From NCBI GenBank assembly GCA_002009975.1, contig MTLP01000009.1, positions 62,001 through 126,000 on the forward strand: a stretch of DNA of 64,000 bases, written 5' to 3'. The DNA comes from Thermococcus sp. JdFR-02. GTDB lineage: Archaea; Methanobacteriota_B; Thermococci; Thermococcales; Thermococcaceae. A program made the translations under genes and the position numbers. Below, piece by piece: positions 1-64,000 of this stretch (its first letter is position 1; every line of letters starts with the position of its first letter). The notes under the pieces are model-generated. The model had not been told where the DNA came from. It ran no database searches and worked only from the letters and a program-made list of their open reading frames with translations.

Positions 1-1319
<1,319 letters not shown>

Positions 1320-1430
1320 CCTTACTCCCCCAAAAATAATACTCTCTCCCGCTTTTTATACTTTTGTGCTATTGCAGAAAGAAAACTACATGAGTTGTTA
1401 ATGAGATTAAAATTAAAAATAAAGAAAAAA

Positions 1431-1793
1431 TCACTCGCGGTATTCTTTTAAGATTTCAAGTATCTTCTCCGCTTCTTCTTTTGTAGGCATGTGAACTTCT
1501 TTGGCAAATATAACCCTAATATCAAAGTAGTCCTCAGGCATTATGTCAATAATCTTTGTCGCAAGTTTTTCATTCATCCATTCAAAGCTTTCAATGAGCT
1601 TTTGTTTCAGTTCACTCGCTTGTTCTGCCTTTATCTTTGCAAATTTCTCTGCATGCTCCAAGCTAACTCTTGCCTCATAGAACATTGGTTCGTCAGGGTT
1701 AATCTCTACACCTTCCTCTCTACGCTTTAATAAAATCTCTTTAGCCTCTGCGATGGTAATATAACGCTCTTTAAGTTTTTTTCTCCCTATCAT
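1431..1793 (-). CDS. rpoF: DNA-directed RNA polymerase subunit Rpo4 (RpoF, Rpb4 homologue)
   Basis: A 120-residue archaeal homologue of eukaryotic Rpb4. With Rpo7 it forms the stalk of RNA polymerase, which helps open-complex formation and binds nascent RNA. The sequence has the small Rpb4 layout: an acidic/basic helical N-terminus (IGRKKLKERYITIAEAKEIL), then a C-terminal HRDC-like helical region ending KILEILKEYRE. It starts 6 nt after the L21e stop, so it is co-transcribed with rpl21e. The length is typical of the family. Confidence 0.92.
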   Translation of the reverse strand: MIGRKKLKERYITIAEAKEILLKRREEGVEINPDEPMFYEARVSLEHAEKFAKIKAEQASELKQKLIESFEWMNEKLATKIIDIMPEDYFDIRVIFAKEVHMPTKEEAEKILEILKEYRE

Positions 1794-1799
1794 CTTACT

Positions 1800-2093
1800 T
1801 CACTTTTGAGGTCTTAAATGGACGGGGTGAATAAAGAAGGTTTTAACCTTCCCACCATCAGTTATTTGGACAACGTAGGCATCTCCTCTCTTACCTATAA
1901 CTGTTCCTGTTCTTCCGTGAAATCTTGGGTCTGGCATTCCTTTGTGGTAGCTTGGTTCAATGACTATGTGGACCCTTTGTCCAACTTCAAACTCTTGTAA
2001 GAATCTTGTTAGTGAAGGTAATCCTCTTTTTCTTGGGCTCTTACTAAGCTTCCCTCTTGTTTTCCTCCTTATTGTGTGGGCTTTCTGAACCAT
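1800..2093 (-). CDS. rpl21e: 50S ribosomal protein L21e
   Basis: A 97-residue archaeal/eukaryotic-type large-subunit protein, clear from the start [17 protein letters not shown] and the SH3-like segment with [19 protein letters not shown] and the terminal [10 protein letters not shown]. The ATG at 2093 is chosen over the upstream GTG at 2099 because GAGGTG lies 7 nt before it. About 50 bp of its 5' end overlap the 3' end of pus10 in another frame, so the ribosome binding site and first codons lie inside pus10. Translational coupling is likely. Confidence 0.95.
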
Positions 2094-3264
2094 TTTCACT
2101 CACCTCAATATTTATAACATCTAAAGCTTTGCAAACTGCATTTTTATTTAATATTTCTGACACGGATGGGGTTGTTCGCCCCTCATCACCAGATATGAGT
2201 TCTTTTATATACAATCCGCCGTCACAAAATATTCTTAGCTTAAAGTGTTTGTCATCAATCACTTCACCACTCACTTTATAAACTTTTCTAACTCTAATTA
2301 TATCGCTTCTTTTCCTTAAAACCCTTAAGGGTGTTCTCTGATGTATTGTGGCATTGGTAAGCTTTTCAACAACTTTAATTACATCGCATTCCCTTATTCC
2401 CTCTTTAACATAAATCAATGCTTCATACTCTTTTTTGTGATTCTCTGTAAGTACCTTCTCCATTCTCTTTCTATTGGTAAAACGCAAATTTAAAACTTCA
2501 ACTTTTCCGCTTTTGTTAATTTCCTCTGCAATCTCATTTAAGTTTATCTTTCTGATTTTTGGATTCTTGATCTCAACAATAAAGGGTCTTCCATTGCCAA
2601 GCATTCTAACGTCTATATCCTCTCTACCAGCACCATGAAAAACTGCTTTTCCTTTAGCTGTTCTTGAGAAAGGCTTGCATATTATAGATGCAACGCTCTC
2701 ATCATATCCCCTTAGAGGTGTTTGAGGAAGTCCCCTAATGAGCTTTCTGTATCTTCCGTAAACATAGAGAGGGTTTATTTGGATATTAATTTTCTCGGTT
2801 ATAGGATCAATTATAAACACAACATCTGGATTTTTCTTCTCCACCAGTTTTTGGAAAAAGACCTCCAAAATTTTTCCAACTTCCCTATTAAATTCCCTAT
2901 TTATTGGTTCTGCATGGCTTAGCTCAAACTTCTCAATTATCTCCCTTTCTCTCTGCATTATCTCATCGGGAAAAGAGGAGCCAACTAAAAAGGTATCAAA
3001 TTGGATTTTAAGTTTTGAAGCTTTATCATAACATAGCCTTGCAAAGTATTCAACTCTTTTTAAAACTCCACCGCAAAGCTCGCATTTCTCTGGTTCTTTA
3101 AAAGGTTCTTTCCCTTTAGCCTCTCTTTCCATGTTAAGCACTAGGCGAATTGACTTCCCTCTAATATGATTTTCACCTTTTCCTAACAATCCAAACATTC
3201 TCCCTAAACAGTTATTGCAGAGGCTATATTCTTCAAGTATCTTCTCGGCTTTTTCTATGATCAT
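2044..3264 (-). CDS. pus10: tRNA pseudouridine synthase Pus10
   Basis: The archaeal enzyme makes pseudouridine 55 (and often 54) in the T-arm of tRNA. About 406 residues. The N-terminal THUMP-containing region begins with a zinc-type pair of CxxC motifs ([10 protein letters not shown] and CELCGG). The catalytic domain has the Pus10 signature [17 protein letters not shown] with its nucleophilic Asp, and a later [11 protein letters not shown] motif. The ATG at 3264 has AGGTGA about 5 nt upstream, better than the GTG at 3273. It heads the minus-strand operon and is transcribed away from the HTH/Zn-ribbon gene. Confidence 0.93.
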
Positions 3265-3332
3265 AACTCTCACCTGTTATTGTAACAATCTTAACCTTAA
3301 GCTTTATATCTTGATCAGGTAAATTAGCTTTG

Positions 3333-3623
3333 ATGCCCATGATGAGTCGAAGGCAGAAAATAATAAAGCTTTTGGAGGAGAGGGATTTCAGTGTAAGTGA
3401 GTTGTCATTGCTGTTGGAAGTTAGGGATAAGAGGGTCATTCTTGAAGATTTGAAGCGTATAGCTAAGAGTTTAAAGCATGAAGGGAAAGTTTTACTAATT
3501 CAACCAGCTGTTTGTAGAAAATGTGGATTTGTGTTTAGGGCTGAAATAAATATTCCCTCTAAATGTCCTCGCTGTAAAACCCAATGGATTGAAGAGCCGA
3601 GATTTAGGATTGAACTGAGGTGA
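3333..3623 (+). CDS. Predicted transcriptional regulator, HTH fused to Zn-ribbon
   Basis: A protein of about 96 residues. The N-terminal winged-helix-like domain (RRQKIIKLLEERDFSVSELS) is followed by a zinc ribbon with two CxxC pairs, CRKCGF and CPRCKT. This matches the archaeal family of predicted regulators with HTH plus Zn-ribbon (COG3357-like). A TATA-like CTTTATAT at about 3302 lies about 30 nt before the ATG codons at 3333/3339/3342, so the mRNA may be leaderless and the exact start is uncertain. It precedes gatD by 4 nt and is probably in its operon. Its targets are unknown. Confidence 0.8.
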   Translation: MPMMSRRQKIIKLLEERDFSVSELSLLLEVRDKRVILEDLKRIAKSLKHEGKVLLIQPAVCRKCGFVFRAEINIPSKCPRCKTQWIEEPRFRIELR

Positions 3624-3627
3624 TAGC

Positions 3628-4941
3628 ATGAGGAAAATTGAGCAATTTATGAAAGAGAAGAACCTGAATATTGGAGATTACGTTGAAGTTGTTGAAAAGG
3701 AAAATGACCATCACATAGCTTATAGAGGTCTTGTAATGCCACCATATGAGCTTTCAGAGGGAGATACACTAACCCTAAAGCTTGATAATGGATATAACAT
3801 TGGTATCTTAGTTGATCAAATTGTTGAAATTAGGATTCTTGAAAAAGCAAAACCAAAGGAAGTTAAAGAGTTCAAAGAGATAATTCAGAAGAAGGAGAAT
3901 CTCCCAGATGTCACTATTTTAGGGACTGGGGGAACAATAGCTTCAAAAATAGATTACAAAACTGGTGCAGTTCATCCAGCTTTCACAGCTGAAGAATTAG
4001 CTTTAGCAGTTCCAGAAATCTTTGAGATAGCTAACATAACTCCAAAAATGATATTAAACATTTTTAGCGAAGATATGAAGCCGGAGTACTGGGTTAAGAT
4101 AGCTCATGAGGTTGCAAAAGCCTTGAATAATGGTGAAGAGGGTGTTGTTGTTGGGCATGGAACGGATACGATGGGATATACAGCGGCAGCATTGAGTTTT
4201 ATGCTTAAAGATTTAGGAAAGCCTGTAATTTTGGTTGGTTCACAGAGGAGTAGTGATAGACCAAGTAGCGATGCTGCTATGAACCTAATATGTTCAGTGA
4301 GAATGGCAACTGCAGATTTTGGAGAAGTTAGTGTAGTTATGCATGGAGAGACGGGTGATACTTATTGTCTAGCCCATAGGGGAACGAAAGTTAGAAAGAT
4401 GCACACTTCTAGGAGAGATGCCTTTAGAAGTATAAACGATATTCCAATAGCTAAAATTTGGTTAGATGGGAGAATTGAGTTCTTGAGGGGAGATTATAGG
4501 AAAAGGCAAGAGAGTGAAGTTTGGGTCGACGATAAGATAGAAGAAAAAGTAGCATTAGTTAAAGTCTTTCCAGGAATGAATAGTGAAATAATAGACTTCT
4601 TTGTTGATAAAGGCTACAAGGGCATAGTTTTGGAGGGAACAGGTTTAGGACATACACCAACTTACATAATTAACTCAATAAAGAGAGCTACTGAAGAAGG
4701 AGTAGCAGTTTGTATGACGAGTCAATGTCTAAATGGTAGGGTTAACTTGTACGTCTATTCAACAGGGAGAAAATTGCTTAAAGCGGGTGTTATTCCTTGT
4801 GAAGACATGCTTCCAGAAACTGCTTACGTTAAGCTGATGTGGGTTTTGGGACACACAAAGGACTTAAAGGAAGTCAAAAAGCTCATGCTAACAAACTTTG
4901 CTGGAGAAATAACTCCTTACACAAAGTATAACGTTTATTGA
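3628..4941 (+). CDS. gatD: Glutamyl-tRNA(Gln) amidotransferase subunit D
   Basis: The asparaginase-like subunit of archaeal GatDE. It releases ammonia from Asn/Gln for conversion of Glu-tRNA(Gln) to Gln-tRNA(Gln). The 437-residue protein has an N-terminal SH3-like/AnsA-like domain, then the L-asparaginase core with [20 protein letters not shown] (first catalytic Thr) and [18 protein letters not shown] (second Thr/Asp). The ATG at 3628 has GAGGTGAT 6 nt upstream. gatE follows immediately. Archaea of this group normally lack GlnRS, so the pair should be essential. Confidence 0.97.
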
Positions 4942-4951
4942 GGTGAGGATG

Positions 4952-6835
4952 ATGAAGCTTGATTATCAGGAATTGGGCTTAAAGGTTGGTTTAGAAATTC
5001 ATCGTCAATTGGACACAAAAAAGTTATTTTCACGGGTTCCAAGTGAGTTAGTTGATGACGTTGACTTTACTTTTCAGAGGAGACTTAGACCAACTATGAG
5101 CGAACTTGGGGAGATTGATCAAGCAGCTTTAGAGGAATTCAAAAAGGGAAGGACCTTTGTTTATGAAGGGAATTTCAAATTAAGTGATTTAGTTTATATG
5201 GATGAAGAACCTCCACATCTTCCAGATAGAGAAGCATTGGAAGTTGCTTTGCAGATAGCTTATCTCCTAAATGCTATCCCTGTCGATGAAGTCCATTTCA
5301 TGCGTAAAATAGTCATTGATGGTTCAAACGTCTCTGGTTTCCAAAGAACAGCTATAATAGCAATGAATGGAAAAGTCCGCACACCTTGGGGTGATGTTGG
5401 AATACCAACCATCTGTTTGGAGGAAGATGCTGCAAGGATTGTTGAGAGGAAAGATAAGAAGGTTATCTATAGAATTGACCGCTTGGGGATTCCTCTAATA
5501 GAAATTGCAACTACTCCCGATATTCATCACCCAGAACAAGCAAAGGTTGTTGCTAAATTTATTGGAGATGCTCTAAGAGCAACGCGTAAGGTTAAGAGGG
5601 GTTTGGGAACGATTAGGCAAGACTTAAACGTGTCAATTAAAGGCGGAGCAAGAATTGAGATAAAGGGAGTTCAAGAATTGGACATGATTCCCATAATAAT
5701 TGAACGCGAGGTTATAAGACAAATAAACTTGCTTAAAATTAGAGATGAGCTTAGAAAGAGGGGAGTAAAGGAAGAGGAACTTAGAGAGGAATTTTATGAC
5801 GTAACTGATATCTTCCAAAACACGAGTTCGAAGATTATTGCCGGTGCTATAAAGAAGGGTGGAAAGGTCTTAGCGATTAAATTGCCTAAGTTTAGAGGCT
5901 TAATAGGTTTTGAAATCCAGCCTGGAAGAAGATTGGGAACAGAAATGGCAGACAGAGCAAAGAAATATGTTAAAGGCATCTTCCATATTGATGAGTTGCC
6001 AAATTATGGAATTTCTCAAGAGGAAGTTGATGCCGTTAGTGAAAAGCTTAATTTAGGCGAAGAGGATGCATTTGTCTTAGTTGCAGCTAAGGAGGAAACC
6101 GCAAAGAAAGCTCTTAGGGAAGTTCTTCAAAGGGCAGAGGAAGCTTTATATGGAGTTCCAGAGGAAACAAGAAGAGCTTTACCTGATGGGAACACTCAAT
6201 ACATGAGACCATTGCCGGGAAAAGCAAGGATGTATCCAGAAACGGATATTCCTCCGATTTTATTAACACAAGAGCTTAAAGAGAAAATCTTGACTAATTT
6301 GCCTGAACTGCCCCAACAAAGAGCCGAAAGAATAGTCAAGCAATACAAATTAGATAAGAGCTTAGCTCAAACATTGGTAGATGAAGAAAAAGATGAACTG
6401 TTTGAGGAACTTGTTAAACTGGGAGTAAAGCCCTCAATCGTGGCATCAACACTTGTAGGATTGCTCAAGGGACTAAAATCTGAAGTTCCAGTAGAAAACA
6501 TAACTGAGAATCACATAAGAGAAGCTTTTAAACTTTTGGCTCAAAACAAGATTGCAAAAGAAGCTTTTGAGGAAATATTTAAAGAATTGGCTTTACATCC
6601 AGAAAAGAGCGCTTTACAAGTTGCAGAAGAGAAGGGGTTAACGCTCTTGAGTGAGGAAGAAGTTGAGAAGATTATTGAGGAGATAGTACAGCAGAACATT
6701 GAGGTTGTTAAAGCCAAAGGAATGGGTGCAATGGGTTTGATAATGGGAAGAGCAATGGCAAAGCTTAGAGGAAAAGCAGATGGAAAGTTGGTGAATCAAA
6801 TCGTTAGGAAAAAGATTCAAGAGCTCTCTTCTTAA
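4952..6835 (+). CDS. gatE: Glutamyl-tRNA(Gln) amidotransferase subunit E
   Basis: The tRNA-binding and kinase/transamidase partner of GatD. About 627 residues. Family features: [19 protein letters not shown] at the start, an Asp-rich cradle domain with an AspRS-like insertion (from about residue 280), and a YqeY-like C-terminal tail ending with [17 protein letters not shown]. Three starts lie close together (GTG 4943, ATG 4949, ATG 4952). The site GAGGTG at 4940-4945 gives the best spacing (6 nt) for 4952. It is adjacent to gatD as in other euryarchaea. Confidence 0.96.
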
Positions 6836-6896
6836 TTTCTCTTTTCGATAAATTTTTAAGTACTTTCTTGATAGGTAATTTTGTTGTGGTGATTTT

Positions 6897-7517
6897 ATGA
6901 GAATTCAGCTTCCTCCAGGCATATTCATCCGTTACAGAATCCCTAAGAAACCAGAGTCAAAAAAGATCAAGGAAAAGAAAAAAGAGCCTAAGTTAGTCTA
7001 TGTTCTCATTAAGATCAAAGAGAACAAACCGATAAGCGAGGAGGCAAAGAGAATTGAAGAATTCTTAAAGGAAAGAAATCTTCCTTTTGCTAGAATAATT
7101 AATTCTGACGAGTTTACTTTAATGATAAATGTGAAAAAGCTTTTTGAAAAAACTTCCCGTGTTTATATCATAGAATTGAATGATGGGATAAGCAGATGGT
7201 TTTATTTGACACCGAGTGAAGAGAGGATTAATTTCGATAAGAAGGATGTTCTTAAGATCTTTATTTTAAAGAAAGAGGATGCCTTAGAGGAAATCCTTAA
7301 AAGAATAGCTTCTGAAAAAATTAAGGGGAAAAGCAAAATTGAGAGAATTCTGGACATAGTTCAGCTAATACTTGGCTTTAGCTTCTTTTGGATCGCTTAT
7401 ATTAGTGAGGAAGGTGTTGGAGAGGCTATAAATTATCTTCCAGCCATCTTTGCACTGATAGCTCTAATTCAAGGATTAAAGAGGGGATATAAAGAAAGGG
7501 AATGGGAGATTGATTAA
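6897..7517 (+). CDS. Hypothetical membrane protein, basic N-terminus, two C-terminal membrane segments
   Basis: A 206-residue protein that I do not recognise. Visible features: a strongly basic linker (KKPESKKIKEKKKEPK) near residues 18-35; a soluble alpha/beta-like region to about residue 140; then two hydrophobic segments (IVQLILGFSFFWIAYI and YLPAIFALIALIQG) and a basic tail. GGTGAT lies just before the ATG. It opens a run of four small membrane-protein genes (6897-8554) with short or overlapping junctions, probably one operon. TATA-like sequence TTTTTAAGT near 6850 could serve as promoter. Confidence 0.6.
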   Translation: MRIQLPPGIFIRYRIPKKPESKKIKEKKKEPKLVYVLIKIKENKPISEEAKRIEEFLKERNLPFARIINSDEFTLMINVKKLFEKTSRVYIIELNDGISRWFYLTPSEERINFDKKDVLKIFILKKEDALEEILKRIASEKIKGKSKIERILDIVQLILGFSFFWIAYISEEGVGEAINYLPAIFALIALIQGLKRGYKEREWEID

Positions 7518-7518
7518 G

Positions 7519-7794
7519 ATGTTTGGTGATATATTCATCCCTATGATTTTCTTGATAGCCCTTATGGCAGTTGCAATACTTCTTGCATTAGCTTTGGAAT
7601 CAAAGGACTGGTGGAAAGTTATCATTATCATTGTTATTGTGTACATATTTCTCAATGCTGAACGCATTAAAGAGTTAGAGATAGTGAAGCAAAGCCCAAT
7701 TCTGTTGATGATCATAGACAAAATCATTGATATTAAGGGTAGAATACTTGACTATTTTGGTTTAATTTTGTACGATTTAGTCAATGCTGGGTGA
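7519..7794 (+). CDS. Hypothetical small membrane protein
   Basis: About 91 residues. Two adjacent hydrophobic stretches (IPMIFLIALMAVAILLALAL and WKVIIIIVIVYIFL) fill the first half; the second half is amphipathic with another weak hydrophobic region near the end. The ATG at 7519 follows the previous stop by 1 nt; a TTG at 7510 would overlap it. Family unknown. It belongs to the four-gene membrane cluster and is probably co-translated with its upstream neighbour. Confidence 0.55.
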   Translation: MFGDIFIPMIFLIALMAVAILLALALESKDWWKVIIIIVIVYIFLNAERIKELEIVKQSPILLMIIDKIIDIKGRILDYFGLILYDLVNAG

Positions 7795-7847
7795 AATAAT
7801 TCTAAACATTGACGTTTAGTATAAAAATTCATATTTGGTGGGGCATA

Positions 7848-8264
7848 ATGATTGAGTTCTATCACCTAAAGGGAGAGTTTAGTCCCTACAAGTTTGAACG
7901 TTTCCTAAGTGACCATAGATACATTTATTGGATAAAAGGAATGAAGAGTGAAATAGTTCATTTAATTGATGACTTTATTGATGACAGATATGAAAATTAT
8001 TTTTATCTTATCGAGCTTGGAGATGATGTTTATTTAATAGCTTCGACTGTTCCAATTCGAGTACCCTTTATTCCTTTTTATGCAAAAAGAAAAATAAAAC
8101 GGAGAAAATTCTTCTTAAAGTTGAGTGTAAGACTTGAGATCAGTACTACTCTAAAAATCCTTTCTGTCATTGGAACTGCTGTTCTTTTATTTGCATATTT
8201 ATATTCTGAATTTGTGCATGTTATATGGAAAAATGTTGACATTTTGATCAATTACCTCTTGTGA
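7848..8264 (+). CDS. Hypothetical membrane-anchored protein
   Basis: About 138 residues, not recognised. The soluble N-terminal part is rich in aromatic and acidic residues (IEFYHLKGEFSPYKFERFLS). A basic patch (KRKIKRRKF) precedes one C-terminal hydrophobic segment (LKILSVIGTAVLLFAYLY). I chose the ATG at 7848 because GGTGGGG is 4-8 nt upstream; an upstream in-frame start at 7809 has no such site. Third gene of the membrane cluster; its stop overlaps the next start (TGATG). Confidence 0.55.
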   Translation: MIEFYHLKGEFSPYKFERFLSDHRYIYWIKGMKSEIVHLIDDFIDDRYENYFYLIELGDDVYLIASTVPIRVPFIPFYAKRKIKRRKFFLKLSVRLEISTTLKILSVIGTAVLLFAYLYSEFVHVIWKNVDILINYLL

Positions 8265-8554
8265 TGTTTTTTAATAAGCTTACTAAAGAACTTGGATGGG
8301 ATGATGTAGAAGCTCAGAGGGTTCATAATAGGTTAATAGTGAAAAAGAAAAGACGAGTTAATATAAAACTTCCTGAACATGTAAAAATCTTGGTAATTGG
8401 TGGTATTGTTACCTACTTGTTATATTCTTTCCAAAGAATGCCTAAAGAAGAAAGATATCCAATTATTGGGGCTTTATTACTGTTAACAATAATCACATCT
8501 CCTATTTGGCTAACAATCATCTGGTGGAAGATAAGGATAGAGGGTCAGCAATAA
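8264..8554 (+). CDS. Hypothetical small membrane protein
   Basis: About 96 residues. A polar, basic N-terminus (WDDVEAQRVHNRLIVKKKRR) is followed by two hydrophobic segments (VKILVIGGIVTYLLYSF and IIGALLLLTIITSPIWLTI). The ATG at 8264 overlaps the stop of the preceding gene, a typical translational-coupling junction. No family recognised. Last gene of the four-gene membrane cluster. Confidence 0.55.
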   Translation: MFFNKLTKELGWDDVEAQRVHNRLIVKKKRRVNIKLPEHVKILVIGGIVTYLLYSFQRMPKEERYPIIGALLLLTIITSPIWLTIIWWKIRIEGQQ

Positions 8555-8774
8555 TTAGGTAATGTTGTTCACAAAATTAGAAACGATACGATATAATAAA
8601 AACACTTTAGGAAATTTTGGGAAGCTTTGAGTATGTTATGCTACTTTTGGTAATTGCACTCTTCTAATTTCTTCAATTAAAGGGTGTATTAGGTTATAAA
8701 TTCAGTGATTTCAGTTGTCTTAGTTTCTGGGTAGCTAAGAAAAGAAGTAGAGGGAAATATGAAAAGCGTGTAAA
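8555..8774. other. Convergent intergenic region, nothing recognised
   Basis: About 220 bp of AT-rich sequence between the convergent membrane cluster and HMG-CoA reductase. I looked on both strands for C/D box pairs, tRNA-like folds and ORFs with ribosome binding sites. I saw only isolated CTGA motifs on the minus strand (near 8700-8720) without a C box partner. It probably holds the 3' ends of both transcripts. Confidence 0.5.
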
Positions 8775-10010
8775 CTAGCGTCCAAGTTCTTTGTGAGCTT
8801 TAGCTAGATGTTTTGCTGCTATTGCTGCTAAAAGTGAAAGTTCTCCCGCTAGAACAGCACCAGCTACAATTTCAGCAAACTTTTTAGCATTTGCTCCTGG
8901 AGGATTGCCACCACCAGCAACTCCCATTATTTGTAGTGCTTCCCTTTGCGTAGGTACTCTTGTTCCACCACCGACTGTTCCAATCTCCAAGCTTGGCATT
9001 GTAATACTAATGTATAAATCTCCATTTTCCGTGACTTCTGCTAAGGTTATGCCATGAGAACCTTCTGTTATTTGGGCTTCATCTTGTCCAGTTGCTAAGA
9101 ATATTGCGCCAATTATGTTCCCGAAGTGTGCATTAAACCCATAAGAGCCAGCTTGCGCTGAACCAATTAAGTTTTTCCTATAATTAACTTCTGCTATTAA
9201 TTCTGGAGTTGTTTTGAGTTTCTTTTCAATTATCTCTCTTGGTATTATTGCCTCAGCTATTACTGTCTTTCCTCTCCCATTTATGAAGTTTATAGCGCTT
9301 GGTTTCTTATCAACACACAAATTACCAGAAAGTGCGAGATATCTCACATCTGAAAACTTCTTCTCAATTACTTTCATAATTTCCTCACTTGCTATTGTTA
9401 CCATGTTCATGCCCATTGCATCGCCTGTCTCAAATTCAAACCTCAAATATAGATTATTTCCGACAATGTAAGCTCTTACCCCCTTAAGCTTTCCATGCCT
9501 CGTTACCTTTGAAACGGCTTCTCTTTGCAGGTAGTCAATGTTTTCTTCTACCCATTTAGCGACTTCCCTTGCTCTTCTCGCGTCTGGGCATTTTAATAAA
9601 GGTGCTCTAGTCATTTTATCATCAATGATTGTAGTATAAACTCCTCCTGCGGCTGTTAAGGCGGAACATCCTCTATTAACACTTGCGACTAATGCTCCTT
9701 CAGTTGTTGCTAAAGGGATATAAAATTCGCCTTTAGCGTATTCGCCATTGATCTTTAAGGGACCAGCAACTCCCATTGGTATCTGAACAACTCCAATCAT
9801 GTTTTCAATGTTTTTACCAATTACTTGATTCGGATCAATAGAATAGTGACCTATATTTTCAAGTTTTATCCCAAACTTCTTTTCGAGGGCTTTTCTTCTT
9901 ATCTCGGTTGCGAGTTTTTTGTCTCCGTTGGTGTATTTCTCGACTTGATACAGTTTTATTTCTCCGCTGGCAACTTTTTCTATTAACTCCTCTAAATTCA
10001 CCCTACTCAC
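8775..10010 (-). CDS. hmgA: 3-hydroxy-3-methylglutaryl-CoA reductase (class I, NADPH)
   Basis: Committed step of the mevalonate pathway, HMG-CoA to mevalonate, here for archaeal lipid isoprenoids. The 411-residue protein matches the class I archaeal enzyme: IGVVQIPMGVAGPLKI, catalytic Glu in TTEGALVASVNRG, cofactor motif GDAMGMNM, Asp in TGQDEAQ, and C-terminal catalytic His in LAKAHKELGR. No membrane domain, as expected for archaea. Stand-alone gene with the MinD-like gene upstream on the same strand. It works in the same route as the phosphomevalonate dehydratase genes at 36047-37616. Confidence 0.97.
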   Translation of the reverse strand: MSRVNLEELIEKVASGEIKLYQVEKYTNGDKKLATEIRRKALEKKFGIKLENIGHYSIDPNQVIGKNIENMIGVVQIPMGVAGPLKINGEYAKGEFYIPLATTEGALVASVNRGCSALTAAGGVYTTIIDDKMTRAPLLKCPDARRAREVAKWVEENIDYLQREAVSKVTRHGKLKGVRAYIVGNNLYLRFEFETGDAMGMNMVTIASEEIMKVIEKKFSDVRYLALSGNLCVDKKPSAINFINGRGKTVIAEAIIPREIIEKKLKTTPELIAEVNYRKNLIGSAQAGSYGFNAHFGNIIGAIFLATGQDEAQITEGSHGITLAEVTENGDLYISITMPSLEIGTVGGGTRVPTQREALQIMGVAGGGNPPGANAKKFAEIVAGAVLAGELSLLAAIAAKHLAKAHKELGR

Positions 10011-10043
10011 CTCTTGCTAAAAGATGGAAAGCAGTTTTTAAGT

Positions 10044-10796
10044 TTATCTTACTTCCTCAAACATCCATTCTCTTACCAATTCCCCACTTTCCTTTAAAGA
10101 GATAGCGGCATCGCTTTTTGGCTTATATACAAGAATTGGAATGCCAACGTTCACAGATTCTGGAACACTTTCATCAAAAGGTATGGCACCGAGAACAGAA
10201 ACTCCAACTTCTGTTTCCAAAACATCAATGATTTTATTCACAACATCTTGAGATTCTCTAACTTTGTTCAGAATAACGCCAACTTTTAGCCCGTACTCAT
10301 CTCCAAGGGCTTTTAGTTTTTCTACCTCATTTTCTACCATAACTTCAAAAGAATAGATTGGAGAACGCTCTATTTCAACAATTATCAACTGATAATCAGC
10401 AACTTCAAAAGTTGGTAATGTATCAAAAGGTATTCCAGTAGGAGAGTCCACAAAAACAAGACCGAATTTGTATTTCATCTGCTCAACTATATCTCTCAAT
10501 CTCTTAGCAGAGATTCCCAAAACGTCCTGAAGATTTGCACTGCCGGGCATTACATAAACTCCAGTTTGTGGATGTTTGTATATTGCCCATTCTGGATCAA
10601 TGTTTGGGTCTTTGATTACCGAGTGCACGGTGTATTTAACATTCTCAAGGGCAAAGTGAAAGCCTAAATTCGGCAGATATAAATCACCATCTATGGCTAA
10701 AACACCATATCCCTTTTGGGCAAAATAAGTGCTGAGATTAGACGTCATTGTGGTCTTACCAGCTCCGCCCCTTCCTGTGACGATTATAACAGTCAT
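10044..10796 (-). CDS. MinD/ParA-like P-loop ATPase
   Basis: A 250-residue deviant Walker A ATPase: TGRGGAGKTTMTSNLSTYFA at residues 7-26, then DGDLYLPNLGFHFAL (A' Asp) and LVFVDSPTGIPF (Walker B). Archaeal MinD paralogues take part in spatial organisation, often of chemosensory arrays or archaella, and are not restricted to division. A TATA-like TTTATAGG lies about 20 nt before the ATG (10812-10822) and no ribosome binding site is at normal spacing, so the mRNA may be leaderless. No min/par partner is adjacent; the specific function is unresolved. Confidence 0.85.
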   Translation of the reverse strand: MTVIIVTGRGGAGKTTMTSNLSTYFAQKGYGVLAIDGDLYLPNLGFHFALENVKYTVHSVIKDPNIDPEWAIYKHPQTGVYVMPGSANLQDVLGISAKRLRDIVEQMKYKFGLVFVDSPTGIPFDTLPTFEVADYQLIIVEIERSPIYSFEVMVENEVEKLKALGDEYGLKVGVILNKVRESQDVVNKIIDVLETEVGVSVLGAIPFDESVPESVNVGIPILVYKPKSDAAISLKESGELVREWMFEEVR

Positions 10797-10958
10797 AGAG
10801 AGTACACACTCCTATAAATGGTAGCCATTAATTAGCATTAAAGCCAGTATAGTTAAATTTTATTAAGCTCAAAATATAAGGTTTTCTGAGAATGAAATAA
10901 AAACTAGAAAAGCGAATAAAATAAGTAAAGTTCAAATAGAGCATTGAAATTTGATCGG

Positions 10959-11219
10959 TCATCCAATAATTTCTCCAAAGGCAAATTTCCTTTTAACTGA
11001 GTTAATTACGATTTCTACTTCATCCCCCACCTTTGTGTTGGGAACGAAAATCACGAAACCCTTTATTCTAGCTATTCCATCTCCACCTTTACCAATACTC
11101 TCAATTTTTACCTTGTACCTTTCTCCAACCTTAACGGGAGGTTGTGGACCACGCATGGGCTTTCTTGCCCTTCCTTCAGGTCTTCTTCCACCAAATTTCT
11201 TATCTTCCAATTTAGACAC
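10959..11219 (-). CDS. TRAM domain protein, putative RNA chaperone
   Basis: About 86 residues. An RG-rich basic N-terminus ([16 protein letters not shown]) precedes a full TRAM beta-barrel: [40 protein letters not shown], and a terminal KFAFGEIIG. Stand-alone TRAM proteins in Euryarchaeota bind RNA and act as cold-shock-like RNA chaperones. The start is one of two adjacent GTG codons (11222 or 11219); I favour 11219 because GGTGG overlaps upstream. Promoter not identified. Confidence 0.88.
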
Positions 11220-11457
11220 CACCAGGCAAATGTATGCAATTTAAACCTAATTGTGAGGATATATAAATTTTTTGGTGTATCTTTATGTTTTTCAAAATTT
11301 TTGTTGCTAAATTTTAAAGGATTAGTAGATAAAATTTACAAAACTTTTAAAGTAGAAACTTGAATTTTCAATAATAGCTTAGCATTTTTGGTTTACAATT
11401 GTCTACATCCAAAGGGTTATATCCCTCTAAAGAGCTATTGAATTTTAGGTGGTAATT

Positions 11458-11865
11458 GTGGAGGAGAATGTTCCAATTAAAGTTTACATGACAAAAAAGC
11501 TGATTGGTGTCACTCCAGACACTACTATTCAGGAGGCATCTCGTATCATGGTGGAGTTCGATATAGGATCGTTAGTAGTTATCGAAAACGATGAAGTTGT
11601 TGGATTTTTTACTCAAACAGACATCATACGTAGGGTTGTTGTTCCTGGAAAACCATACACAACAACAGCTAAAGAAATAATGACTAAGGATCTGATCACT
11701 GTGAATATTAACACTCCTTTAAAAGAAGTTCTAAAAAAGATGGCTCAGCATAGAATAAAGCACATGCTCATTGAAGATAAGGGAAAAATAGTTGGAATAT
11801 TTACATTAAGTGACATGCTTGAAGCTAGTAGAAGAAAACTTGAAACAGCAATTGCCAATGAGTGA
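11458..11865 (+). CDS. Two-CBS-domain protein
   Basis: About 135 residues made only of a Bateman pair: CBS1 (VYMTKKLIGVTPDTTIQEAS ... GFFTQTDIIRRV) and CBS2 (IMTKDLITVNINTPLKEVLK ... GIFTLSDMLEAS). Such modules bind adenosine nucleotides and usually sense energy state; the partner is not fused here. A TATA element (GTTATATCC) lies at about 11417. The GTG at 11458 is chosen because AGGTGG sits 4-5 nt upstream; an earlier GTG at 11449 overlaps that site. The stop overlaps the metallophosphoesterase start (ATGA-type junction), suggesting a joint function. Confidence 0.85.
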   Translation: MEENVPIKVYMTKKLIGVTPDTTIQEASRIMVEFDIGSLVVIENDEVVGFFTQTDIIRRVVVPGKPYTTTAKEIMTKDLITVNINTPLKEVLKKMAQHRIKHMLIEDKGKIVGIFTLSDMLEASRRKLETAIANE

Positions 11866-13385
11866 TGAAGATGATAAAGATAGCCCATATTAGCGACACC
11901 CACGTCACGACTGAACCTGCATTTAAAGGTTATGCCTATGACTTAATAATTAACGAGATAAACAGCGCTGATTTTGATTTGGTAATTCATACCGGTGACG
12001 TTACAAATCAGGGTCTTAGAGAGGAGTATGAACATGCAAGCTATCTGCTTTCAAGGATAAAGAAACCTTTGATAATTATTCCAGGGAATCACGACTCAAA
12101 GAATGTTGGTTACGAGCTTTTTGAAAAATATATTGGTCCGTTAAATGGGGTGTATGAAAAAGAAGATTTGATTGTAATCTGGGTCGATTCAACAATTCCA
12201 GATTTAAATGATGGAAGAGTCGGTGGTTACAAATTTAAATGGCTAAAAGAGAAGCTTGAGGAATATTCTCATAAGAAATTTAAGATAGTTGCAGTTCATC
12301 ATCATTTGGTTCCTTTACCCGATACTGGAAGGGAGAGAAATGTTCTCTTCAATGCTGGTGATGTCTTGGACTTACTACTTAAGCATGATGTTGATTTATA
12401 TGTATGCGGGCATAAGCATGTTCCAAATGTTTACAATGTGGAGGGTTTAATAGTTGACAATGCTGGATGTACTTCGTGTAGAAAGACAAGGAAAGGGGAT
12501 GTTAACAGCTACAATATAATTAAGATTCATGATGATGGGAGGGTTGAAGTAACGATTAGACGTGTAACCTCGGAAGAAGTGAGAAAGGACTTTCAAATAA
12601 GGCGTCAAAGACTTTTTATTCCTAAAGGAAAGCGCTTATTTAGAATAGTTCATCTAAGTGAAAGTAATGTCTCTGATAGGGTTTACTTTAGAAGAAGGGT
12701 TCTTGAGAATGCAATTAGATCTATTAATGAGAAATACAAGCCAGACATTGTGATTCATTGCGGAGATGTTGTTGATGCAGGAATTGAGAGGTATTACGAA
12801 GTGGCTCATGAATATTTTGAGAAGATTAAGGGGGAAAGGCTTATCGTACCTGGGCATAATGATATTTCATATATTGGGTATGATCTGTTTAGAGAGCACT
12901 TTGGGGAACCTAAGCCATTTGAGAAAGATGATTTTGTGTTTATTCCCATAAACACAGCTCAATATGAGACTCAAATTGGTGTAGTTGGCAGGGTAGGACA
13001 GAGACTACTTAGAGAGATGTTGGAGGAGTATAGAGAAAAGTTTACGATAGTTGTAATGCACCATAACGTAGTTCCGATTCCCAATGTTAGGGAAATAGGA
13101 TTCTTGGAAGATGCTGGAAATGTTTTAAACACTTTAGTTAGCAAAAGAGCAGATTTGGTCTTAACAGGACATGGTGGAAATGCGTTGGGAATTAAAATAG
13201 AGAATACGCCGATAATTAATGCTGGTTCGATTAGTTGGGAATTGCATAGAAATCCCTTTGGAAATTCATTTAACGTAATTGATATTTATTCTGGAATGAT
13301 ATTTGCTTTTGAAGTTCAAGCAACATGGGGGGCAAGAAAGCTCCTTGGAATTTGGAAAATAAAAACAGAGGTTCCTTGGAAATAA
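11865..13385 (+). CDS. Tandem metallophosphoesterase; second domain with degenerate metal motifs
   Basis: About 506 residues with two calcineurin-like phosphoesterase domains. Domain 1 (residues 1-250) keeps all motifs: HISDTHVT, HTGDVTNQG, IPGNHDSK, AVHHHLVPLP, CGHKHVPN. Domain 2 (about 255-505) is a recognisable copy but reads HLSESN for SDTH, HCGDVVDAG (kept), VPGHND for GNHD, VMHHNVVPIP (kept), TGHGGN for GHKH. Several metal ligands are therefore changed, and domain 2 may be structural or regulatory. The substrate is unknown (phosphodiester or cyclic nucleotide are family options). It is coupled to the CBS gene upstream. Confidence 0.85.
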   Translation: MKMIKIAHISDTHVTTEPAFKGYAYDLIINEINSADFDLVIHTGDVTNQGLREEYEHASYLLSRIKKPLIIIPGNHDSKNVGYELFEKYIGPLNGVYEKEDLIVIWVDSTIPDLNDGRVGGYKFKWLKEKLEEYSHKKFKIVAVHHHLVPLPDTGRERNVLFNAGDVLDLLLKHDVDLYVCGHKHVPNVYNVEGLIVDNAGCTSCRKTRKGDVNSYNIIKIHDDGRVEVTIRRVTSEEVRKDFQIRRQRLFIPKGKRLFRIVHLSESNVSDRVYFRRRVLENAIRSINEKYKPDIVIHCGDVVDAGIERYYEVAHEYFEKIKGERLIVPGHNDISYIGYDLFREHFGEPKPFEKDDFVFIPINTAQYETQIGVVGRVGQRLLREMLEEYREKFTIVVMHHNVVPIPNVREIGFLEDAGNVLNTLVSKRADLVLTGHGGNALGIKIENTPIINAGSISWELHRNPFGNSFNVIDIYSGMIFAFEVQATWGARKLLGIWKIKTEVPWK

Positions 13386-13475
13386 TCACCATTCAAAATT
13401 TCACTTTTCTATTGAACGTTTATTCACAAAAGTATCGCTTATTAACGAGATAATTCAAGCTGTTTGCACAAAAGG

Positions 13476-13482
13476 TTTATAT
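13476..13482 (+). promoter_or_regulatory. TATA box for threonine dehydrogenase
   Basis: The purine-rich AAAGG at 13471-13475 followed by TTTATAT at 13476-13482 matches a Thermococcales BRE/TATA element. A start site about 25 nt downstream (near 13505) would leave a leader of about 25 nt containing GGTGATATT before the ATG at 13530. No TATCAC-N5-GTGATA sugar-response motif is present. Confidence 0.6.
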
Positions 13483-13529
13483 CGGCTCCCTTTTAGATAA
13501 CCATGTAAGCGTTTTATGAAGGTGATATT

Positions 13530-14582
13530 ATGAGTGAAAAGATGGTAGCTATCATGAAGAAAAAACCGGCTTATGGGGCAGAACTTGTTGAGGTTGATGT
13601 TCCTACTCCAAAGGAAGGGGAGGTTCTTATTAAAGTGTTAGCAACTAGCATCTGTGGAACCGATTTGCATATTTACGAGTGGAACGAATGGGCTCAGAGC
13701 AGAATAAAACCACCACAAATCATGGGACATGAAGTTGCTGGTGAAGTGATTGAAGTAGGAAAGGGTGTTGATACACTGGAAGTTGGAGATTACATTTCGG
13801 CAGAAACTCATATCGTTTGTGGAAAGTGTTATCAATGTAGGAATGGTCATTATCACGTTTGTCAGAATACCAAGATCTTTGGAGTAGATAGTGATGGTGT
13901 GTTTGCAGAATATGCAATTGTTCCAGCCCAAAATGCTTGGAAAAATCCAAAGAATATTCCACCAGAGTATGCAACTCTTCAAGAGCCTCTAGGAAATGCA
14001 GTTGACACGGTTTTAGCAGGTCCGATAGCAGGGAAGACCGTTTTAATAACTGGAGCTGGACCTTTAGGACTTTTAGGGATTACAGTGGCAAAGGCAAGTG
14101 GAGCTTCTTTGGTCATAGTAAGTGAGCCAAGTGAATTTAGGAGAGATTTGGCTAAGAAAGTAGGTGCTGATGTAACAATAAATCCCATGGAAGAAGATGT
14201 GGTTAAGGAAGTCAAAGATTTGACAGATGACAATGGTGTTGATGTTTTCTTAGAGTTTAGTGGTGCTCCCAAAGCCTTAGAACAAGGCTTGCAAGCTGTG
14301 ACTCCAGCTGGAAGGGTAAGCTTGCTCGGACTTTTCCCAAGAGAAGTCCCATTAGACTTTAACAATCTAATAATCTTCAAATCTTTAACGGTCTATGGAA
14401 TTACGGGAAGACACTTATGGCAAACTTGGTACACTGTTTCAAAGCTTTTACAAAGCGGAAAGCTGAACTTGGATCCAATAATTACACACAAGTATAAAGG
14501 TCTTGACAGATTTGAGGAAGCCTTTGAACTAATGAGAGCTGGAAAGACTGGAAAAGTTGTTTTCTTCCCACACAGGAGGTAG
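13530..14582 (+). CDS. tdh: L-threonine 3-dehydrogenase
   Basis: Zinc alcohol-dehydrogenase-family enzyme that oxidises L-threonine to 2-amino-3-ketobutyrate with NAD. 350 residues, matching the well-studied Pyrococcus/Thermococcus enzymes. Motifs: [20 protein letters not shown] with catalytic zinc ligands, [12 protein letters not shown], structural zinc loop [15 protein letters not shown], and Rossmann [15 protein letters not shown]. The product is handled by the CoA ligase encoded at 16671-17855, with PEPCK between. SD GGTGATATT lies before ATG 13530. Confidence 0.97.
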
Positions 14583-14657
14583 CTCTTCTCTATTTTTTAC
14601 TAAACTTTATAATGTTTAAACGCATGATTTACTAAAAGAATGAGTGAGGGAATGAAA

Positions 14658-16538
14658 ATGAATGCTCTTAAATATTTGAAGCAGAGACTTGATGAAACGC
14701 AATTTAGAAAAATTGGTCAGATTGACAATCCAGCACTCCATGAATTTATAGCTACGTACATCAAACTTTTGAATCCCGATAAGATTTTTGTCTGTACAGA
14801 TTCTCCAGAAGACGAGGAATACATAAGACAAAAAGCTCTTGAATACGGTGAAGAGAGAGCATTAAAGACTCTGGGACATACGGTTCATTTTGATAACTAT
14901 TATGATCAGGCGAGAGATAAAGCTAACACAAAGATTTTGGTTCCAAAAGGAGTTGATTTGGGACCGTTTATCAACACAAAAGATAGGGATGAGGGACTAA
15001 GGGAAATTCATGAGCTTATGAAAGATATAATGAAAGGAAAAGAACTATTTATCTGCTTTTTCACATTGGGTCCACAAAATTCCATTTTCACGATTCCAGC
15101 TGTTCAATTAACCGATTCAGCCTATGTTGCTCATAGTGAGTTTTTGCTCTATAGAAAAGGATATGAAGAATTTAAACGCCTTGGAAAAGAAGCAAGATTC
15201 CTAAAGTTTGTTCACTCTGCTGGAGAGCTTGATGAGAGAAAAACAAGCAAAAACTTGGATAAGAGGAGAGTTTATATTGACTTAGAAAGTGAGACTGTCT
15301 ACTCAGTAAACACACAATATGGAGGAAACACCATAGGCTTGAAGAAACTCGCATTTAGGCTAACAATTAGGAGAGCCGTTAAGGAAGGCTGGCTATCAGA
15401 GCATATGTTTCTAATGCGCGTAAATGGTCCAAATGGGAGAAAGACATACTTCACTGGAGCATATCCATCAATGTGCGGGAAGACCTCAACTTGTATGCTA
15501 CCACATGAGAATTTAGTTGGGGATGACTTGGCTTTCATAGTTGACATGAAAGGTGAAGCAAGAGGAACCAATGTTGAATACGGTGTTTTTGGAATAATTG
15601 AAGGAATAAACCAAAAAGATGACCCAATAATTTGGAAAGTGTTGCACTCACCAAACGAGATAATATTCTCAAATGTTCTTATTAAAGATGGAAAGCCCTA
15701 TTGGAATGGAATGGGTGAGGAAATCCCAGATGAAGGGGAAAACCACTCTGGAGAATGGTGGAGGGGCAAGAAAGATAAGGAAGGAAATGAGATTCCACCA
15801 TCCCACAAAAATGCTCGTTTCACTGTCCGTTTAGAAGCATTTCCAAATTTAGACAGGGAAGCTCTAGACGCTCCTTGTGGCGTGAAAATCAGTGGCATGA
15901 TCTTTGGTGGAAGGGATAAGGACACATGGGTTCCTGTCTGTGAATCTTTCGATTGGGTGCATGGAGTTATAACTAAAGGTGCTTCACTTGAGTCAGAGAC
16001 AACAGCGGCTACCTTGGGTAAAGAAGGGGTTAGGCAATTCAATCCAATGGCAATTCTCGATTTCCTATCTGTTCCTATTGGAGAATACATCAAGAATTAC
16101 ATAAGATTCGGTGAAAAGCTAAGAGATCCACCAAAGATATTTGCCGTAAATTACTTCTTAAGAGATGAAAATGGAAATTGGCTGAATGAAAAGCTTGATA
16201 AGGCTGTTTGGCTTAAATGGATGGAACTTAGAGTACATGGAGAAGTTGACGCAATAAAAACTCCAATAGGCTATATTCCGAAGTACGAAGACTTGAAGAG
16301 ATTGTTTAGAGAAGTTCTCAACAAAGAGTATCCAAAGGAGCTCTATGAAAAGCAGTTTACTATTAGAATTCCAGAGCTATTGGCAAAGGTCGAAAGGATA
16401 GAGAAGATTTACCGCGAGAAGGTTAAGGATGCACCAGAAGTGCTTTTTGAAGTACTTGAGGAAGAGAAACAAAGACTCTTAGAGGCAAAGAAAAAGTATG
16501 GGGATTATATCTCGCCTTTTGAGTTTGAAAACGTTTAA
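14658..16538 (+). CDS. pckG: Phosphoenolpyruvate carboxykinase (GTP)
   Basis: Interconverts oxaloacetate + GTP and PEP + CO2 + GDP. About 626 residues, GTP-type. The kinase loop AYPSMCGKTSTCMLPHENLV and GDDLAFIVDMKGEARG (metal-binding Asp) are intact; NVEYGVFGIIEG and ESFDWVHGVITKGASLESET also fit the family. Four in-frame ATGs lie between 14640 and 14660. Site GTGAGGG (14643-14649) best serves the ATG at 14658 (MNALKYLKQR). A TATA-like TTTATAAT is at about 14606. Flanked by tdh and kbl on the same strand but with its own promoter. Confidence 0.95.
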   Translation: MNALKYLKQRLDETQFRKIGQIDNPALHEFIATYIKLLNPDKIFVCTDSPEDEEYIRQKALEYGEERALKTLGHTVHFDNYYDQARDKANTKILVPKGVDLGPFINTKDRDEGLREIHELMKDIMKGKELFICFFTLGPQNSIFTIPAVQLTDSAYVAHSEFLLYRKGYEEFKRLGKEARFLKFVHSAGELDERKTSKNLDKRRVYIDLESETVYSVNTQYGGNTIGLKKLAFRLTIRRAVKEGWLSEHMFLMRVNGPNGRKTYFTGAYPSMCGKTSTCMLPHENLVGDDLAFIVDMKGEARGTNVEYGVFGIIEGINQKDDPIIWKVLHSPNEIIFSNVLIKDGKPYWNGMGEEIPDEGENHSGEWWRGKKDKEGNEIPPSHKNARFTVRLEAFPNLDREALDAPCGVKISGMIFGGRDKDTWVPVCESFDWVHGVITKGASLESETTAATLGKEGVRQFNPMAILDFLSVPIGEYIKNYIRFGEKLRDPPKIFAVNYFLRDENGNWLNEKLDKAVWLKWMELRVHGEVDAIKTPIGYIPKYEDLKRLFREVLNKEYPKELYEKQFTIRIPELLAKVERIEKIYREKVKDAPEVLFEVLEEEKQRLLEAKKKYGDYISPFEFENV

Positions 16539-16670
16539 TCCTTTTCATGAACATTTTCCAAATTTTTCACACATTTTTGTCTTTTTGTGTGTTATAAAAG
16601 TTTCAGCTTTGAACGCTCCTATCTTAATCCTTTTATACCTATGAAACATTAGTTTTATAGGGTGGTTTCT

Positions 16671-17855
16671 ATGGCAAAGCTCGACTGGATTACTGAAGAG
16701 TTAAACGAGCTTAAAGAAAAAGGGCTTTACGTAAGAATTAGGGTTCTGCAGAGTGCTCAAGGACCTTGGGTTGTTGTTGGTGGGAAGAAAGTTTTAAACA
16801 TGTGTTCAAACAACTATCTCGGCTTAGCCGCACATCCAAAGATTAAAGAAGCGGCTATAAGGGCTATTCTTGATTATGGTGTAGGTGCTGGTGCAGTTAG
16901 AACTATTGCTGGAACTATGGAGCTTCACGTTGAACTTGAGGAAAAACTAGCAAAGTTCAAGAAGAGGGAAGCAGCTATTCTCTTCCAAAGCGGTTACAAT
17001 GCAAACTTAGGTGCAATTAGTGCCTTAATTAAGAAGGGTGAAGATGGTGTTTTCATCAGTGAAGAGCTAAACCACGCAAGTATTATCGATGGTATGCGCT
17101 TAAGCGGTGCTGAAAAGGTTATTTACAAGCATTTAGACATGGAAGATCTAAAGAAGCGCTTAGAGGAAACAAAGAACAAGAAGAAAAAGCTTATTGTCAC
17201 AGATGGTGTCTTTTCAATGGATGGTGATCTTGCTCCACTTCCAGAGATTGTTGAGTTAGCAGAGCAGTATGATGCAATGGTTTACGTTGATGATGCCCAC
17301 GGTGAAGGTGTTTTAGGAGACCATGGAAGGGGAATAGTTGATCATTACAACTTGCATGATAGAGTTGACTTTGAGATGGGTACGTTGAGTAAAGCCTTTG
17401 GTGTCATTGGAGGTTACGTTGCAGGTCCAGAGGAGGCTATCGAATATCTAAAGCAAAGAGGGAGACCATTCTTATTCTCAAGTGCACTGAACCCACCAGA
17501 TGTTGCAGCGGCAATTGCAGCTGTTGAGATTTTGGAAAAGGATGATAGCTTAGTTAGAAAGCTCTGGGATAACACCAAGTTCCTTCAAGAGGGGCTTAGG
17601 AATCTTGGCTATGACTTAGGGAACACAAAGCACCCAATTACTCCAGTAATGCTCTATGATGAAAAGAGGGCTCAAGAGTTTAGTAGAATTCTTTATGAGG
17701 AATACAACATCTTTGCGCAAGCCATAGTTTATCCAACAGTTCCAAGGGGAACTGCAAGAATTAGGCTAGAGCCTTCAGCCGCTCATAGCAAAGAGGACTT
17801 GCAATATGCTTTAGATGCTTTTGAGGAAATCGGAAAGAAGATGAAGTTTATTTGA
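16671..17855 (+). CDS. kbl: 2-amino-3-ketobutyrate CoA ligase (glycine C-acetyltransferase)
   Basis: PLP enzyme of the alpha-oxoamine synthase family. Cleaves 2-amino-3-ketobutyrate with CoA to glycine and acetyl-CoA, completing threonine degradation begun by Tdh. About 394 residues: [51 protein letters not shown], and the Schiff-base lysine in [13 protein letters not shown]. The ATG at 16671 has GGTGG 5 nt upstream. Homologous synthases (7-keto-8-aminopelargonate, aminolevulinate) share the fold; no biotin or haem genes are nearby and tdh is close, so Kbl is preferred. Confidence 0.92.
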
Positions 17856-17983
17856 AAATTGAGTTTTAGCGTGTTTTTATTTTTATTTTCCTACTTGCAT
17901 CTGACTACATTTCTGATTTCTAACATCTTGAGAAAACCATTTTAAAGAGTTATTTTACACAATAGCACTAAGGGGCGAGGAAA

Positions 17984-18814
17984 ATGATAACCTCAATATT
18001 CCTAGTACTGGTGATAATCTTTGGAGTGGTCTTTATTGCCCTGATAGTATTGACTATAAAGTTTAGAAAGAAGTTTATTGAAATGTATCCCCAGTTTAAG
18101 AGATTTTATGATTATATACTCCTGAGTTTAATTTTTGTACTTGCTGGAAATTTGGTGTATATTCCAAGCGATATAAGCAGTTATCTGTCAATAGATTTAA
18201 TTGAGAGGCATAGACTTACTTTACTTTTTATGGGTCATATTTTTGACATTTTTGCAGTGATTTTCTTTATATTGGGCTGGGCACGTCTTCTTGAGTCACT
18301 CATAAAGAAATATCGCTTAATTCCAATTGTTGTTGAGTTCAAAGAAGAGCCAAAGAAACTCTCTCCCGGTGTTTATATATGTGAAGACAAAGAAAAATGT
18401 CACTCTTTATTTTTAGAACTTTTAAAAGGGAGAGCGGGGGTCATAATCTCAAGGGATTTCCCAGATTCTATTAGGAAAAAGCTTAAACTTCAAAAAACAC
18501 CAATTTTGTGGCTAACTAAAGTGGAGGGGGAGAATAATATTCATCCGCGTAAGCTGGAATACTTGATGCAGACTTTAGTGGATTTCATGAAAAAGGAGGA
18601 CATGCCTAAGGTAATTCTCTTCGATGGATTTGAATATCTGCTGATTGAAAATGGGTTTAATCCTCTGTATAAGTTTTTAACTACTATTAAAGATTACAGC
18701 ATAGTTCATGACACAATAGCCCTAGTTTTGATAACAAGACGTGCATTAGGTGAAAGAGAGTACAGTTTATTGAAGAGGGAGTTTTTAGATGTTAATGAGC
18801 TTTTAAAGAGTTGA
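17984..18814 (+). CDS. DUF835 domain membrane protein
   Basis: 276 residues. An N-terminal signal-anchor (MITSIFLVLVIIFGVVFIAL) is followed by at least two further hydrophobic segments (YILLSLIFVLAGNLVYI and GHIFDIFAVIFFILGWA). A cytosolic DUF835 domain of about 150 residues follows (PGVYICEDKEKCHSLF ... GRAGVIISRDFPDSIRKKL ... PKVILFDGFEYLLIENGF). DUF835 is common in Thermococcales and thought to be signalling-related, with P-loop-like features; its activity is unknown. GGGGCGAGG precedes the ATG. Monocistronic, just upstream of a C/D box sRNA. Confidence 0.85.
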   Translation: MITSIFLVLVIIFGVVFIALIVLTIKFRKKFIEMYPQFKRFYDYILLSLIFVLAGNLVYIPSDISSYLSIDLIERHRLTLLFMGHIFDIFAVIFFILGWARLLESLIKKYRLIPIVVEFKEEPKKLSPGVYICEDKEKCHSLFLELLKGRAGVIISRDFPDSIRKKLKLQKTPILWLTKVEGENNIHPRKLEYLMQTLVDFMKKEDMPKVILFDGFEYLLIENGFNPLYKFLTTIKDYSIVHDTIALVLITRRALGEREYSLLKREFLDVNELLKS

Positions 18815-18829
18815 ACCTATTTTTAGAAA

Positions 18830-18840
18830 GGCTTTTAACT
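18830..18840 (+). promoter_or_regulatory. Candidate TATA element for the sRNA/HAD transcript
   Basis: The AAAGGCTTTTAACTTT segment lies about 28 nt upstream of the predicted 5' end of the C/D box sRNA (18862). The spacing is right for an archaeal promoter that would drive both the sRNA and the HAD gene behind it. The match is weak. Confidence 0.4.
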
Positions 18841-18861
18841 TTTCCTTACAACCTTTACTTA

Positions 18862-18915
18862 GCCTGTGATGAGGGATCAACCGGCTGAGTGGTGAAGAGA
18901 GAAGATATCTGAGGC
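18862..18915 (+). ncRNA. C/D box guide sRNA, D' guide complementary to the 5' end of 16S rRNA
   Basis: Box order and spacing are canonical: C GTGATGA 18866-18872, 12-nt guide, D' CTGA 18885-18888, 3-nt spacer, C' GTGAAGA 18892-18898, 10-nt guide, D CTGA 18909-18912. GCC (18862-18864) and GGC (18913-18915) form the terminal stem. The D' guide GGGATCAACCGG is complementary to CCGGTTGATCC, the well-known start of archaeal 16S rRNA. By the D+5 rule the target is the first U of the UUGAUC stretch. The D guide target is not identified. It sits in the leader of the HAD gene. Confidence 0.88.
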
Positions 18916-18932
18916 GTTAGAGGTGCTGAAGA

Positions 18933-19595
18933 ATGTTAAAGGCTTTAATTTTTGACGTTGATGAAACCTTAGTTTATTACGAGAGCTATGATGCAAGAAA
19001 GTGGTTTGATGATTATCTTGAGCCAGCATTTCAAAGACATAACATAAATGTGGATTTTGAGACATATAGAAAGATGGTTAGAGGCACTTTGCCCCGAAGT
19101 TATGTTGAAAAGTTTGGCATTGATCATGTGGAATTCTGGAAGCTTGTTGACAATGTAAACCTTGAGTATCGGAAAAAACTTGCAGAAGAAGGAAAGATAA
19201 AACCATTTCCTGATGCGGCTCAAGCTCTTAATGATCTTAAGTTCATGGGGTTAAAACTTGCCGCTGTAAGCAATGCCTCTCAGGACTGTACAGAGTTTGT
19301 TTTAAAGCTTTTTAATCTGAGAGGATATTTTGATGTTGTTTTTGGTAAAGATTATTCTCATCTTGATGGTGTTAAGCCAAATCCCTATCTAATCCAAAAA
19401 GCGCTAAAGACTTTAGATACAAAACCTCAAGAAGCTTGGGTTATTGGGGATAGTGCCTTAGATGTTGTTGCAGCTCATAAAGCGGGATGTAAAGCAGTGC
19501 AAGTGCTAAGGTTTGATAACTTTTGTGAAGAGGCAGACTTTCATGTTAAAGACCTTTGGGAGCTTGTAAAGTTAATAAAAGAAAGTGAGGAATAG
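18933..19595 (+). CDS. HAD-superfamily hydrolase
   Basis: 220 residues with all four HAD motifs: FDVDETLVYY (nucleophile Asp and acid/base Asp), AVSNASQDC (motif II Ser), GVKPNPYLIQKAL (motif III Lys), IGDSALDVVAAHKAG (motif IV Asp). The helical cap at residues 18-85 makes it a type I cap enzyme like phosphoglycolate phosphatase or beta-phosphoglucomutase-type phosphatases; the substrate is unknown. GAGGTG precedes the ATG. Its 5' leader contains the C/D sRNA, so processing of the sRNA could affect this mRNA. Confidence 0.88.
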   Translation: MLKALIFDVDETLVYYESYDARKWFDDYLEPAFQRHNINVDFETYRKMVRGTLPRSYVEKFGIDHVEFWKLVDNVNLEYRKKLAEEGKIKPFPDAAQALNDLKFMGLKLAAVSNASQDCTEFVLKLFNLRGYFDVVFGKDYSHLDGVKPNPYLIQKALKTLDTKPQEAWVIGDSALDVVAAHKAGCKAVQVLRFDNFCEEADFHVKDLWELVKLIKESEE

Positions 19596-20342
19596 CTATT
19601 TTATCCCAACAATCCAGAATCTGTTTTCCTTCTTTCCCAGCTCTCTCTTTAGGTTTCCATAAATTTTGACTTCACTGAAATAATCTCTTGCTAAAAGTCT
19701 CATTTCTCTTGGAGTATAAACGTTTAAAATGTCATGCACGAAGAAGGCTTTGACTTCTCCATTTGGCTTTAGAATTTGGACCAATCTTTTAAAGTGAAGT
19801 TTTTGAACAGCATTTTCTAATTCACGCCAATCTGTTATTATAAGTGTCTCGTTATCATTTTTAACGTCCCAGACATAAGGTGTGTCGCTTTTTGTGAATT
19901 GATAGGGAAAATCCGCTATAAAAACGCCTCCCTCTTTTAATGCCTTACTCACAGAATTGAATAATTCTTTAATTGCTTCTTCATCAAAGTAACAAATGCT
20001 TGAGAAAAACATCGTTATGGCATCAAATTCTTCGTTAAAGTTTAATTTTTTAGCATCTCCCTGAATAAACTCAACGCTTAACTTTTGTTTTTCCGCTTTT
20101 TCTCGTGCAACTTCAAGCATCTCTTCGTGCAAATCTAAACCTACAACGCTATAACCTCTCTTTACCAACTCTAAAGTTGGTCCCCCAGTACCGCAAGCCA
20201 AGTCTAAAACTCGCTTAACTTCTCTTTTTGCATCCTTTTTAAAAATCTCCTCAATGAAGTTAATCATCTTTGGGACATACTCGAGATAAGCTTTGTAAAT
20301 CACGTCATAGTACTTAGCTAAAACTGTGTAAAGCTCAAACAT
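19596..20342 (-). CDS. SAM-dependent methyltransferase (class I)
   Basis: About 248 residues. Motif I VLDLACGTGGPTLELVKRGY, then VVGLDLHEEMLEVAREKA, FDAITMFFSSICYF, and EGGVFIADFPYQF fit the UbiE/Methyltransf_25 group of small-molecule methyltransferases. The C-terminal part is beta-rich. The start is set at ATG 20342 because GGGTGG lies 5 nt upstream; a GTG at 20351 overlaps that site. The stop abuts the convergent HAD gene. The substrate cannot be inferred from the neighbours. Confidence 0.85.
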   Translation of the reverse strand: MFELYTVLAKYYDVIYKAYLEYVPKMINFIEEIFKKDAKREVKRVLDLACGTGGPTLELVKRGYSVVGLDLHEEMLEVAREKAEKQKLSVEFIQGDAKKLNFNEEFDAITMFFSSICYFDEEAIKELFNSVSKALKEGGVFIADFPYQFTKSDTPYVWDVKNDNETLIITDWRELENAVQKLHFKRLVQILKPNGEVKAFFVHDILNVYTPREMRLLARDYFSEVKIYGNLKRELGKKENRFWIVGIK

Positions 20343-20383
20343 AAAAACCACCCTATCAGATTTTTTGCTTAAAACCTAAAAAC

Positions 20384-21259
20384 TTAACCTATAAAAGCCT
20401 TTAGGATCAAAAAGAAGCCCATTGTTATTAATGTCAACACTATGGTAACTCCTATTGCCTCCTCTTCTTTGAGGTTATATCGCGCTAAAATTGCATTTGC
20501 CATGATGGCTGGAGGCATTGAAGCCTCAACCAGAACAGAGTAAAATATCTCCCCTGATGCTTTAAGGGTGAGGGTAACGAATATAAAAGGGATTACACTC
20601 CTGAATGTTATAACTTCCATAAGCTTTCTCCATTCAAATTTTTGAAGATTTATGCGAGAGCCGAAATAGACTATTAATGCTGGTATGCTCCACCAGCCAA
20701 TTTGGTTTAAAGTCTCAAGAAATCTCTTTGATAAGTGGAAGTTCAGCAAAACAAGTGTTAAAGCTAAAAGATTTGCAGCTACTGGAGGAAATTTTAAAGC
20801 ATTCTTTAGGATATGCTCGGTTGAATGTTTGCCCTTTGAATAGTGCGACGCTATAAGGGTCGCTATTGGGAGAACTATCAGCACATTGGTGCTTGCATAG
20901 ATTATTACTGGAGTTAAATCATCCAAGAAAAGACTTGCTATTGGAAAACCTAGAGCAACGGTATTTGGATAGATAGATAAAATTATCAAAGCAGCTTTCC
21001 ATTTTTCATCTGGAATCTTGAGAGAGTAGAGGTAGGATGTAAGAAAGCTCAAACCAATTATTATGAAGACATAGAAAAACACAACCTTAATTTTGAGAAG
21101 GTAGCCTAAATCCTTAGAAGCAACGTTTGAGAAAACAAAAAGCGTCAACAATATGTTGTTTGAGAACTTTCTTAGCAAAATAAAGGGTTCCTCTTTTTTG
21201 ATAGCTTTTTTAAGGGCAAATCCGAGGAATATTAAAAGTGTGGTCTCTGCTAAGTTCAT
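20384..21259 (-). CDS. AEC (auxin efflux carrier) family transporter
   Basis: About 291 residues with roughly ten hydrophobic segments in two halves, typical of AEC/BASS-fold permeases. It includes a conserved central stretch (ILSIYPNTVALGFPIASLF) with the NT-LG-P pattern and a C-terminal MPPAIMANAILARYNL that matches AEC helix motifs. The substrate is unknown (family members move malate, auxin-like acids or other anions). Start at ATG 21259 with AGGTG 6 nt upstream. It lies between the methyltransferase and the cupin gene on the same strand. Confidence 0.85.
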   Translation of the reverse strand: MNLAETTLLIFLGFALKKAIKKEEPFILLRKFSNNILLTLFVFSNVASKDLGYLLKIKVVFFYVFIIIGLSFLTSYLYSLKIPDEKWKAALIILSIYPNTVALGFPIASLFLDDLTPVIIYASTNVLIVLPIATLIASHYSKGKHSTEHILKNALKFPPVAANLLALTLVLLNFHLSKRFLETLNQIGWWSIPALIVYFGSRINLQKFEWRKLMEVITFRSVIPFIFVTLTLKASGEIFYSVLVEASMPPAIMANAILARYNLKEEEAIGVTIVLTLITMGFFLILKAFIG

Positions 21260-21300
21260 GCTTACACCTAAATTCAATCATTTAAAAAAGTTGTGAAGTG

Positions 21301-21639
21301 CTAAAGCCAGATAGTATCTTCTCCAAAGTAGTTTAATTTAACAACAAACAGCACAAAAGGTTCATCACTTTCATTTTCCACCCAGTGAACCGTCTTTGGC
21401 TTAACTAAATAAATATCTCTAGGCTTTGCTTCATAAACATCTTTACCAATGCCGAGCTTTGCTCTACCGCTTATTATGTAAAAGAGCTCATACTGTTGCT
21501 CGTGATAATGCTTTGAAACAGTCTGGCTTGGCTTAATCTCAACTATTTGAGCAAAGCTTCCATCTGGCATTTCACCTTTAAAAAGTGGGCATTTCTTATA
21601 ACTTACCCTATCTATGAACTCGTCACATTGAGCTTTCAT
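21301..21639 (-). CDS. Cupin domain protein
   Basis: 112 residues forming one cupin_2 barrel: motif 1 SKHYHEQQYELFYIISGRA (two His, Glu), motif 2 PRDIYLVKPKTVHWVENESD (His). The metal ligands are in place, so it could bind a metal as a small isomerase, dioxygenase or sugar-binding protein; the reaction is unknown. GGGGTGA precedes ATG 21639. It may be co-transcribed with the AEC transporter downstream. Confidence 0.85.
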   Translation of the reverse strand: MKAQCDEFIDRVSYKKCPLFKGEMPDGSFAQIVEIKPSQTVSKHYHEQQYELFYIISGRAKLGIGKDVYEAKPRDIYLVKPKTVHWVENESDEPFVLFVVKLNYFGEDTIWL

Positions 21640-21784
21640 GTTTTCACCCCAAGTAACGTGTTTTTACTTTCCTAAAAAGGCTTCATTTAGATACTTATCT
21701 CAATGTTCAAATCTGCACAAAATACTTTTATAGATTGAGCTTTCAAAGTAATACAGATGTTTTAAATTTCCTGAGGTGGTGGGG

Positions 21785-23155
21785 ATGCAAGATCAATTAG
21801 AAAAAGCCCTTGCTTGGGCAATGGATAATTTAAAAGCAGAGTACATTGAATTGCGATATGAGAATGTTAAGAAGAATACATTAGAGCTTAAGGATGGGAC
21901 ATTTACGACTTTTACAGGCAAAACTCAAAGAGGAGTGGCAATTAGGGTTTTAGCTGATGGTGCTTGGGGATTTTCATCAACCAACCGTTTAGAGAACTTA
22001 AAAAAGGCAATTGAAGAAGCTTATAAAATTGCAAAAGCTGTTGCAAGTGCCAGAAAAGAAAAAATCCAATTGGCTGAGATAAAAACCTATGAAGATTTTG
22101 TTAAGAGCAAGATGAAGATCAAGCCGTTTGAGGTTGATATTGAAGAAAAGGTGGATCATTTACGAAGTCTAGAAAAGCTCTTGAAAGAGGATAAAGCAGT
22201 TAAATCTTCTTGGCTTCGTTATGAAGATGCATCTGGAGAAAAAATTTTGCTCACTAATGAAGGAACTAATATAAAATGGGAACTCAATTATGTTTGGCAA
22301 TACGTTTGGGCAACAGGAAAAGAAGGAGATAAATTGGCTGCTGCAAGGGATGAAGTTGGTGCCGTTGAATATGGATGGGAGCTGTTTAAGGAAAGGGAGC
22401 CAAATGAAGAGGTCGCTAAGAGGGTAATCAGAAAAGTGCATGCTCAGCTTAATGGTGTTGCTCCGAAGAGAGGTGAATTCCCAATAGTTGCTGGACCAAT
22501 AATAGTTGGAATTATTGCTCACGAAGCCTTGGGACATTTAGCTGAGGCAGATTTAACAATTAATTCACCATTTAAAGAGCTTATTGGAAAGCAAATTGCC
22601 CCAGAATACGTGACTATGAGTGAAAGAATAGTTGATGGTGGCTTTGGAAATGATAAATATGATGATGAGGGCGTTAAAGTCAAAGATATTCACATAATCG
22701 AAAATGGAATTTTAAAGGAGATAATGCTCAACAGGGAGTATGCTCATAAGTGGAACTTATCTCCAAATGGGCACGCTAGGGCTGAGAACTATACGTATCC
22801 TCCAATAATTAGAATGAGGAACACTATTTTTGAGCCTAGGGATTGGAGCTTAGAGGAGATGATTGAGGATATTAAGTTTGGTTATTATGTGGTAGATTTC
22901 AGAGGAGGACAAGCACAGCTAAACTCCTCGTTCCAAGTTGGTGTTCAAGAGGGTTACATGATAGAGAACGGCGAGATTACAAAATCCATAAGAGATACTT
23001 CAATAAGCGGAATTGCAATTGAAGCTCTAAAGAAAATTAGTGCAGTTGGAAAGGATTTTGGCTTAGAGATGGGAAGATGTGGAAAGGGACAAACAGCTTT
23101 TGTCAGCTCTGGTGGACCACACATGCGCTTTGATGGAGGAATAATTATTGGGTGA
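21785..23155 (+). CDS. tldD: TldD, metalloprotease subunit (TldD/TldE)
   Basis: About 456 residues. TldD and TldE form a heterodimeric zinc protease that trims unfolded peptides and matures modified peptides such as microcins in bacteria. This subunit carries the HExxxH motif as HEALGHLAEAD near residue 245 and the family segments FRGGQAQLNSSFQV and GMGRCGKGQ-like EMGRCGKGQTAFVSSGGP. ATG 21785 has GAGGTGG 5 nt upstream. tldE starts 11 nt after its stop, so the pair is an operon. Confidence 0.95.
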   Translation: MQDQLEKALAWAMDNLKAEYIELRYENVKKNTLELKDGTFTTFTGKTQRGVAIRVLADGAWGFSSTNRLENLKKAIEEAYKIAKAVASARKEKIQLAEIKTYEDFVKSKMKIKPFEVDIEEKVDHLRSLEKLLKEDKAVKSSWLRYEDASGEKILLTNEGTNIKWELNYVWQYVWATGKEGDKLAAARDEVGAVEYGWELFKEREPNEEVAKRVIRKVHAQLNGVAPKRGEFPIVAGPIIVGIIAHEALGHLAEADLTINSPFKELIGKQIAPEYVTMSERIVDGGFGNDKYDDEGVKVKDIHIIENGILKEIMLNREYAHKWNLSPNGHARAENYTYPPIIRMRNTIFEPRDWSLEEMIEDIKFGYYVVDFRGGQAQLNSSFQVGVQEGYMIENGEITKSIRDTSISGIAIEALKKISAVGKDFGLEMGRCGKGQTAFVSSGGPHMRFDGGIIIG

Positions 23156-23165
23156 GGTGGGTAAA

Positions 23166-24491
23166 ATGGAAGAACTAATTCGTTATGGTGAAAAGCTCTT
23201 TGATGAGATTGAGATTGCTGTTTATAGGAATAGAGATGTAGGTATTCATATTGAACTTAATGAAGTTTCAACTTCAGCCGTTAGACAAAGAACTGTCACA
23301 ATTGTTAGGGGAATTAAAGATAAGCGCTTGGGACTGGCAATCATTGACAGCGAAGATAAAGATGAGATAAGAAGAGCCATAGATGAAGCCTATAAAATGG
23401 CAAAGCTAAACAATAAGGATGAGAAATGGAAAACTCTTCCAAAGCCAGGAAAGTATAAAAAGCCACCAAAGTTTGATAAAGCCCTAAAAGAGGTTTCTTC
23501 AGACTATTTTGTTGAGTTAGCTAAGAGAGGTATAGAATTAAGCTTGGAAAAAGACAAAAACTTAATTGTAGCTGGTGGCGGTGGGGGAGCAGAGTGGATT
23601 GAGAGCTTAATCTTAAATTCCCATGGCGTTGAAATTTCTCAGGAAGGAGGAGGAGCATACTTCTACTTGGGCTTTATTGGAAGGAAGGAAAGCTTAGTAA
23701 CTCCAATGATTTTTGACGTTGATGCAAGAAGAAACTTAAACTTGGACGTTGAGAATATTGTTGAAAATTTAGCTCAAAAAGTTAAGTGGGCTTATAAAGT
23801 TGAGAAGAGCAGGACCGAAGAAGCCAAGGTTATTGTAGAGCCATATGCTTTAGCAAGTCTTCTACACTTTGCCTTATTCCCAGCATTTAGTGGCGAAAAA
23901 TTGATTAAGCAAACTACTCCCCTAGCTAATAAAGTGGGAGAGCAGGTTTTCAATGAGCTTTTGACGATTTACGATGATCCATTCCATGAGTTAAGCTTAA
24001 AACCAGTGATAGCTGATGATGAGGGTGTTCCAACGAGGAAAAACGCTTTAATTGAAAATGGAACTTTCAAAGGCTTTTTGTGGGACAACTATTGGGCTAA
24101 TGTCTATGGAACAGAGAGTACAGGAAATGGAATAAGAAACTCAAGCACAGGTGGTATTTCAATAGGAATGCACAGTGTAGTGATTAAGAATGGTAAAGAA
24201 AGCCTAGAGGAATTAATAGCTGACATTGAGCATGGTTATTTGGTCAATGGCTTCCAAGGTGCTCACTCAAGCAATCCAGATAATGGTAACTTTGCAGTTG
24301 TAGCAAATCCAGCATATCTAATTGAAAATGGGGAGATAAAGGGTTCAACGGTTTTCATGATGAGCGGAAACGTTTATGAGCTGTTAAAGAATATCTATGC
24401 TGTAAGCAAGGAGCAGAAGGTTGTACCCTTTTATGGAACGACAATATCGCCTTCGATGGCATTTGAGAATGTCAGAATAGCTGGAAAATAG
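23166..24491 (+). CDS. tldE: TldE (PmbA), partner of TldD protease
   Basis: About 441 residues, TldD/PmbA fold without the HExxxH motif. This is expected for the non-catalytic TldE partner that shapes the active-site cleft. Recognisable pieces are GVEISQEGGGAYFYLGFIGR, STGNGIRNSSTGGISIGMHS and NGFQGAHSSNPDNGNFAVVA. ATG 23166 follows GAGGTGGG by a few nt. It is paired with tldD upstream; the genome-specific peptide substrate is unknown. Confidence 0.94.
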   Translation: MEELIRYGEKLFDEIEIAVYRNRDVGIHIELNEVSTSAVRQRTVTIVRGIKDKRLGLAIIDSEDKDEIRRAIDEAYKMAKLNNKDEKWKTLPKPGKYKKPPKFDKALKEVSSDYFVELAKRGIELSLEKDKNLIVAGGGGGAEWIESLILNSHGVEISQEGGGAYFYLGFIGRKESLVTPMIFDVDARRNLNLDVENIVENLAQKVKWAYKVEKSRTEEAKVIVEPYALASLLHFALFPAFSGEKLIKQTTPLANKVGEQVFNELLTIYDDPFHELSLKPVIADDEGVPTRKNALIENGTFKGFLWDNYWANVYGTESTGNGIRNSSTGGISIGMHSVVIKNGKESLEELIADIEHGYLVNGFQGAHSSNPDNGNFAVVANPAYLIENGEIKGSTVFMMSGNVYELLKNIYAVSKEQKVVPFYGTTISPSMAFENVRIAGK

Positions 24492-24541
24492 TTCGACAAA
24501 TTTATATTCGTAGGAATAGAATAGCTATTGGTGAAGTAAAA

Positions 24542-24772
24542 ATGGTAACTGCATTTATACTCCTCGTCACAGCAGCAGGGAAGGAAAGGGAAGTTATGAC
24601 AAAACTCTTGGGAATGTCAGAGGTTAAGGAAGCTTATGTGGTCTATGGAGAATATGATATAATTGCAAAAGTTGAGACAGACACCCTAAAAGAGCTTGAC
24701 AGGTTCATAATGGAAAACTTAAGGAGAATGCCGGAGATACAGATGACATCAACGATGATAGCAATTGAGTGA
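24542..24772 (+). CDS. Stand-alone Lrp/AsnC ligand-binding (RAM) domain protein
   Basis: 76 residues that match only the C-terminal RAM sensor domain of Lrp/AsnC regulators (TAFILLVTAAGKEREVMTKL ... VVYGEYDIIAKVETDTLKEL) and lack a DNA-binding domain. Such stand-alone RAM proteins oligomerise and bind amino acids; they may modulate full-length Lrp proteins such as that at 29314. A TATA-like TTTATATTC at about 24502 suits a short leader. GGTGAAG precedes the ATG. Confidence 0.9.
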   Translation: MVTAFILLVTAAGKEREVMTKLLGMSEVKEAYVVYGEYDIIAKVETDTLKELDRFIMENLRRMPEIQMTSTMIAIE

Positions 24773-24785
24773 CTCTCTTTTCTTT

Positions 24786-25136
24786 TTAAAATTCCAACTC
24801 AACTCCGTTATCATCTCCTTCCCAGAGAACAATTTTATAAAGCCTAACCCCAGTTGGGAGCTTGTCTTTAAGTCTTTCTGCTATCCATAGAGCTATATTC
24901 TCTGTTGTTGGATTCTCAAAAAGCTTGTTTAGATTCTTATGATCGAGGGATTTTAGTACCTCTTTTTCTACAATTGCCCTAAGCTCAAGGAAGTCCATTA
25001 CATAACCTTCTTTTATGCTTCCTTCAACGAAAATTTCAAGTCTATAAGTGTGTCCATGGAACTCCTCAAACTGCTTATTCATGACAATCGAATGTGCAGC
25101 TTCAAATTTAAACTTCTCTCTAATCCTCGCTCTCAT
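24786..25136 (-). CDS. 6-pyruvoyl-tetrahydropterin synthase family protein, Cys-less (PTPS-III-like)
   Basis: 116 residues of the PTPS/QueD fold: EAAHSIV with the first zinc His, EEFHGHTYRLE with the other two His, and FLELRAIVEKEVLKSLDHKN with the Asp-His. The usual catalytic Cys before HGH is replaced by Glu (FEEFHGH), as in PTPS-III-type proteins. It could act in pterin/folate-like or 7-deazaguanine metabolism. The paralogue at 30573 keeps a Cys. GGTGG precedes ATG 25136. Confidence 0.85.
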   Translation of the reverse strand: MRARIREKFKFEAAHSIVMNKQFEEFHGHTYRLEIFVEGSIKEGYVMDFLELRAIVEKEVLKSLDHKNLNKLFENPTTENIALWIAERLKDKLPTGVRLYKIVLWEGDDNGVELEF

Positions 25137-25287
25137 AAAACCACCAAAAGAGTTAGCTCTTCAAAAGCTTTAAATTCTCTTATGTCGAATTAGATATATT
25201 TGCTGGTTTATAAAATAACCCACCGTAATGTTTAAATTTGATAGAACTTATAAAGCTCACAAGATTAGTTCTGTGGGGGATGATAAA

Positions 25288-27369
25288 ATGGTAAGGTATA
25301 TGGTGACATCGGCACTTCCTTACGCTAATGGTCCAATTCACGTTGGACACTTAGCAGGGGCTTACTTACCAGCAGATATATTCGTTAGATACCTCAAGTT
25401 AAAGGGAGAGGACGTCGTTTACATTTGCGGAACAGATGAACATGGAACACCGATAACTTTTAGAGCTTTAAAAGAAGGAAAGACACCGAGAGAGATAGTT
25501 GATTATTACCACGAACAGATAAAAGAAACCTTTGGGAAGGCAAAGATTGACTTCGATTTCTTCGGAAGAACTGAATTTGAAGTACATTACAAGCTTTCCC
25601 AAGAGTTCTTCCTAAAGCTACTTGAAAATGGATATCTAATTAAAAGAGTTGAAAAGCAGGCTTACTGTGAACATGATAAGATGTTCTTACCAGATAGATA
25701 TGTTATTGGAACTTGTCCCTATTGTGGTGCTGAAGGGCAAAGAGGAGATCAATGTGAAGCTTGTGGAAGACCATTGACTCCAGAACTGTTGATAAATCCA
25801 AAGTGTAACATATGTGGGAGCTCAATAACTTTCAAAAATTCTGCTCATTACTACATTAAAATGCAGGATTTTGAGGAGAGGATAAGGAAGTGGATAGAGG
25901 GTAATAGCCACTGGAAGCCTAACGTTAGGAACACAGTCCTTGGATGGATAGGGGAAGGATTGGAGGAAAGGGCAATAACGAGAGACTTAAACTGGGGAAT
26001 CCCCGTACCTCTTGAAGAGGAAGACATGAAAGGGAAAGTGCTTTACGTATGGTTTGAGGCACCTATAGGTTATATTTCAATAACGATCGAGTATTTCAAG
26101 CGCTTAGGAAAGGATGAAGAATGGAAGAAATACTGGCTAAACGGTTACGAGGGAGAGCTTAAGGTGATCCATTTCATTGGAAAGGACAACATTCCATTCC
26201 ACGCAATCTTTTGGCCAGCTTTCTTAATAGGTTATGGCAAATATAAGGATGAAAAAGGTGAATTTAAGTGGGCATTGCCTTACGATATTCCAGCCAATGA
26301 ATATCTTAACTTAGAAGGTAGGAAGATTTCAACGAGTAGAAACTGGGCTATTTGGGTTCACGAATTTTTAGATGAATTCCCGGCTGATTACTTGAGATAT
26401 TACCTAACTGCTATAATGCCCGAAACAAGAGATGCAGACTTTAATTTTGAGGACTTTCAAAAGAAAATTAATGAAGAGCTTGTCAATAACTTAGGGAACT
26501 TTATCCATAGGGCAATGACCTTTGTCCACAGGTATTTCAGGGGAATTGTTCCAGATCAAGGCGAATTGGATGAGCTTGATAAAGAAGCCTTAGAAAAAAT
26601 TGAGAGGGCGTTTGGAAGAGTTGGGGAATTACTCTCAGCTTATCAATTTAAAGCAGCATTAAAGGAGGTTATGGATTTAGCCAACTTTGGGAACAAGTAT
26701 TTCGACTATAAGCAGCCTTGGAAGACTGCTAAAGAAGACAAGGTAAGAACTGGAACGACGATAAACATTTCGTTGCAAATAGTAAAAGCTCTTGGAGTTT
26801 TGCTTGGACCATTTTTACCAGATGCGAGTGATAGAATTTGGAACATGCTCAACTTAAATGAAAAGAAAGAGTGGAAATTCAAGCCCTTAGAGAGCGGACA
26901 TAAAGTAAATAAGGCTAAAATCCTTTTTAAGAAAGTTGACGATGAGCAAATAAAGAATTACCTAAAGAAGTACTTCCCTGCATTGCTTGAAAAATACTTC
27001 CCCGAAGAACTTCAAAAGGAGGAAAAGACAGAGGAGGATGAAAAGATGTATGTTAGCTTTGATGACTTTGCAAAGATTGATTTAAGGGTTGGAAAGATAG
27101 TAAGTGTTGAAGACCATCCAAATGCGGACAAGCTTTATATCTTAAAAGTTGACCTTGGAAGTGAAATTAGGCAATTAGTGGCTGGCTTAAAGAAGTATTA
27201 CACCAAAGAAGAGCTCTTAGGCCACTATGTTGTCGTAATTACGAATTTGGAACCAAAGAAGCTTAGAGGTGTAGAGAGCCAGGGAATGCTCTTAGCTGCA
27301 GATGATGGAGAAAGAGTTGCAATATTGGTTCCAGATAAAGAAGTAAAACTTGGTGCTAAAATTCACTGA
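25288..27369 (+). CDS. metG: Methionyl-tRNA synthetase
   Basis: About 693 residues. HIGH-type motif HVGHLAGAYLP, a four-knuckle zinc insertion (CPYCGAEGQRGDQCEACG ... CNICGSS), KMSKS-type motif as GRKISTSRNW, then an anticodon domain and a C-terminal OB-fold tRNA-binding domain (DFAKIDLRVGKIVSVEDHPN, residues about 585-690) fused rather than separate. ATG 25288 follows GGGGGATGAT by 8 nt; the longer frame from 25228 adds 20 residues unlike the family. It charges the initiator tRNA encoded at 35765-35842. Confidence 0.95.
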   Translation: MVRYMVTSALPYANGPIHVGHLAGAYLPADIFVRYLKLKGEDVVYICGTDEHGTPITFRALKEGKTPREIVDYYHEQIKETFGKAKIDFDFFGRTEFEVHYKLSQEFFLKLLENGYLIKRVEKQAYCEHDKMFLPDRYVIGTCPYCGAEGQRGDQCEACGRPLTPELLINPKCNICGSSITFKNSAHYYIKMQDFEERIRKWIEGNSHWKPNVRNTVLGWIGEGLEERAITRDLNWGIPVPLEEEDMKGKVLYVWFEAPIGYISITIEYFKRLGKDEEWKKYWLNGYEGELKVIHFIGKDNIPFHAIFWPAFLIGYGKYKDEKGEFKWALPYDIPANEYLNLEGRKISTSRNWAIWVHEFLDEFPADYLRYYLTAIMPETRDADFNFEDFQKKINEELVNNLGNFIHRAMTFVHRYFRGIVPDQGELDELDKEALEKIERAFGRVGELLSAYQFKAALKEVMDLANFGNKYFDYKQPWKTAKEDKVRTGTTINISLQIVKALGVLLGPFLPDASDRIWNMLNLNEKKEWKFKPLESGHKVNKAKILFKKVDDEQIKNYLKKYFPALLEKYFPEELQKEEKTEEDEKMYVSFDDFAKIDLRVGKIVSVEDHPNADKLYILKVDLGSEIRQLVAGLKKYYTKEELLGHYVVVITNLEPKKLRGVESQGMLLAADDGERVAILVPDKEVKLGAKIH

Positions 27370-27397
27370 TTTCCTTTAATTTTAAAAATAAAAAAGA

Positions 27398-28243
27398 TCA
27401 TTGCTTTCCTTTTTCTTGTCTTATTGGGTAGGGCATGAATTCAACAGTTCCCCTTTGCTTCATTGGTTGTGGATAGAGTTGCATTAAAGTATAGACCTCC
27501 TCTGGAACTTCTGTGCTAACGTTTAGTCCAAGCTTTTTAGCTTCATCAACCGTTATTGGATAATCATGTGTCCATCTTCCTTCAGTTAATACTTGAGCCA
27601 ATTCCTTAGCCTTCTCATCTCCATATTTGTCTTTTAAGAGTTCATAGATAAAGCTTTGAACTTGGTTTATCGCTTTCTCTGCGACATCGGCTAATATTAG
27701 GGTTTGATCATCAACTTTATCTACTCCCTTTTGTTTGACCGCTTTAACTATGCTTGGTGCTGGATATTGACCCAATTGTGGGTCTACAGGTCCTAAAACT
27801 GCATGAGGATCCATGATTATTTTGTCAGCAGCTAAAGCTATTAAAGTTCCACCGCTCATGGCATAGTGTGGAACTATGACCCTTGTCTCGGCTGGATGAT
27901 CTTTCAAAGCCTTTGCAATTTGTGTTGCCGCTAAAACTAATCCACCGGGAGTGTGAACTATCAGGTCAATTGGTTTATCTTTTGGTGCCATTCTAATTGC
28001 TCTTAAAATCTCCTCGCTGTCTTCAATGCTTATGAACTTGTAGAAGGGAATTCCAAATAGTCCAATACTTTCCTGTCTGTGAATTAGTGTTATAACTGTT
28101 GAATTTCTTTTCCTTGCTAAGCGTTGTAAAAGCTTTGTTCTTGCCATTTGCAGTTGTCTGTATTGCAGCTGGGGTCCCATTATCATGTAAAAGATTAGGA
28201 ACCACCATATTAGTGACCCAAAGAACCCACTGAGTGGATCCAA
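27398..28243 (-). CDS. Membrane serine protease of the SDH/ClpP-SppA superfamily
   Basis: About 281 residues. One N-terminal membrane segment (FGSLIWWFLIFYMIMG) is followed by a crotonase/ClpP-type domain: IDLIVHTPGGLVLAATQIA (oxyanion Gly-Gly), VPHYAMSGGTLIALAADKII with the nucleophile Ser, and DPHAVLGPVDPQLGQYP. This is the SDH-proteinase family (PF01972). I set the start at TTG 28243 because GGAGGTG lies 5 nt upstream; the GTG at 28264 lies before that site. It is divergent from an ArsR-type regulator that may control it. Confidence 0.85.
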   Translation of the reverse strand: MDPLSGFFGSLIWWFLIFYMIMGPQLQYRQLQMARTKLLQRLARKRNSTVITLIHRQESIGLFGIPFYKFISIEDSEEILRAIRMAPKDKPIDLIVHTPGGLVLAATQIAKALKDHPAETRVIVPHYAMSGGTLIALAADKIIMDPHAVLGPVDPQLGQYPAPSIVKAVKQKGVDKVDDQTLILADVAEKAINQVQSFIYELLKDKYGDEKAKELAQVLTEGRWTHDYPITVDEAKKLGLNVSTEVPEEVYTLMQLYPQPMKQRGTVEFMPYPIRQEKGKQ

Positions 28244-28308
28244 GTTCCCACCTCCTTTAATCACTAAAGTTAACTAAAACTTTCATTTTTATATATTTTT
28301 CTTTCTTC

Positions 28309-28330
28309 AAAATTTTCACATGAAAATTTT
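28309..28330. promoter_or_regulatory. 22-bp perfect palindrome, candidate operator
   Basis: AAAATTTTCA (28309-28318), CA, TGAAAATTTT (28321-28330) form a perfect inverted repeat. A further half-site (AAAAATTTCA) lies at about 28340. The right arm overlaps a TATA-like TTTTTATAAG for the ArsR-type gene, and the left arm lies upstream of the TATATAAAAATG element for the divergent protease gene. This is the expected site for autoregulation by a dimeric winged-helix protein. Confidence 0.65.
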
Positions 28331-28371
28331 TATAAGACTAAAAATTTCATATAGACTTTAAGGTGAATGGT

Positions 28372-28758
28372 ATGAAGATCTCGGAGTTGATGGCAAAGCT
28401 TAAGGAAAGACAAAGGAGAACAGTCCAGAGTTGTTTAAAACAATGTGGAATAATGGATTTAGAGGAAGAGGTAGACTATGAAGTCAACAAAGAGGTAATA
28501 AGATTTTTGAAGCTAATTTCCAATCCAATAAGAATTAGTATTTTAAAAATGCTCAGGAATAAGTGGATGTGTGTTTGTTTAATCTCCCAAGCTCTTGAGC
28601 AGGATCAGACATTAATAAGCCACCATCTGCGTTCCTTGAGAGAAATGAACTTAGTTTTTGAAAGAAGGGAGGGAAAGCTGAAGTTCTACAGAACAAATTT
28701 GGAGGAGTTTAAGAAGTATTTAAAGCTTATCAACGAAGAATTTGAAATAGAAGCTTGA
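28372..28758 (+). CDS. ArsR-family winged-helix regulator with CVC thiol motif
   Basis: About 128 residues. The HTH core (VIRFLKLISNPIRISILKML ... LEQDQTLISHHLRSLREMNL) is ArsR-like. WMCVCLISQAL aligns with the ELCVCDL metalloid-binding loop of bacterial ArsR, with C67 and C69 in helix alpha3. An N-terminal extension carries a second pair, C21 and C25 (SCLKQCG). The cysteines suggest sensing of metal(loid)s or redox state. ATG 28372 has AGGTG 6 nt upstream. The divergent protease and the palindrome at 28309 are likely targets. Confidence 0.85.
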   Translation: MKISELMAKLKERQRRTVQSCLKQCGIMDLEEEVDYEVNKEVIRFLKLISNPIRISILKMLRNKWMCVCLISQALEQDQTLISHHLRSLREMNLVFERREGKLKFYRTNLEEFKKYLKLINEEFEIEA

Positions 28759-28802
28759 AAAGTTTTTTCTTTTGTTTTTTATAATTATTTGGGGTGATTT
28801 TT

Positions 28803-29093
28803 GTGAATGAGCTTCAGAAAAAAGTTGATGAGCTTATAAAGGAGTTTGGAGGTTATTGGGAGCCTTTTGAAATGCTTGCTGCAGTTGTTGAAGAACTTGG
28901 CGAGTTTAGCAGGGAAATGCTGAGATACGAAAATGTTAAAGAAAAAGGTAATAAGGAAAAGTTAGAAGAAGAATTTGGTGATCTGTTGTTCACCTTAGCA
29001 TGCATAGCCAATTACTATGACCTCGACATGTACTCGACACTCAACAAGTCAATATCAAAATATTCCAATCGTGATAAGACACGGTGGATATAA
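28803..29093 (+). CDS. MazG-like nucleotide pyrophosphohydrolase
   Basis: About 96 residues of the all-alpha NTP pyrophosphatase fold. Metal-binding EELGEFSREM (ExxE) and a downstream EEEFGDLLFTLACIANYYDL (ExxD) are both present, so it should be active as a house-cleaning NTPase. GTG 28803 has GGGGTGA 5 nt upstream and is better than the GTG at 28794, which is part of that site. It is 44 bp after the ArsR-type gene and may share its promoter. A distinct MazG with a cysteine tail is at 46980. Confidence 0.85.
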   Translation: MNELQKKVDELIKEFGGYWEPFEMLAAVVEELGEFSREMLRYENVKEKGNKEKLEEEFGDLLFTLACIANYYDLDMYSTLNKSISKYSNRDKTRWI

Positions 29094-29313
29094 CGACCAG
29101 TTATTGTAAATTTTTAACTTCGAACTTAAGTCCATATTTACCACGTCTTTCACTATGTGAATTTGTGTTATATTGAATTTACAATTTTTAAAATTTAGAA
29201 AATTATAATATAACATTTTGTTCTATAATTGGATGTACCTAATTTAGTATATTGGATAACATCCGAAACATTTTTATAAAGAAAAAATGTGAACTATTCT
29301 GAGGTGTCTCTGA
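29094..29313. promoter_or_regulatory. AT-rich promoter region of the Lrp gene with an imperfect inverted repeat
   Basis: No gene seen. GGATGT (29231-29236) and ACATCC (29259-29264) form an inverted repeat with a 22-bp spacer, just upstream of TTTTTATAAAG (29270-29280), the probable TATA box for the regulator at 29314. Its position fits an Lrp autoregulatory site, but with no known consensus this is weak. Confidence 0.4.
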
Positions 29314-29763
29314 ATGAGGGCTAAAATAGACAAAGTTGATGTGCAAATCATAAAGTTACTTTCTAAGAATTCAAGACTAACATATAAAGAACTTGCAGAA
29401 AAATTAAAAACAACAAGGCAAAGAGTCTCAAGGAGACTCGACAAGCTTGAAAAAATGGGAATTATTAAAAAATACACCCTAATTCCAGATTTTGAAAGAC
29501 TAGGATACGTTTATGTTATCCTTGGTGTTACACTAAAGCCAGGAGTTCCAGTGGACCCAATAATTGAAAAGTTGAAGGAAGATGAGGATGTTAAGATAAT
29601 AGAGAGAGCAATAGGATCTCATAGCCTAATACTCCATTTAGTTGCTCCAACAGACATGAAGAAGATTGAAAAGAAGGTTAACGAAATTTCCCAAAAAATT
29701 GACGGAATTGACAAGATGGATATAACATTTATTACAGAAATTGTTAAATTTGAAATTCTCTGA
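29314..29763 (+). CDS. Lrp/AsnC family transcriptional regulator
   Basis: 149 residues: N-terminal HTH (VDVQIIKLLSKNSRLTYKEL, recognition helix TTRQRVSRRLDKLEKMGIIK) followed by a RAM effector domain (YVYVILGVTLKPGVPVDPII ... IIERAIGSHSLILHLVA). Full length for the family. The target genes and ligand cannot be inferred. It has its own promoter (TATA at about 29272) and is followed by a convergent-free plus-strand gene. Confidence 0.92.
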   Translation: MRAKIDKVDVQIIKLLSKNSRLTYKELAEKLKTTRQRVSRRLDKLEKMGIIKKYTLIPDFERLGYVYVILGVTLKPGVPVDPIIEKLKEDEDVKIIERAIGSHSLILHLVAPTDMKKIEKKVNEISQKIDGIDKMDITFITEIVKFEIL

Positions 29764-29856
29764 TTTTTCTTCATTCTTTGTCTTAGTCAATGAACGAAAG
29801 GAAAAATATAATAAGACTAGTATTCTACTTCACAGTAAAATCAAGAGGTGCCAAAA

Positions 29857-30561
29857 ATGCTACTCATCAGTATACCACTGCTCTTAACAATGGCAATTTT
29901 TGCCTATAAGAGACACATCTTGGATATAAAAGGCTCTATAGCCGCATTTTTCATAGGTCTGCTAACATTTGAGTTAGGTGGCATAGTAACTTTTCTTGCG
30001 CTCCTAATTTTCTTGGTGTTTGGAAGTTTGGCAACAAAGTATAAATATAGAGAGAAGGCCAAAATTGGGATAGCAGAAGATCGTAGAGGAACAAGAAGTT
30101 GGGGAAACGTCTTTGGAAATGGTTTAGCAGCAGTTCTGTTCTTAATTGGAGAGTATTTAACTCAACAGGATTTCTTTTGGGTAGCTACCTTTAGTGCTAT
30201 AGCGACTGCAAATGCTGATACACTTGCAAGTGAGTTAGGAAAGATATTTGGAAAAAGACCAAGACTAATAACCAATTTTAAAGAGGTTTTACCTGGAACA
30301 AACGGTGCTATTTCTCTTCAAGGTGAGTTCTTTGCTTTAGTGGGTGCTTTTGTGATAGGTCTAATAGCTATGCTAAAAATGTCATATAAATGGGAAATAT
30401 TCTTCTCTACAGTTATAGGAGGATTTGTAGGGTGTAATGTTGACAGCATAATTGGAGCAACGATTGAGAATAAAGGGTGGTTCAATAACGATTTAACCAA
30501 CTTTACTGCAACGTTTATTGGAGCATTGGTTGGAATAGGAGTTTTCATACTTTTGAGATAG
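29857..30561 (+). CDS. DUF92 family integral membrane protein
   Basis: About 234 residues with six or so membrane segments. The conserved DUF92 blocks are visible: GTRSWGNVFGNGLAAVLFLI, ATANADTLASELGKIFG and GFVGCNVDSIIGATIENKG. Plant homologues (VTE6) are phytyl-phosphate kinases, so the archaeal proteins may act on isoprenoid phosphates; this is inference. ATG 29857 is preferred because GAGGTG lies 6 nt upstream. The PTPS gene starts 11 nt after its stop, suggesting an operon. Confidence 0.85.
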   Translation: MLLISIPLLLTMAIFAYKRHILDIKGSIAAFFIGLLTFELGGIVTFLALLIFLVFGSLATKYKYREKAKIGIAEDRRGTRSWGNVFGNGLAAVLFLIGEYLTQQDFFWVATFSAIATANADTLASELGKIFGKRPRLITNFKEVLPGTNGAISLQGEFFALVGAFVIGLIAMLKMSYKWEIFFSTVIGGFVGCNVDSIIGATIENKGWFNNDLTNFTATFIGALVGIGVFILLR

Positions 30562-30572
30562 GGGGGATAAGA

Positions 30573-30932
30573 ATGAAGGTTATGGTGTGTAGAGAGTTTT
30601 ACTTTGATGCAGCTCATCAAGTTCCTAAGCATCCTGGGAAATGTTCAAATATACATGGGCACACATATAAACTTGAAGTTTGTGTGAAAGGCGAGCTAAA
30701 TGAGATGGGAATGGTAATTGATTTTGGAGATATGAAGAAGATTGTTAAGAGTGAAATTATAGATGTTTTAGATCATAAGTTGATAAATAGCATACTTCCA
30801 AACCCAACGGCTGAAAATATTGCTATCTGGGTGTTTAACAAGCTTAAACCTAAGTTTGAAGAGCTGGGTGTTGAGTTGGTTAGCGTTAAGATTTGGGAAG
30901 GAGTTGGGAAATGGGCTGAAGTTACTAAATAA
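30573..30932 (+). CDS. 6-pyruvoyl-tetrahydropterin synthase / QueD family protein
   Basis: 119 residues with the complete catalytic layout: AAHQVPKHPGKCSNIHGHTY (zinc His residues plus the catalytic Cys) and DFGDMKKIVKSEIIDVLDHK (Asp-His pair), ending VSVKIWEGVGKWAEV. The Cys makes it the better QueD candidate for making 6-carboxytetrahydropterin in the archaeosine pathway, whose transglycosylase is encoded at 63347. GGGGGGATAAG precedes the ATG. Its stop overlaps the 5' flank of a C/D sRNA. Confidence 0.88.
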   Translation: MKVMVCREFYFDAAHQVPKHPGKCSNIHGHTYKLEVCVKGELNEMGMVIDFGDMKKIVKSEIIDVLDHKLINSILPNPTAENIAIWVFNKLKPKFEELGVELVSVKIWEGVGKWAEVTK

Positions 30933-30989
30933 AGATGAAGAGAAGGCGGATTGCTGATGGATGATGAAGACCTTAGGGGCTGATTTATT
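30928..30989 (+). ncRNA. C/D box guide sRNA between convergent genes
   Basis: D' CTGA 30954-30957, 3-nt spacer, C' ATGATGA 30961-30967, 12-nt guide AGACCTTAGGGG, D CTGA 30980-30983. The C box can be read as ATGAAGA 30935-30941 (leaving a 12-nt guide GAAGGCGGATTG) or AAGATGA 30932-30938. AATAAA (30928-30933) pairs with TTTATT (30984-30989) as terminal stem. The element fills the gap between two convergent genes and slightly overlaps both stops. Targets were not identified by eye. Confidence 0.8.
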
Positions 30990-32034
30990 CACCTCTCTTT
31001 CTAAGCTCTTCTTCAAAAACGTTCCATAGAGCAATTAAAACTGCTGGAATTCCATGTTCAGTTGCAAACGTCATGTAAGGGGCTAAGTCAATAACATAAT
31101 CGGCAAATCTGAAAAGTCCCCTTGGAATTCCTTCCCTTGAGCCTATGAACACAACAACTTCTCTAGCATAAAATAAGTCTTTTCCAAGCTTTTCTTTGAC
31201 TTCACTAATGGTTTGTCCTTTCGGATCTGTGATTATTAGTAATCTTTTATTTCTGTGCTTATCTCTAATCACTTGATACAAATCCCAAACACTCACTGGA
31301 ACTTTTTCAATCTTCCAAGGATAAGCTTCTCTTTGTATTTGATATCTGGACTCTTGTCCTATCTTGATTCCTTCTAAAAAGTGCATGAGCTCATATCCAT
31401 CAATTTTTTCCTTAGGTGCAATTATGAGTTCTTTAATCTCAAAAGCCTGCGCTGCTCTTCCAATTTTTTCTCCAAAATTCCTGCAAGCCTTGTAATCACC
31501 CCAATAGGGCATTTGGACTATGCTCACCTTTTTAAAGAGCTTTCTTGCATCTGGCTTCTCCGGGGTGAACTTTTTCCATTCTTCCTTTCCACCAACGCTT
31601 ATGTAAGCTTTATCTCCAATTATTTCGACATAGATGATTTTGTCTGGAAAGCTTAAGTTTACATCTGCATTTGTTAATTCTTTGATCTTTGCACCTAAAG
31701 CCACGTTAACGTCGATGCTTGAAAAATCGTGAGTTCCTCTTCTCTTAGTTTTTACGGCAAAAGTCTCGTTTTCACTTATATGTTTTGCCACACCCTCAGC
31801 GGTCTTTATTATCTCTTCAATTTTTGCGGGAACTTCATATAAAACTCCCAAAACTCTCTCTACCTCGGGGATTTCAAGAATTTTCTCCTTAGCCCTTTCA
31901 TCAGCTGTTTCAACCAAAACTAACCCAGAGTATCCCATAGGAGATATCCAAATGTTAGCATCAATTAAGCTTTCTTTAATGTAATTACCAGCAATAGCTT
32001 CCATTCCCCTTTGTGTTTTTACTAAAAACTTCAT
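30985..32034 (-). CDS. THUMP-SPOUT protein, putative tRNA 2'-O-methyltransferase
   Basis: About 349 residues. The N-terminal half has a THUMP-type RNA-binding region (ETFAVKTKRRGTHDFSSIDV ... YVEIIGDKAYISVGG). The C-terminal half is a SPOUT methyltransferase: LLIITDPKGQTISEVKEKLG, VVVFIGSREGIPRGLFRFAD, and FATEHGIPAVLIALWNVFEE. I recall that a THUMP-SPOUT enzyme of this type in Thermococcus (TrmTS) methylates nucleotide 6 of tRNA; that assignment is from memory. Start ATG 32034 with GGTGAG about 5 nt upstream. It precedes the S3Ae gene only loosely (about 90 bp). Confidence 0.82.
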   Translation of the reverse strand: MKFLVKTQRGMEAIAGNYIKESLIDANIWISPMGYSGLVLVETADERAKEKILEIPEVERVLGVLYEVPAKIEEIIKTAEGVAKHISENETFAVKTKRRGTHDFSSIDVNVALGAKIKELTNADVNLSFPDKIIYVEIIGDKAYISVGGKEEWKKFTPEKPDARKLFKKVSIVQMPYWGDYKACRNFGEKIGRAAQAFEIKELIIAPKEKIDGYELMHFLEGIKIGQESRYQIQREAYPWKIEKVPVSVWDLYQVIRDKHRNKRLLIITDPKGQTISEVKEKLGKDLFYAREVVVFIGSREGIPRGLFRFADYVIDLAPYMTFATEHGIPAVLIALWNVFEEELRKRGE

Positions 32035-32123
32035 TTTTCTCACCATGTAGAAGAAGGGAGAGGAGATTTAAAAGGTTGTTCTTAAACTACAAAAATCCAG
32101 AGCAGGGAGAGTAGAAAGGGAAA

Positions 32124-32726
32124 TCAAGCGCTTGGTTCAGCCAAAACCTTAATCTTTCTAACTTCTGCTCTCTTAAGTGGGTAGATTTTCTTTGCTTCTC
32201 TTGCTATCTCACTTGCAATTTTTCCAGTTACTGATTCTAATATGAACTGTGGAAATGTAAGCTCTTCTGCTTTCTTTAGGATGATGCTTTTCATAATTTC
32301 TCTAATTGCCCTCTCTTGGCTTGTTTGTATTCTTCTTGTTGCAATTACCATCCCCATAACTCTCAACTTATATCCATCCTTTGTTGTGACATTGAAGATA
32401 CCATCAATTCTTGTTGTTCTTCTTCTAACTAATGATCTGACGTATGACCTGGTTAACTTGTGCCCCTTGAACTTTGTGTAAGCGTTTTGTCCTTTAACAT
32501 CATAGATTTGGAAGTAGAGCTTTACGTGTCCCTTTGTAAAGTCTCCAGTTAGGTCTTTTAGTGTTGTCTCAATTACTCTCCCAACAACCTTATTTGGGTC
32601 ATCTGCAGGTGTTAATCCTATTTCTTGATTTCCGAAAAAGTCTGGAGCATAAACAATATACCATTGCTTAAACTTCCACTTATCCTTTGCAGCTGCAGCT
32701 CTTTGTCTTGGATTAGCTCTAGCCAT
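32124..32726 (-). CDS. rps3ae: 30S ribosomal protein S3Ae
   Basis: About 200 residues, archaeal/eukaryotic-specific small-subunit protein (eS1). Begins [20 protein letters not shown] and has the family segments [20 protein letters not shown] and [19 protein letters not shown] 32726 follows GGAGGTG at good spacing; ATG-like codon at 32732 is too close. Last gene of the S15-GAN-Pcc1-S3Ae block, an arrangement common in archaea. Confidence 0.96.
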
Positions 32727-32744
32727 CTTCACACCTCCAACTTT

Positions 32745-32993
32745 TCACTTTCGTGATATTACATCTTCAGCAATCTTGATTGAAAACACTAAATCATCTA
32801 AAGCCACTATAAGGCTTTCAATCTCACCGAGGTATTTAACTTTTGTTATTACCTTTCCATCTTTCGGATAGGTTTTAATCTTTAAATTTTTTGGAAGGTT
32901 TAAGTTATCAATCTCAACGGCATTGGCTACTGCCTTTGCGGTGTTTTCATCACCATATTCCCATATAAGCTTTGCTTTAGCTTTGATGTTCAT
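32745..32993 (-). CDS. pcc1: KEOPS complex subunit Pcc1
   Basis: 82 residues of the small CTAG/Pcc1 fold (KAKLIWEYGDENTAKAVANA, KVITKVKYLGEIESLIVALD, DLVFSIKIAEDVI). Pcc1 dimerises and carries Kae1 in KEOPS, which makes the t6A modification at position 37 of ANN-decoding tRNAs. Its first seven codons are repeated exactly at 33119-33139, inside the end of the GAN gene. Its ATG overlaps the stop of the 49-codon ORF upstream (ATGA), so it is likely translationally coupled. Confidence 0.9.
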   Translation of the reverse strand: MNIKAKAKLIWEYGDENTAKAVANAVEIDNLNLPKNLKIKTYPKDGKVITKVKYLGEIESLIVALDDLVFSIKIAEDVISRK

Positions 32994-33139
32994 CTATTTT
33001 GCCCTCCGTTAGTAGTTGGATAACTTGAAATTTCTGCTCTTGACATGGCAAATTTTGCAGTGAATAGGGGTTTGTAGAACCCCTTATTTGCTTTTCCGCC
33101 AGCGCTTATAAAGGGCTGTGCTTTAGCTTTGATGTTCAT
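32973..33139. repeat. Pair of 21-bp direct repeats 146 bp apart
   Basis: The 21 bases at 32973-32993 recur exactly at 33119-33139 (both read TGCTTTAGCTTTGATGTTCA plus T on the plus strand). One copy is the start of pcc1, the other spans the stop codon of the GAN gene and the start of the small ORF. The segment between them contains a hairpin (AATAGGGGTT / AACCCCTTATT, about 33064-33088). The layout resembles an insertion or tandem duplication that split an original gene-gene overlap. Confidence 0.75.
32990..33139 (-). CDS. 49-codon small ORF between GAN and pcc1
   Basis: Read from ATG 33139 to TGA 32992-32990. The product begins [20 protein letters not shown], identical to Pcc1 for the first seven residues, then diverges: basic, with [16 protein letters not shown] near the middle and an NGGQNR tail. 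It overlaps the end of the GAN gene by 17 nt and the pcc1 start by 4 nt (ATGA), so both junctions look like coupled translation. No family recognised. Either a real small protein or a by-product of the 21-bp repeat duplication. Confidence 0.45.
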
Positions 33140-34544
33140 TTACTTGTTCCTCCAATGCTTTGTTTATAAGCTCTGCAAATTCGCTTAGTTTATTCTTTGG
33201 AAATCTTATTCCTGCAGCTATTGCATGTCCTCCGCCTTCTCCCCCAATAACTCCTGCAACCCTCCTTAAAGCCTCTCCCAAGTGATAGCCTTTAGCCAAT
33301 GCCCTTTCTGTAGTTCTTCCAGAACCTTTAACTAAACTATCATCATCCTCGCTATCTGCTAAGATGATAACTGGCTTTTCTGGGTTTGCTAAGCGTGAAG
33401 AAATCGCTATGTTGGCTGCAATCCCAACCATTGTATCTTTGATGCTTTTACCGGCATAAAAGACATAAACATGCTCTTTTTCTATTACACTGTTCCAGTT
33501 TTGCAGTAAATACTTTCTTGCCTCAATTTGCTCCCTTTTATACTCATCGACTAATTCAGTGGCTCTTTTGAATGCATCTTCGTCTCCTAAGCAAATAGCA
33601 ACTCCCAGTGTTCCTGCATTCAAACGACCAGTTGCATTTAAAAGCGTTGCAAATTCCCTAGCTTCATGTCTTGGATCTCCTTCCTTATAGAGCTTTATTA
33701 AAACAACATCTCCGATTAGCCTGTCTATTGTTTCTTTACTTGCACCATGTTTTATGAGATGAATAACTATAGCATCGTTTAATCTCTTCTTTTCCTCCTC
33801 TCTAAGCTGCCAATAGTACATTTCAGGATCAAAGCCTTTTGATTTCAAAAACTCAATTGCTTTTCTTTCGTCTCCGGTTATTTCTGGAATCTCGGGATTT
33901 GTTGCATAAGTGAGCATTTGGTATAATTTCCTTGTCTCTCTCCCATAAAGCCTCAGCTCTTTTCTGATTTCAACTAGCTCTAACTTCTTTGCCTCTTCAA
34001 CTATATCAACGTTTAAGCCATGAAACTGTCCATCAACCTCTTGCATATCTCCTACTGCTCCTACAAGAGCAAGATAGCTTAAATCTTTATTTCTCTCATC
34101 CATAGCTTTAGCAATAAAATAAGCAACTCCAGAACCACTTAAATCTCTAACACTATCTGCACCAAATTGAGTTGGATTAATTAAAATATGATTGTCGCTT
34201 TTTATTTCTCCATCCTCTGGGGGGTGGTGATCAGATATCACAACGGTTGCATCCTTTAGATGCTCCTCTATGAGCTTTATGCTACCGCTTCCTAAGTCAC
34301 TAAATAGGTAGATCTTTTGCTTTTCATTAGCAAGCTCTTGAATTAAATCCTCTCCCAATTGCTTTACGATGCTTAAATGAAAACTTCCTCCTTCTCTGGC
34401 AATAGCTTTTGCCAAAATAGCTGCCGCTGTAATCCCATCGGCATCTCTGTGAGAAATCAACCTTATAGTGTGCCCTAACTCAATGTGCATCTTAATTAGT
34501 TCTGCTCCTTCCCTAACCTTTTCTAAGAAAGCGTTTTTATCCAT
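33123..34544 (-). CDS. GAN/RecJ-like single-strand DNA exonuclease (DHH family)
   Basis: 473 residues. DHH motifs: [17 protein letters not shown] (motif I), [22 protein letters not shown] (DHH), DHHA1 C-terminal [13 protein letters not shown]. In Thermococcus this protein (GAN) associates with GINS and with the replicative CMG helicase and degrades ssDNA 5'-3'. ATG 34544 is preceded by AGGTGGT. It follows S15 by 32 bp, the usual archaeal gene pair. Its last codons sit inside the 21-bp repeat shared with pcc1. Confidence 0.93.
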
Positions 34545-34576
34545 GTGACCACCTTAAAGTAAAGAAAGTGGAAAGA

Positions 34577-35032
34577 TCAGCGGACTAAAAGCTTTGCTTG
34601 TTCTGGGTCGTATCTCCACTTTGGAGGCAATTTTCCAGTTCTTCTGTAGTATTTGACGAGTCTTCTTATTTTGCTTTCAATCAGTTGTAAACCTCTCTTT
34701 GAGTGCAAGTCCTTTGGATGTTCTTCAAGGTGTCTTCTTAAGTTGACTGCCTTTCTGATGAGAAACATCAAATCTTCTGGTATTTGTGGAGCTAAGCCAT
34801 TTTCTTCCAATATTCTTGTTATTCTCTTCCCAGTAATTAATCTAACACTTGGAATTCCATATTGATCTCTTAAAATTGTACCAATCATTGCTGCACTGTA
34901 ACCTTCCTTCCTAAGTTTAATAACTAAATTTTCAACCTCTTCGCTTGTATACTCAACCCAGGTTGGAGCAGTTGTTCTTGGGGGTCTCTTTGAACCAGAT
35001 TTACCTCTCTTATATGTGTGTAATCTTGCCAT
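34577..35032 (-). CDS. rps15: 30S ribosomal protein S15
   Basis: 151 residues, archaeal-length S15 with the N-terminal extension ([20 protein letters not shown]) and the conserved core [20 protein letters not shown] plus [20 protein letters not shown]. Binds the 16S central domain. ATG 35032 follows GGAGGTG (35040-35046 on the minus strand) by 7 nt. A GC-rich fold lies just upstream in its leader (35040-35073), which may be regulatory. TATA-like CTTTTTAAA lies at about 35111-35119. Confidence 0.96.
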
Positions 35033-35039
35033 TTTACAA

Positions 35040-35073
35040 CACCTCCTGGTGACGGCCAGCTCATGCCAGCCGC
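35040..35073 (-). promoter_or_regulatory. Structured S15 mRNA leader
   Basis: In the minus-strand RNA, GCGGC-TG-GC-ATGA-GC-TG-GCCGT (35073 down to 35052) folds as a GC-rich hairpin with symmetric TG/TG mismatches. CACC-AGGA-GGTG (35051-35040) next to it can form a small hairpin that covers the ribosome binding site GGAGGTG. Leader length is about 50-60 nt, unusual among the short leaders here. This could be a binding site for S15 itself (autoregulation). Confidence 0.5.
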
Positions 35074-35125
35074 CCCTAATAGCATAGCCAATTGGAGTAG
35101 TGGACGAGCCTTTAAAAAGTTTGCC

Positions 35126-35677
35126 CTATGAACATTGAATTTCTCCATCTTCGTTTCCTGTCCAAGAACAGCTATCTATCAAAGTACCATTTGAAGCATA
35201 AAGATATGCAGTATCTCCATTATTGTTCCATACAGGAGAACCTCGTCCCCAGTATAATTCCGTATCACTATTAGTTCCACTTCCTGTATGTACTGTTACA
35301 AGTTTTCCACCTTTTAGAACAAACTCAGGAAATACATAGGTATAACCTGTTTTATCTTTTAATTGCCATCCTAAAAGGTTCTCTTCTTTACATCCAAGAT
35401 TCGCAATAATGACGTATTCATCGTTTAAATTAAGCCAATCATTTCCCTCAGCATCGTAATGTACGTAATATATTACTATTTCAGAAGTGCTATCACAAAA
35501 TTGTTTATCAATTTCGCTTGAAATTTCTTTTAAAAATTCACTAAATAGGTCATCATAATTTGAACTAACTCTAATCACGTGGTGGTATACAATGGAAGTT
35601 ATAACTAAAACAATAATGCTCATAACAACATATTCGATAGGAGCCTGTCCTTTCATCGATAGAGAAGTACCTTGCAT
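35126..35677 (-). CDS. Class III signal peptide protein with lamin-tail (LTD) domain
   Basis: 183 residues. Near the N-terminus MKGQAPIEYVVMSIIVLVIT carries a class III signal: cleavage after Gly with Gln+1 and Glu+5, then a hydrophobic helix, as in archaeal pilins. After a polar linker with one Cys, an LTD-type beta-sandwich follows (DEYVIIANLGCKEENLLGWQ, FVLKGGKLVTVHTGSG, AYLYASNGTLIDSCSWTG). The start could be ATG 35677 or, more fitting for the signal peptide, ATG 35656. It would be an externally anchored protein of unknown ligand, possibly a minor pilin or S-layer-associated tip protein. Confidence 0.78.
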   Translation of the reverse strand: MQGTSLSMKGQAPIEYVVMSIIVLVITSIVYHHVIRVSSNYDDLFSEFLKEISSEIDKQFCDSTSEIVIYYVHYDAEGNDWLNLNDEYVIIANLGCKEENLLGWQLKDKTGYTYVFPEFVLKGGKLVTVHTGSGTNSDTELYWGRGSPVWNNNGDTAYLYASNGTLIDSCSWTGNEDGEIQCS

Positions 35678-35764
35678 CTAAATTTAAGTTTTTCTTTGGA
35701 TTAGCGTTCAAAAATGCTCATGAGAGGGTTTCCAAGATCTAAACAAAATGTACAAAAATGAGCA

Positions 35765-35842
35765 TGGTAGCGGGGCGAGGATTTGAACCTCGGACCTCCG
35801 GGTTATGAGCCCGGCGGGCACTCCTAGCTGCCCCACCCCGCT
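35765..35842 (-). tRNA. Initiator tRNA-Met (CAT)
   Basis: The minus strand folds as a full cloverleaf: acceptor AGCGGGG/CCCCGCT, D stem GGGC/GCCC, anticodon stem CCGGG/CCCGG around CTCATAA, T arm CGAGG TTCAAAT CCTCG, discriminator A, encoded CCA. The A1-U72 pair and the run of three G-C pairs in the anticodon stem are initiator features. No intron. The encoded CCA is seen in part of archaeal tRNA genes. Confidence 0.95.
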
Positions 35843-35874
35843 GCATAAGCCCGATACATAATAAATAAGGGTCC

Positions 35875-35883
35875 ATTTATAAA
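35875..35883 (-). promoter_or_regulatory. TATA box for the initiator tRNA
   Basis: TTTATAAAT on the minus strand, preceded by AAGG (BRE-like), lies about 33-40 nt before the tRNA 5' end. Initiation about 26 nt downstream gives a leader of roughly 10 nt for RNase P. Confidence 0.7.
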
Positions 35884-36046
35884 CCTTACGGTGGCGAATA
35901 AAGGAATTACCTTTCCTATTCTTCTAATTTCGCCAATTTTACCTTAATAAATAGCTATTTTGCCTTTACATTCCTCTAAATTTCGTGGCATTGCAACTAT
36001 GGAAAACACTTTAAAGTCTGAGACTTAGAGATATTTTGGTGGTGAC

Positions 36047-37207
36047 ATGTATCTAACAAAGGAGGAAGAGCTAATCTTAGCTGGCGAGTATGGTTATGCT
36101 CTTCAAAAGGCAATGGAGATTCTTGTAGCCTTAGGAGAAATTTATGGTGCTGACATGCTAATTCCAATCAAAAGTGCTCAAATTGCTGGTGTTTCTTATA
36201 AAAATATTGGAGATGCTGGAATCGAGTTTTTACAAGATTTTGTAAATGCGGGGGCAAAAGTTAGTGTTTATACAACTTTAAATCCTGCTGGAATTGGCGA
36301 TGAACTCTTCATGGAAAAACAAAGGGAAATTTTAGAACTTTACAAAGCAATGGGAATTGAGATCACTTCAACTTGTACTCCCTATTACGGTGCTAATCTT
36401 CCAAAGTTTGGTGATCATATAGCTTGGAGTGAAAGTTCAGCTGTGAGTTTTGCAAACTCGATAATAGGGGCGAGAACAAACAGAGAGGGCGGACCTTCAA
36501 GTTTAGCTGCAGCTATTGTTGGGAAAACACCAAATTATGGACTTCACTTGGAGGAAAACAGAAAAGCAACCCTTATTGTTGACGTTCAAGCAAAGGTAAA
36601 AAGCTTTGTTGACTACAGCTTTTTAGGCTATTATCTTGGAAAAACACTCAAAAATGATGTTCCTTACTTTAAGGGACTAAAACCAAAGAATGCGGATTAT
36701 TTGAAAGAACTTGGTGCTTCTATGGCAGCAACTGGTTCAATTGCTCTTTATCATGTTGAAGGAGAAACTCCCGAATATAGGGGAGCAATAGATGATGAGC
36801 TTGAAAAAATCCAAGTTGATGATGAAGCCCTAAATGAGGTTAAAGAGAAATATAACGCTGAATGGACAGATATTGATGTGATAGTTATAGGCTGTCCTCA
36901 TGCATCGATACAAGAGATTAAAGAAGTTGCAGGGCTTTTAGCAATGCGTGGAAAACCTTTAAAGATACCCTTGTACATAATGGCGAGTAGAACCGTTAAA
37001 TTTTTAGCTGATTCTTTGGGCTACTCCGCAATCATAGAGCGCTATAATGGGAGGATTTTAGTGGATACGTGCCTGATAGTCTCTCCAATAGAAAAGTGGT
37101 ATAAAGGCGTTGCGACGAACTCTGGAAAAGCCAGCTTTTACTTTTCTTCCGCTGGCTTGAATGTTAGGTTAGATGACATTGAAAAAATTATAATGGGGGC
37201 ACCTTAA
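36047..37207 (+). CDS. Phosphomevalonate dehydratase large subunit (aconitase X / DUF521)
   Basis: 386 residues. In the archaeal mevalonate pathway the two-subunit phosphomevalonate dehydratase makes trans-anhydromevalonate 5-phosphate. This large subunit carries the aconitase-X blocks: IKSAQIAGVSYKNIGDAGIE, TCTPYYGANLPKFGDHIAWS with the Fe-S Cys, SSAVSFANSIIGARTNREGG, and IVIGCPHASIQEI. GGTGGTGAC precedes ATG 36047. The small subunit starts 1-2 nt after its stop. Confidence 0.93.
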   Translation: MYLTKEEELILAGEYGYALQKAMEILVALGEIYGADMLIPIKSAQIAGVSYKNIGDAGIEFLQDFVNAGAKVSVYTTLNPAGIGDELFMEKQREILELYKAMGIEITSTCTPYYGANLPKFGDHIAWSESSAVSFANSIIGARTNREGGPSSLAAAIVGKTPNYGLHLEENRKATLIVDVQAKVKSFVDYSFLGYYLGKTLKNDVPYFKGLKPKNADYLKELGASMAATGSIALYHVEGETPEYRGAIDDELEKIQVDDEALNEVKEKYNAEWTDIDVIVIGCPHASIQEIKEVAGLLAMRGKPLKIPLYIMASRTVKFLADSLGYSAIIERYNGRILVDTCLIVSPIEKWYKGVATNSGKASFYFSSAGLNVRLDDIEKIIMGAP

Positions 37208-37208
37208 G

Positions 37209-37616
37209 ATGATAATTCTCAGAGGAAGAAAAATTTCAAAAGGAAAGGCTAAGGGAGTTGCATTAGTTTCAAGAAAACCTCTCTCTTTCCTTGGCGGCGT
37301 TGATCCTAAAACCGGCGTTGTTAATGATTCAGAGAGTGATATAAAAGGAGAAAGTGTCAAAGACAAGATTTTGGTTTTTCCAAGAGGAAAAGGTTCTACT
37401 GTAGGTTCTTATGTGATTTATCAGCTTAAAAAAAATGGTGTTGCCCCTAAGGCAATAATTGTTGAAGACGCTGAAACTATAGTAGCTACCGGAGCCATTA
37501 TTTCCGAAATTCCGATGGTGGATAAAATAGACATAAGTAAGATTAAAAGTGGTCAAATAATTGAAGTTGATGCTGATAAGGGTGTGGTGATTCTTCATGA
37601 CAAGGGGAATTTATGA
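37209..37616 (+). CDS. Phosphomevalonate dehydratase small subunit (DUF126)
   Basis: 135 residues matching the aconitase-X small (swivelling) domain: ILRGRKISKGKAKGVALVSR, FPRGKGSTVGSYVIYQLKKN, and IIEVDADKGVVILHD. Conserved Ser in RGKGSTVGSYV lies at the substrate site in the family. Directly after the large subunit. Its final 20 bp overlap the start of the M50 protease, giving a three-gene operon. Confidence 0.92.
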   Translation: MIILRGRKISKGKAKGVALVSRKPLSFLGGVDPKTGVVNDSESDIKGESVKDKILVFPRGKGSTVGSYVIYQLKKNGVAPKAIIVEDAETIVATGAIISEIPMVDKIDISKIKSGQIIEVDADKGVVILHDKGNL

Positions 37617-38832
37617 GTGTATTAAATGCGGCTATAGAGAAACTAAGGACTCAAATGAAGCATTACTTGAAAATGCTTGTCCTGTTTGTAATGGAGACAT
37701 GGTTTTAGTTAGCTTTGAGGTTAGAGAAGAAGAAACTGTTGAGGAAAAATATAGGATTGAGGAGGAAGTCTTGAATAAAGTTAAAGAGTTCTATGAAATA
37801 GGTGAAATTAAAGTCAAAGATAATGTAATAGCGATGGAAGTTATAACAATCAAGGAGTCTAATTTTGAGAAAGTTTTAGCTGAGTTTGAAAAAATTGGTC
37901 ACTGGGCAGCTTTAAAGAAGAGGAATGAAAAAATTGTGCTCTACTTATTCCCTGCTCAGCCAGCTAAAGAAGAAAATCCATTGATCGGAATTGCCTTGTT
38001 TATTGCAACAATTTTCAGCACACTTTTTGCTGGTTATGTGTTATCATTGGGATATATAGAAACGCTGGATGAGTTTAATCTGCCTGGAATAAGAAACTTA
38101 TACTTAAATGCAATTGCCTTCTCTATTAGTATTTTAGCCATACTGGGCACTCACGAAATGGGACATAAAATCGCAGCAACTATGCATAATGTTAAGTCAA
38201 CTTTTCCCTATTTCATACCAGTTCCAACAATAATTGGCACTCTAGGGGCTGTAATAAGGATCAAATCCCCTATACCAACAAGGAACGCTGCTATTGATTT
38301 GGGCGTAAGTGGTCCAATTGCTGGATTTTTAGTTGCATTACCGGTTTCAATAATTGGACTAAAGCTTTCGGTAGTGGTTCCTCTTTCCTATGTAGTTCCA
38401 AAAGAAGGGGGCTTTTATTTTGGCACCAATTTGGTATTTCTAATCATTGAGAAATATCTTTTCAAAATTGGTGAAGATTCTCTTGTATTTTTACATCCTG
38501 TTGCTATAGCTGGATGGGTTGGCATCTTAGTAACATTTTTGAATTTAATTCCAGCAGCTCAATTGGATGGTGGACATATAGCAAGGGCATTTCTCAATGA
38601 GAAAGTTCACTACTATTTAACTACTGGAATCGGATTCTCATTAATTGCATTGAGCTATCTATGGCCTGGATGGATTCTCTGGGGAATAATAATATTGCTT
38701 ATGGGAAGAGTTGGGAATCCTGGGGCATTGGATGAAGTTAGCCCAATCTCAACAAAGAGAAAGATACTTGCAATAATAGTTTTGTTGATATTTATTCTTT
38801 CAGGAACTCCTGTGCCTATTTATACAAAATAA
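37597..38832 (+). CDS. Site-2-protease-type M50 membrane metalloprotease with N-terminal zinc ribbon
   Basis: 411 residues. N-terminal ribbon YECIKCGY ... NACPVCNGDM, a soluble domain to residue 120, then six or so membrane segments with HExxH as GTHEMGHKIAATMH and the third ligand in AAQLDGGHIARAF. These are the S2P/M50 catalytic sites. Intramembrane proteases of this type release membrane-tethered regulators; no anti-sigma-like partner is obvious in archaea. ATG 37597 has GGTGAT 5 nt upstream and overlaps the end of the upstream gene by 20 bp. Confidence 0.88.
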   Translation: MTRGIYECIKCGYRETKDSNEALLENACPVCNGDMVLVSFEVREEETVEEKYRIEEEVLNKVKEFYEIGEIKVKDNVIAMEVITIKESNFEKVLAEFEKIGHWAALKKRNEKIVLYLFPAQPAKEENPLIGIALFIATIFSTLFAGYVLSLGYIETLDEFNLPGIRNLYLNAIAFSISILAILGTHEMGHKIAATMHNVKSTFPYFIPVPTIIGTLGAVIRIKSPIPTRNAAIDLGVSGPIAGFLVALPVSIIGLKLSVVVPLSYVVPKEGGFYFGTNLVFLIIEKYLFKIGEDSLVFLHPVAIAGWVGILVTFLNLIPAAQLDGGHIARAFLNEKVHYYLTTGIGFSLIALSYLWPGWILWGIIILLMGRVGNPGALDEVSPISTKRKILAIIVLLIFILSGTPVPIYTK

Positions 38833-39389
38833 TTCTTTTTCCGCTCTTTTAATATCTGTTCAATATCATAATAGATAGAATCTCTTGAAACTCCAAACAC
38901 TCTTGCAACTTCAGAGATGTTTAAAACTTTGGGGTTATAGTTAAAGATAGATAATGTTTTTGATAATAGTTCTCTACGCTCCTTTATATCGAGCTCTGCA
39001 AGTTTTCTATCATTAGTCGGAACATTATATAAAACAACGCCAACAGCATAAGTTCTTCTTGTAACAGGGGTTGTATATGTAGCAATTTCAAAATCTACTA
39101 TTTCTAGATTCTTTTTAAGTTCTTCATTAATTTCATCTTGCAATTTTTTTAATGCCCCTTCCTTACTTTTCCCAACTGCATATTCTATTATGGCTCCTTT
39201 TCTGCTTGGAGTTGTTTCATCAATTGCAATCACAATCTTTAAGCTTGCAAATGCGCCAAGACCAATTTCCACCTTTCCCTTTGATATCTTTCCATGTTTT
39301 GATATAACTTCACTTTCAATTTTCTCTTTCATATGTCTGACACAATCTTCGACATTAACAGACTCGGAGTGAAGCACTATTATTTCCAT
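38820..39389 (-). CDS. HTH protein, putative regulator of the adjacent pilin genes
   Basis: About 189 residues. The N-terminal 140 residues form an alpha/beta domain I do not recognise (VEIGLGAFASLKIVIAIDET ... GAIIEYAVGKSKEGALKKL). The C-terminus has a classic HTH: KVLNISEVARVFGVSRDSIY plus YDIEQILKER. ATG 39389 has GGTGAT 6 nt upstream. It is divergent from pilin gene 1; the region between carries four ATATA-type repeats (39404-39658) that may be its binding sites. The link to pili is inference from position. Confidence 0.72.
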   Translation of the reverse strand: MEIIVLHSESVNVEDCVRHMKEKIESEVISKHGKISKGKVEIGLGAFASLKIVIAIDETTPSRKGAIIEYAVGKSKEGALKKLQDEINEELKKNLEIVDFEIATYTTPVTRRTYAVGVVLYNVPTNDRKLAELDIKERRELLSKTLSIFNYNPKVLNISEVARVFGVSRDSIYYDIEQILKERKKNYFV

Positions 39390-39403
39390 GGATATCACCA
39401 GGC

Positions 39404-39658
39404 GAATTGGGATATATCAAATATTTTGAGGCAGGTATATAACGTCTTCTCTTTTAGATGCTTTGATAATTTATTAAGGAACAGAGAATATTTTGTTGAA
39501 AAATTAGAAATTGGATATACCGTTAAGTATTTAAAAATAATTCAAAATATGCATTTGGATATATGTTTGCTGTTCTTTGGTTCTTATTTAGTACATTGTG
39601 TCAATATCTCAAAAATTAAGATATTATTGTTCTTTAATTAAAGAATTAGGATATTATT
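39404..39658. promoter_or_regulatory. Four GGATAT-type repeats in the HTH-pilin divergent region
   Basis: No gene is seen in the 344 bp between 39390 and 39733. Repeated motifs of the form (A)ATTNGGATATA occur four times: GAATTGGGATATATC at 39404, GAAATTGGATATACC at 39507, CATTTGGATATATG at 39552, GAATTAGGATATTATT at 39643. The last lies before the probable pilin promoter (TATTAATAATATATTATAG, about 39680-39700). They could be operators of the HTH protein. Confidence 0.5.
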
Positions 39659-39733
39659 CCGCAAATTTGAGGAGAAAAGTTTATTAATAATATATTATAG
39701 AAAAATATGATACAATGTTACGGGGGTGTTTGT

Positions 39734-39913
39734 ATGAGGAGGGCTCAGGGTGCGGTTGAGTATTTGTTCATGGTAGCGGCTGTATTAATCATAGTAGCCA
39801 TCGTAGTAAGATACCTAAGAAATGCTGCAAGCAGTGCTGGTGAAACAATTTCTAGCGGTGTTACTGAGTTAAGTAAGGAGTTAAGTGAGCAATTAAGCTC
39901 AGCAACAGGATGA
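39734..39913 (+). CDS. Class III signal peptide pilin, copy 1
   Basis: 59 residues. RRAQGAVEYLFMVAAVLIIV is a class III prepilin signal: cleavage after RRA, Gln+1, Glu+5, then the hydrophobic helix that packs the pilus core. The tail is short and polar (NAASSAGETISSGVTELSKE and LSEQLSSATG). Processing would be by an archaeal prepilin peptidase (EppA/FlaK-type). GGGGGTG precedes the ATG; an upstream in-frame ATG at 39707 is less likely. Paralogue of the gene at 40082, with identical ends. Confidence 0.88.
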   Translation: MRRAQGAVEYLFMVAAVLIIVAIVVRYLRNAASSAGETISSGVTELSKELSEQLSSATG

Positions 39914-40029
39914 ATCCTCTATTTTCAAGTTTGTTATTTTTAACTATTTCTTTTAACTTGATTATGGTAGTATAATTGTTTGTGATATACTCATTTTCTT
40001 TTAATCTTGTCTCAAATTTGCGTAAAAAA

Positions 40030-40039
40030 CTATAAAAAT
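40030..40039 (+). promoter_or_regulatory. TATA box for pilin copy 2
   Basis: ACTATAAAAA at 40029-40038 sits about 45-50 nt before the ATG at 40082, a position that leaves a leader of about 20 nt containing GGAGGTG. It indicates separate transcription of the second pilin rather than read-through only. Confidence 0.5.
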
Positions 40040-40081
40040 CAGCTGAAACCAAAAGAATATTAAAGCATTGGAGGTGTTTGT

Positions 40082-40261
40082 ATGAGGAGGGCTCAGGGTG
40101 CGGTTGAGTATTTGTTCATGGTAGCGGCTGTATTAATCATAGTAGCCATCGTAGTAAGATACCTAAGAAGCTCCGCCAGCAGTGGGGGAGGAGCAATTGA
40201 GAGCGGTGTTACTGAGTTAAGTAAGGAGTTAAGTGAGCAATTAAGCTCAGCAACAGGATGA
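40082..40261 (+). CDS. Class III signal peptide pilin, copy 2
   Basis: 59 residues, too short for many gene callers. The first 97 bp including the ribosome binding site region (40073-40169) and the last 60 bp (40202-40261) are identical to copy 1; only the 32 bp between (40170-40201) differ, giving SSASSGGGAIES where copy 1 has NAASSAGETISS. The signal RRAQGAVEYLF is intact, GGAGGTG precedes the ATG. Likely a second major or minor pilin subunit. Confidence 0.88.
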   Translation: MRRAQGAVEYLFMVAAVLIIVAIVVRYLRSSASSGGGAIESGVTELSKELSEQLSSATG

Positions 40262-40281
40262 AAGTGAACCTTAAATCTTTT

Positions 40282-42483
40282 TTAGTCTTTTAATATGATA
40301 CTCACAAAACCAAATGGTTTATTACTTTTCAATTTTATAATGTAGAAGGTATTTGATTTAAATGAATATTCAAAATTCTGTATTTCTTGTGTTATTTCTC
40401 CAATGACATTTCCATTTATTGTAATTTGAATTGTTTGATTTTGTTCTGCAAGAAGAACTTTGAATATAATCTCATTGTACGATTTTGTAGGAACAAAGAC
40501 AATATACCCCTGTCCATTAGGTGCTAATGCATAACTCCATCTATGTAGAAGTACTTCTCTTATTACAACAGGATTTTTAAGCACGAATCCATGTATTAAA
40601 TATTTCCAATCTTTAAAGTGTGTTGCAATAATTGTATTTTTTGGCAATTTGAAATGGGACATTACTTTGTTTATTAAATGCTGATCCGTTTTATCCCACT
40701 TCATTGATAAATCATAAATCCAAATATTTGATTCAAAGTATATTAATTTATACTTTCCAAGAAAATTAAGAGGATTCAGCGGAGATACTCTAAGATCTCC
40801 AATTCCTCTCGAATCAATGTACAAAAGCACATCAGTAGTGGTCACATTTTTTTCATTAACAAATTCAATTTCTTTTAAGGTGAAGATTGGAATCCACGCT
40901 CCGGAATCATGGAACTTCGTCACCAGTACTTTGTTAGTCGGATAAGTATTAATTAAGTCGAATATATTAAGGATTTTGCTATCTATTACACTTGCTTTTT
41001 CATTGGAATAATTAATTATGTTTACATAGAACATAGGAAGCACTAAACCGATAATAAGAATTGATGTTACTTTTTTTATGCCAATGATCTTCTTAACATT
41101 TTCATAAATAATAGACGCACCAATACCTTGGAATATTGGAAGTATTGGTGTTAAAAGTAGATACACTCGCTCAGAATTCCAGATGGCGGAATAATAGGGA
41201 ATATTAACATGAAAATAAATCTTATTTAGGATTAGAAACAAAGCATAGATAATAGTTGTAAGTAGGGAGAAATAAGGTAATAAGTAGGTGTTATTGCTTT
41301 CCTTAACTAAGGGGTATAAGATGCCAACAAAAAAGGAAATTCCCAAAAATAGCTGTCCATTATAGATAAATGTATCTTTTAAGATTTCAAGAAACCAGTG
41401 CATATTGTCCTTAAGTGCATACTTTGGAAAATTAGAGATAGGAGCGGAGTATGTGGACATATTAATGCTCATAGGGAATTCTAAAAGATAATAAATCAAA
41501 AAACTTCCAAGAAGCTGTGTTACAAATATGCCAATATAAAAGCTTGCACTTTTTCTGTCCGTGAATGTGTATAAGAATGCAAGCATTATTGCATATATCT
41601 GGAAAAGTAAATATGAATAAGGATGGACAATCAGCATACTAGTTACGGATAATAAGATCAAAAAAACATGATTATAACTTCTTTCATTTTGAAATATAAG
41701 GTTGTATAGAAAAATAGAAACTAGGAATAAATAATAATTAAAAAAAGCAGGAAGAAGAGGATAATTGAGATAGTAATAGTACAAATAAGAGAGTGGTGTT
41801 ATTATTGTTGCGAATATTCCTGCATTTTTGTTAAAAATATTTTTAGTGACTAAATAGGTAGTTAATGGAAGGATAAACCAAATAAAGAGTTTTAAAATTA
41901 ACATAGCTTGTCCGATATTATTTCTACCTACTAAACATATCCAAGCAATTATAGAATGATAACCTGCAGGATAAGTCTTTATTCTAGGATTTGCATAATT
42001 CGGAATATTTTGTATAAACAGAGTATTCTCTTTTAAAATTTCTAAAACTTTATAAGCATGAAAGACTGGATCTTTATGTGCGTATGCAGGTATTTGTGCA
42101 AAAGGTATTTTAAGCCCAACAGCGAGAAATACTGCTAAAATTAGCCAAATAATAGTTATTTTGTCCAATTCTTTTAAATTGACCTTAATCTCTCTCTTTG
42201 ATAAAATAACAGTCAAAATTGCCATTATTGTGTAAGAATGTTCTAAAGAAACATCTAACCAGCTTAGAATATGCATTAGAATGATCACAATCCCTAAACC
42301 AATTGCGGGGGCAATTGCTGCCTTTTCAATTAAATCGAAATCTTTGTTGCTAAGTATCAAAAATCCAAAATACCAAGGCAGGAGAAGAGATAAGTAAGGG
42401 CTTGATTTAGTAAGCAGTATTACTAGTATTGAAAATATTAAGAGCTTAATTCTAAGATTCAGTAAATTGGATTGTAATTTCAT
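40282..42483 (-). CDS. Large multi-spanning membrane protein, GT-C-like glycosyltransferase candidate
   Basis: 733 residues with about a dozen membrane segments in the first 500 residues and a soluble C-terminal domain of about 200. The first luminal loop has YAHKDPVFHAYKVLEIL, an acidic motif of the kind seen in GT-C enzymes that use polyprenyl-phosphate sugars; the family is not recognised with certainty. Its 5' end overlaps the 3' end of the GT39-like gene by 32 bp, so it is in that operon. A role in glycosylating the neighbouring pilins or other surface proteins is inference. Confidence 0.6.
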   Translation of the reverse strand: MKLQSNLLNLRIKLLIFSILVILLTKSSPYLSLLLPWYFGFLILSNKDFDLIEKAAIAPAIGLGIVIILMHILSWLDVSLEHSYTIMAILTVILSKREIKVNLKELDKITIIWLILAVFLAVGLKIPFAQIPAYAHKDPVFHAYKVLEILKENTLFIQNIPNYANPRIKTYPAGYHSIIAWICLVGRNNIGQAMLILKLFIWFILPLTTYLVTKNIFNKNAGIFATIITPLSYLYYYYLNYPLLPAFFNYYLFLVSIFLYNLIFQNERSYNHVFLILLSVTSMLIVHPYSYLLFQIYAIMLAFLYTFTDRKSASFYIGIFVTQLLGSFLIYYLLEFPMSINMSTYSAPISNFPKYALKDNMHWFLEILKDTFIYNGQLFLGISFFVGILYPLVKESNNTYLLPYFSLLTTIIYALFLILNKIYFHVNIPYYSAIWNSERVYLLLTPILPIFQGIGASIIYENVKKIIGIKKVTSILIIGLVLPMFYVNIINYSNEKASVIDSKILNIFDLINTYPTNKVLVTKFHDSGAWIPIFTLKEIEFVNEKNVTTTDVLLYIDSRGIGDLRVSPLNPLNFLGKYKLIYFESNIWIYDLSMKWDKTDQHLINKVMSHFKLPKNTIIATHFKDWKYLIHGFVLKNPVVIREVLLHRWSYALAPNGQGYIVFVPTKSYNEIIFKVLLAEQNQTIQITINGNVIGEITQEIQNFEYSFKSNTFYIIKLKSNKPFGFVSIILKD

Positions 42484-44710
42484 TAGAAATCACCGTTAAT
42501 ATTAATTTTGTATCTTTTTCTCTTGTTATGAATTTTCCAGAAATTTTAAGTGTACCTCCTTTTAGTGAGAACAGTCTTATAATGTTAACCTCATTTTTTG
42601 GTAATGTTATTATCGAATATAACTCTCCATCTAGTTCTATTATCTTGCTAACTCCTTCAAGCTCTATTACGAATTCTAAACCATTAGGAATGTTATTTAT
42701 TTTTATTTTGTTCCCGGTCTTATTTAGTCTTAATGCACTTATTTTTGAATCGTTTGAGTAAAACGTGAGATTGTACGTGTTATTGCTGATAAGGTAAATT
42801 CTACAACGTCTATTAAATATGACATTTCCAATTTGTGGGTAGATATTAATCAATTTGTAATCTTTGTTTAAGATTTCAAGTTTTCCCCACCAGCTGTGGA
42901 ACGTCAATATTTTTGGCTTTGCTTCTTTTATGGAATATATCTCAATCACTTCTCCCTTTTTATTGTAGGAGTCTCCATAGAGTATTGAATAATTTGCTCT
43001 TAAATTTTGAATCAAATTCATGTATTCTCCTCTCAACTTATACTGGGAAACAAAAGCATAAGCCCACGTACTTACTATAATGTGATTAATGCCTTTTTCT
43101 TTAACCTTTTCAATAAGTTCTGAGGAGTTCATTCCATTTAGAATTAAACCAAAGTTATCAATATAATAAGGCACAGTGTCCAAGTTTAAATAAAAGTTAT
43201 TCATTGGATTTATAGAGTATATTTTTCTCCCAAAATTGTTGCTATAAATATACTGTCTCAGATCTTCCCTTAGTTCTTTAGCATGAGGAGAGGAGGCTAT
43301 TTTTAACTCTCCTTGTGGAGCCACAAAAGCAAGTGCATAATCTGCTATACCAAGGAAAAGTAGTACAGATACTGTTATTGCAAGAGCTTGTCTTCTGTTG
43401 AGATTCATTTTTGAAAAATAATATGCAGCCAGAATATATAAAACTAACAATGTGGCTGTTAGAAATCTCTCATTCACTATGGCAGGGGTTAGGATATATA
43501 TAACGAGGCTAGTTAAGAACAAAAAGGATAGAGCATCTGTTATCTTGTCCTCTTTTACCTTAATCTCTTTTGAGAACTTGAAGAGAAGTATAAGGAGTAT
43601 TAAAATAATTGTTAAATCAAATAATAAAAATTCAAGTTCGCTTGCTTGTACCTTGCTTAGTTTATCCCCTAAAAAGTCAAAGAAATTAAGAACCGGATTG
43701 TATCTTCCTCCCTGGATTCCATAAGTTTGGGTGATGTATGAAGGGCTTACAAGAATACCAAAGATACCCTCTATTAGAAGCTTTGGTAAAAGTACAAAAA
43801 AACCAAGCTTTAATGGAATTTTAATATTTAAAGCTAGGATTTTTATAATTTTAAAAAGTTTATCAACATAAGAAATCTTGTAGACATATAAAATTAAAAA
43901 TCCCCAGATCAGCAGAAAAATAGCTATTGGGACAATGTTTCCTACCACAGTTGCTTCGTGTAAAATTGGCACTATGAAAACTTTTCTAACGAACTCTGTT
44001 GGATAAAGTGAGACGGTAATAATCATTAGAATGGCTGTTGCAGTTAAGGAGAATAAAACGAAGAATACTTGTTTTTTGTTCAATACAACACCTATCACAT
44101 TTTTTACATAATTCCATAACTCTGGAAAGAGATAGAAGTTTATGGTTAGGAATAAACCTACTGTAAAAGGAATTGCAATAAACTTCACTGCTGTTGCAAA
44201 TCCCGCAAAAAAGAGTGAATAATACGCATAAACCAGTTTGTTAGTTTTTACAAGCTTGATAAGATAGTAGATCGAAAGCAATACAAAAGGTTCCATGATA
44301 CTTTCAAACATTACTAAGGTGTTTACATGAACGAGATTTGGTTCAAGAGAGAGAATCAATGCAAGAAAGATGCCGAGTTTTTTATCTTTTAACTCTTTTC
44401 CAATATAGTATGCAATTAAAACTGACAGGGATCCAAAAAGTAATGACAATCCTCTACCAGCTATATAATTCATCCCAAAAATTCTAAGCCATAAAGCGAG
44501 CAGATAATAATAAAAGGGTGGGTGGACAGCAAAGATATCTCGATAAGGGAGATACCCTTGGTTGATTAGTCTAGCAATTAGAAGATATGTGCCCTCATCG
44601 TAATCCCAATATTCGTTCATTGGGGTTAATAGTGGAAGTCTAATTAATGTGTATAGGAGTAGAATAGCCCCAACACCGAGCAACTCCCATTTATTCTCTT
44701 TAATATCCAT
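42452..44710 (-). CDS. GT39/ArnT-like membrane glycosyltransferase, copy 1
   Basis: 752 residues. N-terminal GT-C signature: Asp-Glu in YWDYDEGTYLLIARLINQGY followed by HPPFYYYLLALWLRIFG, as in ArnT/PMT-type enzymes that transfer sugars from dolichol-phosphate donors. About 12-13 membrane segments, then a C-terminal beta-rich domain outside the membrane from about residue 480. It is 4 bp after the paralogue at 44715. The pair shares the catalytic loop almost unchanged but diverges elsewhere. Confidence 0.82.
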   Translation of the reverse strand: MDIKENKWELLGVGAILLLYTLIRLPLLTPMNEYWDYDEGTYLLIARLINQGYLPYRDIFAVHPPFYYYLLALWLRIFGMNYIAGRGLSLLFGSLSVLIAYYIGKELKDKKLGIFLALILSLEPNLVHVNTLVMFESIMEPFVLLSIYYLIKLVKTNKLVYAYYSLFFAGFATAVKFIAIPFTVGLFLTINFYLFPELWNYVKNVIGVVLNKKQVFFVLFSLTATAILMIITVSLYPTEFVRKVFIVPILHEATVVGNIVPIAIFLLIWGFLILYVYKISYVDKLFKIIKILALNIKIPLKLGFFVLLPKLLIEGIFGILVSPSYITQTYGIQGGRYNPVLNFFDFLGDKLSKVQASELEFLLFDLTIILILLILLFKFSKEIKVKEDKITDALSFLFLTSLVIYILTPAIVNERFLTATLLVLYILAAYYFSKMNLNRRQALAITVSVLLFLGIADYALAFVAPQGELKIASSPHAKELREDLRQYIYSNNFGRKIYSINPMNNFYLNLDTVPYYIDNFGLILNGMNSSELIEKVKEKGINHIIVSTWAYAFVSQYKLRGEYMNLIQNLRANYSILYGDSYNKKGEVIEIYSIKEAKPKILTFHSWWGKLEILNKDYKLINIYPQIGNVIFNRRCRIYLISNNTYNLTFYSNDSKISALRLNKTGNKIKINNIPNGLEFVIELEGVSKIIELDGELYSIITLPKNEVNIIRLFSLKGGTLKISGKFITREKDTKLILTVISNEITIQFTES

Positions 44711-46850
44711 GCTTTCACCCCATAGAAAACTTAACTTCTTTTCCGTGAATTCTGATCTCTCTACCGGAGATTTTTGTAATTATTAAGTTCTCCCCATCTA
44801 TTTTTATTTTTTGGTCTCCAATGATAACAATCAAACTGTCAAATCTTCTTGTTTCTCCTGTTTTTATTAGTGTATTATCCTCATCAAGTAAGCTAATATC
44901 GGTGAAAAACCTCAATGTAATAGAAAGTGGGTTTATAAATTCAAATTTTATCCCCTCTTTACTGAGTATGGCTGAGAATTCTATGCTATTTGCCTCATCG
45001 GAGTATTGAGTTATTTTATAGGTATCTTGTTCTATTTTAACGATTTTAGTCTTAAAGTTATAAGATATGTTGTTCTTATTTACAAAAAGCTCTCCAAGGG
45101 TTCCATTAAAAGAAAGCAACAGATTTCCAGAATATGATTTGATTTTTATTGGGAATAAGCTTTCTTCAAGTTTGTAAAGTTCAATAATATCTCCTACCCG
45201 ATATGCGCTTGCATATATGATAGTGTGGTTATTAAGCAAAGTCGTTGATATTGCCTTCAATCTTTCTCTTTGCTTTTGGCTTGACCAGACTATATAGCAC
45301 CAACTGCTGCAAATGAAATAATCAATATTTTCTTCCCTTAAAATGGAAAACAATGCAATTTCATTCATATCTTTAAGTACTATGAGTCCATAGAGGTCTA
45401 AGTATTTGGGCGTCGTATTTAGATTTAGATAATAAGTGTTCATAGGATTTGCAGAGTAGAATTTTCCCTCAATACCGCTCTCTTTTAGATAGATCGATAA
45501 TTCATCTCGCAACTCTTTTGAATAACCACCATACTTTCGTATTATTGCTCTCTGCTTGGAATACCTGTATATAATCCCAAAATCAGCTATTGAAAGGAAT
45601 AACACTCCAGCTAACACAAGAGCTATTGCCTGTTTTTTTGTTAATTTAACACTTAAAAGAAAGTCAAGCAGTATTAGGTACAAAATCACCCACATTGGAA
45701 TGAGGAACTTCTCAAATGGGACTATTGGGGCTATGAAGAAGTAAACAAAGAAGCTAACTAAAAAGAGGAGTGTTAATTTTTGCCGAATTGCACTTTTTTG
45801 AGAAGATATCTTAAACAAACTCACTATTAAAGTAAATAAGAGCAAAAGAAAGAGAGGAAACATAAAGAGTAAATCATCCAGTTCTCCAGAGGATATATTG
45901 TGGATAATGCTTCCAATATACCAAAAGAGGTTAACTATTGGCAACATTCTTGTGCCTTGAATCAAATATGTTTGGCTGATATATTTGGGAGTTATGAATA
46001 ATCCGAAGAGTCCTTCTATAATAATTTTTGGTAAAAGTAAAATAGCGCCATATTTTAGGACTTCTTTGATATCCCTAATAATCAGAACTGCACTTTTTAA
46101 GAAGGTACTAATAAATCTTAATCTAAACAATATTGTAGTGAAGATGAGCCATATCAAAATTAAAAGAATGGAAGGCAAGATTTGGTAAAAATTATCTAGT
46201 TCATAAAATCCGGGCACAACCATTATCTCTTTAGTTGCTTCTATTGGAAGTAAAATAAAAATAGAGGATGCAATCAAAATCATAAGAATATACGCTATCG
46301 TGATTACTTTTATTTGTTCTTTATTTAGCAGAATTTGCTTTGTTTTTGCTAAATATTCATGGAGTTTTTTACTTTTAAAAATAAGCAATGCCAGATAAAT
46401 GGAAATGGCATAGGGTATTATTGTAAATTTGACTGTAGAACCCAAACCGACTAAAAATAGAGAAAGGTATGCATATTTCTCTTTTGTTGTTTTTAGGTAC
46501 TTAATGAAATAATAGAGCGAAAAAAGAACAAAAAACTCTATGAAAGTTTCTTGAACTGCTAAGAAATTTGTAAAAAGTAAAATGGGATTCATGGCTAAAA
46601 ATCCGGCGAATATTATTCCCAATTTCTCGTTTTTTACTTCTCTTCCAATATAATAGGCGAGTATTAAGGAGACGAACCCTAAGGATACTGAGAACAATCG
46701 TCCGCTGATATAATTGTCTCCGAATAATCTAAATATCAATGCTAGAATATAGTAATACAAAGGCGGATGAACGGCAAAGATGTCCCGATAGGGGAGATAC
46801 CCTTGGTTGATTAGTCTAGCAATTAGAAGATATGTGCCCTCATCGTAATC
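44547..46850. repeat. 59-bp identical segment shared by the two GT39-like genes
   Basis: Positions 44547-44605 and 46792-46850 are identical over 59 bp, including synonymous sites. Both encode DYDEGTYLLIARLINQGYLP around the catalytic Asp-Glu. Flanking sequence on both sides is clearly diverged. This fits recent local gene conversion between tandem paralogues. Confidence 0.8.
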
Positions 46851-46949
46851 TACATTTTCATCGAAATTATGTAAAACTAAATATGTTCGCGTAAATAAGT
46901 AGAATAGGATTATAACAAGGAATGCAATAATAACTTTTCTATTTTTCAC
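44715..46949 (-). CDS. GT39/ArnT-like membrane glycosyltransferase, copy 2
   Basis: 744 residues, paralogous to the gene at 42452. Same GT-C signature (NVDYDEGTYLLIARLINQGY, HPPLYYYILALIFRLFGDNY), same membrane layout, and a C-terminal extracytoplasmic beta-rich region. GTG 46949 is the start, with GGTGAT 5 nt upstream. First gene of a three-gene minus-strand operon (46949-40282). The donor and acceptor are unknown; archaeal cell-surface N- or O-glycosylation is the likely process. Confidence 0.82.
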   Translation of the reverse strand: MKNRKVIIAFLVIILFYLFTRTYLVLHNFDENVDYDEGTYLLIARLINQGYLPYRDIFAVHPPLYYYILALIFRLFGDNYISGRLFSVSLGFVSLILAYYIGREVKNEKLGIIFAGFLAMNPILLFTNFLAVQETFIEFFVLFSLYYFIKYLKTTKEKYAYLSLFLVGLGSTVKFTIIPYAISIYLALLIFKSKKLHEYLAKTKQILLNKEQIKVITIAYILMILIASSIFILLPIEATKEIMVVPGFYELDNFYQILPSILLILIWLIFTTILFRLRFISTFLKSAVLIIRDIKEVLKYGAILLLPKIIIEGLFGLFITPKYISQTYLIQGTRMLPIVNLFWYIGSIIHNISSGELDDLLFMFPLFLLLLFTLIVSLFKISSQKSAIRQKLTLLFLVSFFVYFFIAPIVPFEKFLIPMWVILYLILLDFLLSVKLTKKQAIALVLAGVLFLSIADFGIIYRYSKQRAIIRKYGGYSKELRDELSIYLKESGIEGKFYSANPMNTYYLNLNTTPKYLDLYGLIVLKDMNEIALFSILREENIDYFICSSWCYIVWSSQKQRERLKAISTTLLNNHTIIYASAYRVGDIIELYKLEESLFPIKIKSYSGNLLLSFNGTLGELFVNKNNISYNFKTKIVKIEQDTYKITQYSDEANSIEFSAILSKEGIKFEFINPLSITLRFFTDISLLDEDNTLIKTGETRRFDSLIVIIGDQKIKIDGENLIITKISGREIRIHGKEVKFSMG

Positions 46950-46979
46950 CTCTCATCACCTAGGAAGGAGATTTAAGTG

Positions 46980-47273
46980 TTATACCTCTTCCTCACACTC
47001 ACAGGGATTCTTTCTACAGTATGGGCATTTATTGGAATATTTCTTTAGGACAGCTTCCTCTAAATCAATTTCAAGAATATTAGCTAAGCTTACAAGCCAA
47101 GCAAAAACATCTGCAAACTCTTCCTCTAAGGAATCAATATCACCTTTCCTCAAACCTTCGGCTAATTCTCCAACTTCTTCAACAAGCCATAAGAAAGTTT
47201 TCTCGGCACCTCTCTTTGAGTCTCTGTGATAATAAATATTTCTTATCATCTTCTGAAACTCTTTTATATGCAT
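46980..47273 (-). CDS. MazG nucleotide pyrophosphohydrolase with cysteine-rich tail
   Basis: 97 residues. WLVEEVGELAEGLRKG (ExxE) and LEEEFADVFAWLVSLANILE (ExxD) make the MazG active site. The tail KCPYCRKNPCECEEEV has four Cys (CxxC, CxC) that could bind zinc, a variant common in archaeal MazG. It probably removes non-canonical NTPs. A C/D box sRNA lies directly upstream on the same strand and may share its transcript. Confidence 0.9.
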   Translation of the reverse strand: MHIKEFQKMIRNIYYHRDSKRGAEKTFLWLVEEVGELAEGLRKGDIDSLEEEFADVFAWLVSLANILEIDLEEAVLKKYSNKCPYCRKNPCECEEEV

Positions 47274-47290
47274 TTTCCCACCCCTACGTT

Positions 47291-47346
47291 TAGCTCAGCT
47301 CCAAATAATCATCACTTTTCAGCGCAATTCGCTTTCATCATTGCCT
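47291..47346 (-). ncRNA. C/D box guide sRNA upstream of mazG
   Basis: On the minus strand: C ATGATGA (47341-47335), 12-nt guide AAGCGAATTGCG, D' CTGA (47322-47319), AAA spacer, C' GTGATGA (47315-47309), 10-nt guide TTATTTGGAG, D CTGA (47298-47295). Flanks GGC and GCT can form a short terminal stem. A TATA-like CTTTAAAAT lies 30 nt upstream of the C box (47375-47367). Predicted target complements are CGCAATTCGCTT and CTCCAAATAA; I could not place them by eye. Confidence 0.87.
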
Positions 47347-47455
47347 AAATTAACTCTAACTTCAAAATTTTAAAGTTAACCCATCAAAAAGGATTTAACT
47401 ACTAAAAGCTATAAAACATAGTCAAGAAATTTTAGAGCATATGGGGTGAGTAAAA

Positions 47456-47692
47456 ATGTTTGAAGGAGTAGTTCTTTTGGTTTTGCTTGTGCTGGCTGGC
47501 TATCTTGTAATGAAATTAACCCTTGCAATACTTAAGTGGCTTGCAATTAATACCATAACTGGTTTAATCTTAGTAGGAATTCTAAATTTCCTTGGAATAA
47601 CTCACATAGAGCTTAACTTGATTAACTTTTTGATTATTGCTGTTGGCGGTGTTGTAGGTGTTTTTATCTTGATAATACTGTCATTTCTTTAA
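47456..47692 (+). CDS. BofA-like small membrane protein
   Basis: 78 residues, almost entirely hydrophobic with two or three membrane segments (VVLLVLLVLAGYLVMKLTLA, ITGLILVGILNFLGI, FLIIAVGGVVGVFILIILSF). Length, Asn-rich turn (INTITGLILVGILNFLG) and the VGGVVGV end match the pro-sigmaK processing inhibitor BofA family, which in archaea has no sporulation role; here it may regulate a membrane protease such as the M50 protein at 37597 (inference). A TATA-like GCTATAAAAC is at 47408. GGGGTGAG precedes the ATG. Confidence 0.8.
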   Translation: MFEGVVLLVLLVLAGYLVMKLTLAILKWLAINTITGLILVGILNFLGITHIELNLINFLIIAVGGVVGVFILIILSFL

Positions 47693-47801
47693 GTTTCCCT
47701 TAGCTCTTCAATTTTGTTTATGGAAATACTTTACCAAATCTTTATAAATTGAATTTTTTAAGTCTTTAGCGGGAGAGAAAAGAGGAATTGAGGTGATGCT
47801 C

Positions 47802-49052
47802 ATGTCTCACACTTCAGCTGAAATGTATGAGCTAAAGAAAAAGGTTGAGGAATTAAAGAAAATAAGGGGTAGAGGTACGGAGCTTGTTTCTCTTTATATT
47901 CCCGCGGGGTATGACTTAAATAAGATCATGCAGCAGCTTAGAGAAGAGTATGGAACTGCACAGAACATTAAATCAAAGACAACTCGAAAAAATGTCCTTG
48001 GAGCTTTGGAAAGAGCGATGCAACATTTAAAACTTTACAAGCAAACTCCCCCCACAGGATTAGCTCTTTTTGTTGGAAACGTTAGTGAGCAAGAGGGAGT
48101 TACGGATATAAGGGTTTTTGCAATAGTTCCTCCAGAACCATTAAATGTTCGCCTTTATCGATGTGATCAAACGTTTGTTACAGAGCCTTTGGAAGAGATG
48201 CTCAGGGTCAAAGAGGCTTATGGACTAATTACTGTAGAGAAAAATGAAGCTACGATTGGCGTTTTAAGGGGAAAGAGGATTGATGTTATAGATGACCTCA
48301 CTTCCAACGTTCCAGGAAAGACAAGAGCGGGTGGTCAATCTGCAAGAAGATATGAGCGAATTAGGGAGCAGGAAACCCATGAGTTCATGAAGAGAATTGC
48401 ACAACATGCCAATGAAGCTTTCTTACCTCTTTTGGAAAAAGGGGAGCTTAAGGGGATCATTATTGGCGGTCCAGGACCTACCAAGGATGAGTTTGTTGAA
48501 GGAGATTACCTTCACCATGAGCTTAAAAAGAGGATCATAGGTGTCGTTGATATAAGCTATCATGGTGAATACGGATTAAAAGAACTTGTAGAAAAAGCAA
48601 GTGATATCTTAGCAGAGCAGGAAGTTATAAAAGAAAAGAAGCTCATTAAAGAGTTCTTTAAACACCTAGTCAAAGATACCGGGCTCATTACTTATGGTGA
48701 AAAAGAAGTCAGGAATGCACTTCAATTGGGAGCTGTTGATACGCTTTTAATTAGTGAAGGTTATGATTTAGTTAGGGTTAAGGCAAAATGTAACAACTGT
48801 GGCTGGGAAGAGCTAAAAACCATGCATGAAAATGAATATGAAGTTTTTAAGAGACAATTTAAGACTTGTCCAAAGTGTAGAAGCCAAAACATAAGCTTTG
48901 AAAAGTGGGATGTTGCAGAGGAATTAATAAAAATGGCTGAAGAGAGCGGCTCAAATGTTGAAATAATCTCCCTTGATACTGAGGAAGGACAGCAGTTTTA
49001 CAAGGCTTTTGGTGGCTTAGGTGCCCTCCTTAGATATAAGATTCACCAGTGA
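47802..49052 (+). CDS. prf1: Peptide chain release factor aRF1
   Basis: About 416 residues. Stop-codon recognition motif NIKS ([12 protein letters not shown], near residue 65), peptidyl-tRNA hydrolysis motif GGQ in [18 protein letters not shown], and a C-terminal zinc minidomain with CNNCGWEE and CPKCRSQN. Full archaeal/eukaryotic-type class I factor. ATG 47802 has GAGGTG 6 nt upstream, so the extra upstream codons to 47793 are untranslated. Confidence 0.97.
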
Positions 49053-49054
49053 AG

Positions 49055-49936
49055 TTAGAGCCCTAACTCTTTCAACAGCTCCTTTATCTTTTCTTCAACT
49101 TCTCTTCCATCCATTATGTAGGGAGGTCTCAATACGGGCTTTATTGAAAAACCCCTAATCTTCATCGCTATTTTTATTGCAGAACCAAAGGATGAAGCTA
49201 AGCTGTATATCTTAGACAACTTTGCAAGCTTTTGAGCATAGCTTATAGCATCTTCAAATTTCTTGTTTTCAAAGGCTTTGAACAAAGCTAAGTGAATTTC
49301 TGGAGCAAAGTTTGCACACGCCATTATTCCACCATTCCCACCCAAAATCAGGGTGTTTAGAAAATGCTGGTCTAAACCAGTGAAAACCATGAAATCTTCC
49401 CTTTCGCATTTAACTTCAAAGATTACATCTCTAACATGGTTTATACTGTCTATTGTTTCCTTAATCCCAGCTATATTGTCGTATTCCGAAGCCAAGCGCT
49501 TTATAAGTGGAACGCTTAAAGGATTAGCACACATCGGTATGTTGTAAAGAATTATAGGAATGTCTGTTTTTTCTGCGATCATGGAGTAGTGTTTAAAGAG
49601 TGCCTCATCGTTTAATGGACAATAATAGGGAGGGGCAATCACAACATAATCAGCACCGATGTCTTCGGCATGCTTTGTTAGTTCTATAACTTCAAAGGTA
49701 TTTGTTGAAGCAGTTCCCACTAAGTAAAAAGTTGAGTTAACAAGTTCTCTTCCCTTTTCAGCTAAAAGTTTCATTTCTTCTTTGTTTAAACTCGTAAATT
49801 CTCCAGTTGTTGCATTTATAAAAATGCCGTGTACTCCGATTCTCTGTAAATAGCTCACATGATCTTCAAGTGCTTGAAAATCTATGGAATAGTCTTCATT
49901 AAATGGAGTCACCAATGGAACTATCACTCCTTTCAT
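49055..49936 (-). CDS. DapA/NanA-family aldolase
   Basis: 293 residues of the class I aldolase TIM barrel shared by dihydrodipicolinate synthase and N-acetylneuraminate lyase. GIFINATTGEFTSLNKEE, Tyr in IILYNIPMCANP, and the Schiff-base Lys in NIAGIKETIDSIN are all present. There are no other lysine-pathway genes here, and Thermococcales make lysine by another route if at all, so a keto-acid sugar aldolase is more likely. GGTGG precedes ATG 49936. Convergent with prf1 with a 2-bp gap. Confidence 0.85.
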   Translation of the reverse strand: MKGVIVPLVTPFNEDYSIDFQALEDHVSYLQRIGVHGIFINATTGEFTSLNKEEMKLLAEKGRELVNSTFYLVGTASTNTFEVIELTKHAEDIGADYVVIAPPYYCPLNDEALFKHYSMIAEKTDIPIILYNIPMCANPLSVPLIKRLASEYDNIAGIKETIDSINHVRDVIFEVKCEREDFMVFTGLDQHFLNTLILGGNGGIMACANFAPEIHLALFKAFENKKFEDAISYAQKLAKLSKIYSLASSFGSAIKIAMKIRGFSIKPVLRPPYIMDGREVEEKIKELLKELGL

Positions 49937-50052
49937 AAAACCACCGTTGTTTGTTGTTTTTTGTGGTATTTTAGTTTTTTCACGTTAATTGTGTACCTTA
50001 TCCTTTAGTAAAATTTATATACGTCAAAATAATAACAATTACAGGTGAGAGT

Positions 50053-50475
50053 ATGAGGAAAATCCTTGGTATCTCTTTCTCTCTCATAGGGATGCTATAT
50101 TTGCTTTTTCTTCTAACTGTGTATCCAAGTTTAGTAGGTAGCTACGGTGCTTATGAACAAATGAGCCTTACAAAAGAGAATGAATTTACAGATGCTCTAT
50201 ACCTCAATGGAGACATTTCTTTTAAGTTAACTTCTCAAAAGCAGTTCATACTTAAGATTGATGGAGTGGAAGTTGGCACTTTCACTTCCTATTCTGGTCG
50301 CTTAAAGGGAGAACATCTAATTGAGGTTGAAAGCAAAGAGGAATCTATCGTTTATGCAGAGCTTAAACAACATCCAGATGCAAAAAGTTATCTCTTATCT
50401 TTTGGGTTTATAATACTTGGCTCAGCAATTCTGTTGAGAGAAAAGAAAGGACGAAAAGTCAATGAGAGTCTTTGA
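50053..50475 (+). CDS. Hypothetical protein with N- and C-terminal membrane segments
   Basis: 140 residues, not recognised. N-terminal signal-anchor (ILGISFSLIGMLYLLFLLTV), an extracellular region of about 90 residues of beta character (ISFKLTSQKQFILKIDGVEV, HLIEVESKEESIVYAELK), and a C-terminal membrane helix (SYLLSFGFIILGSAILL) with a basic end. GGTGAGAG precedes the ATG, TATA-like AATTTATATACG is at about 50010. Short transcript next to the TnpB insertion. Confidence 0.6.
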   Translation: MRKILGISFSLIGMLYLLFLLTVYPSLVGSYGAYEQMSLTKENEFTDALYLNGDISFKLTSQKQFILKIDGVEVGTFTSYSGRLKGEHLIEVESKEESIVYAELKQHPDAKSYLLSFGFIILGSAILLREKKGRKVNESL

Positions 50476-50589
50476 CTTTTTCTTTCTTCAAGCTTTGTTC
50501 TTTAGGGCGGGATACAATGTTTGAAAATTCGGCCATTGAGCAGGAAAGTGATACCATTTTAAAGTCTAAAACTCATACCATACTTTGAG

Positions 50590-51864
50590 ATGAAGCGTTC
50601 GGTAACGGTCAAACTCCAGCCCTCGAAAGAGCAGGAGAAAAACCTCTTCGAGTTAGCCCAAGCAACGGCAATAATCTGGAATAAAATTAACTACGAGAGG
50701 CTCAAACAGTTCAAAGAATTCGGCAAAATAGACTTTAATGGAACGGAAAAGGAAGCTTATCACGCCTTCAAAAACTGGGTTGGAGGCTCAACTGTTCAAC
50801 AATTAGCCAGAAAAAACGCTGAAGCGTGGAGGAGCTTCTTCGCCCTCAGCAGGAAGAAAAAGTCTAAGGAACTTCCTGAATGGTTCAAACCAAAACCACC
50901 GAAATTCATCAGAGAGAAAAACGGGAGAAAACTGTTCATCATTTCCCTCAGGAATGACCAGTACAGGATTAAGGGCAACGTTCTTGAACTGAGAAGACTC
51001 GGAAAGTTCGGGAAGTTGGAAATTCAATTCAAAGGAAGAATACACTTGAGAGGCAAGCAAGGGCGGTTAGAAATAACTTACGATGAGGTAAAGCGTAAAT
51101 GGTATGCTCACATCAGCTTTACAGTGGAGGAGAAGCTTGACGGCAGGAAGTTAGTTAAACTTCCAAGGAAACCAAAGGGTGACCTTTCAGCGGGAATAGA
51201 CTTGGGGGTAAACAACCTTATGGCCGTTTACGTGGAAAATGGGGAAAGCTTTCTCGTGAACGGGAGGCCTTTGAAATCAATAGCCTTCTACTGGCAGAAA
51301 AGGATTGGGGAGTATCAGTCGAGGCTGAATAAATCTGGAGCTAAAACGAGCAGGAAGCTCAAGATAATGCACGAGAGGGCAAAACTACAGGCGAAACATT
51401 ACATCAATACTGTTGTGAGACAGGCGGTTATGAGACTTTACGAGCTTGGAGTTTCCAGAATCGTCGTCGGCTATCCTAAGGGTATTAGCAGAAACTCCGA
51501 TAAGGGGAGAAAGCAGAATTACCTACTCTCCCACGTCTGGCGGTTTAATTATGTTATCAAACGTTTGACTGAAGTTGCTGAGGAGTATGGTATTGAAGTT
51601 GTCGTGGTTGATGAGGCTTTTACTTCTCAGTCTTGTCCCCTCTGTGGCCAACGCCATTCTAATGGTAGAATTTCTCGTGGTTTGTTTGAGTGCCACGGGG
51701 AGGGTGTTGTCATGAATGCTGACTTGGTTGGTGCCTTTAACATCTTGAAAAAGGCTGTAAAAACGATAACCCCGAGTTTGGGCGATTTATTCGCCCAAAG
51801 GGGGGTAATGGGGGGAAGACCCTCCCCGAGGGGTTCGAAGGATCCTCTTCGAGGGTTGCCCTGA
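50590..51864 (+). CDS. tnpB: TnpB, RNA-guided endonuclease of IS605-type element
   Basis: 424 residues. The RuvC-like site is complete: Asp204 in GIDLGVNN, Glu342 in VVDEAFTSQSC, Asp378 in NADLVGAFNIL. The zinc-finger part has CPLC (349-352) and a later Cys368 in FECHGEG; the second CxxC is reduced, as in many archaeal TnpBs. The N-terminal region (MKRSVTVKLQPSKEQEKNLF) is the usual HTH/wedge part. TnpB proteins use omegaRNA from the element's right end to cut DNA and help element retention. Looks intact. Confidence 0.93.
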   Translation: MKRSVTVKLQPSKEQEKNLFELAQATAIIWNKINYERLKQFKEFGKIDFNGTEKEAYHAFKNWVGGSTVQQLARKNAEAWRSFFALSRKKKSKELPEWFKPKPPKFIREKNGRKLFIISLRNDQYRIKGNVLELRRLGKFGKLEIQFKGRIHLRGKQGRLEITYDEVKRKWYAHISFTVEEKLDGRKLVKLPRKPKGDLSAGIDLGVNNLMAVYVENGESFLVNGRPLKSIAFYWQKRIGEYQSRLNKSGAKTSRKLKIMHERAKLQAKHYINTVVRQAVMRLYELGVSRIVVGYPKGISRNSDKGRKQNYLLSHVWRFNYVIKRLTEVAEEYGIEVVVVDEAFTSQSCPLCGQRHSNGRISRGLFECHGEGVVMNADLVGAFNILKKAVKTITPSLGDLFAQRGVMGGRPSPRGSKDPLRGLP

Positions 51865-51947
51865 TGAGAACCCTCAAACCTCCTCGCCAATTGGTTAGGG
51901 GGTTCCTCGTTGGAACCCTCGCCGTTCACGGCGGGAAGGAGGTCAGG
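51778..51947 (+). ncRNA. Putative omegaRNA scaffold at the TnpB right end
   Basis: Overlaps the last codons of tnpB and runs to the element's right end. Hairpins visible: TTGGGCGA TTTAT TCGCCCAA (51778-51798, perfect), GGTTCC TCGTT GGAACC (51901-51917), CGCCG TTCA CGGCG (51920-51933). This is where known omegaRNAs lie in IS605 elements; the guide would then be the flanking bases just after about 51945, in the 3' end of argS. The transcript is inferred, not proven. Confidence 0.55.
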
Positions 51948-53888
<1,941 letters not shown>

Positions 53889-53976
53889 TTAAGTTTTTGC
53901 TCTAAGTGACATTTATAAAGACTCTTCCTTAACCTTTAAAAACTTCCTAATATAGATTTTTGTTCAGTGGGGGAAA

Positions 53977-54264
53977 ATGATTAGGGTTGGAGAACACAAA
54001 GCAAAGAAGGGGTTAATAAGGTTTGAGATTGAAGAAGAGAACAGAATCGCAAAGAGCGTTAAGATTAGTGGTGATTTCTTTATCTATCCAGAGGAAACTA
54101 TAAGTGAATTAGAAAAAGCTTTGGAAGGTAAGAAACTCGATGAACTGGAAAATGCAATCGATGAATTCTTTGCTCTGAGGCTTGATGTTGAAATGCCCTA
54201 TATCAATGTGGAAGACTTTAAAATTGCTCTCAAAAATGCTTTGAGGGAAGAAGATGAGAAGTAG
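53977..54264 (+). CDS. LplB-like lipoate-protein ligase C-terminal domain protein
   Basis: 95 residues corresponding to the stand-alone C-terminal domain of lipoate-protein ligase: GLIRFEIEEENRIAKSVKIS, GDFFIYPEETISELEKALEG. In archaea such as Thermoplasma, LplA and this small LplB form the active ligase together. No lplA partner is in this window. TATA-like TTTATAAAG at about 53910. Its last 11 bp overlap the SpoIIM-like gene, so the two are probably co-transcribed. Confidence 0.82.
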   Translation: MIRVGEHKAKKGLIRFEIEEENRIAKSVKISGDFFIYPEETISELEKALEGKKLDELENAIDEFFALRLDVEMPYINVEDFKIALKNALREEDEK

Positions 54265-54811
54265 GCTTTTTCTCGCTTTACTTGGAGTCTTTTTAATAGG
54301 TGTTGCTGTGGGAATTATATTTACGCTTGTAAATCCTCAATTTGCAGAGAACTTATTTACCAATTTGAAGCAGGTGTTTGGACAAAAATTTGGAACCGGC
54401 ACATTCAACAGCTTTAAAATGTTTTGGATAATCTTCTTGAATAACTCAAGGGTTGCAGTATTAGCGGCTTTTGGAGGGATTTTATTTGGTATAGTTCCTA
54501 TCGGAATACTCTTTTTTAATGGCTTTATAGTTGGCATTGTAGTTGAGTACCACTACCTCCAAGGACTGTCCATATCAAAGATCATCCTCTCAATAGTGCC
54601 TCATGGAATAGTTGAGATACCCGCTTTTGCCCTCGCTTCCCTTGGTGGGATTGAGTGGTATATGGAGATCATTAAAGGAGAAGGAAGTATAGGAGAGCGC
54701 TTTAAAGCAGGCTTCAAAAAAGCTATGAGAATGCTTGCATTTTCACTTGTTCTTCTATTAATAGCCGCTTTCATAGAAGCATTTATAACTCCAAAATTAG
54801 CAGGGATTTAG
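54254..54811 (+). CDS. Stage II sporulation protein M (SpoIIM/DUF95) family membrane protein
   Basis: 185 residues, five to six membrane segments. DUF95 features: NNSRVAVLAAFGGILFGIVP, LSIVPHGIVEIPAFALASLG with the conserved PHG-E pattern, and a polar loop GEGSIGERFKAGFKKAMR. Archaeal members have no sporulation role and are of unknown function, possibly channels or envelope factors. Overlaps the LplB-like gene by 11 bp. Confidence 0.85.
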   Translation: MRSRLFLALLGVFLIGVAVGIIFTLVNPQFAENLFTNLKQVFGQKFGTGTFNSFKMFWIIFLNNSRVAVLAAFGGILFGIVPIGILFFNGFIVGIVVEYHYLQGLSISKIILSIVPHGIVEIPAFALASLGGIEWYMEIIKGEGSIGERFKAGFKKAMRMLAFSLVLLLIAAFIEAFITPKLAGI

Positions 54812-54819
54812 AAAATAAA

Positions 54820-55893
54820 TTAAAGTTCTTGAGGTTGTTGGAGTGGAATGAAAGTCCCAAGCTCCTCGTAAGTTTCAATTTCTTTTAATATTACATCAAT
54901 TGGGTTCTCTAGTCCAGCAATCGTGTGCCTTATGAAAGATCTGAAGCTACCGTTTTTCTTTAAGAATTCTTCGCTTTTCTTTGCTATCTCTATTGGATTT
55001 GTTGAATGGAACTTTACACCAAGCTTGATTAGCCATTTGGTTATTGCCAAAAGCTTTCCAGGGTAAGTTGATATCGTTGGGGTTCCTAAGGCGATTGCTT
55101 CTCTATTCATAGTTCCTCCAGCGCCTATCATAAGTTTTGCATAATACAGTAAGCTTAAGCTATCCATAATATGCCCCGGAATTATGACATTCTTAAATTT
55201 TTCAAATCTTTTTCCTTGCTCTTCTGTTCTTGGGAATAGAACTATTGGGATTTCTGGTAAAAGAGGAATAACTCCTTCTAAAATGCTTTTTTCGGCGTCT
55301 CCATTGAAATAATTCGCTTTTATTGGTTCAGTTCTCATAACTATGTAACTGTATGGTTCTAGTCCGAGCTCTCTTAGTGGCTGTTTATCTGGTTTGAACC
55401 CATAAAGATGTGCCAATTCGGGAAAACCATTTATTGGATGTAGAGAATTTGCATCGGCACCACATTTTATCAGATCATAGGCGTCAATAGCCTTTGGATA
55501 TACTAAACGCTTTGTGTAAGGGAGCATAAGTTTGTTTACTGCCGTCGCAGTATCGTTATCTGCAAATCCAATTGTTGGAATTGCTAATCCAAAAGCCACT
55601 CTTGGAGCTTCTGGGGAATTCTTATAGAGCGCTAAGTCTGGTTTTTCTTCAATTATCAATTTTGCTAGCTTGTGCTGTCTCTCAACACTTGCTAACAACT
55701 TTCCTTCTAAAGTTGACCCCCCATGCTTTCCAACAACGTAGTAACTAATACCAAGCATGTCAAGAATATCGGTTAATCCATCAAACTCTCTGGTGGTGAT
55801 TAAAAGTTCATAACCTCTCTTCTCAAGTTCCCTGATTATACCTTTGAAGAAGTGAGCGTGAGGAGCATTCACAATATCAATCCATATTTTCAT
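54820..55893 (-). CDS. DUF354 family protein, glycosyltransferase/epimerase-like
   Basis: About 357 residues of archaeal DUF354, related in fold to UDP-GlcNAc 2-epimerase and GT-B transferases. Blocks: IWIDIVNAPHAHFFKGIIRE, LALYKNSPEAPRVAFGLAIP, IGFADNDTATAVNKLMLPYT, MIGAGGTMNREAIALGTPTI (nucleotide-sugar binding). ATG 55893 has AGGTGA upstream. It is convergent with SpoIIM and near wecC/wecB, so a role in surface glycan assembly is plausible. Confidence 0.85.
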   Translation of the reverse strand: MKIWIDIVNAPHAHFFKGIIRELEKRGYELLITTREFDGLTDILDMLGISYYVVGKHGGSTLEGKLLASVERQHKLAKLIIEEKPDLALYKNSPEAPRVAFGLAIPTIGFADNDTATAVNKLMLPYTKRLVYPKAIDAYDLIKCGADANSLHPINGFPELAHLYGFKPDKQPLRELGLEPYSYIVMRTEPIKANYFNGDAEKSILEGVIPLLPEIPIVLFPRTEEQGKRFEKFKNVIIPGHIMDSLSLLYYAKLMIGAGGTMNREAIALGTPTISTYPGKLLAITKWLIKLGVKFHSTNPIEIAKKSEEFLKKNGSFRSFIRHTIAGLENPIDVILKEIETYEELGTFIPLQQPQEL

Positions 55894-55917
55894 CCTCTCA
55901 CCTATTATAGTGGGCAA

Positions 55918-56187
55918 CTTTGTTCATTAAAAGGGTTTCTGCAAAACCGTTTTGGCGGGTTATTTTTTAAGGTTTTAAACAATTGCTTTCAATGTAAAAA
56001 AGTTTATCACCTTTTCAAGCGCTGAATGAAGAGAGAGAACGGTATTATACTTATGCTCCTCCGCACTAACATCGTTAATTAAATCTCAAAATCAAAATTT
56101 CATGAAAATCATCTTTAAATTACGTTCGAAATCGTTACTTGGAAAAGGCTTAAATTTTGATATTCCCTCTTTAATTCAGGTGAGAGA
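55918..56187. other. Divergent intergenic region upstream of wecC
   Basis: About 270 bp. I see only AT-rich promoter-like sequence: a TATA candidate ATCTTTAAATTACG at about 56110 for wecC, and an early stem-like GGTTTCTGCAAAACC at about 55937-55951. No RNA boxes, no ORF with a ribosome binding site. Confidence 0.4.
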
Positions 56188-57474
56188 ATGGAAAAGAAAA
56201 TAGAAAATAGGGAAGCTGAGATTGCTATTATTGGTTTGGGATACATAGGTCTTCCAACGGCTATCATGTTTGCAAACTCAGGTTTCGATGTTATTGGGTA
56301 TGAAATTAGAAAGGAGGTTGTTGAGAAAATTAATTCTGGAAATTCTCACATAATAGAGCCGGAGATTGAAGATTTATTAAAAAAGGCAGTTAGAGAGGGT
56401 AAGCTTAAGGCTACTTTAGACCCTGATGATATTAAAGATAAAGATGTCTACATCATCTGTGTTCAAACCCCCCTCAAAAATGACAAAACTCCAGATTTAA
56501 GTTATTTAGAAAGTGCAGCTAAAACTGTTGCTAATGCAATGAAAAAAGGATCTCTAATTATTATAGAAAGCACTGTTCCTCCAATGACGACCGTTAATAT
56601 TGCAAAGCTTATTGAGGGAATTAGGGGATTGAAGGCTGGTGAAGATTTTTACATTGCTCACTGTCCTGAGAGGGTGATGCCTGGGAGAATTTTTAAGGAA
56701 TTAGTATATAACTCACGTATAATTGGAGGAATCAATGAAAAAAGTGCAAGATTGGCTGAAAAATTATATAGGACCTTCGTAAAAGGTCAAATCTTTATAA
56801 CGAACTCCACAACGAGTGAAATGGTAAAGCTAATGGAAAATACTTTTAGAGATGTTAACATTGCTTTGGCGAATGAGTTCGCTTTTTTAGCTCACCAATA
56901 TGGAGTGGATATCTTTAAGGCAATTGAGTTAGCCAATACCCATCCAAGGGTTAGAATCCATACACCGGGGATTGGTGTTGGTGGTCATTGTTTGCCAAAG
57001 GATCCATATTTATTACTAAGTTCAGCGAAAGAAGACTTTGGATTGATTAGGAAAGCAAGAGAAATTAATGAGGATGTGCATTTGATGGCAAAGGATTTGC
57101 TGGTTCAAGCATTTAAGATCATTAACTTGCCTCTTGAAGAAGCAGTTGTGGTTATTTTAGGCTTAGCATATAAAGGGAACTCAGACGATACAAGAAATTC
57201 ACCGGCTTATGCTTTCATTGAGGCAATACAAGATGACGTTAAAGAGGTTAGAACGTATGATCCCTATGTTAAGGGTACCCATGAAAGCTTACAAGAGGCA
57301 TTAAATGGAGCAGATGCAGTGGTGATTGCAACCGATCATGATGACTTCAAAACTTTAAACTGGGAAGAACTTGGAAAACTCATGAGGAATAAGATCATAA
57401 TTGACGGTAAACACGTAATAACAGAACCTCCTAAAGGGTTTATTTTTAAAGGAATTGGGAGGGGCGAATATTGA
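56188..57474 (+). CDS. wecC: UDP-N-acetyl-D-mannosamine dehydrogenase (WecC-type)
   Basis: 428 residues of the UDP-glucose/GDP-mannose dehydrogenase family. NAD-binding IGLGYIGLPTAIMFANSGFD, central STVPPMTTVNIAKL, catalytic Cys in GVGGHCLPKDPYLLLSSAKE, and the C-terminal UDP-binding AYKGNSDDTRNSPAY. Oxidises UDP-ManNAc to UDP-ManNAcA. wecB overlaps its end by 4 nt and makes the substrate, which favours this activity over GDP-mannose dehydrogenase. GGTGAGAG precedes the ATG. Confidence 0.92.
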   Translation: MEKKIENREAEIAIIGLGYIGLPTAIMFANSGFDVIGYEIRKEVVEKINSGNSHIIEPEIEDLLKKAVREGKLKATLDPDDIKDKDVYIICVQTPLKNDKTPDLSYLESAAKTVANAMKKGSLIIIESTVPPMTTVNIAKLIEGIRGLKAGEDFYIAHCPERVMPGRIFKELVYNSRIIGGINEKSARLAEKLYRTFVKGQIFITNSTTSEMVKLMENTFRDVNIALANEFAFLAHQYGVDIFKAIELANTHPRVRIHTPGIGVGGHCLPKDPYLLLSSAKEDFGLIRKAREINEDVHLMAKDLLVQAFKIINLPLEEAVVVILGLAYKGNSDDTRNSPAYAFIEAIQDDVKEVRTYDPYVKGTHESLQEALNGADAVVIATDHDDFKTLNWEELGKLMRNKIIIDGKHVITEPPKGFIFKGIGRGEY

Positions 57475-58604
57475 AACCAGCTTTTGTGTTTGGGACGAGG
57501 CCGGAAATAATTAAACTTTCTCCTGTTATTAGAGCTTTTGAAAGAAAAGGAATTAAGCCTTTGCTAATTCACACAGGACAACACTATGATTATGAGATGA
57601 GCAAAATATTCTTGGAAGAGCTTGATTTAAATGGAATTGACTATCATCTTGAAGTTGGTTCTGGAACTCAAGCTCAACAAACTGGTATTGCCATGATGAA
57701 AATCGAGGAAGTTTTGATAAAAGAAAAGCCTGATGTTGTTTTAGTCCAAGGTGATACAAATACGGTATTAGCTGGTGCTTTAGCGAGTGTAAAGTTAAAA
57801 ATTCCCGTTGCTCACGTTGAAGCTGGCTTAAGGAGTTTTGATAGAACAATGCCTGAAGAAATAAATAGAATTTTAGCTGATCATGCAAGTGAGGTTTTAT
57901 TTGCTCCAACAGAGGAGGCTAGGCAAAACCTTGAGAATGAGGGGATTAGAGAAGGTGTCTATGTAGTTGGCAATACAATTGTTGATGCCGTTCTGCAGAA
58001 TTCCGAGATTGCTGAAAGGAAAAGCAAGATTTTAGGACACTTTAATTTAAAGCCAAAGCTTTATGCTGTTTTAACTGCCCATAGAGCTGAGAACACTGAT
58101 AATGAAGAAAATCTAAGAAAGCTCGTAGACATTATTAAGTCTCTTCCTATTAAAGTTGTTTATCCTGTCCATCCAAGAACTGAGAAAAAGTTAAAATCGC
58201 TGAACCTTTGGAAAGAGCTTGAAAAAAGTGAAAACATTATTTTGAGCAAACCCTTGGGATATTTGGATTTTCTTAAGCTGCTCAAGAACTCAAAGCTTGT
58301 GCTAACAGATTCTGGGGGAATACAAGAGGAAAGTATAATTTTGGGGATTCCTTGTTTAACTTTGAGATACAACACTGAAAGACCAGAAACTGTGAAGGCA
58401 GGAGGAAACATTTTGGTTGGGCTTGAAAAGGAGAGAGTGCTTTACTATGTAAACAATCTCTTAAATGATGATAGATTCTATCAAAAGATGGCAAATGCAG
58501 AGAATCCCTTTGGAGATGGAAGAAGCGGAGAAAGGATTGTAAACATTTTGATTGAGCTTTATAAAAGAGGCGAATTAAAGGTTAGGAGTTCAAGATTTAT
58601 ATAA
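57471..58604 (+). CDS. wecB: UDP-N-acetylglucosamine 2-epimerase (non-hydrolysing)
   Basis: 377 residues. Family blocks: FGTRPEIIKLSPVIRAFERK, HTGQHYDYEMSKIF, QGDTNTVLAGALASVKLKIP, HVEAGLRSFDRTMPEEINR, TAHRAENTDN, and TDSGGIQEESIILGIP. Interconverts UDP-GlcNAc and UDP-ManNAc. Coupled with wecC by an overlapping start. Its 3' end overlaps the convergent gene by 15 bp. Products probably go to N-glycans or pilin/S-layer sugars. Confidence 0.95.
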   Translation: MKPAFVFGTRPEIIKLSPVIRAFERKGIKPLLIHTGQHYDYEMSKIFLEELDLNGIDYHLEVGSGTQAQQTGIAMMKIEEVLIKEKPDVVLVQGDTNTVLAGALASVKLKIPVAHVEAGLRSFDRTMPEEINRILADHASEVLFAPTEEARQNLENEGIREGVYVVGNTIVDAVLQNSEIAERKSKILGHFNLKPKLYAVLTAHRAENTDNEENLRKLVDIIKSLPIKVVYPVHPRTEKKLKSLNLWKELEKSENIILSKPLGYLDFLKLLKNSKLVLTDSGGIQEESIILGIPCLTLRYNTERPETVKAGGNILVGLEKERVLYYVNNLLNDDRFYQKMANAENPFGDGRSGERIVNILIELYKRGELKVRSSRFI

Positions 58605-59204
58605 GTATCTCCTGTTTATTCTTTCCACTTCTCTCGCAATATTCCTTGCGACTGAAGAAGCTAATAAACCAAGATGTCCTTTATAACTCATTATCCCCTT
58701 TGCTGAGCTGCTGATGCTAATTATGCCTGCGCTCATGGTTTGATTCCTCAAGTATTTTCGTCCATCAAAAGTTGTGGCTGCTTTAGTTATATTGCTCGCG
58801 TTTTGGATCTCAAAGAAGTGCGTGGTATCTCCAATAGTTGAGTGAATGAAAAGTATCTCTATTTCAGCCTTGGAATAAATCGGTGTATATTTAATATCTT
58901 TCTTGAGAACTTTCACGGCTAAAAACTGTCCATCATACTTTTCTTTCACTTGGAATACAAATGTTGCTTCATAACCTCTTCTTTTGAACTCTCTGAGCAG
59001 TTCATCTTTTAAAATATTGTTGAAGTTATCATTTCCATCCAGATAAATGTAAATTTTTCCCTGAATCACAGTTACATTACCTAAAGAAGCTGATCCTACT
59101 CTTCCAATGCTTTGAACATCAGATTTCACAAGGATAAAGTTAAGAAAAGCGAAGGATAAGCTAATCCCGATAATCATAATCGAGAGAATTAATCTCTTTG
59201 ACAT
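58590..59204 (-). CDS. Hypothetical membrane-anchored protein
   Basis: About 204 residues, not recognised. One N-terminal signal-anchor (LILSIMIIGISLSFAFLNFI), then an extracytoplasmic domain of mixed alpha/beta (VTVIQGKIYIYLDGNDN, LREFKRRGYEATFVFQVKE, AGIISISSSAKGIMSYKGHL) and a basic C-terminus. ATG 59204 with GGTG 6 nt upstream. Overlaps wecB convergently by 15 bp. No domain known to me. Confidence 0.6.
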   Translation of the reverse strand: MSKRLILSIMIIGISLSFAFLNFILVKSDVQSIGRVGSASLGNVTVIQGKIYIYLDGNDNFNNILKDELLREFKRRGYEATFVFQVKEKYDGQFLAVKVLKKDIKYTPIYSKAEIEILFIHSTIGDTTHFFEIQNASNITKAATTFDGRKYLRNQTMSAGIISISSSAKGIMSYKGHLGLLASSVARNIAREVERINRRYLYKS

Positions 59205-59259
59205 CCAGAACACCAAATTACTATGGTAAATTAAGATATTTAAACTTTTTGCAGTAGTT

Positions 59260-60591
59260 TTATCTAACAGGCGTTGCTACATAAATCCCATGCCTTGTTC
59301 TGACTATTTTTACCTTTATTTCATCTCCAACTTTTGCATCTGTGTTTATTATCTCAATTAACCTATTCCTTGCAACTCCAAGCATCTCTCCCTTTACTCT
59401 TCCAGGGAGAGCTATTCTTACTTTTACAACCTCTCCAAGCTTAAAAGCCAATGGTATAAACTTACGCTTATGCATTCCAAAGTGTTCTGGTTTTAAAACT
59501 AAAGGCTTCATTCCAGTTTTTTCTTCTAATTTCCTCAACCAATCATAGAATTGCTTAAATGGGACTGGCTTTGCTATTGAAGGGTTTCTTCCAAATTTGT
59601 ATGGAACATAATTTTGGAACCCTAAAGCGGGCCATCTCTTTCCAGCGCCTATTTTTCTTGCAAATTCTATAAATGCTTCTGCTTCGTCATCATTTATCCC
59701 AAAAATAATAACAGGAGCAAACAACACGTCAATTCCTGCGTTTATTAAAGCTTCTGTCATCTCTAAGACATGCTCTAAATCATAGTTCTTCATCCCCATT
59801 AACATTTTAGCCTTCTCTGGGTCTAAGGAATGAATTGAGAGATTTATCCTGTCTAAACCAGCTTCAGCTAATTCTTCAACCAACTTATCGTTTAACAAAG
59901 TTCCATTGGTCTGCATTGAGATTATACTAACCTCTGGGGTTTTCTTTAACTCTTGAACAAGCTCAACAATAAATGGATAGAGCAAAGGTTCGCCTTGCCC
60001 ATCCAAATGGGCTTCAATACCCTTTCCTTTAAAATTTACAACTTCTCTAAACCATTTCATGAGATAATCCACGTCAACAACGTAATCTAAAAGCCTTGTT
60101 CTTGAGTAGGGTCCTTCATCAACAGAGCAGAAGATGCAAGAAACGTTACAACCACTTGCTCCTCTAACTTGAATTAAATTTGTTCCTCTGTCAATTAACC
60201 CGAAAACGTTGTACCCTAACAAAGGTATCTCCATACCCTCATGGATGTAGATAACCTTTCTCCTTGTGTATCGGTTTCTTAAAAATGCTCCCAAGTTGTT
60301 TGAGATAAAAAATGCTACAAATTTCTCTATTTCAGGATAGTCGCTATCTATTGTCAGATATCCATTCTCCGCTCTAACCTTAGCTTCAATCCTAAATTTT
60401 CTTTTTATAACTCTCTCAATGAGCCTCTTTTCAAAGTCTGCATAAAGCGTACTCCTCCAAATTAACCTTATATCCTCACCCAAGTCTTCAAAATACGAAT
60501 TGGGAAGTTGCACTCTCAACATGTTTGGCACTTTAAATAAAAAGTTTATAAAGTTACTTACATCATTATCAAATAGAGTGCATGCAGTCAT
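59260..60591 (-). CDS. Radical SAM protein with C-terminal TRAM-like domain
   Basis: 443 residues. Radical SAM cluster CNVSCIFCSVDEG near residue 150, then EAHLDGQGEPLLYPF, SMQTNGTLLNDKLVEELAEA and the usual half-barrel. The last 60 residues (LPGRVKGEMLGVARNRLIEI ... IKVKIVRTRHGIYVATPVR) are TRAM-like, suggesting an RNA substrate. It matches the archaeal group of predicted Fe-S oxidoreductases (COG2100-like). The start is uncertain: ATG 60591 or the internal ATG 60522, which begins MLRVQLPNSYF. Reaction unknown. Confidence 0.82.
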   Translation of the reverse strand: MTACTLFDNDVSNFINFLFKVPNMLRVQLPNSYFEDLGEDIRLIWRSTLYADFEKRLIERVIKRKFRIEAKVRAENGYLTIDSDYPEIEKFVAFFISNNLGAFLRNRYTRRKVIYIHEGMEIPLLGYNVFGLIDRGTNLIQVRGASGCNVSCIFCSVDEGPYSRTRLLDYVVDVDYLMKWFREVVNFKGKGIEAHLDGQGEPLLYPFIVELVQELKKTPEVSIISMQTNGTLLNDKLVEELAEAGLDRINLSIHSLDPEKAKMLMGMKNYDLEHVLEMTEALINAGIDVLFAPVIIFGINDDEAEAFIEFARKIGAGKRWPALGFQNYVPYKFGRNPSIAKPVPFKQFYDWLRKLEEKTGMKPLVLKPEHFGMHKRKFIPLAFKLGEVVKVRIALPGRVKGEMLGVARNRLIEIINTDAKVGDEIKVKIVRTRHGIYVATPVR

Positions 60592-60608
60592 GGAAACATT
60601 TTAATACC

Positions 60609-60623
60609 ACTGTATCATACAGT
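60609..60623. promoter_or_regulatory. 15-bp perfect palindrome in a divergent promoter
   Basis: ACTGTAT-C-ATACAGT is an exact inverted repeat between the radical SAM gene and the ACT-domain regulator. It sits just after a TATA-like ATTTTAATA (60596-60604) of the rightward gene, so a bound protein would block initiation. The adjacent HTH-ACT protein is the natural candidate. Confidence 0.6.
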
Positions 60624-60657
60624 CTAATGCTGAACTAATCTGCTCAAGGTGGTATCC

Positions 60658-61158
60658 ATGTGGGGTAGAATTGAGCATTACTTTGATGAATATCCTGTTA
60701 GAAAGCAAATAGCAAAAGTTTTACTCAAGTACGGGCTTAAGGTCTCGGATGACATGAAGGTCAAGTGCGGAGATATCGAAGTGCCATACACAAAAATAGC
60801 GAAGGCATTGGATGTAGATAGAAGAGTCGTGAAAGAGACCGTTGCCATGATTTTAAAGATCCCTGAGCTTAGAGAGATCTACACAAACTTAGAACCAACA
60901 GTGCATATGAAATTTGTTGGAAGGCATGTTGGATATGGCGTGATTGAAATTGAGCCGGAGCCAAGGACTATTGGCATTTTAGCTAAAATTGCAACCAAAA
61001 TTGCCGATAGAAACATTAACATCGTTCAGGTTGTGGCTGAGGATCCAGAACTTTACCCAGAAGCTACTTTGACAATAATCACCGAGAAACCCATTCCCGG
61101 AGATTTAATTAACGAGCTTTCAAAGCTTGAAGGTGTTAAGAGAATCTCAATTTATTAG
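60658..61158 (+). CDS. HTH-ACT regulator of amino acid metabolism (predicted)
   Basis: 166 residues. N-terminal HTH-like region (VRKQIAKVLLKYGLKVSDDM, YTKIAKALDVDRRVVKETVA) and a C-terminal ACT domain (GIEIEPEPR-like GVIEIEPEPRTIGILAKIAT ... VVAEDPELYPEATLTII) that usually binds an amino acid. It fits the archaeal family described as predicted regulator of amino acid metabolism with ACT domain (COG2150). ATG 60658 has GGTGG 5 nt upstream. The palindrome at 60609 may be its own operator. Confidence 0.85.
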   Translation: MWGRIEHYFDEYPVRKQIAKVLLKYGLKVSDDMKVKCGDIEVPYTKIAKALDVDRRVVKETVAMILKIPELREIYTNLEPTVHMKFVGRHVGYGVIEIEPEPRTIGILAKIATKIADRNINIVQVVAEDPELYPEATLTIITEKPIPGDLINELSKLEGVKRISIY

Positions 61159-61194
61159 CCCTAACTTTTTAAGCTGCTTTTCTTATTTTCTTTC

Positions 61195-62241
61195 ATGTTG
61201 CTTGAAATTGGTTTGGTAATAATCCTCCTCTGGGATGGTTATTTTTTCTTCAATTACATAATTAGCCTGTTAAAGCCTCTAAAGACCCAAGAATGGAAGC
61301 CCTTTGTGAGTGTTTTAATTCCCGCTTATAACGAAGAGAAGAGCATTAAAGAAACTATAAAATCTGTTTTAGCTCAAGATTATGAAAATCTTGAGGTTAT
61401 TGTGATAGATGATGGAAGCAAAGATAAAACCTTCGAGGTTGCTAAATCCATAAAGGATCATCGTCTGAGGATTTTTAGAAAAGAACATGAAGGAAAATCC
61501 AAAGCTTTGAATTTTGGACTTTCAAAAGCTAAAGGTGAAATAATAGTAACGACTGATGCAGATACATTATTAGATAATTCAGCAGTTAATGAATTAGTTA
61601 GACGATTTTATAATGATGTAGTAGCTGTTGGGGGGCAAGTTAGGGTTTTAGGGAAAAGCTTCCTCGAAAGAGCACAAGACATTGAGCATCTAAGAATCGC
61701 CATGTTTAGAAGGGCAAAAGAGCTTGAAGATTTAAGCGTAGCTCCCGGACCAATAAGTGCATTTAGAAAGGAGGTATTAATAAAAGCAGGCGGCTTTGTG
61801 GAAAGTATAGTTGAAGATTACGCAACGACGAAGGAGGTTAGAAAGTTTGGGAAAGTCGTTTATTCGCCAAAAGCTAAAGCTTTTACACAGATGCATCTAA
61901 GCTTGAAAAACCTTTGGAAGCAGAGAAAAAGATGGTTCTTAGGTGATTTAGAACATTTAGGTGGAGGATTTGAAAAGGAATGGTTTTTCCTATTGTTGGG
62001 TGACTTCATAGCATTTTTGGACTTGATTGTTCCAATTTTGCTGATTTTAAATGCAAAGTGGTTTTTATTGACCTTATTTTTGATCTTTGAAATCGTGACT
62101 ATGATTATTCCAACCCTAATAGAAGGAGGGGGCATCTTAAATGCTTTAGCTTTTCCATTATTTTTGTATTTTTGGGCTGGGTTTTATTTGATGTTGCATT
62201 TTTATGGCTACATGACAAAACTTAAGGTAAAGATGACCTAA
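61195..62241 (+). CDS. Family 2 glycosyltransferase, membrane-bound (processive type)
   Basis: 348 residues. N-terminal membrane segment (LLEIGLVIILLWDGYFFFNY), GT2 catalytic domain with VSVLIPAYNEEKSIKETIKS, IVIDDGSKDKTFEV, TDADTLLDNSA (DxD), a catalytic base region VEDYATTKEVRKFG, and KQRKRW matching the QxxRW motif of processive synthases. Two or three C-terminal membrane segments follow. Resembles poly-GlcNAc or hyaluronan-type synthases, or dolichol-sugar synthases. A role in surface polysaccharide is inferred. Confidence 0.87.
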   Translation: MLLEIGLVIILLWDGYFFFNYIISLLKPLKTQEWKPFVSVLIPAYNEEKSIKETIKSVLAQDYENLEVIVIDDGSKDKTFEVAKSIKDHRLRIFRKEHEGKSKALNFGLSKAKGEIIVTTDADTLLDNSAVNELVRRFYNDVVAVGGQVRVLGKSFLERAQDIEHLRIAMFRRAKELEDLSVAPGPISAFRKEVLIKAGGFVESIVEDYATTKEVRKFGKVVYSPKAKAFTQMHLSLKNLWKQRKRWFLGDLEHLGGGFEKEWFFLLLGDFIAFLDLIVPILLILNAKWFLLTLFLIFEIVTMIIPTLIEGGGILNALAFPLFLYFWAGFYLMLHFYGYMTKLKVKMT

Positions 62242-62300
62242 TATATTCTTCATTTTCTTTGTGAAGCAAAAACTTAAAAAGTCGTTTTGCAATACTAACT

Positions 62301-62343
62301 ATATAGCATATATAGACAATATAGTGATACATAGAATATATAG
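62301..62343 (+). repeat. Tandem ATATAG array before the phosphate transporter
   Basis: ATATAG occurs at 62301, 62310, 62319 and 62338, with ACATAG at 62329, giving start-to-start steps of 9, 9, 10 and 9 bp. The last copy runs into the ribosome binding site (AGGTGG) of the Pit gene. The regular step and the position downstream of the likely TATA box look like an operator array for a phosphate-responsive regulator. Confidence 0.6.
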
Positions 62344-62352
62344 GTGGTAAAG

Positions 62353-63303
62353 GTGGATGCAGTATTACTAACAGCACTCGCAGTTGGCTTTTACATGGCA
62401 TGGAACATAGGGGCAAATGATAGTGCAAAAGCTGTTGGAACAGCAGTAGGCTCGAATATTCTAAGCTTTAAACAAGCTATATTTTTAATTGCACTTTTTA
62501 CGCTGCTTGGAGCATTTCTGGGTGGAAATAATGTAGCTCGCACTGTGGGACAGGGGATAATACCAACTATAAATGCAAAACATGTAATCTTAATTCTTTT
62601 AAGCGCAGGGGTATCTATCACCATAGCTACCCTTAGAGGTTTACCCACATCAACGACTCAGTCAATTTTAGGGGCAATTTTAGGAGTAGGCATTTATCAA
62701 AAAACTGCCATAAATTGGTTAATTGTTGAAAAAATTGTGTTGGCTTGGATTCTATCACCATTAGTTGCAGCATTATTTTCAATCGCTCTTTTAGAGATGT
62801 ATGGAAAAATTATCAACAAGCTCTCAAGCATGAGAACTATTGAAATTTTATATCGATGGATGGCAGTTTTAAGTGCAACTTATGCATCCTTCAACCTTGG
62901 AGCAAATGAACTTTCCAACGTTATTGGGCTTTTGGCTTATACACTTCCTATCAAGATTAGCATTTTGAAATTAATTGCAGCTTTTGGACTATCTGTGGGT
63001 GCTTTAACATTTAGTTATGAAGTGATAATGACAGTTGGCAAAAAACTAATCCTTATGGATCCTCTAACTGCTTTTGCTTCTCAATTTGGTTCATCTATTG
63101 CAGTAAGCTTAGCAAATGCCTTTGGCTTACCAGTTAGCTCTGGACAAGCAATAATTGGGGGAGTTATCGGAGTAGGCATTGCTAAAGGGCAAAAAATAAA
63201 CAAAAAGCTGGTGGTTGATATTGTAAAGAGTTGGATTTTAGCACCTTTATTCTCATTTACCTTAACCATAGTGCTTCTTACTATTCTTGGAACAGCAATC
63301 TAA
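62353..63303 (+). CDS. pit: Pit-family inorganic phosphate transporter
   Basis: About 316 residues, ten membrane segments in two repeats. Each repeat has the Pit signature: NIGANDSAKAVGTAVGSNIL in the first and LGANELSNVIGLLAY in the second; TSTTQSILGAILGVG and PVSSGQAIIGGVIGVG are the paired substrate-site loops. Cotransports phosphate with a cation across the membrane. Start is GTG 62353 with AGGTGG 5 nt upstream, or GTG 62344. No phoU gene follows here. Confidence 0.93.
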   Translation: MDAVLLTALAVGFYMAWNIGANDSAKAVGTAVGSNILSFKQAIFLIALFTLLGAFLGGNNVARTVGQGIIPTINAKHVILILLSAGVSITIATLRGLPTSTTQSILGAILGVGIYQKTAINWLIVEKIVLAWILSPLVAALFSIALLEMYGKIINKLSSMRTIEILYRWMAVLSATYASFNLGANELSNVIGLLAYTLPIKISILKLIAAFGLSVGALTFSYEVIMTVGKKLILMDPLTAFASQFGSSIAVSLANAFGLPVSSGQAIIGGVIGVGIAKGQKINKKLVVDIVKSWILAPLFSFTLTIVLLTILGTAI

Positions 63304-63346
63304 ACGCTTTTAACTGAAACACATAACTAACTATGGGTGAGCAAAA

Positions 63347-64000
63347 ATGCTTAGGTTTGAAATAAAAGCGAGAGACGCTGCTGGAAGGATAGGAAAGCTT
63401 GAAGTTAATGGTAAAAAACTTGAAACTCCTGCGATAATGCCTGTTGTGAATCCAAAACAGTTGATTGTTGAGCCTAAAGACCTTAAGAAAATGGGCTTTG
63501 ATATCATAATTACTAATTCATACATAATCTACAAGGATGAGGAGTTAAGAGATAGAGCTCTTGAAGTTGGAATTCACAAGTTTTTGGATTACGATGGGAT
63601 AATTGAAGTTGATTCTGGATCATTCCAATTGATGCGCTATGGTGGAATTGAGGTTACAAATAGGGAGATTATAGAGTTTCAACATAAAATCGGAGTCGAT
63701 ATTGGGACTTTTCTCGATATTCCAACTATTCCCGATGCTCCAAGAGAGAAAGCTGAAGAGGATTTAAGAATAACTCTTGAGAGGGCAAAGGAGGCTGAAG
63801 AGATCAAGCAAATAGCCATGAATGCAACTGTTCAAGGTTCAACTTTCCTTGATCTAAGAACCTATGCAGCTGAAAAGCTGAGCGAGATGAACTTTGAGAT
63901 TCATCCAATCGGTGCAGTTGTTCCTTTAATGGAGAGCTATCGCTATAAAGACTTGGTTGATGTGGTTGTTGCCTCAAAGATTGGCTTGAGACCAGATAGG
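63347..64000 (+). CDS. tgtA: Archaeosine tRNA-guanine transglycosylase (arcTGT), 3' end beyond window
   Basis: Opens with ATG 63347 (GGTGAG 8 nt upstream) and stays open to the window edge; about 218 codons visible. Product MLRFEIKARDAAGRIGKLEV ..., nucleophile Asp in EVDSGSFQLMRYGG, then DIGTFLDIPTIPDAPREKAE and PIGAVVPLMESYRY, all typical of archaeal TGT, which inserts preQ0 at G15 of tRNA. The C-terminal PUA domain lies outside the window. Confidence 0.95.
   Translation, partial: MLRFEIKARDAAGRIGKLEVNGKKLETPAIMPVVNPKQLIVEPKDLKKMGFDIIITNSYIIYKDEELRDRALEVGIHKFLDYDGIIEVDSGSFQLMRYGGIEVTNREIIEFQHKIGVDIGTFLDIPTIPDAPREKAEEDLRITLERAKEAEEIKQIAMNATVQGSTFLDLRTYAAEKLSEMNFEIHPIGAVVPLMESYRYKDLVDVVVASKIGLRPDR

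Follow-up and report, generated by a model that had tools for sequence, protein, structure and literature searches.

Two tandem pilin genes, which we call copies A and B, form a real and well-delimited mosaic, identical at both ends and sharply different over 32 bp between them. In our best reading, the copies have evolved in concert but kept one difference, which makes the mosaic a variant of known patterns. We give a probability of roughly 0.58 to the view that A and B are old duplicates, with both ends homogenised by gene conversion, the cassette in the middle kept different, and the resulting isoforms co-assembling. Such a pair would appear to be a compact example of gene conversion and selection opposing each other inside a 180-bp archaeal gene. 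It would also single out, within a single-helix pilin, one short segment as the part whose function differs. The main features are given below, with positions counted in the window (the whole 64-kb stretch of DNA that was analysed).

39734-39913, + strand: copy A, the first pilin of the locus; product of 59 aa with a class III signal peptide
40082-40261, + strand: copy B, a second pilin unit, apparently of the first-pilin kind; product of 59 aa with a class III signal peptide
39725-39821, the same as 40073-40169, + strand: 5' identical block, 97 bp, of which 88 are coding and 9 precede the ATG
39854-39913, the same as 40202-40261, + strand: 3' identical block, 60 bp including the stop codon
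39822-39853, + strand: cassette of A, codons 30-40 (NAASSAGETIS), holding the mismatches
40170-40201, + strand: cassette of B, codons 30-40 (SSASSGGGAIE), holding the mismatches

Each copy is 180 bp long with its stop codon and the two are offset by 348 bp. The 13 mismatches between them run from 39822/40170 to 39853/40201, a span of 32 bp. For 13 differences placed at random along 180 bp, the chance of all falling inside 32 bp is about 1e-9. The sequence-only reading had described two pilin genes alike except for a 32-bp cassette, with base-for-base matches over 97 bp on the 5' side and 60 bp on the 3' side. This description stands: 13 of 13 mismatches are inside the cassette, both block lengths hold, and the coordinates and lengths were exact. 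It had also remarked that the second gene is only 59 codons long. That is correct, but copy A is also 59 codons from the shared ATG (an alternative reading, from 39707, gives 68 aa). The 5' identical block contains the end of the 5' leader, the signal peptide and the core helix. Beyond the ORF and the 9 bp preceding it, the flanks of A and B have no significant similarity, except for a common 12-bp operator-like palindrome.

The identification of the genes as pilins is supported. Both products score well above the cut-off for the Pfam family of class III signal peptides (PF04021; E 9e-10, 38.6 bits, cut-off 23.7). The signal context is RRA/QGAVEYLF, in which Q occupies +1 and E occupies +5, and a hydrophobic helix follows. 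In the AlphaFold prediction, residues 2-58 form a single uninterrupted helix (mean pLDDT 88); a search of solved structures gave a best match of only E 0.54. Residues 30-40, where the A and B proteins differ, are the stretch just past the core helix. Peptides NAASSAGETISSGVTELSK (A) and SSASSGGGAIESGVTELSK (B) would distinguish the subunits. For the clade-1 type IV pili of Thermococci, small stand-alone or tandem pilins encoded outside the machinery locus are the predicted major pilins, and the small class III pilins of Thermococci often have several paralogues (PMC4858521). Copies A and B match these pilins in being small, tandem and outside the machinery locus. The genome has several pilus-type ATPases and one match above cut-off to the prepilin peptidase family (contig C20), directly behind another class III pilin.

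L040:5428-5592: class III pilin, directly before the prepilin peptidase gene (L040:5602-6729)

The upstream regions of A and B, and the gene that diverges from them, contain the following elements.

38820-39398, - strand: divergent gene adjoining the pilins; helix-turn-helix-like C-terminus
39660-39671, no strand assigned: operator-like palindrome CGCAAATTTGAG, starting at -74 from the ATG of A; 11/12 match to CTCAAATTTGAG
39675-39689, + strand: probable BRE/TATA element of A, AAAAGTTTATTAATA, placed by eye at the TATA position of relatives
40011-40022, no strand assigned: operator-like palindrome CTCAAATTTGCG, starting at -71 from the ATG of B; 11/12 match to CTCAAATTTGAG
40024-40039, + strand: probable BRE/TATA element of B, AAAAAACTATAAAAAT, placed by eye

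The pattern C[GT]CAAATTTG[AC]G, which equals its own reverse complement, occurs in the window only at 39660 and 40011. First-pilin promoters in the family have a CTCAAATTTGAG-like palindrome just 5' of the TATA element. A palindrome matching at 10 or more of 12 positions is present in 34 of 62 Thermococcaceae genomes, compared with about 0.3% of shuffles. It was not found at the second pilins of other genomes, where the best matches are chance-like. The first-pilin palindrome, which usual second pilins lack, is present at B. Judged from these elements, B therefore does not correspond to the usual second pilin but repeats the first-pilin unit and has a promoter of its own. Similarly, both A and B look expressed, each having an operator-like palindrome and a TATA-like element. 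In many relatives, a second conserved element, near CAATATTG, lies some 20-30 bp further upstream of the palindrome.

The divergent gene is present in 85 of the 94 Thermococcaceae genomes sampled, and class III pilins follow directly beyond it in nearly all of the family stretches fetched. Its product matches no Pfam family above cut-off. Our guess is that this protein is a candidate pilin regulator that binds the palindrome. Pilin promoters across the family thus have an operator-like element beside a conserved gene for its possible regulator. Thermococcus kodakarensis, which is genetically tractable, would allow this role to be tested.

In the genomes compared, the genus with A and B is represented by this one genome. 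In most Thermococcus-like genomes, the first pilin is followed, 37-119 bp behind, by a second. This usual second pilin is strongly diverged and has no operator; conversely, copy B is near-identical to the first pilin and has one. Identity between the first two pilins, over an 87-bp 5' region, is 46-75% in 65 of the 66 genomes having at least two pilins at the locus, and 98% in this genome. Conversion between first and second pilins is not a general feature; in most genomes the pair is no closer than pairs taken between genomes. In genome G034, the second pilin protein (MKRKAQGAVEYLFMI) resembles the first, but the codons differ. Hence, we rejected a recent conversion of the signal peptide there. 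At the same locus, genus g5 has pilins of about 130-165 aa, rather than about 60 aa (its genomes are among L144-L154, L166 and L167). Thus, the pilin body varies between genera and its place is conserved.

The mosaic could result from conversion of the ends or from targeted divergence of the middle, as the sequence-only reading had proposed. We favour the first of these, on the basis of the silent differences, the unrelated flanks, the divergence from orthologues and a tract in a second genome. Eight cassette codons differ between A and B; in six the residue changes and in two it does not. The preponderance of residue changes speaks for a recent duplication after which strong positive selection, or targeted mutation, acted on the middle alone. 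However, silent differences occur in 2 of the 5 cassette codons that specify the same residue, and in 0 of the 46 other codons (P = 0.008). Because the silent differences are confined to the cassette, adaptive change alone is insufficient to explain the divergence peak. Furthermore, the flanks are unrelated immediately beyond the ORF, which disfavours a recent tandem duplication. No local mutator is known in these archaea, and this too counts against such a scheme. Overall, we consider recent duplication with divergence of the middle improbable.

The second genome, G088, is from a neighbouring genus. Its DHH-family protein from this neighbourhood is 86% identical to that encoded in the window, and it has a comparable array of pilins.

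L043:6770-7562: syntenic three-pilin array of G088

At both ends, nucleotide identity between A and B is 100%, whereas that of A or B to G088 copies 1 and 3 is only 69-77%. Hence, constraint does not explain why the ends are identical. Within G088, identity between copies 1 and 3 extends from about -59 to +37 and takes in promoter, leader and signal peptide. Past +37 there are two mismatches, then a match to about +73, then divergence. A longest-identical-run test of the two copies gave P of about 5e-5. The G088 tract appears conversion-like, and resembles that of A and B. Together, the two genomes thus provide two arrays with homogenised 5' tracts, the boundaries of which are different. Separately, G088 copies 2 and 3 encode a similar C-terminal protein segment. 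We considered a direction for the A/B conversion, with the 5' part coming from A and the 3' part from B. We make no such claim, because the ends are roughly as far from G088 copy 1 as from copy 3.

Ends that are identical only in the assembly, owing to merged reads of two diverged copies, must also be weighed, given that the assembly is in 44 contigs. However, the repeat is just 180 bp long, with unique flanks, and assemblers normally would not homogenise both ends yet retain the middle. The presence of a similar tract in G088, on a contig of 1.96 Mb (C1), also speaks against this. We regard an artefact as very improbable.

The cassettes themselves are about as different from each other as from their counterparts in G088. 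Nucleotide identity is 61% between A and B, 61% between A and G088 copy 1, and 55% between B and G088 copy 3. We defined informative sites as those where A differs from B and G088 copy 1 differs from copy 3. At all 6 such sites in the cassette, A goes with copy 1 and B with copy 3; the opposite pairing does not occur. Since the pairing runs across species, the A/B cassette difference may be old, although the signal is a thin one (three full and three partial sites, in only 4 codons) and so hints at age.

The main rival to end conversion supposes that the ORFs first became alike over their full length, through duplication or conversion of the whole gene, and that the 32-bp middle of one was then overwritten. 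The overwritten copy would probably be B, its new cassette coming by a short conversion or an import, with a diverged third pilin of another strain or species as the donor. Replacement in B accounts for the sequences almost as well as end conversion. Just one short late event is needed, and the G+C content of the B cassette is 64%, compared with 42% for the A cassette and 44% for the rest of the gene. Conversely, neither the genome nor the locus in the 94 family genomes holds a donor of the B cassette, and the pairing of the cassettes with those of G088 suggests that both are old. In addition, unrelated flanks disfavour a recent duplication, so whole-gene conversion would still be required. 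We therefore view cassette replacement as possible, though on the unlikely side.

The suggestion that further silent copies might exist elsewhere did not hold up. No third copy was found in the 44 contigs of the genome assembly; the next DNA match, 78% over 63 bp, is a different pilin. This match is between copy A and the 5' end of the pilin beside the prepilin peptidase (L040:5428-5592). Other protein paralogues in the genome are at most 60% identical. Plasmid records were without match, as was a single-protein scan of genome contigs; an alignment-based contig scan gave matches that are mostly from Thermococcaceae. As a candidate conversion partner, we considered the C1 paralogue (60% identity, similar C-terminus). 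In the 3' part only 36 of 54 bp are identical, so recent conversion with this paralogue was rejected.

These searches bear on a scheme in which one gene is expressed, and the other gene, or partial copies, donate cassettes. Neisseria pilE/pilS is the model here, with pilin antigenic variation brought about by gene conversion (PMC4877100). Both systems have a conserved N-terminal part and a variable segment between conserved blocks. However, A and B lack silent partial copies, are both complete, and each have an operator and TATA-like element, so that both look expressed. Moreover, conversion apparently homogenises A and B, rather than diversifying them. With no further copy turning up in the genome assembly, a system of silent-copy variation is unsupported, and of all the explanations we find it the hardest to credit.

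Under the favoured explanation, end conversion between old duplicates, the first pilin gene of the family would have duplicated long ago, each copy having its own promoter and operator. The flanks of the two copies would later have diverged past recognition. More recently, conversion between the reading frames would have homogenised the 3' part, as well as the 5' part that encodes signal peptide and core helix. The 32-bp middle would either have escaped conversion, or its conversion would have been selected against. The outcome would be a cell with two single-helix pilins whose assembly parts are interchangeable and which differ over a stretch just outside the core helix. A and B would probably be expressed together and mix in a single type of filament, tuning its surface or flexibility. 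From the sequence comparisons, we infer that conversion caused the mosaic, that selection keeps the cassette different, and that A and B are two co-regulated, co-assembling pilin isoforms. A bolder version seems rather unlikely to us. It posits a filament of two pilins kept strictly interchangeable at both ends by ongoing conversion, selection that maintains the difference in the central 11-residue cassette, by which the subunits would mark or tune the surface, and recurrence of such conversion in Thermococcaceae pilin arrays.

Similar situations are known. Work by Innan, and by Teshima and Innan, concerns duplicates under conversion with a selected target site, among them the human red and green opsins (reviewed in PMC3924837). 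Like these, A and B are mostly homogenised, with a narrow peak of divergence, and in the converted parts the paralogues are closer than orthologues. They differ in being archaeal and in the size of the gene, 180 bp, and for them selection on the peak is putative. The adhesion pilins PilA1-PilA6 of Haloferax volcanii can each form a pilus (PMC4371748). They share an H-domain and the remainder differs, whereas in A and B the H-domain and the C-terminus are both identical. Identical ends may keep A and B interchangeable for processing and assembly, a part that the H-domain appears to play for PilA1-6. Note that the Haloferax set has six genes, and larger C-terminal differences, compared with two genes for 59-aa proteins with class III signals (PF04021) here. 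The archaellum of Methanocaldococcus villosus, made of two alternating archaellins that are paralogues from one operon (PMC8821640), is a precedent for an archaeal type IV-like filament with two paralogues. That structure is an archaellum, not a pilus, and for A and B co-assembly is only proposed.

Past the pilins, on the - strand (40282-46949), are consecutive genes for three large membrane proteins, two of them PMT_2-type glycosyltransferases. Their order is kept in G088 and they could be modifiers of surface proteins. Also on the - strand, the product of 35126-35677 is a fusion of a class III-like N-terminus and a lamin-tail domain (PF00932), and G088 encodes a similar protein at the syntenic place (L043:11440-11973).
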